From: Thunnus maccoyii | Lineage: Eukaryota > Chordata > Actinopteri > Scombriformes > Scombridae | Reading direction: 5' to 3' | DNA length: 64,000 nt | NCBI RefSeq assembly: GCF_910596095.1 | Contig: NC_056545.1 | Coordinates: 21,723,067-21,787,066, forward strand | In this document: one piece after another, positions 1-64,000 of the stretch | How positions within the stretch are numbered: position 1 is the first letter of the stretch | Layout: every line of letters begins with the position of its first letter | The notes under the pieces: generated by a model | Seen by the model: only the letters and a program-made list of their open reading frames with translations | Databases searched by the model: none | What the model was told of the DNA's origin: nothing | Position numbers and translations under genes: made by a program

Positions 1-929
1 ATATTATATATACCCAAAAGTCCGAAACAAAATTCATATACATAATTGTGTTCATACCTCAGTTTTATATTTGTTAATAATCTTATTTTAAAATATTTTT
101 TAAATCTTTTAAGTGTATAATACATTTTCATTCCCTTTTCAAAACTATTCCACAAATTAATTCCTTAGACTGATACATATGCTGTCACCAGCCACTTATT
201 TTCAGTTGTCTGATGCCTTCAGGTATCTGTGTTCATGGGCCCATCACAACAAATCCACCAAATTAAACAACAAATTATGCCCTCCAGAACGACACATATA
301 AGCACTCTCTGATTTAACACCCCGATCAGCAGGACAGCATTGCTGTTTCAAAAATAAAACTCTTTTATGGTCTGACAACACTATGGTTGAGGATTGGTTA
401 GGTTTAGGCACAAAAATCTCCTAAAGGTTGGGGAGACATGGTGGTTTGGATTGAAAATACTATTTTGTTAAGGTTAGAGGACCTTTGTTGTCATAGTTTC
501 AATGATAATTTGGTTATGATTAATGAACAACCGCATGGGTTAGACCAACATTGACTAATGTTAGGAAATGGGAAATAAACTGCAGTCTCCTGTGTTAAAG
601 TTCAACATTTTGTTGATCCATCCTGACCTCCTCCCCCTGCAGAATTTATGACTCTATAATTATGTCACACTGTTTCCTCCTTTGCTCCCAGTAGAAAACA
701 GTCAGACATCCAGTGGCTGCTAGAGGGCTTTGTCACTTGAACATAAATTCATGTTGTTTTAGGGCACTTGCTGAAATGACTAATGCTCTCATTTTCCTTG
801 AGAGGACAGTCTGCTTACAAAGGAGCCAGAACAAACTGGTTGGAGTGCAACAAAAAGGACATGATCCCTTTACAGCAGAAATAAACATGTTTACAGCCTG
901 GTACAAAAAATGGTTTTGGTCTCTATAGA

Positions 930-1517
930 GAATTTCCCCGTTCATGACAACTGTACGGGGGATGAGTTTTTATATAACTCAAATGTTTAAATTTATTAAG
1001 GCTTAAAGTTATGCATAATTAAGGGTGTGGCCACTTTGAGTGACAGGTGGGTGCCATCACAGGCAAGTTGCTACCATGGCAACAACTTTGGTTAGGTAAC
1101 ATAACCATGGTGTGACCCCAGATTCACAGAGTATAGACATAGGTGTAGGCTTAGCTGTCACTATTTCACTGTATTTTCACTTCATGAAAGTTAATTGTAA
1201 CATTTTAGTAACCTAAAAATGTCTTGTTCAGCGCTTGGTTATACTAAAATTGTTTTAAGCCGTTTTTTTTTACTAGCAAAAATTAACATCAGCATTAGCA
1301 TTATCATAGTTTACCAGAGACTGTAAATGCAGGTGCTAGCCAAGCAGCAGCTAGCAGCTAGCATTAGGGTCAGCGCCGTTCTCTTGTCTACATAATGTCA
1401 TTTCTGGCTCCAAAAAACCAAGATGGCAATGGTCAAAATGCAAACTCAAGGCTTCAATTTCATAAACCAATGGGCGATGTCATGGTGGCAACATCCATCA
1501 TTTTTTACAGTCTATGA
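930..1517. repeat. teleost interspersed repeat, unclassified
   Basis: The block contains phrases I recognise from repeats common in percomorph genomes: a stretch around 1003-1080 on the theme of a GTGGCCACTTTGAGTGACAG core, and 1420-1517, which contains AAACCAATGGGCGATGTCA and ends in ACAGTCTATG. A related TATAGACAT motif occurs near 1132, so the ends may be imperfect inverted repeats. The exact boundaries are my estimate, and it may be two adjacent elements. No coding capacity is visible. Confidence 0.5.
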
Positions 1518-3370
1518 TTTAAACATATCACAGATAGCTATTCTGCTTGAAAAATAATGGCCCATATATTTTCCTGAATACTGCCACAGTGTGGATACAA
1601 CATAAGCCACTAATAAATCCATTCGACACAATGGCTGTTTTGACAATAATTCATCTGCTTCACCTCCTGAGCCTTCGGGCACTAATCACCTCTCATACAC
1701 ACCACTGTTTCCTCCTGCCGTCTTTGTCGCTGCTCACGCCTCCATCACACAAAGCGCAGTGTAGTGGAAACGACGGTCGCCACTGAGACAACGATGCTGA
1801 CATGCGTCTCGCTTTTTCTCATCTATGGGGAAACAGCTTCAGGTTGTAAGCCTGTGTTCACTGCATGGCCACTCATTATACAACAAATACTACATTCAAA
1901 CTGGATGTCATACCGACATACCACACAAAAAATCAATATGATGAGTAACATTCAGACTTTTCCTTTCAACATGCTCGTTATCTTATATAGAGATAGAGAT
2001 GCTGTGATTTTATTTCTTTTTTAAAGTAGGCATTATTTTTAATTTATTTGTTCATTTTGTCATTTTTAATTCATATCTATTGTTTTGTCATTAGGTCCAG
2101 CGACTATTTAATTCAGCATTATAACACAGCACAAATAGATGATGAAAAGTGGCATAAGGAAATTTAATTCACATTAAATCTATAGGCTACATCAAAAATA
2201 CATTAAAAATTTTCCAGAGGGTGTGTAAGCAGCAATGATGTGACAAAAACAAGAAATTACATGTCTGCAACCAATAATTTTCTGACATATGCTGCCTATT
2301 AAACAAGCAGATAAATGGGACCAGTGCAGCAGAAACCCCAACAGATTCAGCTGACATTCAAGATAATCAATGATCATAAAGAAATACAGTGACAGGAAGC
2401 TATACTGTGTGAAGCCTGATAATGTGACTGGATTTCACTGCTAAATGGAAATGAAGATAACGAGACAATAATGAAATAATGAAATACAAGCCATTATACG
2501 GTAAAGATCTTATAAATACAAGCTGTAATGGGGTTTTTTTCCCCTTTATGAATCATATTTTGCAGTAGATACCCGGCTGGAAGAAATTTCATGCAATCCT
2601 CTCGATATGCTCCAATCATGCACATTACAACACAGTATCAGCCTAGTTTAACAGCATTGATATAATGGTAGATGACAAAATCATACTGAGAAGCCAACAT
2701 TAGAACACCTCCCCCTCATGTTGTAAATACTGAATCTTTATTAATTGACAACTAGCCCAATTAAAGAGAGACAGTTAAGACAAGCTGTTCATGTGCTTTG
2801 GTCACCAATCAGGCCTGATTTGGGTCAGCTGTATGCTCTTTGTTTTAATGGTCTGAGTATTTATTCTAAATTTACTGTGTGCCCTTAGGTTCAACTTGAA
2901 AAACATTAATTGTTCATGTTGTTGTTTACTGTTATTAATAGTAGGCCTATTTTGTATTAACAAATAAAATGATGAGATGAGGAGAAAAAAGGGTAAAGAA
3001 AATAAATGTACATACTGTTCACATGCTATGTAATCATAGTGGTATAGGAAAGACACACGTGTCACTAATGACATTAACAATGGCCATGTTGTATTCAAGT
3101 GCCCAAATAGGCCATGACAGTGTCACAAAACTAAACCTGAAACAGAAGCAGCTAAATTGAATTCAGTCATCATTAATTTTACTATTTACATCTGTGCTTT
3201 TCCATCTGAGACATGTCAAATCCTCTTCTGTGAAAAACACCTATTGCTGTTCATGTTCACTGGAACTTTGGTTATTGTGGGCCTCGCATAGAGTATTTAA
3301 TCATTTAGATTAAAAATTTTGAAAACAAGCAAAAATATCTGCACTTTTAAACTAAACAAGCATGGTCAGT

Positions 3371-3830
3371 CCAGTGGTAGAAAGTAAATAATCAAATGCA
3401 TTTACTGAAGTACTGTACTTAAGTACAATATTGAGGCACTTCCATTCGAGTGTATGATACATAATACTTCAACTCTACTACATTTCAAAAGGTAATATTG
3501 TAATTTTTTTGTTGCACTATTTATTTGTCAACTATGGTCACTTGAAGAATTGCAGAAAATTTTGCAAATAAAATATGTGATCGGCTCATAAAATATTAGG
3601 CATTATTATAGATTAAAGAAATTAAAACAAGCTACTTAGCTCCAGCTATAACATTAAAATGCTGCTTATACATAATGACCCCACTAATAATGAAAAATAA
3701 AAAAAAACAGTATGATAATTAAGCTTAAGATATATTTTGAATACAGAACTTTTACTATACATTGTAATTTTTGTACTTTAACTACTCTCCACTCTTCAGG
3801 CCTGTGGGTAGCAGTCTGTAACATCTTTGT
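3371..3830. repeat. hAT-like MITE family fragment (ACTTAAGTAC type)
   Basis: Begins with CAGTGGTAGAAAGTAA and soon contains GTACTGTACTTAAGTACAAT, the typical start of a non-autonomous element very common in teleosts. The far end is degraded; TTTTGTACTTTAACTACTC near 3768-3786 is the last part that still resembles the family. No transposase is present. The left edge is firm and the right edge approximate. Confidence 0.55.
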
Positions 3831-4080
3831 AATATTTGTAACTCACGCGATTTGACAAGAAGAAGAAGAAACTTTGAATCACATGACACTAGATATTAGA
3901 GAAATGTTGCAGAGGAGTTCAGGTGATGAAGAGTACAGAGCTAAATCAAGATTTTTAGAAAACACAGGACTGAATAGGAGAATTTAATGTAATAGTATAG
4001 AAAATGTTGTGATCCACACTCCCATCCAGAAGGTGGCGGTAATGCGCCTTTAAGCGTTTGCTAACCGCCATTAAACAACA

Positions 4081-4144
4081 AAATAAGAAGAAGACGAAGA
4101 AGAAGGAAAAAGGAAACTTTAGCTTCCTGAATCCAACTGAAAAG
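4081..4144 (+). other. probable 5' non-coding exon of the NLR gene
   Basis: A strong splice donor (AAAAG followed by GTGAGT) ends a purine-rich stretch at 4144. A matching acceptor (TTCTGCAG) lies at 5276-5283, about 95 bases before the first in-frame ATG of the NLR. This is the arrangement expected for an untranslated first exon. Its left edge cannot be set from sequence. Confidence 0.45.
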
Positions 4145-4765
4145 GTGAGTCTACTCCAGGCATTAATCATAAAGTAGTAATCATGTGTTTATATATAATA
4201 TATAACTCATTACCGATGCGTTTCATTTCAATTTTCTACCATAATGGAAATGGTGTAATTCTACGCAACAGTTAAACCTCACTTGCTTTACTGCTGTTTT
4301 AACCCGTCTTGGTGAGCTTATATTGCCAAGTTAGCTTACTGTTAACTCCCAAAGTTCAAGTTACAACGTTAAAATCATAAACGCATCATAAACTTCAACG
4401 ATACTATTGACATTATTTGCGCTAATGACACGTGGAGAGGATGTGAGACGTTCGACATACTGTGTCACTGACGTTTTATCACAAGGCGGAAGAAAGTTGA
4501 CATACCATAAACGTCACGTAGGTAACCTCAGGCCGTGTGAAGCTGCTGCTGTTGTCTCGGTTAAGGCGGTCTGAGCAACAGTTTGAGCTCCATGCTAGTC
4601 GGCAGGCTTCACCTACAGAGACGCTTTCAGCCGTGTAAATTTTCGTTTCGTTTCGTTTTCGATACTCATTAGTTTACAACAGCAGAGGAAAACTTTTACT
4701 ATCCTACTGCGTCATTCAGGGGCGAATACAAACCTGCGTACATATGACCTGAATAAAGGTTATTA

Positions 4766-4935
4766 CAGCGGTTTCCAACCTGGGGGTCAGGACCAGGTCA
4801 GGGGGTCAAAAGGGCCATAAGATGAATATGAGGGTTCACCAGATGATGAATATTGCAGTCAGAAAAACAATTATGTCTGCACTTTTTTAAATTATAACAT
4901 TTTACAGTGAGCAGGGCAAAGAAAGGCATTGTAGC
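4766..4935. repeat. hAT-type terminal fragment
   Basis: Starts with CAGCGGTTTCCAACCTGGG, which matches the terminal inverted repeat of hAT elements and of the complete MITE at 30319-30604. The partner terminus is not evident downstream, so this looks like a truncated copy in the NLR 5' intron. The right edge is a guess. Confidence 0.4.
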
Positions 4936-5377
4936 AGCCGTGAAGTGATTAACATTTATGTTTCAATGTTGCATACCTGAGTAGTGTTAAAATATATTTG
5001 CAAACACATGTTGAACTGATTTAGTGATCTGTATGTTGAGTGAACGTTTTGCGTATATTAGGTGGCTGAGCACGTGATTTTGGACATTACATTTCGTTGC
5101 ATATAATTTTCTTTTAACAATGTAATGCAGTATCATAATATAATGTTCACAGGCCTGAAGCTGTGCTGATCTTCCATCAGTAGACACCTGAAAATCACGT
5201 TTGGTGCAAAGTTCTTTGTACACCCTGATAGAGAATTTTAGAAATGATATGCTTTTTTTCCTCCCATGTTTGTCCTTCTGCAGGTACAGACAGGCAACTG
5301 TCCCGATACCACGCCAGGAAAAATAAAAGCTGTTTGCGCTGGTCATGCTACCTGTCAACTGACTCACTCTTTATGAC

Positions 5378-8300
5378 ATGATGGACGACACAGAAATAGA
5401 GCCAATGGACACGCCTTCGGGCAGCACTTCCCTTGGGGATGCGGCGTCTGGTGGAGGGCAAAGTATGCCGAATGAAGATGAAGATGAAGATGACGGGCTG
5501 TACTACATCCCTGAGAGAAGACCTTCTCTGGACTTGGGGCCGACTCCGATGGATACAAGCCACTGGTACTGAGAGATTTTTCATATACTAGCCCAACTGT
5601 TAGGTAGCAACTCATTTCTACTGCAAGTCATGAAAATAGAGTTAAAAAAGAACTATTTTGGTCTGATTAATAATTAGAATAACCTATTAAAAGTATATCT
5701 TCCATCCTCTAAATGTTTGCATCATCAGTACATTTTTTATTTTATATTTTTGTTATGCCCAAAAATATAACATATATTACCCAAATGTTCACATGCAAAC
5801 GCATATATGAGTCTAAGCAGAATCAATCCATACCAAGAAAATGGGAAAAATTGAATAAAAATACAAAAAAATACAAAAAAGGTTAAAATGTGGCTGCTTA
5901 TCTGGCACGTTTTGTAGAAGCCTTTGATTGCTTGTCGTGTGGCCACTAAGCAATCAACAAACTGCTATCCTCCTTTTTTTCCCAGGCATTATGTGGAACA
6001 GGCCAACTCACCAGTTCTGAGCTACAGCTCAATGTCAAGTGAGGCGAACTCCGACAAAATGGATGAAGACAATGCATCTTCCACGAGGTAAAAACAAGAC
6101 CGACTATACAGAGAAACTAAAATCAGTCTGTAAATTCAGGCATTCATCACATTTTATCCAGGAAGTAGCTGTGCTCGTAATATGTATCTTGTAATATACT
6201 GTAACTTGTTGTGACTTTCAAACTAATGATTTCTTGTAGTTACACTGAATATAATTCAAACCCTCTTGTCATCTTGGTTTTAGGGTCCAGCTGGAGAGAA
6301 CAGGCTCATACTCTAGCTGCTATTCTTTGGACAGTGACGACTGTGAAAAAAGAATCCCCAAGTAAGAAATACACCCATTGCAAGCAACTTACACGTTAGT
6401 ATGTGTTATTATATAGAACACTAAAGTATGTTCACATCTCACCAGGGTTAAAAGCAAAGATGATGCCGTTGCAGAGCCTACTGACACACTTCAGTTAATC
6501 GAAGACCCAAATGTAATTAGGCATCCTTCCCTGACAGTGGGATTTACTTTGAAGGTCAGTTTGTATCCCCTCATGTCATTTTTTTTTTTAAAGAAATGAA
6601 ATATAAAATGCACTCCCTCTGAAAACAACAGCACTGAATTGTATCACTCTTTCGGAATCAGGCTATTTGTAGTACCCTTGGGAAGCTGACAGAGGGGGAC
6701 ATGAGGAGGTTCAAGAGGATACTGTGGAAGCATTTCCCGCAGGTGTTCAACACTCCTCCCCAAAGCATGGACATGTTGGACCTTGTGGATCGGTTGCTCG
6801 AGTGTTACAGCCTAGAGCTTTCTTTGCAGTTGACCAAAAAACTTCTTGAGGAAATGGGGAGAAAGAAGGTGGTTGATTATCTCGAGACTTTGTGCATCCG
6901 AAGTAAGTATGCTGCTGCATGTCTTAATGATTTATTACTGTTAATCTGAACAAAAGGAACGGACAATGTATTTACATAAGGTCATTTTCATTTTTTCAGA
7001 TGAGGTACGTTACGATTTAAGTGAGACTCTGAAGAAGAGATACGGGGAAGTGTGTGAGGATTTGAACAAGCAGGGAGAGAAGAGGCCCCTTGATGATGTC
7101 TATACCACTCTCTACATAACATCAACGAGTGATAACGGCCCAAATATTGAGCATGAGGTCATGAAGATAGAAAAGCAGGACAGCAACCGGGAACCAGGGA
7201 AACCGCTTTCTATTAAAGATATCATGAGCGAAGAATGGCTGGAGGAATCAAACGTAAAGTTTCTTTTGATCACTGGAATGGCAGGGTCAGGGAAGTCTAT
7301 GGCAATCAGCAGGTTAATCCTTGATTGGATTGAAGAGAAGTCTCACCAACATGTGAATTTTTTGTTTCCTTTGCCGTTCAGAGAACTCAAACAGTTTGAG
7401 GGTGTCAAGATCTCCCTGTTGGAAATAATACAGACACTCTACCCAGAAACAAAAAAATTGAGGGATGAGGACTTTAGATCTGAAGATTGCAAAATGTTGT
7501 TTGTCTTTGACGGCCTTGATGAGTACAGCGGGAAGCTTGACTTTGAAAACACTGAGCTTCTCGGTGACCACACAGATCCCACCACCCTTAACGTCATCGT
7601 GGTCAACCTCCTCAGAGGGAGGCTACTGTACCGCGGAATGTTTCTGGTCACTTCTCGGCCGCAGGTAAGGCGCTGCATCCCTTGGGATACACATTATGAT
7701 GAGAGAGACATGCGTGGTTTCCGTGACGATGAAAAGGACGAGTACTTTAAGAAGAGGTTTAAGAACCCAGATGACGCAGCTCGAGTTATCGCGTATATCA
7801 ACTCTTTCAAAACCCTCCGCATCATGTGTCATTTGCCCCTGTTTTGCTCACTAGTGGCAGATGAGTACCAGCACATATTAACGAAACAGGGTCCACAGGC
7901 AGAGCTGCCCAAGAGCATCACCTTCATGTACACAAAACTGATGCTGGCGCTCATAGGGCCGTATCGCGCAGATAGAGCTCCAGTTCTTAGCCCAGATAAA
8001 GAGAAGGACTTTCTCATGAAACTTGGAAAGTTGGCCCTCACCATGCTTGAACAAAACAAGTTCAAGATCACCAGGTCTGACTGGAGAGATGTTGGAATCA
8101 GCGATGAGGAAGCAGTTGTTAACAGCGGACTGTGCATACAATATGTCACAAAGCCATACGTCTTGTTTCAGGAGAAAGTCGTAAGCTTTATCCATCCCAC
8201 CATGCAGGAGTACCTCGCTGCCCTTTATGTGTTTCTGTCCTTTAGAAACCAGGGGAAGAACATTTTTGAGCAGCAGTTGAAAGAGAAGCTCTCACGGATG

Positions 8301-8597
8301 TTCAAGGGGAACAAGGTGATGGAGCTGTACAAGTGCGCTGTGGACAAAAGCCTCCTTTATGAGGATGGCAAACTGGACATTTTCCTGCGTTTCCTGTTTG
8401 GGATGGCACGTAACATCAACCTGGAACTTCTCAAACCGTTCTGCACCTCCACTATGAAGTGGCCATCTGCCCTCGAAGATGCTACCGCCCTCATCAAGAA
8501 GAGGATCAGAGAAAATCAGTATCCTCAAAGGAATGACAACCTTAAGCACTGCTTGGAGGAGCTAGGTGTGGGAGCACGAGAAGTGGCATCCCTTTGA
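5378..8597 (+). CDS. FISNA-NACHT NLR-family protein with PYD-like domain, no LRR
   Basis: Cytosolic innate immune sensor of the fish NLR (NLRC3/NLRP-like) expansion. Coding exons: 5378-5565, 5986-6087, 6284-6361, 6446-6554, 6662-6902 and 7000-8597, giving 771 aa with all phases consistent. The first exons encode an acidic, Ser-rich leader (NEDEDEDDG; SYSSMSSE; SYSSCYSLDSDDCEKR), typical of the short N-terminal exons of fish NLRs. Residues about 160-239 form a PYD/death-fold-like helical domain (FKRILWKHFPQVF, DLVDRLLECY). The last exon holds FISNA (about 240-325), then NACHT with Walker A GMAGSGKS at 332-339, Walker B LFVFDGLDE near 407, a TSRPQ sensor motif, and the winged-helix signature FIHPTMQEYLAA near 636. 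The protein stops after the NACHT-associated helices; I see no LRR or B30.2 exons before the next gene. Possible poly(A) signals lie at 9266 and 9434. The ligand is unknown. Confidence 0.9.
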
Positions 8598-10001
8598 AAC
8601 AATGATCACTGTGCAAAGTCGTTTTGCTAAAAAATAAGTTATCAGGCTTCCACTTTAAATCCAGTCACAGGAAAAATGTATGCACTAATTAAGCCTTAGA
8701 CCATTTAACAGCCAAACATACAAACATATCCTGATGTACCAAGTAAGTGGTCCTCTTTTAAATTTCATTTAAAGAAATGGGGATGTTGTAGTTTTCATGT
8801 GTTTGTGTGGATTTACAGAAGCTTTGAGATATTAGGAGCCTTATTTGGGGACTTTTTTTCTCCGTTTTTATACGATGCATATACAATCATACATTTTTGA
8901 TTGACATTAATTACTGCTGTTGTTTCCAGCTGGTCTATTGTTATGCCTAACATCACTTAAGTCTTAAAGTCTAAATTCATTGCACTAGTAACAAAATAAC
9001 ACATGTAATATGATTATTGCTGAATGATGGTGTATTTGAAAATATGTCAAAATTATTATTCTGCCCTTTTAACTGTTGTTAATCAGATATTATTATTGTT
9101 TGTTGGTTGCTTTAATGTTATGGTATCATGTAACATGGTAATCATGTAAAAGAGTTTCTGAAAAGCATCTGCAGTCTAATCCCCGTAGTTTACATCACCG
9201 CCATACATTACCGCACGGATATACAGGATATGAAAACACTCAATGAAAATGAATAACCTGTTTGAAATAAATGGTATCATCAGTAATAGCAATCTGCAGG
9301 GAAACAGGATTCTATCGATACTGCACATGTGAGTTTGTAAGTGAATTGATTGAATGATTGGAGTTTGTGTCATTGTGGAGTATATTTGATGTGGTTTAAA
9401 AGTGCACAAGTTTAAGATGGCTAATCACCAGCAAATAAACACACACACTGGAGTGATACACAAGCATAGCAAGTAGCTGTTACAATTTATTGTTACTTAT
9501 TCTACATATATATATATATATATATATATCCTGGATGTCATTGTGCATTAGAGTCATCTAAATGATAGTAATTCAGGCAGTTGAGTACAGTTTTAACAAG
9601 CATTCAGTTCCACATAAAATGCTGCATTTGGACTCTAGAGGAGGATCCTCAAAATGCTGCATCAAATTTATATTAGGAGGGTAGTAATATTGTCCAGTTG
9701 CTGTTAGATTTCAACTTTTCCTTGTTTTCTTGTCTGTATTCCCTCCCAGAGGATCAGAAGGGCTCATTTTTTACATCAAATTTTATTACTACCAGTCTCA
9801 CTGAAGGGAAGCTATTAAGGAAAATGATGTGCTATTGTGGAACCTGAGTTTCACACATTTCATACATTAGATTGCTCCTGTTGCTTCCCTCTCAACGGTA
9901 TATTATGTAATAGTAAAATCACAGATAATAACTCTTGTCAAGCTTGCAAGATACAGCATGGCTCAGAGGAGTCCTTTTTTTTTTTACCACAGTAACATTA
10001 T
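8598..10001. other. intergenic / NLR 3' UTR
   Basis: AT-rich sequence with a TA dinucleotide run at about 9506-9529 and AATAAA motifs at 9266-9271 and 9434-9439 (+) that could end the NLR transcript. On the minus strand an AATAAA (TTTATT on +) at 9782-9787 suits il18bp. No further exon is recognisable; in particular I searched for leucine-rich repeat coding sequence and saw none. Confidence 0.55.
9782..9787 (-). terminator. putative il18bp poly(A) signal
   Basis: AATAAA on the minus strand, about 215 bases past the il18bp stop codon. Confidence 0.4.
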
Positions 10002-10902
10002 TCAGTGTTTCATCTTTTTTCTTGCACGACAATCATGACACTTTGCTGCTAGTGTGATAACTTTCTTAGCCACTCCGATGGTATTCATCACCACACAGGT
10101 GAAAGTGGATTTGAGGTCTTCTGATGTAACGTTCTTCAGCACCAAGCTTCTCTTCAGGATTGTACCGTTCTCAAGGGTTGATCTAAAATAGTCATTAATT
10201 ATTATTTATCGACAGGCTGCAGAACGACATCTGAATCAAAAAGTATATTCCAACACAGCATCAACACAGCAACATATTGTGTATGGATAACTGTGCTTTA
10301 ATGGCTGTGTTCAGGAAATTTCCATTTAAACTCAATACTTACTCCTCTGTTTCTTCTATTCTGCCATCACTGCACGTGTCTTCGGGGAACGAGCCATTGA
10401 CGAGCCAGTAGATTAGTGTTGTATCTTCAGAATTTGTGGAAGCCTTACAGTGAAGACGTAGCAGCTCTCCTGCAAGGCAGAACACATCCAGACCCATCAA
10501 ACACATTTGCACTGGACCCATTAAAACAGCTTCATAATAAAAAAATTTAAAAAATCCCCACAAGCTGTCACCCAACAACTGCTGGGCCTATGAGCTGTTA
10601 AAAGTCTTACCTGGTTTAGTTTTTAATTGGACAACACGTGGCCCGATGATCTCTGGAGATCCTTCTTCTACAGAAACTGAAGGATAAATGTAGGTTAGCA
10701 CAAAAAATATCAGATTACATAAATATAAAACTTTGTCAACAACAAAACACACTGTACCTGGAAATCCATCTGCAAGCAGGAGACACAGAGATCCCAAAGC
10801 TGTTGCAGAGATATAACTTAGTTTACACCCAAAGTCATATTACAATGAAAACAACTGGGCTGGTATATTATAATTACCTTTGACAACAGATGACAGCTTC
10901 AT
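10002..10902 (-). CDS. il18bp: interleukin-18-binding protein, secreted single-Ig decoy
   Basis: Soluble decoy that in mammals captures IL-18 and blocks its receptor. Exons on the minus strand: 10878-10902, 10758-10799, 10611-10676, 10343-10469 and 10002-10182, giving 146 aa in frame. The start MKLSSVVKALGSLCLLL is a signal peptide. One Ig domain follows, with the canonical pair C52 (LHCKAS) and C116 (FTCVVM). The stretch LIYWLVNGSF closely resembles human IL18BP ILYWLGNGSF, and the LVLKNVTSEDL to FTCVV segment parallels human LVLEQLTPALHSTNFSCVLV. N-glycosylation motifs occur at NGS, NGT and NVT. No transmembrane segment; the tail is basic (CRARKKMKH). It is smaller than human IL18BP, mainly at the termini. 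The neighbouring rnf121 reproduces the human IL18BP-RNF121 linkage, which supports the call. Alternative: another single-Ig IL-1-receptor-like decoy. Confidence 0.85.
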
Positions 10903-10951
10903 ACTGAGTCCTCCAGTGAGAGCTTTTTGCTGTTGACTGGTGTTTGGGATT

Positions 10952-10961
10952 CCTTTATATA
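10952..10961 (-). promoter_or_regulatory. il18bp: TATA box of il18bp
   Basis: On the minus strand the sequence reads TATATAAAGG, about 50 bases before the start codon. A clear TATA box suits an inducible cytokine-pathway gene and implies a short 5' UTR. Confidence 0.6.
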
Positions 10962-12873
10962 TACAGAAACTCAAAATTCACTTCCCTACGCCTACACAAA
11001 CAAATTATACAAGGCCACCCAGTACTTGGGGATTTCCTCACTCATGTTCTTGGTAAGTTGTTGACACAATTCATGATTACGCTAACATAAATCAAGTGTG
11101 CTGACTAATTCATGCCTCTCAAGTCTTGTGATTCTAATTGTGTCAATATATGTATATGTATGTAATCCAGTGATGGGAACATAGACTTCAGGTATCAATG
11201 GATTAAACATCTACACAGGATCTAAACCACTTTGACGTTTATTAACTGATTTTGATAAGAACATTGACAACAAAACAAAATGATCATGTTAGCCTCAATG
11301 TACACAGTCCCTTTACTATGTGAGGGTCCAAGTAAAGAGATTGCGTCCCTCTCAGAAAGTTGGCATTGTGAGGCATGTACTGTGGCCAGTACCTGCAAAA
11401 CATCACCAATCATCACCTTCCAGCAAATCTGCATATAAAGGGACCTCGGATTGAACAGATCACATGAAAATAAGACCATCAACACTCTCGCACAGTTAAA
11501 GGTTCATTCTAGGATGTTTTCTCTCCTCAACTGATCAGATTTAGTTTGAAAATTCACTGGTTTCAGTCCATTTACTAGCCAGCATTTTAGGGTTGGTTTG
11601 TGCTTAGTGGGTCGCCCCAATTTCAGAACTGTTGACCCAAATTACAATTTTTTTTTTTCCTCACTTACCAATTGTGGTATTTAACCATACAGATAGTTTT
11701 GGTTTTATTTGGCCAGGCTCTGTGATGTCCATCTAGATTTCTGTTGCCAATCCAGTACAATGGAGAAGTATTGAATTTCATTAGTTGGGTGCACAGCACT
11801 GAAATATCAGATTTATATATTTCAACAGCAATGTGTCTTTCCAAAAACTGTGTGCATGTTACCTTGAATAATCAACAGAACACACTCAACAATTATATAA
11901 GGGAACTATAAATCTGGATATAACTAGAGGTGAGAAAATCTTTCTTTTTGTAATTTGGGTTAACTGATGTTTAAAAAGAGGAAACTGAGTGAGTGAAAAC
12001 AGAATACCATGTCTGGTGGACATTGACATCCTTCTAATTTAAATCATACAAACTTAATGAAGGGAGACATTACGCAAGTGGTAAAGGTCAAAGCAACCAT
12101 GACTAGTTTGCTGGTTAGCTAATACAGATGAATATTCATGAAGACATTTTGAAATACAGCAACACTAAAAGTTCCATCTTTACAAGTACAGTATGAGGAA
12201 TCCTTCATCTACATACGATCAACACTTTTTCCCCTCTCCATGATGACAATGCCTCAACTGACATGGCGCATGACTGACTGCGCTTAGGAAACTCTCACTC
12301 ATGCCACTTCAGTTCAAAATATGGATTCAATATCAAAGCAGCTCAAACAACTATGAGAATGATCATGACACAGCGATAAGATGATTCCAGAGGAAGTCTT
12401 TGGATACAGAATTCATGTATTTTGGAGCATGGGAGAAATTAATCATAATGATGATTTCCATTCAATAATTATTAATCAGGTCTGATTGCCATCAGACTTG
12501 AGGAGGAAAACTCCAGTATGATCCTTCAACTAAGTATTAACAAACATTTAAGACATAATTTAGTAAAAAAAAGCACCTCTAATGATTTTAAGAACCGCTT
12601 TACTAGACCATAAGATGCACAAACCAATTATTAAGGTTTAACGCTGTGTGAAGCAAATCCTGGGAAATTGACACAGACATCAAAATTCAGATTACTAATA
12701 AAAGTCAAATAAACCGTGAATACAGAGAATACAGTATGTGCCTATAAATATATACAAAAAGTATAGACACTTTTTTTTATTGATGTTTTAGTTCAATATT
12801 AGGCCCCAAGTCTTTTGAGCCAGTGCATTATCTTCTCCGTATGGCGTGTATGTCCATTTCTGCCTGTTGCAGG
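10962..12873. other. intergenic spacer between il18bp and rnf121 3' end
   Basis: About 1.9 kb of AT-rich sequence. A minus-strand AATAAA (TTTATT on +) at 12776-12781 sits 93 bases past the rnf121 stop and probably ends that transcript. No other gene or recognisable repeat is seen. Confidence 0.6.
12776..12781 (-). terminator. rnf121 poly(A) signal
   Basis: Canonical AATAAA on the minus strand 93 bases downstream of the rnf121 stop codon. Confidence 0.55.
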
Positions 12874-20958
<8,085 letters not shown>

Positions 20959-20963
<5 letters not shown>

Positions 20964-21040
20964 CTTCGGAGTGCTGCTTCTTTATCGTTCCGGGGCCATT
21001 AGCGTTTGCAACAAAACTAAGAAGGCCACTTCCGGTATTG
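20959..21040 (-). promoter_or_regulatory. rnf121 core promoter with YY1 and ETS motifs
   Basis: The start codon sits in AAGATGGCC, a YY1-type site often found at TATA-less housekeeping starts. An ETS/GABP-type ACTTCCGG lies at 21028-21035. No TATA box is evident. Confidence 0.45.
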
Positions 21041-23574
21041 TTGTGCTGTTTGTCTTCAAAATAAAAGCTAGGATATGCTAGTCTGTGACTTGGAGTCGAC
21101 TCTTATTTTTTCAGGTTGAATGTTATACTGGAGTCACTGGTGGCTCCAGCAAGGCAATGGTTTGACATTTATTTAGTTATTATTGGATAGTTTTCTACTG
21201 ATTGGTTAGTTAGTCTGTTCATTTTGTGTGCTTCTGTAAAGTGAGATTGTTTGTCATTTGTTTACTAAAGTGTGAATGTTTGAGATATTTTTGTCTTGAC
21301 AAAAAGACAAAAACTGCTTGACTGCAGTTTTTTAATAGAGTGAATGGTTTTGATGATTTTTTTAAATCTTGGGCCAGCGTCTGCAGTGTAGGTGTGTTCT
21401 TATTTATTGTGTTTTCTTAGATTGTTCTTATTGTGATGTTGTTGCTTTCTCCTCCAGGAGACAATAAAAGTGACCTTGACTTTCTTGTCATTTATTTATT
21501 GTTGTATTTTCCTAAATTATGTTAGCTGACTTTTTTTGCTTTTATTTTTTTCCTTTTTTGTTATTGTTTGTTGTTCTCCTTAAAGTCCCCCTCCACTCAA
21601 AAATATGTTTTTCTTCTTGTTCCTACAGTTGAATGTTTGAGTTTCACTGTGCAGAATGATGTCTGTGCAGAGTATGACACTAGAGGCTGTTTCCACTGTT
21701 GTGGAAATTTTCTCTCGAGAAAGAAGGCACATGGAGACATAAAGAAAGCATTAAACATTGTTACTTGTTGAGGCAGTTGTAAACACTGTACAATCCATCA
21801 CATTATCAGTAACAATTATACAAATGTCCAAACACAAACAAAAAAACAATCATCTTGTATTTTTGGAGAGAAAGCATGTTGTTCAGCTGGCCCTTTCCCT
21901 AAAGCCAGCCCTTTCTCTAAAGATTGTGAACTCAAACTAGACAACTTTATACCTCTCCAGAAGCAAAGCTAAAAACAGTCTGGTCCCTAAATGGACACTT
22001 CCACAAACCATTACACCTTCTTACAAACAAGTATGGTCTCTAAAACAGCAGGCTTAAGACAAAGATATCTCTAGCTAACCCCAGAGGTCAGCAAGCTACC
22101 CTCAGATAGAAACAGGTTCAAGAGTTCAACTAGCCTACTAGCCCTTTCTTCACCAACATGTATCCCCAAAATGACGATGACATTACATCACATTCAGTTG
22201 ATAACAAACATTGACCCCTTAGTTTGAAAACATTTGTAACATATATACAAAAGATTTATAAAATGATAACCTATTATTCAATTTTCTTTCACACCACATT
22301 TATCTGCTGAAAGTGGAAAGTTTCTCTGTGATCACTGAAAATCCGATTTTAAAGGGTGGGACTAAGAACATGATTTGTGACATCACAACTAGTTTGGAGC
22401 CAATCTTGGTCCAGTATTCAACTTATACAAGTGTGATGCGGAAATTTGAAGTCTCCAGTGCAAAAATCCAACAGAAGTGACATTTTTGCATGCTATCAAG
22501 TGCCTTGCCTCTCACCCGCTAACGTCAACAAACAACCGGCATAACCACACAACAACACAACAAAAACGGTGCTATCCGACTAGAAACACCATGCAGCACC
22601 ATGATGTACCATGATGAAACTGCCTCCATCAACCACAACACATTTCACAACAAAACACCCCTGCAATGACAAGTCGCCCACTCCCAAGCACACATAGAGC
22701 TAAAACATTATTTCCTCAACAAAGGAGCAGAAAACAAGCTCCAGAGCAATAGCAGAACATAGCATACCCCTTTTGTTTTACCTGTTGGTAGTCCAAAGGT
22801 TGTAATAAGCACACAAAATCGCTAATGAGAAGGAACTTCTGATTCCTACATACTGAACCTTTAAGTTGAGGGGAGCTCCGTTGTATAAGCCTGTGGATTC
22901 TTGACCTCTGCTGTCACATCTTTTATTTTTATTATTTTGATTTTATGCAGTCTTACGTGTGTGCAAATACAACAAAAATAAATATTAAAAAAGCCATTTT
23001 ACAGATATTAACTTATCTAACTTGATATATGCTTGTGATGGGTTAAAACTGACTGATGATTTAAAATAGCTGCTGATTATCAAACAGACCAATATTATCT
23101 AGTCAAATAATCAATAGCAAAACATTCACTAAAACACTGCAGAATATCTTGAAGACTTGCCTGTGATAGTTGACTACTAACACATTATCATACATATTGT
23201 GTACTGTTCAGTCATTTTTATATACTTTACTTGAAAGTGCACATTTGTTTTTCAGAATTGCCACTGAAATTGATAATAATTGTTATAGACGTAATCCTAG
23301 TGTTATTGTGTTAATACCCTCATCACACATGATTTACAGGCTTATTCATAATGTGGATTTTCAGTATCAATCTAATCTAAGCATGTATTACTGTAGTTAC
23401 TTCATGAAAGGAAGCAAACACCCACAGTTATGTGAGTAACACCCTGTTTATAACTGAAGTGACATTCATATGTGGTTGTTGGAGCGTCATTATCATGTCT
23501 ATGTTGAATCAAACCGCACTGTTGCTGCGCCGCTGAAATATACCTTATAATACAAGTTAAACTTGTTGCTTTGG
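21041..23574. other. intergenic spacer between rnf121 and rrm1 (divergent)
   Basis: About 2.5 kb between divergent promoters. Much of it is the interspersed repeat at 21580-22865. The rest is AT-rich with no gene I can support. Confidence 0.6.
21580..22865. repeat. teleost interspersed repeat, possibly with nested insertion
   Basis: The left edge reads TTAAAGTCCCCCTCCACTC and the right edge, on the minus strand, TTAAAGGTTCAGTATGTAG; both phrases are ones I know from dispersed percomorph repeats. The middle (about 21720-22270) is dissimilar in character and may be a later insertion splitting the element. No transposase frame is visible. Family assignment needs a repeat library. Confidence 0.45.
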
Positions 23575-23725
23575 AAACATCCCGCCAGTTTTCGGCCGGA
23601 AAAGGCGACCAGAAGACAGGGTGCCGGGCTCTGATTGGTCTAAAAGTCTGCCGGCGTCTTCTCTGATTGGCTGAGCGGCTGACACAATGCAGTGTAACTG
23701 GCCTGCCGGCATTTGGCGCTCTCAG
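23575..23725 (+). promoter_or_regulatory. rrm1: rrm1 promoter: two CCAAT boxes and E2F-like sites
   Basis: A GC-rich patch in AT-rich surroundings. Two inverted CCAAT boxes (ATTGG at 23634-23638 and 23666-23670) lie 32 bases apart, a common NF-Y arrangement in cell-cycle promoters. E2F-like motifs are TTTGGCGC at 23712-23719 and CCCGCCA at 23581-23587. No TATA box is seen. Both features fit S-phase-regulated expression of the downstream gene. Confidence 0.6.
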
Positions 23726-23869
23726 TTTGAGATTCAACTGTGTCGGCTGATTGTTCTCACAGGGTCACAACCGGCAGTAACAACTTTGTCTCACTGTTGT
23801 CTTCTTCGTTTCAAGTTTCCAGCTGAGAAGATAACACAAACAGAGGAAACCAGACGCTTTACTGCCAAC

Positions 23870-24695
23870 ATGCATGTAATTAAGCGAGGTACGGTAGCTA
23901 ACTTTAATATTATTGTTGTCAAATGTGATGCAATGTTGCAATGCGGGGGATTTGCAGTTCCGTGAAATGTCTTAAAATGTATTTACGGTGTCATAAATGT
24001 TAATACTACAAAGAAACACCACATTTAAGTCTTCAGCTCAGTTTCAGTGATGTTTAAATGTATTTTCTTTTCTTTATGCTGTGAGTTAGTCTTTGTGAGA
24101 AACTAAACAAAGACTAACTTACAATTATGAGAGAACAAAGACATTGAGCATATATTTTTTAAATAGCTGAGGCTTTTAACTGATTATCAGGATTTGGTGA
24201 TCTGTTTTTGTTCTTAAGTCTTGTGGGTCTTCTTCTATAATGAGTGTGTAACAGGGTTATTATCGGGATTTGTTGTGTTGGCGCGAAGTAGCAAGGTGTC
24301 TTCCTATTGTTGTCATTGTACTTACGTACACAGTACATGACTATTTGAAAATGATAAACAGAAAATGTCAGAAGAATTTTTTTTATAAAATATTTTATAA
24401 TAAATATTTAATTTTTACTTGCTGGACATCACATCCACAAATGCAGATTCAGTGGTTCTAAACCATTATTTCCTGTTTTTAAGAATGAAGTCAATGAATA
24501 TGTGGATTATATAAAATATTCAAAGAACTCTAAAGCTTTGAGCGTGTTATTATACACAACCTTTGTGACCTCGCAGGTCTGATATTGGAGCATTTTTGGC
24601 TAAAGTTGGTGTTACGATTTAGACTTGAATGAAGAGGCTTGTTCTTGGATTTTTGCCTGTACTGCTGGGCCATGTGTTGTTGTTGTTGTTGTTGT

Positions 24696-24726
<31 letters not shown>

Positions 24727-27700
24727 CTTTGTGTGTCTTTGTGTGTCCTATATGCATTGTATATGCTATTGTCTGTAATAAAGTGTTAAAAATAGAGGTC
24801 TTTCTGTGCCCAGCTGAGATGTGGTTTCTTGCCTCTGGTGGTGGAAACCGGATGTTTCTGTTCGATGCCAAGGGAGAACAGAAAGTGTCTCTGTGTGATC
24901 AAAAATAAAATGTACTTTTTGTACTATTGTCCATTATATCACATTTTTAGATACTGTAGGCATTTCCCTAAAATGTCTGCAGAATGTCCTGATTTGTTTT
25001 CTATGTCTGATGAATTCAGACTTCAGTACCTGTTTACAAACCAAACTCAGTTTGTGTTAAATGCTTAACAGCAGCATATGAGGGCACTTTATGTTTGATG
25101 TGATAAAGGCACAGTCTGCGTCTCAGATATGAGTTATGTATTACAGCTGTAATGTCTAAGGAGCAGGACTGTGTTCACATTTGGTTTGACATTGATTGAC
25201 ATGTATGGAGGTGTGTTATATTTGTTCTTTCTTTTTCACTCTCATTATGTTATGTTATTGCCCTATTTGTCATGTTCATAGTGTCTTGTAAGCCCATGCT
25301 GGCTGGGCACCTTTTGGTGATACTTTCAAAATAAATTTCCTGCCTACCATAGTAACTGGCTAGACAGGTGTTAAGTGCGGGCCTCATTTGAGTTAATTGA
25401 TCAGAAAAGGGAATCTAACTAACAGAATGTGTGTTGACCACTGCAATTACATTCATCAACTACACTGAGAACTTAATTGAAACATTTCCAAATAACTAAA
25501 CTTGAGGACTAATAATGTTGTCTTTTTGTATTTCAGATGGACGACAGGAGGGAGTTACTTTTGATAAAATCACATCTCGCATCCAGAAACTCTGCTATGG
25601 GCTCAATTCTGACTTTGTGGACCCTGTAAGTTCAAACCACTTTAAAGTTATCTAAAAAGTCAATCGAAAAAAAAACTTTTAAAAAAACCCCATTAAGTTC
25701 TGGACTGATGGCTCTACACTGTATGTACTCTATAACTCTTTATCCCCGTTTCTGCAGGCTCAGATCACGATGAAGGTGATCCAGGGTCTGTACAGTGGAG
25801 TCACCACTGTGGAGCTGGACACTCTGGCAGCAGAGACTGCCGCCACCCTCACCACCAAACATCCTGACTATGCAATCCTGGCCGCACGAATCGCCGTGTC
25901 TAACCTGCACAAAGAGACCAAGAAAGTCTTCAGTGGTGAGTACAAGTCTTAATATAACAAATATACTGATCAACTCCACCGCGAGTTACATGATATTATA
26001 CATGTATTTCTAAATATGGGACATCATGATGCCATTTGGCGCAAGATTTATAATAAATGGTGGTTCTGCACAATGTGATGTTTCACTGTTCACAACACTT
26101 TTCACTGACATTATACACATTCTTCCCTTTTTCCTGTTGTAGATGTGATGGAGGACCTGTACAACTATGTCAACCCGTTAAATAAGCGTCACTCCCCTAT
26201 GATCTCCAAGGAGACGCTCGACATTGTCCTTGATAACAAGGCTGTAAGTCACATTCCGTGTCATATTTTGTTCATATTTTCATTGCAGTTACATTTTGCA
26301 TTTCTTAACATCTTGTCTTCATTTTTTGCAGCGCCTCAACTCCGCCATCATTTTCGACAGAGACTTTTCTTACAACTTCTTCGGCTTTAAGGTAATTTCA
26401 ATGGCCAGTTACATTCAACATCTCATACAGATCCTTGGAGTATAAATCTAATTTGTCCTTTTGCTCTATAGACTCTTGAGAGGTCTTATTTGTTGAAGAT
26501 TAACGGCAAAGGTAAGAGATGCTTGTTCTAAAACTTACTGGGAAGCATGTTTATGGCTGCAGAGACTTTTGTTAGTTGGATATTTAAGTTTGTTTTTGTT
26601 GCTAATTAACCTGTTTTTCTGTAGTTGCTGAGAGACCCCAGCACATGCTAATGAGAGTGGCCGTCGGGATTCATAAAGGAGACATTGATGCAGCCATTGA
26701 GACCTACAACTTGCTGTCAGAGAAGTGGTTCACCCATGCCTCCCCTACTCTGTTCAACGCTGGCACCAACAGGCCACAGCTGTCCAGGTAAGGACTGCAA
26801 AAATCTGGGTACTGGTAGGCTATGAGCGAGGTTAGGAAGGTCAGGAAAGCCCTGATGCTTTTTGTTAAACTTGATTTTTTTTTCTCATTCAATTTGTTTG
26901 GGTTTTTGCAGTTGTTTCTTGCTGGCCATGAAGGATGACAGTATTGAAGGTATTTACGACACACTGAAACAGTGTGCCCTCATCTCTAAATCAGCCGGAG
27001 GTATTGGACTGGCAGTTAGCTGTATCAGAGCAACAGGTGGCTATATTGCTGGGGTGAGTATAATGAACACCGCAGAGAGTTTAATCAAGCAGATATAGAG
27101 GAGCTTTTTTTGTATTATGACACTTTTAAAACATGTGGTTCTTGTTTTTCAGACTAACGGCACATCCAACGGGCTGGTTCCTATGCTTAGAGTCTACAAC
27201 AATACAGCACGTTATGTTGACCAGGGCGGCAACAAGGTAAGAATTGAGATCTACCTCAAATTGTCAAAGATGTGTAATAATGCTAGAAATTGTTGTTCTT
27301 TAGACATTTCTGGTAGTATGTTTAGTCACCTGACTCTGTGTTTGCTTGTTCAGAGACCTGGGGCCTTTGCTGTGTACCTGGAGCCGTGGCATTCCGATGT
27401 GTTTGACTTCTTGGAGTTGAAGAAAAACACAGGTAAAGAGGAGCAGAGGGCCAGAGACCTGTTCTTCGCACTGTGGATCCCAGACCTCTTTATGAAACGA
27501 GTGGAAAGCAATCAGGTGAATATTATTTATTATAATTTTCTCCCTATTTCAGATCCCACATAAGTTTTTGTTTGAACTTAGCAATATATTTTATAGTCCA
27601 CCATATACTATCTACTTATTGTTCCTCTCCTGCTCTTGTAGGACTGGTCCCTGATGTGTCCCAGTGAATGTCCTGGGTTAGAGGAGTGCTGGGGAGAGGA

Positions 27701-29842
27701 GTTCGAGGAGCTCTACACTCGGTAAGACCAGCATGCTAAACTCTGTTCTTAACAAACGGCTCATTTGTTCAGTGCTAACCTGTTCCATGACTCCCGTTTG
27801 TCTTCAGGTATGAGAAGGAAGGCAGGGCTAAGCGTGTGGTGAAGGCTCAGCAGCTGTGGTACGCCATCATCGAGTCACAGACAGAAACCGGCACACCATA
27901 CATGCTCTACAAGGACGCCTGCAACAGAAAGAGCAACCAGCAGAATCTGGGCACCATCAAATCCAGCAATCTATGTACAGAGATCGTAGAGTATACAAGC
28001 AAAGACGAGGTGAGGGGCAGATGATATTACAGGATATCTGTGCATTTAGCTTGCTGCATCTGTAAACTTCATTTAAACGATTGCAGTATTTTGGTAAAAC
28101 TGTTTTTACAATGTGTTCTTTCTTCTACTCAGGTTGCAGTGTGTAACCTGGCATCCATTGCCCTCAACATGTACGTCACCCCAGAGAGGACCTTTGACTT
28201 TAAAAAGCTTCTATCCGTCACCAAGGTCATCGTCAAGAACCTGAACAAGATTATTGACATCAACTACTACCCAGTGCCTGAGGTACGCTTTTTTGTCCAT
28301 TGTTGACTCTCCTTCGACCATGCAGCCAGGTCTTGTATACTCAGTGTTAACAGATGGATCCTCTCTCCTGCTTTACAGGCTGAAAGGTCAAACAAGCGCC
28401 ACAGGCCAATTGGAATCGGAGTGCAGGGTCTGGCTGACGCCTTTATTCTTATGCGTTACCCATTCGAAAGCCAGGAGGCCCAGCTGCTCAACATCCAGAT
28501 CTTTGAGACCATCTACTACGCTGCCCTGGAGGCCAGCTGCGAGCTGGCAGCTGAGCTCGGCCCTTATGAAACCTACGCTGGCTCTCCTGTCAGCAAGGGA
28601 GTGAGTAGTTACCACAATGTCTCAAATCCATCCCAGAATACATTTCATCAATGTGTGCTCACATCCTGACTAATTTTGTTTTGCAGATCCTTCAGTATGA
28701 CATGTGGGGCCAGACCCCGACAGATTTGTGGGACTGGAAGGCGTTGAAGGAGAAAATTGCCAAGTAAGTCTTTCTGAGTGTTACTCTTGTTCCTGTCATC
28801 ACTCATGTCACATCCACTGTATGTGGAGACTGTAGATCATCTCTGATTCAGCTCCTCCCCCGCCCGTGTGTCCTCAGGCATGGTGTGAGGAACAGTCTGC
28901 TCATGGCCCCCATGCCCACAGCCTCCACTGCCCAGATCCTCGGCAACAATGAGTCCATTGAGGCCTACACCAGCAACATCTACACCCGCAGGGTGCTCTC
29001 AGGAGAGTTTCAGGTCAGCACTGTCTGAATGCATTCACTGTTTTGTGTCTCCAAACTCGTGTGTCCATAGCAGGAAGGTTTTCTATGTGTCATTTCTGCT
29101 TTTCTCATAGATTGTGAATCCTCACCTGCTGAAGGATTTAACAGAAAGAGGATTGTGGAGCGATGAAATGAAGAACCAGCTGATTGCTCAGAACGGCTCC
29201 ATCCAGGTAAAGGGTCACACTAAAATCTTAATTAAGTCATATCTGATTAGATTATTCAACATCAGTGCTCTAAATGATCCTATAGTTTAATCTGACTTCT
29301 TTTTTTGGTCATCAAATATTTTTAAACATCTCTGACTTGTGCACAGGATATCGAAGAGATCCCCGATGATCTGAAGCAGCTGTATAAAACTGTGTGGGAA
29401 ATCTCCCAGAAGACTGTCCTCAAGATGGCAGCAGATCGAGGCGCCTACATTGACCAGAGCCAGTCCCTCAACATTCACATCGCTGAGCCAAACTATGGCA
29501 AACTTTCCAGCATGCACTTCTACGGTTGGAAGTTGGTAAGTCAGGATTGAGGGAATGCATGCTTTAGGAACCAAGAGATAAAAGATGCTGCTTCTTCGTG
29601 CCAGGAAACAACATCTTAAACCCTCATATTAAATAATCTCTTCTCTACAGGGCCTGAAAACTGGCATGTACTACCTACGGACAAAGCCCGCTGCCAACCC
29701 CATTCAGTTCACCCTGAACAAGGAGAAATTAAAGGAAGCCCAATCAGCCAAGAGTGAGGAGGAGGAGACCAAAGAGCGCAACACTGCCGCCATGGTTTGT
29801 TCACTAGCAAATAAAGACGAGTGCCTGATGTGTGGCTCTTAA
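23870..29842 (+). CDS. rrm1: ribonucleoside-diphosphate reductase large subunit M1
   Basis: Large subunit of class Ia ribonucleotide reductase; with RRM2 it reduces NDPs to dNDPs for DNA synthesis. 19 exons: 23870-23888, 25537-25625, 25758-25935, 26143-26243, 26332-26391, 26472-26511, 26625-26787, 26912-27053, 27153-27236, 27354-27515, 27642-27721, 27808-28009, 28133-28282, 28379-28600, 28687-28763, 28878-29013, 29111-29206, 29347-29535 and 29651-29842; 793 aa (human 792). The ATP-cone opens at [18 protein letters not shown]. All catalytic residues are present at human numbering: C218 and C444 (redox pair), N427-L-C429-T-E431 (radical site and acid/base), and Y737-Y738 (radical transfer). The tail CLMCGS carries the C788/C791 thioredoxin-interacting pair. 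The allosteric and substrate loops look intact. The start codon is set by splicing of a 19-base first coding exon. Confidence 0.98.
24675..24725. repeat. compound microsatellite (TTG)n(TG)n
   Basis: About eight TTG units followed by about twelve TG units in the first rrm1 intron. The intron (23889-25536) otherwise shows nothing I can name. Confidence 0.95.
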
Positions 29843-30184
29843 GTGAAGTGTGATTCACTCAGACAAACGCGCTTCCCCTTTAATCACCAGCTTCCGCACT
29901 AAAAATGTATTTTTGGAAACACCGGGTGCTTATAATTAGTATATGGCTTCTTACTTGTGTTTTTTATACGCCGCTGTCTTCAGGTTACAAATCCTTGCAG
30001 TTTTTATTTAATATTTGTTGGATTTTCATCATGAAATGTGTGTTGTATGCATGTTCTGTATAGAATTAATAGGATGAAATGAATTAATATTTACCTTTAG
30101 GTTTTTTTTAAAATCAACCGTTTTGTAATATGTTGGTGACAGCAATGAATTAATTAATGAAATGGTCTGTATTTTAGATAGAAT

Positions 30185-30190
30185 ATTAAA
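30185..30190 (+). terminator. putative rrm1 poly(A) signal
   Basis: ATTAAA, a common poly(A) variant, 343 bases past the rrm1 stop. Other AT-rich candidates exist nearby, so the choice is tentative. Confidence 0.35.
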
Positions 30191-30318
30191 CTTTTGTCAA
30201 ACAATGGTCTTAATTTATGTAAAGTCTCATTAGTTATTACATTATTGTAAAGAGTCTGTGGACCTGGAGTTACTGGGATATTTCAGAACCTGTACCATGT
30301 ACTGTATGTTATCTAGTT

Positions 30319-30604
30319 CAGAGGTTCCTAACCTTTTTTGGCCTGTGATTATGTTCTCTCTATTTGTGACCCCTTGTCAAAGATTGCATATATGTTTACA
30401 GGGCAACCAAAGAGTTATTTACTTGAATACTTTATAGGCCTGAATAAGTTAAATAAAAATCAGTAATTCACGAAAAGGAGCAAAGATTAGACAAACATAA
30501 TATTATGTAGCATAAATGTGTTTTTTTCCCCTCTGCTGTCCTATTCTGAATCCTCTTGTGACCCTTTACGATTTATCTTTTGACTCCCAGGTTGGGAACA
30601 ACTG
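30319..30604. mobile_element. hAT-superfamily MITE with perfect 8-bp target duplication
   Basis: Non-autonomous hAT element of 286 bases. The termini read CAGAGGTTCCTAACCT on the left and, inverted, CAGTTGTTCCCAACCT on the right (13 of 16 matching), the hAT consensus style. It is flanked by identical 8-base copies ATCTAGTT at 30311-30318 and 30605-30612, the duplication length typical of hAT transposases. It has no coding capacity. The intact duplication implies insertion after the main decay of older repeats here. Confidence 0.9.
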
Positions 30605-30612
30605 ATCTAGTT

Positions 30613-32679
30613 ATACTTCAGACTTTCATTAATTTTGACTCGAACAGTAATTTAAGATGTGGACTTATTGAAGTTTTTTGTTTGTTTGTTGGGTTTTTGT
30701 ACATTAAATAAGGAACTGTTGTATTTTTTACATCCAGTGAGAAAATTAATAATAAAAGGAGAATGGACAAGAATGGCCTTTTTATTATGACAGAACAGAC
30801 AAAAGACGCCCAGACGCTCATTTAATAATTGGATATGTTGAGGACACTACCCACTTCACTTCCCATTTGACAAATACAGTACCATGAAAAGATTAGATTA
30901 ATTCATTGACCATTAAATAATTTTCTATACTATCCATACCATGGTATACCTTTAATATCTCTGGTGTCATTAGGCCTTTATTGTCAATAAATAACAGGAC
31001 TACTTTACAGAAATATAGGATTAATAGGAATATTGTATCAATGTGAAGTATTTTTTATCTGTCAGGTGTTTAATTCTCTGGATAAGCCAGAAAACAGACC
31101 TAATAGTCTGGTTATTTTATCTATAAACGTTTTTCAATTCAGTTTTAAGATCATATATCAGGATATCTAGAAATATTGATATTGTGATAGAAGAATTACA
31201 TATACTGCCATAGATGATTACATACTGTATACACATACACCAGAAGCTTCCCCAAGCATGTTGTATTTTTATCTAGAGGGAAAAGACCGACACTGAGTGG
31301 CGTAGATGCATTTTCTCATCTCCTGTCTGATAAACATGTCAAACAGGTGGAGAAGTGATAGCATCATTCAGGCAACAATGCCTGGCTGTTTTTTCCCAGC
31401 GGAAGACTTTGGATGTAGTGTGGCTTGGGACAGGTGATGCTGCAGGTGATGAATTAATGAACTGGTGTGTTCATGCACGCAACCTCATGGGACCAGTATG
31501 TGTAAAGCAAGCTGAGACCTGCACTGTCACACTGCAGCATCAGGTGTAGGTCTGCCACTGATGAAGAAATGAAGAGACAGAACTACCTTTACTTTCAAAT
31601 CTTTAATTGTTTTAAAAAGTACCTATATTGTGCAAAAGCTTACTGTAATTGAACACATGGCTATTTTGATACATGGAAAATGAGAGCGCCCTATAGGGGC
31701 TACATGCTATGGAACAGTACACTTTGGAAAATGACAGTGAAGAAAGGGACAGTCAGCACAAATGAACAGTGAAACCTGCTTGTGATACAATTGCATTCAG
31801 TCAACCGACCAAAGAAACACTCTGTTCTATCTTTTTTTTTAAGTGGTCTAATTGGTGTATTTTCTAATGGTACTGTAACCCTACTTTACTGCAACCGATG
31901 CTTATCAATGTGTACCAGTGTGAATTGTTTTTTATGGTAAACTGATCCCTTCTTAACATGTGATGAGAGGATTGGCAACTACATGATCTCTGTCTCGGTT
32001 AAATTGCTCTTTCTCCAGCACGTGATGTAAATAATTAAGAAATATGTGGTTTTCTGTGTCAGAAGAACACACGATTTTGGTAGAATTAGCCTGATTGGCT
32101 ACACTACATGAACGTTTCTTACAGTTTCATTGATTCAAGTCAAGATTTTTTTTTAAAACTGTGAACTAACCTAAAAGCCGTGCAAGAATCCCCAAGATGC
32201 TGCAATATTCATTATTATCTCACAACATGAAAGTGTTTTTGTCAGAACTACAGTCTGTGGGTGGGTTATTATAATCACATCTCCTGTGAGTATAAATGTC
32301 CTCAGCAAATCTCATGGCAATAGGCTAATTAGAGAAATATCCTGTGTACAAACTGACATCTTACTTGCTGACCCTTTGTTTTCAAGATACCTTGTCACAG
32401 ACCTTGTGTTGGTCATGGAGAAATTTTAGACAAGAGGTCAAAAAAATCACAAAGCTATAGCAGATTTCATTGTAATCTGGCCTGTAGCTGTAGATATATG
32501 TATCTTTATACCAAAGCTTTGGATGGATCAAGTGACAGGGTCAAAAATCTGAAGCTGCAACTCCAAATTGCCAATGATTCCTTGTGCAGCCTCAACACAA
32601 ATCCTCTTATCAGATGTTGGATAAGGTGACCAAAGGGCTTGACAATGAAACAGGTGTGGTCCTTAAAGAGTCACTAAGT
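30613..32679. other. intergenic spacer between convergent rrm1 and trpc2
   Basis: Mostly AT-rich. A stretch near 32230-32560 resembles a dispersed fish repeat, but I cannot delimit it. A less AT-rich patch at 31340-31560 contains a short open frame with no recognisable domain. It must also contain the trpc2 3' UTR, whose end I cannot fix. Confidence 0.5.
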
Positions 32680-38611
<5,932 letters not shown>

Positions 38612-38720
38612 TCTGGATGAAAAACAGCACAATTTTTGAGCAACAGTCCTAAAGTGAAAACCCAATCACATTCTCTGGAGACATGAAATATATTTTGCCA
38701 GCTATTTAAAGCCTCACAGA
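38612..38720 (-). promoter_or_regulatory. probable trpc2 promoter and 5' UTR
   Basis: On the minus strand a TATA-like TTTAAATA lies at 38703-38710, about 95 bases before the first ATG, with an ATTGGG further downstream. This would allow the five-codon first exon (MENLT) to be the true 5' exon. An acceptor-like TTTTTCATCCAG directly before that exon leaves room for an upstream exon instead. Confidence 0.35.
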
Positions 38721-41199
38721 TGAAGGTGAGAGATATCAGTACACTGCACAGGCAGCTCCAATAAGAAGAGAACTGAACACTTTGGTGTCCTGCGATCATG
38801 TGCTACCGGCTGACTGCATGGAATCAGCACCCACAAACTCAATAACACACATCAGTCCCCCATGGGGCAAGGCCAATTAAAATGTAACTGATTCAAAGTG
38901 TTTCATGCCTGGCTGCGCCCAAACCAAACTGTTTCTGCATTCAAACAGGAATTAACTCTGGTGTCCCCATTGGAAACAGTGCCATGGTACAATTACGGTA
39001 GCTGTTACTGAACAGGCAGCAGCTGTCATCGTTTTCCCAGAGGGGCTGGAGGGAGTTCACAGTAGTGGAAAAACAAGGAGCTGCAAGTAAAAAGATATAC
39101 TGATTATTTTCACTAGTGTCTCTTTTCATGCAGGTCCATTCCTGTCCTGTTACTAAAATTGGTGTTGCACATTTTTATTTTTGTCTTAAATCTTGCTTTG
39201 AACATTTCAATCTCTTAATCTTCTCTCAGCTTGAATTACAAATTTTTATCCTCTACAGTTTTGGGTCTTCAGGCATCAGTGTATAATTAGTCAGATGTCA
39301 CATCAACTGTGCTGCACATGTGCTGAGAGTGTGCTATCCACCCCACACAATTTACAGTGACTTTATCATAGAGACTGTGCCATCATCAGCAGTTTCCAGG
39401 TTCTTGTAACATACAAATGTTGTGAAATGTTTGTCTATCAGATTGCTGATCACATCAGACTCACCAAAGGAGTAAAATGTTACATTCAAAAGATGCCCAA
39501 ACACATTTTCCATGGAGAATGTTCCCAGTCCAGAGACATGTGTATCATAATTTGTTTGGAAGTGAAGCCTGTCTGGCTACTTGTGAACATAGCTTTGCAC
39601 AGCAGAGGGAGAAAAAGGACCGCTGTAGACTTACAGTAAAGATAAGCTCTGTGTTGTGATTGAATTTTGGAAATACAGGGGGTAAAGAAATGTGGCTGTG
39701 TTTTATTCATAGATGCCAATTGCAGTTCCAAAGTTCATTTTCTTTCTTTTATTGGTTCGTAATCACTGTTAAAGTATTTGGTGATAAAAACACAGTATTG
39801 TTCTGGTTTTTAACACAATGAGATGTCTAAACTGTCACTGGTTTATAAAATCATTAAATGTTAAGGTTCCGGTGGATTTTATGAACATCTTAGCCTTGAC
39901 AGTAGAGCAATAACTACATTTTGTCATGTTTCTTTTTCATAACAAACACTCAAATAGTATTTTTTCCCCACTTAAAGAATAAGAATCTCCACAGCAGTGT
40001 CTGTAAAGTGTAGAGAGAAAACGCAAACCAAACATAAAACCAAACAGCGTAATAAATATAAAACTAGAACAGCAGTGTTTAATTACAATAGCAAAAAAGA
40101 AAATACCTGCATGTTGTGACCTCTATGCAAAGAACAACAATGACAAAAACAAAGAAGAAAATCATTATTTTCAAAAGGAATATTTACTACATTTTAAAAG
40201 GAATACTTCAATAAAGTACAATATAAACACATTTTAATTTAAAAACTCAGGAGTGAAGTCCACATATTAATTTGCCCCATGTGGTGTGAATTCATCACCT
40301 TAAATGTTTTCCCTATTTCTAGGAATACTCCAACTTCAATTCAAAAAACTTAAAATTAAACAGCATCATGTGTTGAAAAATGACTGAAAACATTAAAAAA
40401 ATCCTTTAGTTGAGGTGTCTGCATTCGATGTATGCTTTTAACACCCAGAAACGGAAACGAAAGTTACTATAAAACTATATACATTACACCAAAGAGAAAT
40501 ATAACTTGCAACCAAATCCTTTGAAACTACATAAACTTAGTGCAAATTATATACCGTATGATTTTTCCTTTAAGTGATATTTCACTTTATTTTACACTTC
40601 TCAATAAATGGCACAAACCAAACTTTCCCAAGATGTTAAACAAATTCCAGAATAAAATATCACTTTAAAAGCAAAAACCACTGCATGGAGAGACGTAGTG
40701 ATTCCCCTCAGATCCTGACATTTACTCCCTAGTGGAGCGAATAATCATGATTTAACACTTGAACTGTAGCATCATGATTGAAACATTTGTCTCTGCCAAA
40801 AAGAAATAGGTCAACATATGAACCAATGAAACAACAAAACCAGTGATGTATCTCAATGTTCTTTGTAACTGAGAACAGATATGAGACTGAAAACAATGAT
40901 TTGTTATCCACAAATTAACACCACTCTTAAAAACAAACATACTTAATCTGCAAATTCCAAATGAAATGCAATGAAGTCAATCATTATTCGGTTAAAACAC
41001 TCAGTTAAAGCATCAACAAAAAAAAAAAAAGAGGAGACAATCCTCTATATTCACATATTACTCCTCAAAGACAAAGTTAAATACAAACTAAAATCCAATA
41101 CTAAATGTACAGAGAAACTCGTGTTTCTCTTTGTATGTGAACAGAAAGTAGTGTTCACATTGTGACAAACAGTGCAGGTCAGTTCAGTAGGTTTTAGAG
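38721..41199. other. intergenic spacer and rb1 3' UTR
   Basis: AT-rich. A minus-strand AATAAA (TTTATT at 40586-40591) about 610 bases past the rb1 stop is a plausible end of rb1 mRNA. No extra gene or clear repeat is seen. Confidence 0.5.
40586..40591 (-). terminator. candidate rb1 poly(A) signal
   Basis: AATAAA on the minus strand in the AT-rich region downstream of the rb1 stop codon. Other signals further on cannot be excluded. Confidence 0.35.
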
Positions 41200-44100
41200 T
41201 TACTCCTTTCTTGATTCTGCGTCCTCCTTCATCTTCTGCTCCTGCATGCGACTCCGGGTGGAGCCTACATGAAAAAAAAAAAAACACAAAACATCATCAC
41301 CATGTCAGAGGAACATACATCCACCTGCTACAAGCGACATGATTGACAGCAAGAACACCTACAGTACAATAATAAGGAATATCAAAAGGAAAACATGGGA
41401 CTTTATATATATATAAAGCCGTTTTCACTTACTCATCTCTGCAAGTTTCTGTATCAGTGTAGAATCTCCACCAGATTTGCTGTAAAATAAAATATATACA
41501 ACTTAATTGCAGTGTGTGTATACACTACTGTTAATATACATATGTATTAAATTATGTATGCACTATTTCTGGTTGAGACTCTCTTTTTTCCCCTTTGTTC
41601 TCTTTTCTTGGTTGTTATAAAACATACTCTAGTTGTTACGGCAATGCAGAAGGATTATTGTGCATTTAAATAACACAGTGACTAACCTGCCATCAGCTTC
41701 ATCTTGCCCGTCCACATCGAATCGTAACCTCTTCAGAGGCTTTGGAGTGGAGCCCAGATCCAGACTCCTCTTAAAAGAGCGATCGCTGCTGTTGACCATC
41801 TGGTTGATCTTCTGGAACCGATTAGACGGCTGCAGATGAAAAGAAAACAAACAAAAAAAGGGTGAGTGAGGAAGAAATCATTGGAGTTGTCAAATTATAT
41901 TTTTTGATATACTTCAGAGCAAACAAAAGAGACACATACTCCGAAAGATTCACCGATGGATACCAGCATTCTGTAAAGGCACAAAACAAAAGGATGTAAG
42001 TGAAAGTCCAGTTTAATGGCCTTTTCAAACAATTAAACAAGTCGTCCGAGGAGAACATCAATCTGCTGAGAATATGAAGAACTGACCTGGAGCGAGGAGT
42101 CATGATACCCGGGGACATGCGTGCGCTCTTCAGAGGGGAGATGTACACGTTGTTGCTCCCAGGCACACGTAGAGGTGAATTGGGGAATTTATAAGGGCTG
42201 CGTGGTATTTGTGGGATTGGAGAGAGGGTAGGTGGCTAGAAAAGAAACAACACAACAATGAAAGGGTATAGTAGGCATGATCATTTGTCTGATGTATCAA
42301 AATCAAAGTGTAGCCCCTGACTTGACTGGGAAGGTGTCTCACCCTGGTGGACGCATACTGCAGGATGTTGGTTTTCAACTTCTGCATGAACACCTGGTTG
42401 TAGAAGACGATGATGGAGTCATAGTGGCCCTCAGTGATCAACACGTGCTTAAAGGTCTGCAACACAAAAAGAGACACAAAGTTCAAAATTATTTTATGTC
42501 ACAATTCAACACAAACCCTGATGATTACTAATGGATGACTAATTCATGGACGTTTTTGAAATGTTGCATCACCTCTTGGCTGGCGTTGGGCATGTTCTTG
42601 TATGCCGTGACAATGGTCTTGAAGCGCAGATCAACACTCTTCACTTTACATATGGCGTACATGGCTGACATCATCAACTACAAGAAGGAGAAGAAGCACT
42701 TGTGAGAAAATACACACGAAGAGAGAAGCTCAGAGAGCAAGAGACTGGGACAAAACAAGACAATGGGAGAAAAGAAAACTCTTGTCTGGTTACCTGGTCG
42801 AGGTGACGGTCTCTCATCAGCTCATATTCGTGCTGCAGAGTGTGCTGGAACAGGGTCCATATGATGGGCTCCAGTTCAGGGTGGGAGGACAGCAGGTAGG
42901 AGCAGAGCATCTTCAGCCTTGTGTAGGCCAGGCGGTACACTGCAGAGAGAGCACACCATAGACAGTTGGACACAGAGAGCAAAAGCAAACAGCAACGGAA
43001 ATGGAGAAAAAACCTGAAGGCTACGTTTTAAACAAACAGAACAAATATTAGTTGTCATTTTCTATTATTTTCTTCAAGCTTTTACTAATGTAATGGCTCA
43101 TGTTAGTATTGTAGTCATTTCTTGTTTATTAAACAGTCATATTGGAAATCCATCACTGACAAAAAAGTGGAGATTTTAGCTTGTAAAATTACATCATATT
43201 AGTACAGTGGAGGTGGTCATTTTTCTACACATTTTTATTATATAGAATAAGTTAAGTTTAATACAATATATCTTGTAGAAACTATGACTAAACCAACAAA
43301 TAAACTATGTGTGAGAGCTTGAACAACATCTTACATTTTTTATAGAAGAGGCTAAGAGAGTTGGACTTTGTGTGTCGGGGAGTCTGGCCGGCAGCCTGGG
43401 AGGCCGGTTGGGTCTGAGGCTGAGGGGCAACTTGAGAGCTGGGGGACTCGGGAGGCAAGACACGAAGGCCCGGACGCACAGGGGACAGATATCTGTAAGG
43501 ACAGAGAACAAGTGACACGTGTTAACGTGTGAAAATTTCTTTTAAATGTGAACCACAAATCTAATTAGATGGTTCAGAATGTAGTAGAAGAAGAGGTTCA
43601 AGAGTGCAGACAGGATGTCTCGTTGGAATGATTCATGCAATTTAAAAACTTTCCTATACTCTTCCTTTCCCATTGCAAAATACAAGATCTGACGTTTGAT
43701 TTTAAATACCATGCTGCTGAGCTATGATTACATGAAACTGACAAGCTCTTGTACTCATGACTCACACGGTTTTGCAATCGCTAAAGAAAGTTTTAGAGTT
43801 TAACAAGGTGTCTTAGCTGTTGCATACCAGCAGCTGAAAGAGAGAAAGATAAATTGTGGGGAGGTGGACTCACAGGTCAGCTGCGGTGTGGTTGTGCTGC
43901 AGTGGTTGGCTGAAACTGGCTGGGGCCTCCACCTGTTCTGCTGCGCCGCCCTCATGCTCCTGTTTCAGCAGCTCAAACAGAGGCGAGCCCTGCGGAGACA
44001 CAAACACAATGATTTACATTTAACAAGACAATCAGTTTAAGTGCATCTAAATCATTTATTCAACTTATGAATACTTTTGCTCTTTTTGCTCCTTCGCTGA

Positions 44101-47100
44101 AAATTATTTCAAAAAACAAGATTTGAACAATGCCATCTCTGTCAAGGCTAAAACAAAATAATTTATAAACAATTAAACCTTTTCAAAAAAGCAAAACTTG
44201 ATTTTTACTACTTTAAATTGCATTCCATCTAACCTGAGAGCACAAACTGATATAAACATAACATACTAGAGTTAAATTAGAGGTAAAGTTAATCCCTGCA
44301 GTCTTTCCTGAAGCCAAGAAAGTTATGAAGGAGCCTACTTTTTTTTGTGTTTGCAAAGATCACTTGTTCACAAAAAGAGAAAATTGTAAATGGGCTGAAA
44401 ATACGTTATATCATATTAAATACAAATAATTACTGATGTTGATGAAGTATGAAAACTATTTGAATACTAGTGTTCCCATTAGAAGTAATTAATTAATGGC
44501 AACTGGTTTATATTATCTCATTAACTTCATGAAAAGTAGATCTGTTTGGTTTTGCCTGGAGCAACACATTTGGCAGTACCAGCACAATAAGAAATATGTA
44601 TTTATAATTTCATTTTACCTGCTTAATTTCCTTTGCAAAAGGATGAAAGGATAACAAGGGACTGATACAACCCTGATAATATTCCTCGTTATATATTGAC
44701 CTAAGGACACTCCCTACAGTATCTTATCTGATTTAACTGAGTCATGGAAACTGAAAACAAATAATTATTTCAATTAAAAATACATATCTAGCCTACACAC
44801 ACTCACTCACACACACACACACACACACACACAATTATCCTTGGCAGCTATGAAACATTTAAATCCAGACTAAAAGACATTCAGGTCACAGTGGACGTGA
44901 ATATCAGTGTGTCCACACCAAGACAAAAATCAGAGATGAGATCACACAGGAAGTGGGTGTGGCTCCCTACTAAGAGATTTACACAGCGACTGCAGGTACG
45001 GACTTGCTGTTAGAACATTCTTCATGTCATACTTACCACACCTGCTGACGTCACTGACACATCTCAAAAAGTACAACTAGTATTTGACTGTTTTAACAGC
45101 ATCCAGTGACGTATGCAGTAATGAATAATATTGCAACATTTGATTAGTAAATTCATTGCTTGAAATCCCAGGTTTCATTGTCAACTGTAGTTCCATGTTT
45201 CATTATCATTTCATAAGTTATCTGATTATTTGCTTGTAAACTGAAAGTGAAACATCTCAAACAGTCATATGAGGAAAATATGATAAAGCTGCCATATACT
45301 ATAGTGGTAGGCAGATAATTACATTTCCTGCTGAATACATAAATTAGTTTGCTGTCTTGGGAGGTTGGTATAAATTCAGCAATCAAGAAGACAGACATCC
45401 TCATTTAAGTTTGTGATTAAAAAAAATAAAAATAAAAAATTATGGGCCACACAAACTTCTAATAGGGTCCCATTATTCATATTTCAGGTAGGTGCAAAAA
45501 CAAAGCAGCGATGGGAGGACTTTGGTCCTGGCAGAGGCTCCTCCCTTTGTTTCAACAGTTCAGTGAGTTCTTTGTGTTGGGAGTCGTCTGACATGCAGCC
45601 TGCTACGAGGTCTCTGACATACAGTCAGGCAGGAGCAGAGTAAAACCTCTGGAGCATGAGAGTATAGATCACCGTGCACCCCCAGGCCTGCTGCAGGAAC
45701 AAACAGTAGAACAAGAGACAGGAAGAAGCGCTCGACTGTTCACAGAATTGAGGAGAGGCGTGTGACTCTTCACTCAAAGGGGATAAACATTCGAACTGAG
45801 AAGGACAACTGAAAATACAGTCATCTTCACTTGAATGAGGATTATAGGACGTGCAGGAGAGCTTTCACATACGGAAAATTGCTTCTAACTTTGGATACCG
45901 ATACAGGTATTTTGTGGAGTTGCCGTCTACTTTTTTAACATAAAACCACACAAACTGAGCATTCTTCCGTATTTCAGAGGGCTGTGTTTCCTGTCAAATA
46001 ATATGTACCTTTTCCCTGCCTGTTGCACATGGTTGGAGAAACAAATGGATTTTTATGACTGACACGTACATGATTGAGAAAAACTAAGTATTCCAAATTT
46101 ACCAGCTTGATTTAAAGATGTATAATAGCACCTTACAAAGCACCCTGGCTGTTTCCATGAACTGCAACAAGAGCGATGATTTCAAGTACCCTCTCTACAG
46201 CTCGGTTTTCAGCCTGGTATTTGTTTTCGGACTTTTATTCAACATGGTGGCCATGTACATTTTTGGCTGCACACTGAAGCTGCGAAACGAGACCACCACG
46301 TACATGATAAACCTTGTGGTTTCAGACTCTCTCTTTGTTCTCAGCCTGCCTTTTCGGATTGTTTACTTCATTAAACGTGAATGGCTGTTTGGAAGTGTGC
46401 TCTGCAAGATCTCTGTGGCCCTGTTCTACACCAACATGTACGGCAGCATCCTCTTCCTCACCTGCATCAGCATTGACCGTTTTCTGGCCATTGTGCACCC
46501 GTTTCGGTCCCAGGCCATTCGTACTAAGAGGAATGCCAAACTGGCCTGCTGCACAGTGTGGGTGATGGTTCTTTCTGGAAGTATACCCACGGGGTTCCTA
46601 CTGGACACCACTTCACCCAAAAATGTCAACTCCTCCACATACTACTGCTTTGAAAACTACTCTAGAAAACAGTGGAAGTCTGAGCTGTCCAAGGTGGTGG
46701 TGTTTATTGAGACTGTGGGCTTTATTATCCCATTGCTGCTAAATGTCTTCTGCTCCGTCATGGTGCTATGGACGCTGAAGAAACCCCAAACCCTCACCCG
46801 TGGAGGCAACCTCAACAAGGCTAAAATCTTGAGGATGATCATTGTGCATCTGCTCATCTTCTGCTTCTGTTTCATCCCCTACAATGTCAATCTCATCTTC
46901 TACGCTCTGGTTCGCTCCAATGTCCTACAGGGATGCGATGCCGAATATGTGGTGAGAACCATCTACCCCATTGCTCTGTGCATAGCAGTGACCAACTGCT
47001 GCTTTGATCCGGTCATTTACTACTTCACTTCAGAGACCATTCAGAGCTCCATTAAACGCAAGTCCACAGTATGGCACAAAGGCACCAAACTTTTCGACAG

Positions 47101-50100
47101 ACTACATGGGGATAGCACACAAAGCAGTCCAAGTGCAGTACACAAAAGCCTGGCCCTGAGGACTTTGAGATCCAAAATCCTGGACAATGAGTCCACAGTC
47201 TAATGACACCTTTGTTATGTGACATGATTAACAGTTCAGTGGGTATTGCTGGTGAAACTTCAATCCGAGGACGTAGGTGGAAGCAGAGTGGCCTAGAAGA
47301 TCATAACAACAAACAAACACAATGGTTTCTAAGGAGTCGCTTTCCTATATACTGGACACCACAGAGACATTTGACTGGGACTTAAGACACTGATCTCTTC
47401 AGTCAGTAAAGGAGTGGATCACATCAAAAGAAGAAAGACTTGAAATAATAAAGCATGTTGCAGCATGAATACCCTATGTCAGGGTAAGAAAAACTCTTCG
47501 TCCTATCATGGAATGAGTTTGAGTTTAAAATGCACATAAATTGTCATTCTGAGTAAATTCTCCTTGAGGAAACTTCTGCTTTAGCACAGCTGAACCAGTA
47601 TTACAGCTCTTCTTTATGTCCTTTATCATTTGTAAGTATTTGTGGCCTTTCTAAGGCATTTAAGCACTTTATAGAGCACCATGTTCTATAACAGCTTTGC
47701 CCCTTAATCCGAAAGCGAATAAAAGAATTATTAACTTAAAACAGTTTGTTTAATGGAGTTTGAAAAATAACTACTTGTTTGAAAGAGTGGGGTGAGTTGA
47801 GTGAAATGTTTGTAGGGTATCATTTGTTTATATGTCACTCATTTTGGGTGCCACCAAATCATTTGTGTAGACTGATTAGTCATACAGGTACTAACGACAC
47901 ACACCAGTAACTGTGGCTGCCCTCTGCCACGAATGCACAATGTCACAATCAATGAAATGCAGATTACAGGTATGGTCAATAATTGACCACTGCATAGCAC
48001 TGGCCAACACTGCACTAACACTACCTTATAGCCTTATCTTAAATGGTCACAATGGGGGAAAGTCTCTGCCAAACAAATAAATGTAAATATAATTGAGACA
48101 AATCAAGAAGCCGGCATATACACTACAGTATGTCTGTATATGAAACTAAATTAGAGTGTGTGGAAGCTACATTTCTAGCTGAATTAAACAAGAGGAATTT
48201 TACATCAAAATCCTAATCACACACTAGATTTTGCAGGTTATTAAAACAAAGCATCTCAGCTCTTAGACTGACTACATGTCTGTAAGTTTCCTTGGTAAAG
48301 TGAAAACACAGCTCACAGAATAATGAAACTTGAATGTATGTGAAATATTTGTTCCTTCTTGTAAAAGCTATGTGCTGCAAGACCGAGCGCTACTACATTC
48401 CTGTTGAGAGGATTCGCCCAAGGGTCGGCACTGACAAGGCTAGACTCATCACCTCCACTGCACTGAGGAGAAGGATTGTGAAACCAAAGTATGCGAGCAA
48501 CAACATGCCTCTTGAGGGAAAAGTGCATTTACAAAATAGAGCACTTTGGTGGTTGCTGCAATCCTAAAACAAATCCAGTGAATAATGGAGGCTATAAACT
48601 AAATACGAGCATCGTAACAATTAGCAGTTTCTAGAACATCCATTTGGCATGTCCTCACGCTACTGCATGTAATACAATCAGACTCACTGTACATTCATGA
48701 AAAAGCTGGACTTTCTCAACTGGGCATAAAATTAATGATGTGTCCAGTAACTGTTTTATGCAGCAAAAATAACCCTGAGTCAAAGCTGACATGATAAGCA
48801 TACAGCGTATGGTTCACCCAGAAAATTTAAATGTGAACACACAAAAAATTGATCAAGATTTCTTTGTCAATTTAGAATATAGGTATACAATTAATGCTAG
48901 GATTGTTTAATTAAATTCAATAAAATAGAAAACACACCAGCTCATTTTCATTTGAAATGATAATCATAACATGAAGATTTAATTTCTGCTCAGGAGAATA
49001 AACCTTAACTGATTATTTTGTCATTAAGACATTATGTGCTTTTATAATATATTTCCATCCAATTTAAATGTGTCTCACAAGGGCCATGGATATAACACAG
49101 TGATGTGTAGCAAAGTCTTAATATATATATGCCACATTAGCCTAATATTCTCCCTCAGATTATTCAAACAGAGACTCAACTAGTTTAAACACCACTTTAA
49201 TTACATCCCAATTTGACTGGTGAAGTTTAGCTGTCAGTGGTGTGTATAGGAAAATGTGATGTAGATAATAAAGTGAATTAAAGATTTTAATGGGTTATTA
49301 ACATTTTGACATCATATTTATCTTCATCAGAGTATAAAGACTTGTTTTTAAGCTTTGGGCTTTATGTCTGACTGATTAAGACCCAACCCATGAACTGACT
49401 TGTTCCTCCCTGAGAGCGCTGGTCCCAAAGCTGACACACACGATACAGTGCTGCGTGACTTCATCCTTGAGTGAATTATTGCTAGTCTTCTCAGCAGGCA
49501 GACAAATATAGTTAATGATTAACTCAAATCACTCGTTTATGTTTTTAGCAAGCAGCCATAAACATGACTCCCACCACGTAGGTAATCAAACAGTCTGTGC
49601 TTAATTTTAAGGCTTATTACAATATTCAGTTCAATGACAATCAGGTGATCTGTAATGTTCAATAAACATTTTCACTACATAAGCTGAAAAAAAATTGGGC
49701 GATAAGAACAAACCACAAAATGTGTGTATGATCGAACAGAGGAAAAAGGGGAGAGGGAGTGAGAGAGGCACCCTGGCTTGTGTGTGAGCGTGGGCGTGAG
49801 CTGCTCCAATCAGAAACATGTGAACTGCTACAGCATCCTGACAAGTTAACCTGCTGCTGAACGCCAGCTGACTGGAAACAACTTTATCACAGTGTCACTG
49901 CGTTGATGAGTTCCAGATACTGGTGAGTGATGAAATAATGACTTATCTGTTTCAATATTCTCTCCAGCAGAGCTGATTGTGCTTGAAAAAGCGAGTTTTA
50001 CATGTATATAATAGATTGAGGAATGTAATTCTGACAAATTGAAAACAGCAATTAACTATATAAACTTATCGGGGTTTGATAGAAATTCATAATTTCAAAT

Positions 50101-53100
50101 TAGTTTTTGAAGGAATAATGTTTGTGCATTTCTTTGCTTTCAACAGCAAACCAATATTATATGTCAGTAGAAAAAAGGTTTAAGATTTATCATTTCATTT
50201 ACAAGATCACTTATGGCTTTAAAAAAAAAAAAAAAACTAGGAGCAAAGGAAGAGAAAATGCACTTTTAAATGCCTTCATAGACATAAAACTTCAAATGTC
50301 TTATCAAATATTGTTATTGAGAATGAAAAAAATGTTTATTCAGACTACTTGAAAGTTACCTGAAAGTTAACATAAAATGATAATAAAGGAATCATCAATA
50401 AATAAATTAATAATTGTATTTTTGAAATGATTCAAAGTAGCCTATTGCAAGTATCATTAGTTTAGTGGCAGCTCTCTTGATCCAACTCAATAGTCATTTT
50501 GTGACTGTTGTGTGTTGAGTTGCTGAACAGTCTAAACTTCTGGTGAATTAGTCACAAAAAAGCAAAATTAGGTAAAATGACAGATGGAAAAAGTCTCAAA
50601 AATCACGTACTAATAAAGAGACTAAAAGAGACAACATTAGACCCTTCCTAATAACTGAATATTTGCTTAACGCACTAAATACAACATCCCAAAAAATTAC
50701 TATCAAGTTACAAAACAAAACAACTGTGACAATCTCAACAAAAGACGACTTCTTTGACATTTACTAAATGTGTATTTACAGCAGGGTAATATTATTACAC
50801 TATGAGGTGCTCACTATGTCTTTTTTCCAACTCTGTGAAAACAGGTGTTTGCCTGTTTTACAAGACCAGGAAGTTAGGCAGTTAAAACTTTATTGACAAA
50901 ATTTGTCTGACTCTCGTCCTGCATAGCAAACATAAATTCAGTTATGTCAGTTGCAGCAGTGTATTTATGTAATCTCTGTATATTTACATTACATAAAACA
51001 GCATGTTTTGTATTCATTAAGTTTTTACTTGCCACAGGTTTAACTGCTTTAATTTCCTCCAGATATGAGAGCAACACAGTGATTTACAGCGTTGGGAAAA
51101 GCAAACCCCTCTAAGATATGGAGCTGTGGAACATGACCGATGATCCAGCCAAGCCATTATCACCTCTGTCTAACTGCACTGTGGACACCAGCTACCGCTT
51201 CACCTTCTATCAAGTGTCCTACAGTGTCATCTTCCTGCTGGGTTTGGCCACCAACAGCCTGGCTCTGCGCAGACTGTGTCTATCTCCCTGCACCATGAAC
51301 AGCACAGCCGTCTACCTCATCAGTCTGTCAGCTGCCGACATGTTTTTTGTGATCTCTCTTCCCCTGAGAATCTACTACTACCACCAAAAGGCCCGAGCCT
51401 TGTCCTCCAAGACAGCAGACTCGTCCATTTGGACTCCTGAGGTGGCGTACTGCCAGCTCACTTTCACCCTCAAATACATCAGTCTGTATGGAGGCATTTT
51501 CTTCCTGGTTTGTATCGCTGTGGATCGTTACTGTGCTGTAGTGCACCCGCTGGCATCGACACTCCGCAGGCTGCGTGTTGCACAGCTTGTCAGTGGTGGG
51601 ATCTGGTGCTTAGTGTTGGGGCTCAGTGTGAGTCTGCCTCTGCTGCGCTCTGCAGCTGCCCGCCAACACCAGCCCTGTCTACTGGACCCTACCTCGCGAC
51701 GCCACCGCACCATCATCCTGGCAGCCCTGGGCATAGTGCTGGGTTCGTTTCTGCTGCCCACTGTGCTGCTTCTCTACAGCTACTGCCGAGTGCTGAGCGT
51801 GCTTCGCCAGCCGAGGCACCGCTCTCGCAGCCAGCGCCGCAGCCGCCAGCACACTCTCACGGTTATTTACTGGGTGCTGGCTGTCTTCCTGCTGTGCTTT
51901 GTCCCCTATCACATCAACCTGCTGGGATACACTCTCACACATGTGGGGCTGCTGCCCAACTGTGGCCTTGCCAAGGTGACCAAGGCTATGCATCCCGTGG
52001 TGCTGTCACTAGCCAGCTCCAACTGCTGCCTCAACCCACTAATCTACTACTTCTCCAGCAGCCTGGTGCACAAAGAGGCTCCCGGTGGTGGAGGCAGTGG
52101 CAGCCAGTGACACAAATCGTTTCACACCATTACAGAAAAAGACCCTTCCTTAAAAAAAGGACAAGGTCTTAATAGGACTTATCTTATGATCTCTTTACTC
52201 TATTTATACTGTGTTCACCTCTTTGCAAGTGAAACTGCAGCTAACTATGTATGTGTTAAATATATCATCTGTATTTTTGCATGAATGGCAATAGGTTGAA
52301 CCGGTTTTGTGTGCATTCATTTTTAGCACACTGCTGAGTGCAGCATCTCTAGAGCGCTCTAGGCTTCATCATCATGCTAAGAAGCAGTCAGCTATAATTG
52401 GCTTAGTTATTTTGTTCAGCATATTTTATCAATACAACTTTAATGTGTTTGTGAAATATTGATATGCAATGACATTTTTATATAAAGTGAATGTTGGATT
52501 TATGTGGAACCGGTGTCATTTCACACAAGTGCTGTTCAAACATTAAGGAGGAATTTATAAGTTCATCTTAAATGGAATTTATGTTGTTCTTTAAGTGTAG
52601 TGATATTTCTGTTAATAGTTTTATCTTCTCATGGACCAATAAATGCTACATAAGGTGGATGTATTTACAGTATCTATGTGTCTCTAAGCATGAATCTTAT
52701 TAAAATGCTGTGGTGTTATTACCAGCACGTTGTAGTAGTGATTAGAGATAAAAAACTGACCGTCCTCCATGCAATCCTCTCCATGATGAGGTTCTCGCAG
52801 GTCTCCAGATGTTTGACGATATCTTTGCTCATGGAGTGGTCAGCCTTGATGAAGCTCTCGATGACTTTGTAGAAGTCAAAGGCGGCGAGGTTGAACACAT
52901 CCAGTATCCAGGGGAAACACAGGTCTGTCTCAGCTGAGTCAACACCACCTCCATGGTTCTTATAACTGCTCTCTAATCATGAGACACAAACAACATTATC
53001 ACAAAGTGTCGCACAACTGTAGGACACAAGACAGATATCTGAAGTATTAATATGTGATAACGTCTATTATTAAATTGTAAGCAAATAACGGGACACACCT

Positions 53101-56100
53101 CCATATGTTGCCATGACCACCTCCAAGGCGCAGGCCAAAAGTGATGTGTGGAATGTGGAGTCATTGAGGAGTTTACTGGAATGGAAATCATATGACTCAG
53201 CTCAAGACAAATAACGCTTCACTACATATCAAAACAGAAAGCATGCATGCACTTCCAATGTTCAGCTGAAGTGTAAGTGAACACACAGCTGCATTAACGA
53301 GCTTCATTATTCCACACCGATTCAATAGAGAATAAAATTTTTTTTTAAAAAAACATACCTGAAATTCTGCACAGACAGTCGCTTCTCTTCCTACAAAGTG
53401 AAAACAGTACAATCAATTAGAGGAAAGACAATATCAATTCTTCACTTTATATGACTTGTGACAACTTGTGCTATATAGTCAACACATATTAGAATAATAA
53501 AATGTTGAATAAAACATTTAAAAAATAAATCAAACAAGACACTGTACCATTTTGAGCATTTCCTCCATGACTTGGTAATACAGCCTGACACCGAGAGCAA
53601 ATCTCTGAAAGGCAAAAGAAATACATAAGTTAGACATACAATAATTTGATCATAGCATGTGTTGCCGTTGTTGCTCATCATTTTCTGGAGTGACAGTTCT
53701 TACCTGCATGCCAAGTACAGTACTCCGCGGGCCGACTGCCTGACCAAACCTCTGGCTGTACGCGTTTCCGAGAGTCTCCAAACGCTTCAGCACGTCCTGC
53801 GTGGGGTCCACGGTGCAATTCTGATCACACGAAAGAAGGAAACCGGAAATCCATGAAATTAAGGTAGAAAGATGACGTTTCATGAGATGTTTTAGTTAGT
53901 GGTGACACACTAGAGACCCACTTTGAAATACGTAGCCAGTTCAGTAGATGGCTGGTCCCCACTGGAGATGAGATCAACCCTCAACTGCTGAATGGAGGTC
54001 ATGGCAGCTCTGATGAGACATAATAAAAAAAAAAAAAAAATCAGACAGTGCTGGAGGACAGACTACGACATAAACACAGAACAATTCACACAATTAACTC
54101 TGAACAATAAAACAAAAAAATCTGAGAGCAAAAAAGTCAAAAGTTTGGTTTTCCATTAGTGGAAACATATACATAATTGTGACAATTAGGGTACACAAAG
54201 CTTAAAGTTTGTAATCTAGTACATCTTATTGTGAATACAAAGCCGAAAAGCACCCTACACACAGTCTATTGCTTTTTCTGTCCCAAACTACCATGAACGT
54301 TCACTTCAGCAGCTCCCACACACACCAGCTGACAGCTGAGCAGCCAACAGTGTATATAGACTCTTGGGTGAGAAGGTTTGAAGCTGTACAAATATTTTTT
54401 TTTTAAAAAGATGCCGCACTGCAGAAAGCAAATACAAGTATCCAGTCCTTCTCCTCTGGATAAAGAATTATCAAAACAATCAAGAGCAGGTGAGTGACTG
54501 CTTTACTGCTCACCTGATTGGCGTCTGGGGAGGGATGAGTACAGCATCGTCTTCTTGCAGGTTCTTCTTTGGCGTTCTCTCTACCTGCGCTCTGAATGCA
54601 GGAGAAGATTATTAAAAACGTTTTTCTCAATTATTTTAATAGATCAACCAGACCAACATCAAAATACCGAATAGTGGAGGAAAAAAAAGAGATTACATTT
54701 CGACTTTAGGTGCAAGAACGGTCTCATCTCCGTCAAAAAACAGCCGTCCATCAAAGTCTCGAGTCTTGAGGTAGTGCTCTTCATATTGTTGGCTGAAGTC
54801 ATTCACCTGGGGTGAAAATAAAAGCTCAGGGTTAATCATAGTAAGATGTCTCACCACATACAAAATTGAACACCATCGCTGTGATACATTTTGCACTAAC
54901 TGTGTTAAATTTTATCTAAAGCTTTCACAGTAAATCATTGTTGCATTGTACATGAGCTGTTTATGTTACCAGTATTATATTTGATGAGGAGAAAATCATC
55001 TGTATAAGAACTATTTCACAGTTGAAGTAAGGCTAGCTACTCGCTATGCTGGTGGAAATCTTGAGCTTCAACAACAAATCAAATTTTATTTGTTAAATGT
55101 ATTTACTGCATTTAAAATATTATTCTGAAAACTACAACTACACTGCAATCCTAGACATCAGACACCAACTCAAACCTGCAGGGATTTGACTACAACTGTG
55201 TCATTACACAAACATAAAATGAATAAAATTAGAAAACAACAATAATTTGGCTTTAATCAGAGTTCCCTCATAGACACATCTCGAGTCTGAATACACATCA
55301 GCCAGCTGACTCTACAAGATGCACTGAGTCTGGAGTCTTTGTTGAACTTCTACAAGACTTGTCTCAAGAGTGTATAATGGGAATTGTGCTGTTTATCTAT
55401 ATCTGATAAGATCAATCTAAATAAAAGAAATAGAAATAATCTGTTTATTACAGACAAATCTGAAATAAGGAAAAGCTCCAACTTGTCTGCAACTAGATCA
55501 GAACAGATTGAATCTCAGACACATCTTTGTCCTTAAACTATCTGGACCACAATCTCACTCAAACCAAACAAATATACCAACAAATGAATGGATCGGCAAA
55601 TGATTTACTTTTATACTGACGTCTATATTCTATTTTTTTTTTCAAATTTACCTTGTCCCCTCATAAGTCAAATCAATAAGTTGAGACTCACGCATTATTT
55701 ATATAAGACACTATATAAATAACGTGCACCACCTGTCCGTTACTGGGGCGGTTTAACAGTAAACTACCCCAGCTGTCAGCAAACAGTAGCATCCTGCCTC
55801 AGCTGTTTTCATACCTGCCACTGTAATATATAACCCTGACACACTACAAAGGATCCCATGCTTGAGTAGACATTTTCCTGACACCACGTATGTGAAAACA
55901 AACACAGATGAGCAGCAAAGAGAACGACCAACAGCTGTCAGACACTCGAATGTTCAATAAAGACATCAGCAAGCAGGAAGAGACAACTAATGGAAAATGT
56001 AAGTGCAGAGCAGACAGAGTGAAACCAAACAGTCAGGCAGATGTTGTGATGACCTACCTGAGGAAAATCTGCAGATCTTGAAAGATCCAATGAGTCCAGG

Positions 56101-59075
56101 AAAGCAGAGAAACTGGTCTGATATACATTCTTCACCTGCAAATACAATTGTCATAGCAAATGAGGCTAAAAACAAACACACAGCATGCAAAGAAACGTGT
56201 TTATATGATGTATGTAAGGCCTCAGACCTCTTCTGTATTGCATTCATTCTCTTTGCATAAGGTTTCGAGAAGCTGCACATCCATTTCTGGCTCGGGAGGT
56301 CGAGATTTGGCTTTGCTCTGGTTGCGACGAGATGTCCGTGTCGGAGGGCTCTGAACTTTGCTGATGGCTGATTCTGAGAGGAAGATGTTTAAAGAGGTTA
56401 CAAAATCTCTGGGAGCCACAAACAATGAATCCTTTTATGACACAGAATATCCAAAGTTGAGAATCTGACACATTTTCTGTGTCTGGGCAACATGACTCAG
56501 ACACATATTACTCATTTTTAAACAAATAGTTACTTTAGGTCACATTGGGTGTACAGCAAAATGAAATGTTTACATCCGGACTCAGAATAATTGTTTTTCT
56601 AGTCTTTGGTAATGAAATTCTTCAACTTTACAACACATTTTAGACTTTCAGACCCGGGTGTACATTGATATTTTATAAAAGTTTATTAAATAAAGATGTG
56701 CGCATAAGTGAATGAGACTGAATCTTACGGTATAGAGGCTGCAGAAGGTCTGGAGGGCAGCGCTTGATGAATAACTCCAGTGTACAAAGCAGCAACTGGA
56801 ATGATATGACCAGGTCATCCTCCATCTGCAAGGCCCTTCCTGCAGACATTAGAGATGCAGCACATGAGAAGCATCGTCACAATACTGCCGACTAGAAACT
56901 ACAGAACTGTATCCATGAGGAGAAATAAAAAAAAAACAACTTTCCAATCAATTTGAGCTCTACAGCTGAGCACGGAGGAGGAAGGAAGGAGGGGAAGAAG
57001 AAGAAGGAGCAACATGGAAACTTTTCCGTTTAGTGTGTTAACAGCTTGATCCTACTGTATTTTTGTTGATACCAGTCAGTGTGTTTGTTAATGTGTTAAG
57101 ATGTTTAACTTACCTTTGGCCAAAAGAAACATTGTCCAGCAGCCCCGCATGGTCTCCCTCTCCCTTAAAAATGAGACAGTGAAACCATTAACCACACACC
57201 AGCAACACATCTATTATAACAAGCATACAATTATCAAACACAACCCCACAAAGATACTAAAAAAAGGTGTGTGTTAGATACATTTCAATCTTCAACTTAC
57301 TTGCCATCAGAAACCAAGATTTTCTTGCATATTCTGAAACAAAACAAATATTATGATAAATTTCAATTTTGCAACGCACCGGTCTGCATCAATCAAGCAC
57401 CTGTACTGTACTGTTCACTCACTTCTCAAACCTCTGGTAGAGAGCCAGCGTCACATCATATTTCTTCTCCAGCCGTGAGAGTGCTGAATTCACCTTGGTG
57501 CTTATCGTATCCAAGTTCACATCCAACTTCCTCACCAGAGCCATGAACTGCTTTACACTACAAAAAGAAAGATAAAAATAAATTGCATTGAAACGGAGCA
57601 ATAAAATTAAGGATGAAATTGTAAACCACATCAAGGGTGCAGATTTCGTTTTAAAAATGATGGTGACGAAATTTGTAAGATTGGTTAAACAATTGTCAAA
57701 AATACAAATACAAATGTCTGAAATGCTCGTCTTATCAGGAAAAGACTACACACCCTTTTCACAGTCTCTTGTTTCTACATAGGAGGGGAAAAAAATACAA
57801 TTTACTGATTTTTACTGTGGGCAGTAAAAACCTGATATCAATTACATGTTGCAGAAAGCTTCCTGAACAAGGTGCTCTTGTTTTGAGGATGTTTCAAACT
57901 AAGGAAATCCTCAGTATTTACCTCTTAATTTGGTTGCAGTTTGGAGTTGAATCACAGTGCTCCGAGCAGCCGTGTGTTATCTTTTTACAGAACTTCTATT
58001 CGAATGACTGATATTGCGTGCATTGACATGGCATAAAGCGTGATTACTTACTTCAGACCGACTGCTTTCAGAACCTGAGTAAAGGTGAAACAGGCGGCAT
58101 CCATGTCCGTCACAGTCACAAACAGACAAGCACCCCACAGCCTTTTCTGACTGTCCTGAAATTAAATGGAAAAAGAAAAGCGTTAAAACTTATAGTATAA
58201 TAACATATATTTTTTCATCAGACATCAATGAACATGAAAACCTGGTGGATATTATCAACTAAAACCAGAATCCAATAGATCTGTTACAACAAAGCAATAA
58301 CAGCCTGCACTAAGTAATCTCAAGTTTGCTTTTACATTGGGTAGTTTTCATTCAGTGATACAATATCCACCACTACCATGACCATTGCTTCAATATGTCA
58401 GCCAAGAGGATCAAAACATTACATATTTAATGTCACATAACTAGAACACTAGATAAATACACACAGTGATTTCATCCAGGGACTCCTGCACAGTTTTCCA
58501 CAGCGTCCAGGCACGGTCACACACTAGGTCTGTCACATGAAGGCTCTTGCACAGGGTAACAAACTCAGCATCCTTGTCTCGGTGTCTAGAGGATGAATGG
58601 AGGGCACAAATAAACATCACGGAGGACACAAAACACACAGTTTCAGGACATCAACATGTGCTACACAGATGACAACAACCCCCCAGTGTGTTAGCCAAAG
58701 TCTGTGTCAGACAGGAGCTGTATTAGTATGTTATTACAGTGTTAACTCGTGTTATTATGTTACTGAATAGTCACACTATGTGGTCAGCTGTGTAGGGTTG
58801 AAAGACTCCCTGGTATTAGCTGTAAATACAGGCCTGGCTTCGTTTGAAGCAGCTAAATAAGTCAGCCTGACGTTTAGTCACATACGCTAGCTAGCTAGTT
58901 TAATACCAACATTACCATAACTTAAGGCAGCTGAGACAAGAATAAGTCAACATAACTTCTCTTACTTTTTAACAGATAAGTCTGGACTCTCTTTCTTGTC
59001 TGTTGAGGAACTTTCAGCACCGGGTTTCAGCTCCTTGCTCTGTGTCGTCCCGGTGTTGCGCTTTTTAGGTGGCAT
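41200..59075 (-). CDS. rb1: retinoblastoma tumour suppressor protein
   Basis: Nuclear pocket protein that binds E2F and LxCxE proteins and blocks S-phase entry until CDK phosphorylation. 27 coding exons (minus), the human number: 58966-59075, 58465-58585, 58052-58155, 57423-57557, 57301-57333, 57114-57163, 56729-56839, 56228-56373, 56058-56135, 54697-54806, 54514-54591, 53922-54009, 53704-53820, 53548-53604, 53359-53390, 53099-53175, 52761-52972, 43874-43989, 43335-43492, 42794-42939, 42573-42677, 42343-42456, 42087-42235, 41940-41970, 41687-41829, 41433-41479 and 41200-41264; 910 aa (human 928). The N-terminus lacks the Ala/Pro runs of mammals. CDK sites equivalent to human T356/T373 are kept (ERTPKK, PPQTPIR). 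Pocket B is strongly conserved ([19 protein letters not shown]). The tail keeps the cyclin-docking KRLRF and the caspase motif DEADG. Intron 17 (43990-52760) hosts two genes on the other strand. Confidence 0.98.
44808..44833. repeat. (CA)n microsatellite
   Basis: About 13 CA units in rb1 intron 17, preceded by a shorter imperfect ACTCAC run. The rest of 43990-45600 shows nothing I can name. Confidence 0.9.
45660..45907 (+). other. possible 5' non-coding exon of lpar6
   Basis: A GC-richer stretch ending in a donor-like CGATACAG/GTATTT. It is followed by an acceptor-like TTCCAAATTTACCAG ending at 46105, thirteen bases before the lpar6 start codon. This would give one small intron in the 5' UTR, but the evidence is only splice-site shape. 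Confidence 0.3.
46118..47203 (+). CDS. lpar6: lysophosphatidic acid receptor 6 (P2Y5)
   Basis: Class A GPCR for lysophosphatidic acid coupling to G12/13, important in mammalian hair follicle biology. A single coding exon of 361 aa. Seven hydrophobic helices are visible. Close matches to human LPAR6 include [12 protein letters not shown] (IL1/TM2), [17 protein letters not shown] (TM3) followed by [24 protein letters not shown] (TM6) and [18 protein letters not shown] (TM7). The C-terminus [12 protein letters not shown] parallels human LKSKIFDNESAA. Ahead of TM1 there is an extracellular stretch with N-glycosylation sites (NST, NKS). It lies inside rb1 intron 17 on the opposite strand, as in mammals, which makes orthology secure. 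Poly(A) candidates are at 47447-47452 and 47718-47723. Confidence 0.96.
   Translation: MYNSTLQSTLAVSMNCNKSDDFKYPLYSSVFSLVFVFGLLFNMVAMYIFGCTLKLRNETTTYMINLVVSDSLFVLSLPFRIVYFIKREWLFGSVLCKISVALFYTNMYGSILFLTCISIDRFLAIVHPFRSQAIRTKRNAKLACCTVWVMVLSGSIPTGFLLDTTSPKNVNSSTYYCFENYSRKQWKSELSKVVVFIETVGFIIPLLLNVFCSVMVLWTLKKPQTLTRGGNLNKAKILRMIIVHLLIFCFCFIPYNVNLIFYALVRSNVLQGCDAEYVVRTIYPIALCIAVTNCCFDPVIYYFTSETIQSSIKRKSTVWHKGTKLFDRLHGDSTQSSPSAVHKSLALRTLRSKILDNESTV
47204..49840. other. spacer within rb1 intron 17 between the two GPCR genes
   Basis: Holds lpar6 3' UTR sequence with AATAAA at 47447-47452 and 47718-47723, then AT-rich DNA. One codon-rich patch at about 48365-48535 stands out (see findings). No gene is supported. 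Confidence 0.5.
49841..49922 (+). other. probable 5' non-coding exon of the P2RY10-like receptor
   Basis: A good donor (GATACTG/GTGAGT) ends this stretch at 49922. A good acceptor (TTAATTTCCTCCAG) ends at 51062, 55 bases before the receptor ATG, predicting a 1.1-kb 5' UTR intron. Similar untranslated exons are usual for P2Y-type receptors. The left edge is unknown. Confidence 0.5.
49923..51062 (+). other. putative 5' UTR intron of the P2RY10-like receptor
   Basis: AT-rich sequence bounded by the donor and acceptor described for the flanking exon. I see no gene inside. A run of 16 A lies at about 50220-50236. Confidence 0.4.
51118..52110 (+). CDS. P2RY10/GPR174-like class A GPCR nested in rb1 intron 17
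   Basis: Seven-helix receptor of the P2Y/lysophospholipid group; single coding exon of 330 aa. Similarities to P2RY10 and GPR174 are SLPLRIYYY (TM2; P2RY10 has the same phrase), LKY then LVCI in TM3 (a lysophosphatidylserine-receptor-type LKY, where LPAR4/6 have FYTNMYGS), [12 protein letters not shown] (TM6; P2RY10 FTPYHINFIFYT) and [16 protein letters not shown] (TM7). Unlike human P2RY10 (LQR) and GPR174 (VRR) it keeps a classical DRY after TM3. The first extracellular loop is enlarged (about ten extra residues, [13 protein letters not shown]). The cytoplasmic tail is only about 15 residues and ends GGGGSGSQ. Codons are more GC-rich than in lpar6. It probably couples to G12/13 or Gi, but the ligand is unknown. 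An LPAR-family member is the alternative. Confidence 0.7.
   Translation: MELWNMTDDPAKPLSPLSNCTVDTSYRFTFYQVSYSVIFLLGLATNSLALRRLCLSPCTMNSTAVYLISLSAADMFFVISLPLRIYYYHQKARALSSKTADSSIWTPEVAYCQLTFTLKYISLYGGIFFLVCIAVDRYCAVVHPLASTLRRLRVAQLVSGGIWCLVLGLSVSLPLLRSAAARQHQPCLLDPTSRRHRTIILAALGIVLGSFLLPTVLLLYSYCRVLSVLRQPRHRSRSQRRSRQHTLTVIYWVLAVFLLCFVPYHINLLGYTLTHVGLLPNCGLAKVTKAMHPVVLSLASSNCCLNPLIYYFSSSLVHKEAPGGGGSGSQ
52638..52643 (+). terminator. poly(A) signal of the P2RY10-like receptor
   Basis: AATAAA about 530 bases past the stop and only about 120 bases before rb1 exon 17 (opposite strand), so the nested gene fits entirely within the intron. Confidence 0.5.
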
Positions 59076-59479
59076 CTTGGTATCCGGTTAGTTGACGGCT
59101 AAATATTATAATTTAAAAAATACAACTATTTTTTTTGAAGGTAACAAATAACGTTTACTAAGTTTAAAGCCCACTGCACGAGTTCCGTGGCAACAATACA
59201 ACTAAACCTCACTGACTTCCTGGAACCGTGTTGAAGTGGGTTGTTCGTTTTCTATCACCGCAGTGCCCGCGGGCGTCTCAACCGTTAGACCGTTAGACGC
59301 CCCACACAGTCGGTGCTCACAACCTCGTAAATGTTAACCTCTTCTCTGAGTTTTTTGCGGTCGATTGTCTCCGTATAAACCCGGTGGTGTCGATATTAAC
59401 ATTAGACAACAGTGGTGTTGGGTTATCTATTGTTTGTACTCGGTCTCACTGCGGTTTGCTAAATCGCAGTGTGGTTTCA

Positions 59480-59590
59480 CCGGGATCACGTGACTACACC
59501 GCAAACGAACGAACCCAAACTGAGTAGAAGAAAACGCGGGAAAGTATCTACGTAACATCCGCTCATTAGCATTTATCCCGCCATCCAGAC
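59480..59590 (-). promoter_or_regulatory. rb1: rb1 upstream promoter: E-box and E2F motifs
   Basis: A GC-rich patch 400-500 bases before the rb1 ATG holds TCACGTGA (E-box core CACGTG at 59487-59492), an E2F-type site reading TTTCCCGCG on the minus strand (59535-59543), and TCCCGCC at 59576-59582. E2F autoregulation of RB1 is established in mammals. The start site is not determined and the distance is long, so assignment to the core promoter is tentative. Confidence 0.45.
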
Positions 59591-59730
59591 GAATCACAAA
59601 AGGCTTATGTTGTTCAGTAAAGTTACTGTGGATAGAAAGTACTCGACTGCTTATTATAGCTGATCTAATGTAATTGTGTTGTTATTACAAGGATGTAGGT
59701 CGCGCATTTTAATTATATCGCCCCTATTTC

Positions 59731-59731
<1 letters not shown>

Positions 59732-59775
<44 letters not shown>
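59732..59775. repeat. (TG)n microsatellite
   Basis: About 22 TG units upstream of rb1. Confidence 0.95.
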
Positions 59776-59778
<3 letters not shown>

Positions 59779-61929
59779 TGTTTTAACTTACATGTCATTA
59801 TGCACTGATGTCTCACATAGGGGACGTTTTTTCCACTTATCAAGGGAAAATCAATTTCAGCATTGACATATACAGTATGCTGTGATTAACTCTGTTGATG
59901 TAAAGATGTCTCTTATATGAGAGGGTTGGCGGTGAGGACGATTTGTGAAACGCTCGCGAGAGTTCACCGCATGACGGTGTAGGCTGTAGATGTGAAATGT
60001 TATCTTTTTGCAACCATTGCCCTCTTGCGGTAAAATTCACATATTGTAACTTAATGCACACAGTTATCTGTTACGACCAGAGAGTCGATGCATTTGATTC
60101 CTAAAGTAATATGTTTAAAATTATGTTTTGTCTTTAGACTTGATGTGTGTCTAACCCAGCAGGTCACCACTATTCAAACCACAATTTATTTTTTTTTAAA
60201 ACTTAATATATTCTCGTGTGAATTCTGAAAATTCATTTAAATAAAACAGATCTTGGCCATATCTCCGTTTTGAATTCAAAGAAAATAAGTCACAACAAAA
60301 AGGAATGGATGATTATAAGGATATGAAGATGACAATTTAATCATTATGCACAACAATATACAAGAGAACAGCAACAAAAGGTGGACAAAGGCAGAGTTAA
60401 GAGGTAAAAGTGACACATTTGTACATTTTTATGTACAATCCTAAAACAAAGGATAGAAAATGTTTTCAATCACAGGTTTTACCCTGCTTGAAAGACGCTT
60501 TAAAAATAAACAAACCGGTCATCCTAAATCCTAAACATTTCATGTGACTGAAAGGGTTTTATCTATTAATTCACAACTTGCAACTTTACCCTGTTGAAAA
60601 CAGTTTTTTGAGTAAACAGCTAGAAAAAATTTGGGGAATTTTCATCTGTTACCCCAAATTAAATCTTTAGGCTAAGAGGACAATATTAAAGCCCCAGCCC
60701 ACTATGAGACAAGTGCAATTACAGTAGTGGTTAATTAATGTCAATCATCCGGGACCATCTGTTTCAGTCAGTCGCTTCAACAAAAACAGAGATGTGACCG
60801 GTGTGTCCATGTGAGCCGTCCAAGCTGGGTGAGGTCTTTTTGCAATACTTTGTATTTTTCTATCCCAAGTTTAACATCATTATACTTCTACATGTACAAA
60901 TTACTGCTGGCATTAAGGCCAATTTTCTGATTAATAACCTTTAAATAACATATTTTATGTCTTTCCTTAGTAGGCACTCAAATTAGAGTAATATTCATGT
61001 GCTCACAGTTGTGAGAAAAGTTACCAAGATTGATTATATGACAATAATCATAATAATCATCTATTCAGTGTTTGTTTTTTTCTAAAGGTCACAAGGGACA
61101 GTGAGAAACTTCTAGAAATCCCACTTAGAGGCGTGTCTACAATACTAGTGGAGAGTTTAGTTGTAAAAGTGGTCATATTAACGTATTCTGAATAACATGA
61201 TTTTCATTATGAGAGAATGAATTGGTACATTTTCTGCAGGAACTGGCTATTTGAAATGTAGCTTGTCAGACAAGACATCTGGGTGTCTGGTATCATATTG
61301 ATACATGGACAGTGCTTTGAAAGACACTTCATTTGGCAAGTTATTTTTATTTCTTTATTCTAGCAATAACTTTAGCAATCACTCTTTTTAAAAAGTAAGA
61401 TGGATAAAAAGTATTCCTGGCTGGGTGTCATCAACACCCTTGTGTCTGACAGGCTGATGGTTTGTGGTCATTCCTCCTGGTCCTTAAGCGGTTGTTGAGG
61501 CTAACAGTCAAGATTCACAGCATCAATACCTGACTGACGAAATCTGGTCCCTCAGCCGCTGCTGAATGCCATCAGTGTAAAACCATTGTACTTTGCTACT
61601 ATGATAATAAATAAAATCATAAGACACACTGCAAGATCATCATCATCCAAATGTCCTGATAGGATGCTGCTATCATACCTAAGGTGAAGATGATCCACTG
61701 TAACCATTATATTCTACACAATGAAAATAAAACCTTTAAAAAAAACAACAACATGATTTAAACAAACATTATAGTATAAATAAAGCCATTAATACACACT
61801 GCCCTGCAGGACACAGTCTGTTCAGCCACCAGGGCCTCGCTGGGGCGAATAACATAATAATAAATTCCTTTGTCACTTGACAACATAGTTTGCTCATCTC
61901 TTTTGTGTTCACCGCTGCCCTGCGTGCTG
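59776..61929. other. intergenic spacer, probably including SLC6 gene 3' UTR
   Basis: AT-rich, without a recognisable gene. Because the SLC6 stop codon is at 61930-61932 on the minus strand, part of this must be its 3' UTR. TTTATT motifs near 60187 and 61340-61362 could be its poly(A) signals, but none is compelling. Confidence 0.5.
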
Positions 61930-63783
61930 TCACGCCTCGCTTCCCATGTCCCACCTCATCGCGGTAAAGTCCATGTCTGTGAGAGTGACGGTGAACGGAG
62001 CCTCCACTCTGTCTGGCTCCACGCGCTCCTCCACTCTCTGAGTGCTGTTCAAGTTGTTCACCCTCCAGGAATTTAGAGGTCGAATCGATTTCTGGAAACG
62101 CTAAAAAAAAAAAAGAACCAGGAGACAATCACTAACCTTCCTATACAGGAGATTTCATTTCATCTACCGTCCTCTATATGTAAACAGGTGCAACAGTGAC
62201 AATTTGAGCTGCATCGTTATGTGTGAGCGTGGCAGAGGTGTAACTGGACCTCACAGAGACAGAATGACATGAGAGGTGGTACTGACATCTTTCAGAGTTC
62301 CAGTTTCCTTGCTGATGGCCACAATGGCCCAGATGAGGATCTGCAGACAGCAGGTCGCGCCCATGCACACCCCCAGCGCTTTGCCCCACCGTGGATACAC
62401 ATAGGAGCCGTAGTGCAGCGGCGTGTTGTACATCTCAATGAAGATGTAGGTCAGGATGAACTACAGCCGCAAGGGGAGAGACACATAGTTAGCAGAGGAA
62501 TGTTTCCTCCCAACAAAAAGCAACAATGGCAATGGAAGAAGAGCCAACAAAGAAATACTGCAGGGGGAGCTCAGATTGAATGTCAGTTTCTCCTCTTGAA
62601 TTATTCAAAGCTGCTGTGAAGATTTCGGCTCAGTTGGCTACATTTCAAATTTCAAGTTATTCTTGGTGCAACTTTTTTAGCAACCGTTTCTATTTATATA
62701 ACTGATTTGTCATACTTAACTCTCTCCAAGTTTCCAATAAACTCTACATTTATTTGGTGGGATATTTTTAACTCTATTAGACTGGGACAGCACAGTGTCT
62801 CACCCCTCATCAAATTACTCTGACAGAAAGTGCAACAATACAGCAGAACAAAAGGTGGCATCAAACAGGTATTTCTATATCAATCAGCCTTTTTGTACAT
62901 AGTAACTCTGCTTCAAGTAACATATAAGAGGAAGTGGCAAGAATAAAGAGTGACGTAACACGGACTGTGCAACTGACACAAACCAACAACAAATTTAATT
63001 AGAAGTGAAGGTCATTACTGGACTTTATGTCCTTAACAATTGTCACAATTCTTAATTTGACAAAATCATATGATTGCTTTTAACCTCACAAAATACATTG
63101 TTGACTCTCAGATAAACAGAATCTGAAAAGTAATGTTCCTTATTCCTTATTTTTAGTTTCAGGTGCTCCTTGAGACTGTTCTGATTTGTAGACGATACTG
63201 AAACTATGTAACACACGAAAAGAAAGTACATTGTTGCTGGATGAAAAAAAAGTGAGAATTTCTAGGAACCTAAATGGATTTATGCCTAAAAAACATAACT
63301 GCACATTGTGTTATAAAAGACAACAAATTGAATTTATTTATCTTTGAGCAATCTAATTAAATGAAAAATCACGGAAGGTAAACACAGTCATAACTTCTTC
63401 CCCATTTCATCATTTGTTTGTCAAGTGACTGCATAAACAAGGCAGATCATTTTATTGTGGACAGTTTGTTTGTCAACTTCAGTGAATTTAAAAATGCTAT
63501 AAGATCAGACAGAGCCAGCGACATGACGTTATTCTGTCTTGCTTTCCTGAAGGTTTTGGAAATATCTTGAAAAGAAATCATTCATCATAGTTTCATTCAT
63601 TCATAGTTGTCATGATTACAATTAACCCTTGTCTACCATTAACAAAGCTAAGGTGTTGACTCACCAGCAGAAGAAACGGAGTGAAGAAAACCCAGCATGC
63701 TTTGAAGTAAAGCAGCACTTTGGTGCACCAGGGAGGGCAGTGACAGATCATGTCAATGATGTCTTTACAAAACTGGTTGACTC
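61930..63783 (-). CDS. SLC6 family Na+/Cl- dependent transporter, C-terminal exons (partial)
   Basis: 3' end of a neurotransmitter/amino-acid symporter gene running off the right edge. Exons (minus): 63665-63783, 62287-62460 and 61930-62100. They encode GVNQFCKDIIDMICHCPP, then TM11 (FKACWVFFTPFLLLFILTYIFI), a short loop YNTPLHYGSYVYPRWGKALG, TM12 (GVCMGATCCLQILIWAIVAI), and a cytoplasmic tail from SKETGTLKDRFQKSIRPLNSW to DFTAMRWDMGSEA and the stop. The PLxYGxYxYPxWGxxLG layout between TM11 and TM12 is diagnostic of SLC6. Subfamily (GABA, proline, glycine or amino-acid branch) cannot be set from this much. NNLNST holds an N-x-T motif, but it lies on the cytoplasmic side. Confidence 0.85.
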
Positions 63784-64000
63784 CTAATAGCAGAATTCAT
63801 TAAAGAGACACATATTAGGAAGCCTGCAAAGTTCAATATTATTATTGGGACAACAGACAATAAGACATGTTCAATATGTTATTAAGAGCAACAAAAAAAA
63901 AAAAATTGTGAAAACTGAAAAAAAATAGAAACGGTGTGACATCGCATTAAAAACTGTTTCTTTTCTTTTACATCTTGCTAAACATCACATGTGCTGGATG
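63784..64000. other. intron of the SLC6 gene, window edge
   Basis: Intronic sequence upstream of the exon ending at 63783, with A-rich runs near 63892-63927. No further exon is visible before the edge. Confidence 0.5.

Follow-up and report, generated by a model that had tools for sequence, protein, structure and literature searches.

The rb1 host intron and its two receptor genes

The window, by which the whole stretch of 64,000 nt analysed here is meant, contains rb1 on the minus strand and, inside one of its introns, two receptor genes on the opposite strand. Pieces of rb1 were located by tblastn from 58575 down to 41731, with human RB1 as the query. One exon ends at 52761 with the donor GTCAGT and the next starts at 43989 with the acceptor CTCCGCAG; these ends flank RB1 residue ~565/566, where human exons 17 and 18 meet, and thus delimit an intron at 43990-52760. 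It accounts for 52% of the rb1 stretch found, and the remaining 16 gaps between rb1 pieces measure 71-1,242 bp, with the proviso that some of the pieces run across small introns themselves and that exons may have been missed. The features are:

43990..52760, minus strand: rb1 intron, equivalent of human RB1 intron 17 and host of the nest (exons on both sides align to human RB1; GT...AG ends; 8,771 bp)
52761..52920, minus strand: rb1 exon corresponding to exon 17 in human; 3' end 52761, upper limit approximate (tblastn piece 53177-52767 and splice end)
43873..43989, minus strand: rb1 exon corresponding to exon 18 in human; 5' end 43989, lower limit approximate (tblastn piece 43986-43873 and splice end)
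46118..47203, plus strand: lpar6 coding exon, 361 aa (open frame; Pfam 7tm_1; best matches LPAR6)
51118..52110, plus strand: coding exon of the second receptor, 330 aa, P2Y-type rhodopsin-like (intact open frame; Pfam 7tm_1)
45906..45978, plus strand: putative small intron within the 5' UTR of lpar6; the upstream exon would end at 45906 and the next begin at 45978 (GT/AG signals only)
49922..51063, plus strand: putative 5' UTR intron of the second gene; the upstream exon would end at 49922 and the coding exon begin at 51063 (GT/AG signals only)
52638..52643, plus strand: AATAAA of the second gene (sequence motif)

An earlier note on this DNA had placed lpar6 and a second intact receptor in the equivalent of human intron 17, opposite in strand to rb1, and this was confirmed to the base; its distance of about 120 bases between the poly(A) signal of the second gene and rb1 exon 17 was likewise found, with AATAAA at 52638 and the exon end at 52761. 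The locus belongs to a chromosome-scale contig (C13), which makes a misplaced fragment unlikely, though it is no proof. Direct repeats listed in the host intron are short and imperfect, and no sign of recent tandem duplication was seen among them; Rfam at gathering thresholds gave no matches in 43000-54000, and a small frame at 48370-48567 was without Pfam match at E 1.

The window's lpar6, the gene of a known lysophosphatidic-acid receptor, scores best against LPAR6a of zebrafish (469.8 bits) and LPAR6 of human (408 bits), and by these matches is the orthologue or a teleost co-orthologue of the human gene; this genome also has an lpar6 on C6. The second receptor matched Pfam 7tm_1 at 9.2e-44 over profile positions 2-260 of 260, and the motifs DR[YF], [ND]PxxY and FxxCFxP are present in both proteins (in the second receptor DRY at 136, NPxxY at 306 and the TM6 motif at 257), so that by profile and motifs it is classed as a rhodopsin-like (class A) GPCR. 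An AlphaFold2 model of it, aligned with no sequence but the window's lpar6, reached a mean pLDDT of 41 and was set aside. Relatives of the second receptor were also sought outside animals: four stretches in viral contigs fitted a pattern and 42 were obtained from bacterial and archaeal genome contigs, of which none was confirmed.

The second receptor has a short tail after NPLIYYF, for which reason helix 8 looks truncated, as well as 12 inserted residues in its first outer loop, and it forms the longest branch in both the 27- and the 19-row trees described below. These traits would fit a decaying or non-functional receptor gene. Nevertheless, a frame of 330 codons free of stops and frameshifts at ~30% identity to relatives, with motifs kept and pocket residues retained above expectation, makes decay a very improbable explanation.

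Gene order and relationships of the second receptor

In the same genome, C8:9190372-9249239 carries cysltr1(-), lpar4(+), p2ry10(+), gpr174(+) and itm2a(-), the order in which the accessible text of PMC4593198 lists the genes of Xq21.1. The second gene adjoins lpar6 on the same strand, and lies on the same side and flank as p2ry10 and gpr174 do relative to lpar4 on C8. Searched against the window, ITM2B found nothing and CYSLTR2 hit no more than the two receptors; since the best genome match of ITM2B is on C11, away from rb1, gene order on the RB1 side agrees for two genes only.

This arrangement bears on the view that the second gene was a later arrival, either retrocopied or brought in by translocation as a receptor gene of one exon, standing beside lpar6 by chance. 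Gene capture by intron insertion is a known route to nested genes, and the coding region of the second gene lies in one exon, whereas those of p2ry10 and gpr174 on C8 are split. Strand and flank, however, are those of the p2ry10/gpr174-lpar4 order, the second gene has a possible 5' intron, and among the 130 scored matches in the genome no source gene or other close copy exceeds 33% identity, the next best being only 31-33% identical; a later arrival is thus considered improbable.

For phylogenetic comparison, an earlier tree of 41 rows was followed by trees of 27 and 19 rows out of a 43-row set. For this set, 26 other genes of the same genome were hand-picked from the 130 matches (L002, L004-L028), with the joined gpr174 standing in for L013, which covers only a part of that gene; from C8, lpar4 and p2ry10 were added. 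LPAR4 and LPAR6 were recovered as sisters (100/98 in the 41-row tree, 97/93 in the 27-row tree). In the 41-row tree, built before fish p2ry10 and lpar4 were added, the second gene shared an open node with P2RY10/GPR174 and LPAR4/5/6; in the later best trees it grouped weakly with P2RY10/GPR174 (74/67 with 27 rows, 58/49 with 19 rows). When the 13 ligand-contact columns were removed in the 19-row analysis, this group was gone from the best tree and the grouping was not rejected (p 0.14).

The second receptor was further considered as an LPAR6 orthologue or recent lpar6 copy, and a grouping with LPAR6 only was rejected (AU p 0.023 with 27 rows, 0.009 with 19 rows). Given this rejection and an identity of 30% to the window's lpar6, it did not arise as a recent copy of that gene. 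A deeper attachment to the LPAR4/5/6 side (e.g. as GPR202) would make it an ancient duplicate of the ancestor of lpar6 that arose locally and still adjoins lpar6, with an LPA-like ligand. Grouping with LPAR4+LPAR6 was not rejected (AU p 0.092 with 27 rows, 0.17 with 19 rows, 0.27 without the contact columns), the highest phmmer score in PDB was with LPAR6 (155.6 bits vs 145.4 for P2RY10/GPR174), the small LPAR4/6 profile outscored that of P2RY10/GPR174 (202 vs 176), and the accessible part of PMC6504862 places GPR202 near LPAR4/6. Profile scores, however, also climb with profile conservation, as seen in the unrelated P2Y receptor L004 (209 with the LPAR4/6 and 167 with the P2RY10/GPR174 profile), and the rejected LPAR6-only grouping speaks against this placement, as do the pocket residues.

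The ligand pocket compared with GPR174

According to the accessible text of PMC9950150, the activity of GPR174 is abolished or strongly reduced by mutating Y1.35, R2.60, K3.32 or R4.64, and seven residues of a lysophosphatidylserine (LysoPS) network are conserved in GPR34, GPR174 and P2Y10. All four mutation-critical residues are kept in the second receptor; the complete set occurs in five of the 43 rows, namely the second receptor and only the four P2RY10/GPR174 rows. Out of 13 GPR174 contact positions 11 are shared, against 4.5 expected, a value reached in one of 20,000 draws. These first 13 positions, chosen from the accessible text of PMC9950150, omit F4.60, F6.55 and F6.59, all of which differ in the second gene, and include H7.35, which is named there only in a docking context. 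The count was therefore repeated with 16, seven and four positions: with the three further hydrophobic contacts it is 11 of 16 (one of 5,000 draws), and for the LysoPS network five of seven, equal to CYSLTR1 and GPR183 (five each), with six in fish p2ry10. The departures from the network are ECL2 F to L and K6.62 to H. CYSLTR1 itself has 9/13 and 10/16 contact positions.

Taken together, the residues suggest that the pocket of the second receptor resembles that of LysoPS receptors. In contrast, the LPAR4/6 rows are without K3.32 and R4.64 and share only 4-6 of the 13 contacts, and with this the LPAR4/5/6 placement appears rather unlikely, if still to be taken seriously.

Origin of the nest and comparison with known systems

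The intron may best be read as a nest of two receptor genes that are independent of each other, the second being an old P2Y-type lipid receptor, a surviving neighbour of lpar6, probably of LysoPS type and lost in mammals; on the sequence evidence our belief in this and our doubt are about equal. Both genes would be transcribed against the direction of rb1, probably from promoters of their own and up to separate poly(A) sites. An early vertebrate cluster could have existed in two copies, one of which would have become LPAR4-P2RY10-GPR174, now on the human X, the other having kept LPAR6 and the second gene in the rb1 intron, the latter being lost later by mammals. As suggested by its pocket, the second receptor may sense lysophosphatidylserine or a close relative and signal via a G protein. 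More tentatively, and with some reserve on our part, it could be the missing P2RY10/GPR174 sister on the RB1-side cluster copy, an additional receptor of LysoPS type that mammals lost and fish kept in the rb1 intron.

If this were true, the mammalian nest of LPAR6 in RB1 would be the remnant of a larger, older multi-receptor nest, it would be accounted for that one such receptor occurs on the human RB1 side versus three on the X side, and an orphan fish receptor would gain a testable ligand. In experiments on fish rb1, deletion of the host intron also deletes two receptor genes.

A literature search, which left most subscription journals outside, yielded no paper that describes a second receptor within an intron of rb1. 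The 2019 catalogue PMC6504862 describes, in its accessible part, GPR202 and GPR203 as unnamed clades without human orthologue, GPR202 near LPAR4/6 (gar, four fishes, coelacanth, a reptile) and GPR203 near P2RY10/GPR174; 'rb1' is absent from that part of the text. Ensembl members of these clades are ENSLOCP00000021661 for GPR202 and ENSLACP00000004667 for GPR203. Both are P2Y-type like the second gene and are present in gar, few fishes and coelacanth, and one of them may contain the second receptor, a likeness drawn from clade descriptions.

In human, RB1 intron 17 of 72 kb holds the P2RY5 (= LPAR6) frame reversed and in one coding exon (PMC2361346, accessible text), in agreement with what the earlier note had stated. 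Host intron position, opposite strand and single coding exon are shared with the fish nest, but the fish intron is shared by a second receptor and measures 8.8 kb compared with 72 kb. The view that a two-receptor nest is unlike the mammalian state is supported for human, as the accessible parts of PMC2361346 and PMC4132050 mention no second receptor. P2RY10/GPR174 beside LPAR4 (Xq21.1; fish C8) resemble the second receptor in side and strand and in the four critical residues kept, and differ from it in sequence (~31-33% identity), in ECL2 (L in the second receptor) and 6.62 (H), in its single coding exon, and in that p2ry10 and gpr174 on C8 are, as far as looked, not nested.

The rb1 intron and its two receptor genes

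The genome comprises 782 Mb in 54 contigs, and the window occupies 21,723,067-21,787,066 of contig C13. Between 58575 and 41731, on the minus strand, pieces resembling human RB1 represent rb1. Their splice sites put the end of the counterpart of human exon 17 at 52761 and the start of the exon 18 counterpart at 43989. The intron enclosed is therefore 43990-52760, exactly as in an earlier note, which had described two opposite-strand receptor genes nested in it. With 8,771 bp it makes up 52% of the rb1 stretch found, the remaining 16 gaps between rb1 pieces measuring 71 to 1,242 bp. The locus and its neighbours are as follows:

43990-52760, minus strand: rb1 intron equivalent to human intron 17, from splice sites of the flanking exons
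37573-38247, minus strand: TRP-channel gene (TRP_2 domain match) beyond the rb1 3' end, presumably trpc2
27117-27560, plus strand: exon of a ribonucleotide-reductase large subunit (domain match), beyond the rb1 3' end
63657-63790, minus strand: exon of the sodium:neurotransmitter symporter family, upstream of rb1, a weak match (17.6 bits against a curated cut-off of 27)

Additionally, a 543-aa open frame at 6966-8597 with FISNA, NACHT and NLRC4_HD2 domains was recognised as a fish-type NLR, and a small open frame between both receptors (48370-48567) had no Pfam match.

The two-receptor nest in this intron is real. lpar6 (46118-47203) scored 470 bits against zebrafish LPAR6a and 408 against human LPAR6, and the second receptor (51118-52110, 330 codons) matched 7tm_1 at 9.2e-44, with DRY at 136, FxxCFxP at 257 and NPxxY at 306. 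Its cysteines C20 and C282, and C112 and C187, lie where P2Y receptors pair the N-terminus with the third outer loop and TM3 with the second. GC content is 57% in its coding region and 69% at third positions, and 39% in the surrounding intron. Sequence signals, namely splice-like sites 5' of the coding exon and AATAAA 3' of it, accompany each gene. The second receptor carries a glycine-rich tail (52026-52110) and stops a few residues past NPLIYYF, so that helix 8 looks truncated; a further coding exon is possible.

Affinities of the second receptor

This family is large, and a genome search with the second receptor yielded at least 130 matches with E values no higher than 0.001; among these the best non-self matches were lpar6 on C6 (33% identity, 153 bits) and lpar6 of the window (31%, 139 bits). 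A P2RY10 query placed the second gene fourth, behind gpr174 and both lpar6 genes. The C6 gene is:

C6:26887337-26888413: second intact lpar6 (L002), 68.8% identical to window lpar6

Around it (26,860,001-26,920,000) neither rb1 nor other receptors tried were matched, and thus lpar6 can exist outside an rb1 nest. In two trees (95/68, 85/35) it joined zebrafish lpar6a and not the lpar6 of the window, and a third left an open fork; our guess is therefore that the gene in the window may represent the second of the teleost copies. Arrays of P2Y-type receptors were also present among the matches, with 23 frames on C4 (28.66-28.95 Mb) and 11 on C19 (24.0-27.1 Mb); the two sampled C19 genes grouped with P2RY8 (97/95).

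In all-column trees the second gene, the longest branch in both, grouped weakly with P2RY10/GPR174 (74/67 with 27 rows, 58/49 with 19 rows), and a grouping with LPAR4 and LPAR6 together was not rejected (AU p 0.092 and 0.17). After removal of the 13 contact columns both groupings, that with P2RY10/GPR174 (p 0.14) and that with LPAR4/6 (p 0.27), were absent from the best tree but not rejected. Similarity scores leaned towards the LPAR side, in phmmer (LPAR6 155.6 bits, P2RY10 145.4) as well as with small profiles (LPAR4/6 202, P2RY10/GPR174 176); the same profiles gave 209 and 167 for an unrelated P2Y receptor (L004). A grouping with LPAR6 alone was rejected (AU p 0.023 and 0.009).

Pocket residues and a possible working of the nest

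Residues of GPR174 around LysoPS are listed in the literature (PMC9950150, in excerpt). At 13 positions selected from these, agreement with GPR174 amounts to 12 in human P2RY10 and in fish gpr174, 11 in the second gene and in fish p2ry10, 9 in CYSLTR1 of human and fish, 7 in GPR183, 6 in LPAR6 and 4 or 5 in LPAR4. At positions of matched conservation 4.5 were expected for the second gene, and a single draw among 20,000 reached 11; other receptors show such an excess too, the two CYSLTR1 rows (0.003 and 0.010) and GPR183 (0.04) also being low in this test. With three hydrophobic positions added, the second gene reached 11 of 16 (1/5,000 draws) and CYSLTR1 10 of 16. The seven residues conserved in all three LysoPS receptors (PMC9950150, in excerpt) do not discriminate, as the second gene, CYSLTR1 and GPR183 each hold five and 160 of 5,000 control draws did likewise. 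The best pocket evidence is the set of four residues (Y1.35, R2.60, K3.32, R4.64) at which substitution eliminates activity or lowers it strongly: the second gene has all four, otherwise found among the 43 rows only in the four of P2RY10/GPR174, all others having at most two. Convergence in a fast-evolving gene is a possible source of this likeness.

Most probably, both receptor genes would be read from their own promoters against the direction of rb1, each transcript being spliced once and ending short of the rb1 exons. The lpar6 product would sense LPA, as elsewhere, and the second receptor a lysophospholipid, with LysoPS as first choice; P2Y10 is described as coupling nearly exclusively to G12/13, and GPR174 as using both G12/13 and Gs (PMC9950150, in excerpt). 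Loss by rearrangement would be harder within the intron of an essential gene, which may help to explain why the second gene still lies beside lpar6.

Comparison with known clusters and nests

On C8 (9,190,372-9,249,239) a cluster resembling that of the human X, in the order cysltr1(-), lpar4(+), p2ry10(+), gpr174(+), itm2a(-), was found with LPAR4, CYSLTR1 and ITM2A queries and with P2RY10 and GPR174 from PDB. Human RB1 with LPAR6 is flanked by ITM2B and CYSLTR2. A clinical paper names CYSLTR1, ZCCHC5, LPAR4, P2RY10, GPR174 and ITM2A at human Xq21.1 (PMC4593198, in excerpt), and the positions of rb1, lpar6 and cysltr2 are reported to be kept across human, mouse and zebrafish (PMC3510048, in excerpt). 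LPAR4 and LPAR6 were sisters in two trees (100/98, 97/93). The rb1 side and the C8 cluster thus look like copies of one cluster, the second gene adjoining lpar6, on its strand, just as p2ry10 and gpr174 adjoin lpar4. However, the best ITM2B match lies on C11, the rb1 neighbours are TRP-channel, ribonucleotide-reductase and, below cut-off, symporter-like genes, and the order match is thin, comprising two genes. A third neighbourhood of ITM2 and P2Y-type receptor genes occurs on C12 (15781664-15789700, L026), where some 5 kb separate an ITM2-type gene from a gpr55-like receptor. Mammalian LPAR4, P2RY10 and GPR174 are single-exon genes, whereas the coding regions of their C8 counterparts (L032-L034, 9215001-9245000) fall into two or three frames each, with what look like introns in between.

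A vertebrate receptor catalogue places GPR202 close to LPAR4/6 and GPR203 close to P2RY10/GPR174; the two lack a human orthologue and are present in gar, a few fishes and coelacanth (PMC6504862, in excerpt), and the second gene may be one of them. In the open-access literature searched, these names appeared in this catalogue and in work on N-lactoyl amino acids, and no report of a second receptor in the rb1 intron was found there. The nest itself is of moderate interest, and its significance hinges on orthologues in other species. The LPAR6 nest is already known: in the human intron P2RY5 (LPAR6), which has a single coding exon, lies in the reverse orientation (PMC2361346, in excerpt). That intron, the largest in RB1, measures 72 kb (PMC2361346, in excerpt), whereas the one described here holds two receptors within 8,771 bp.
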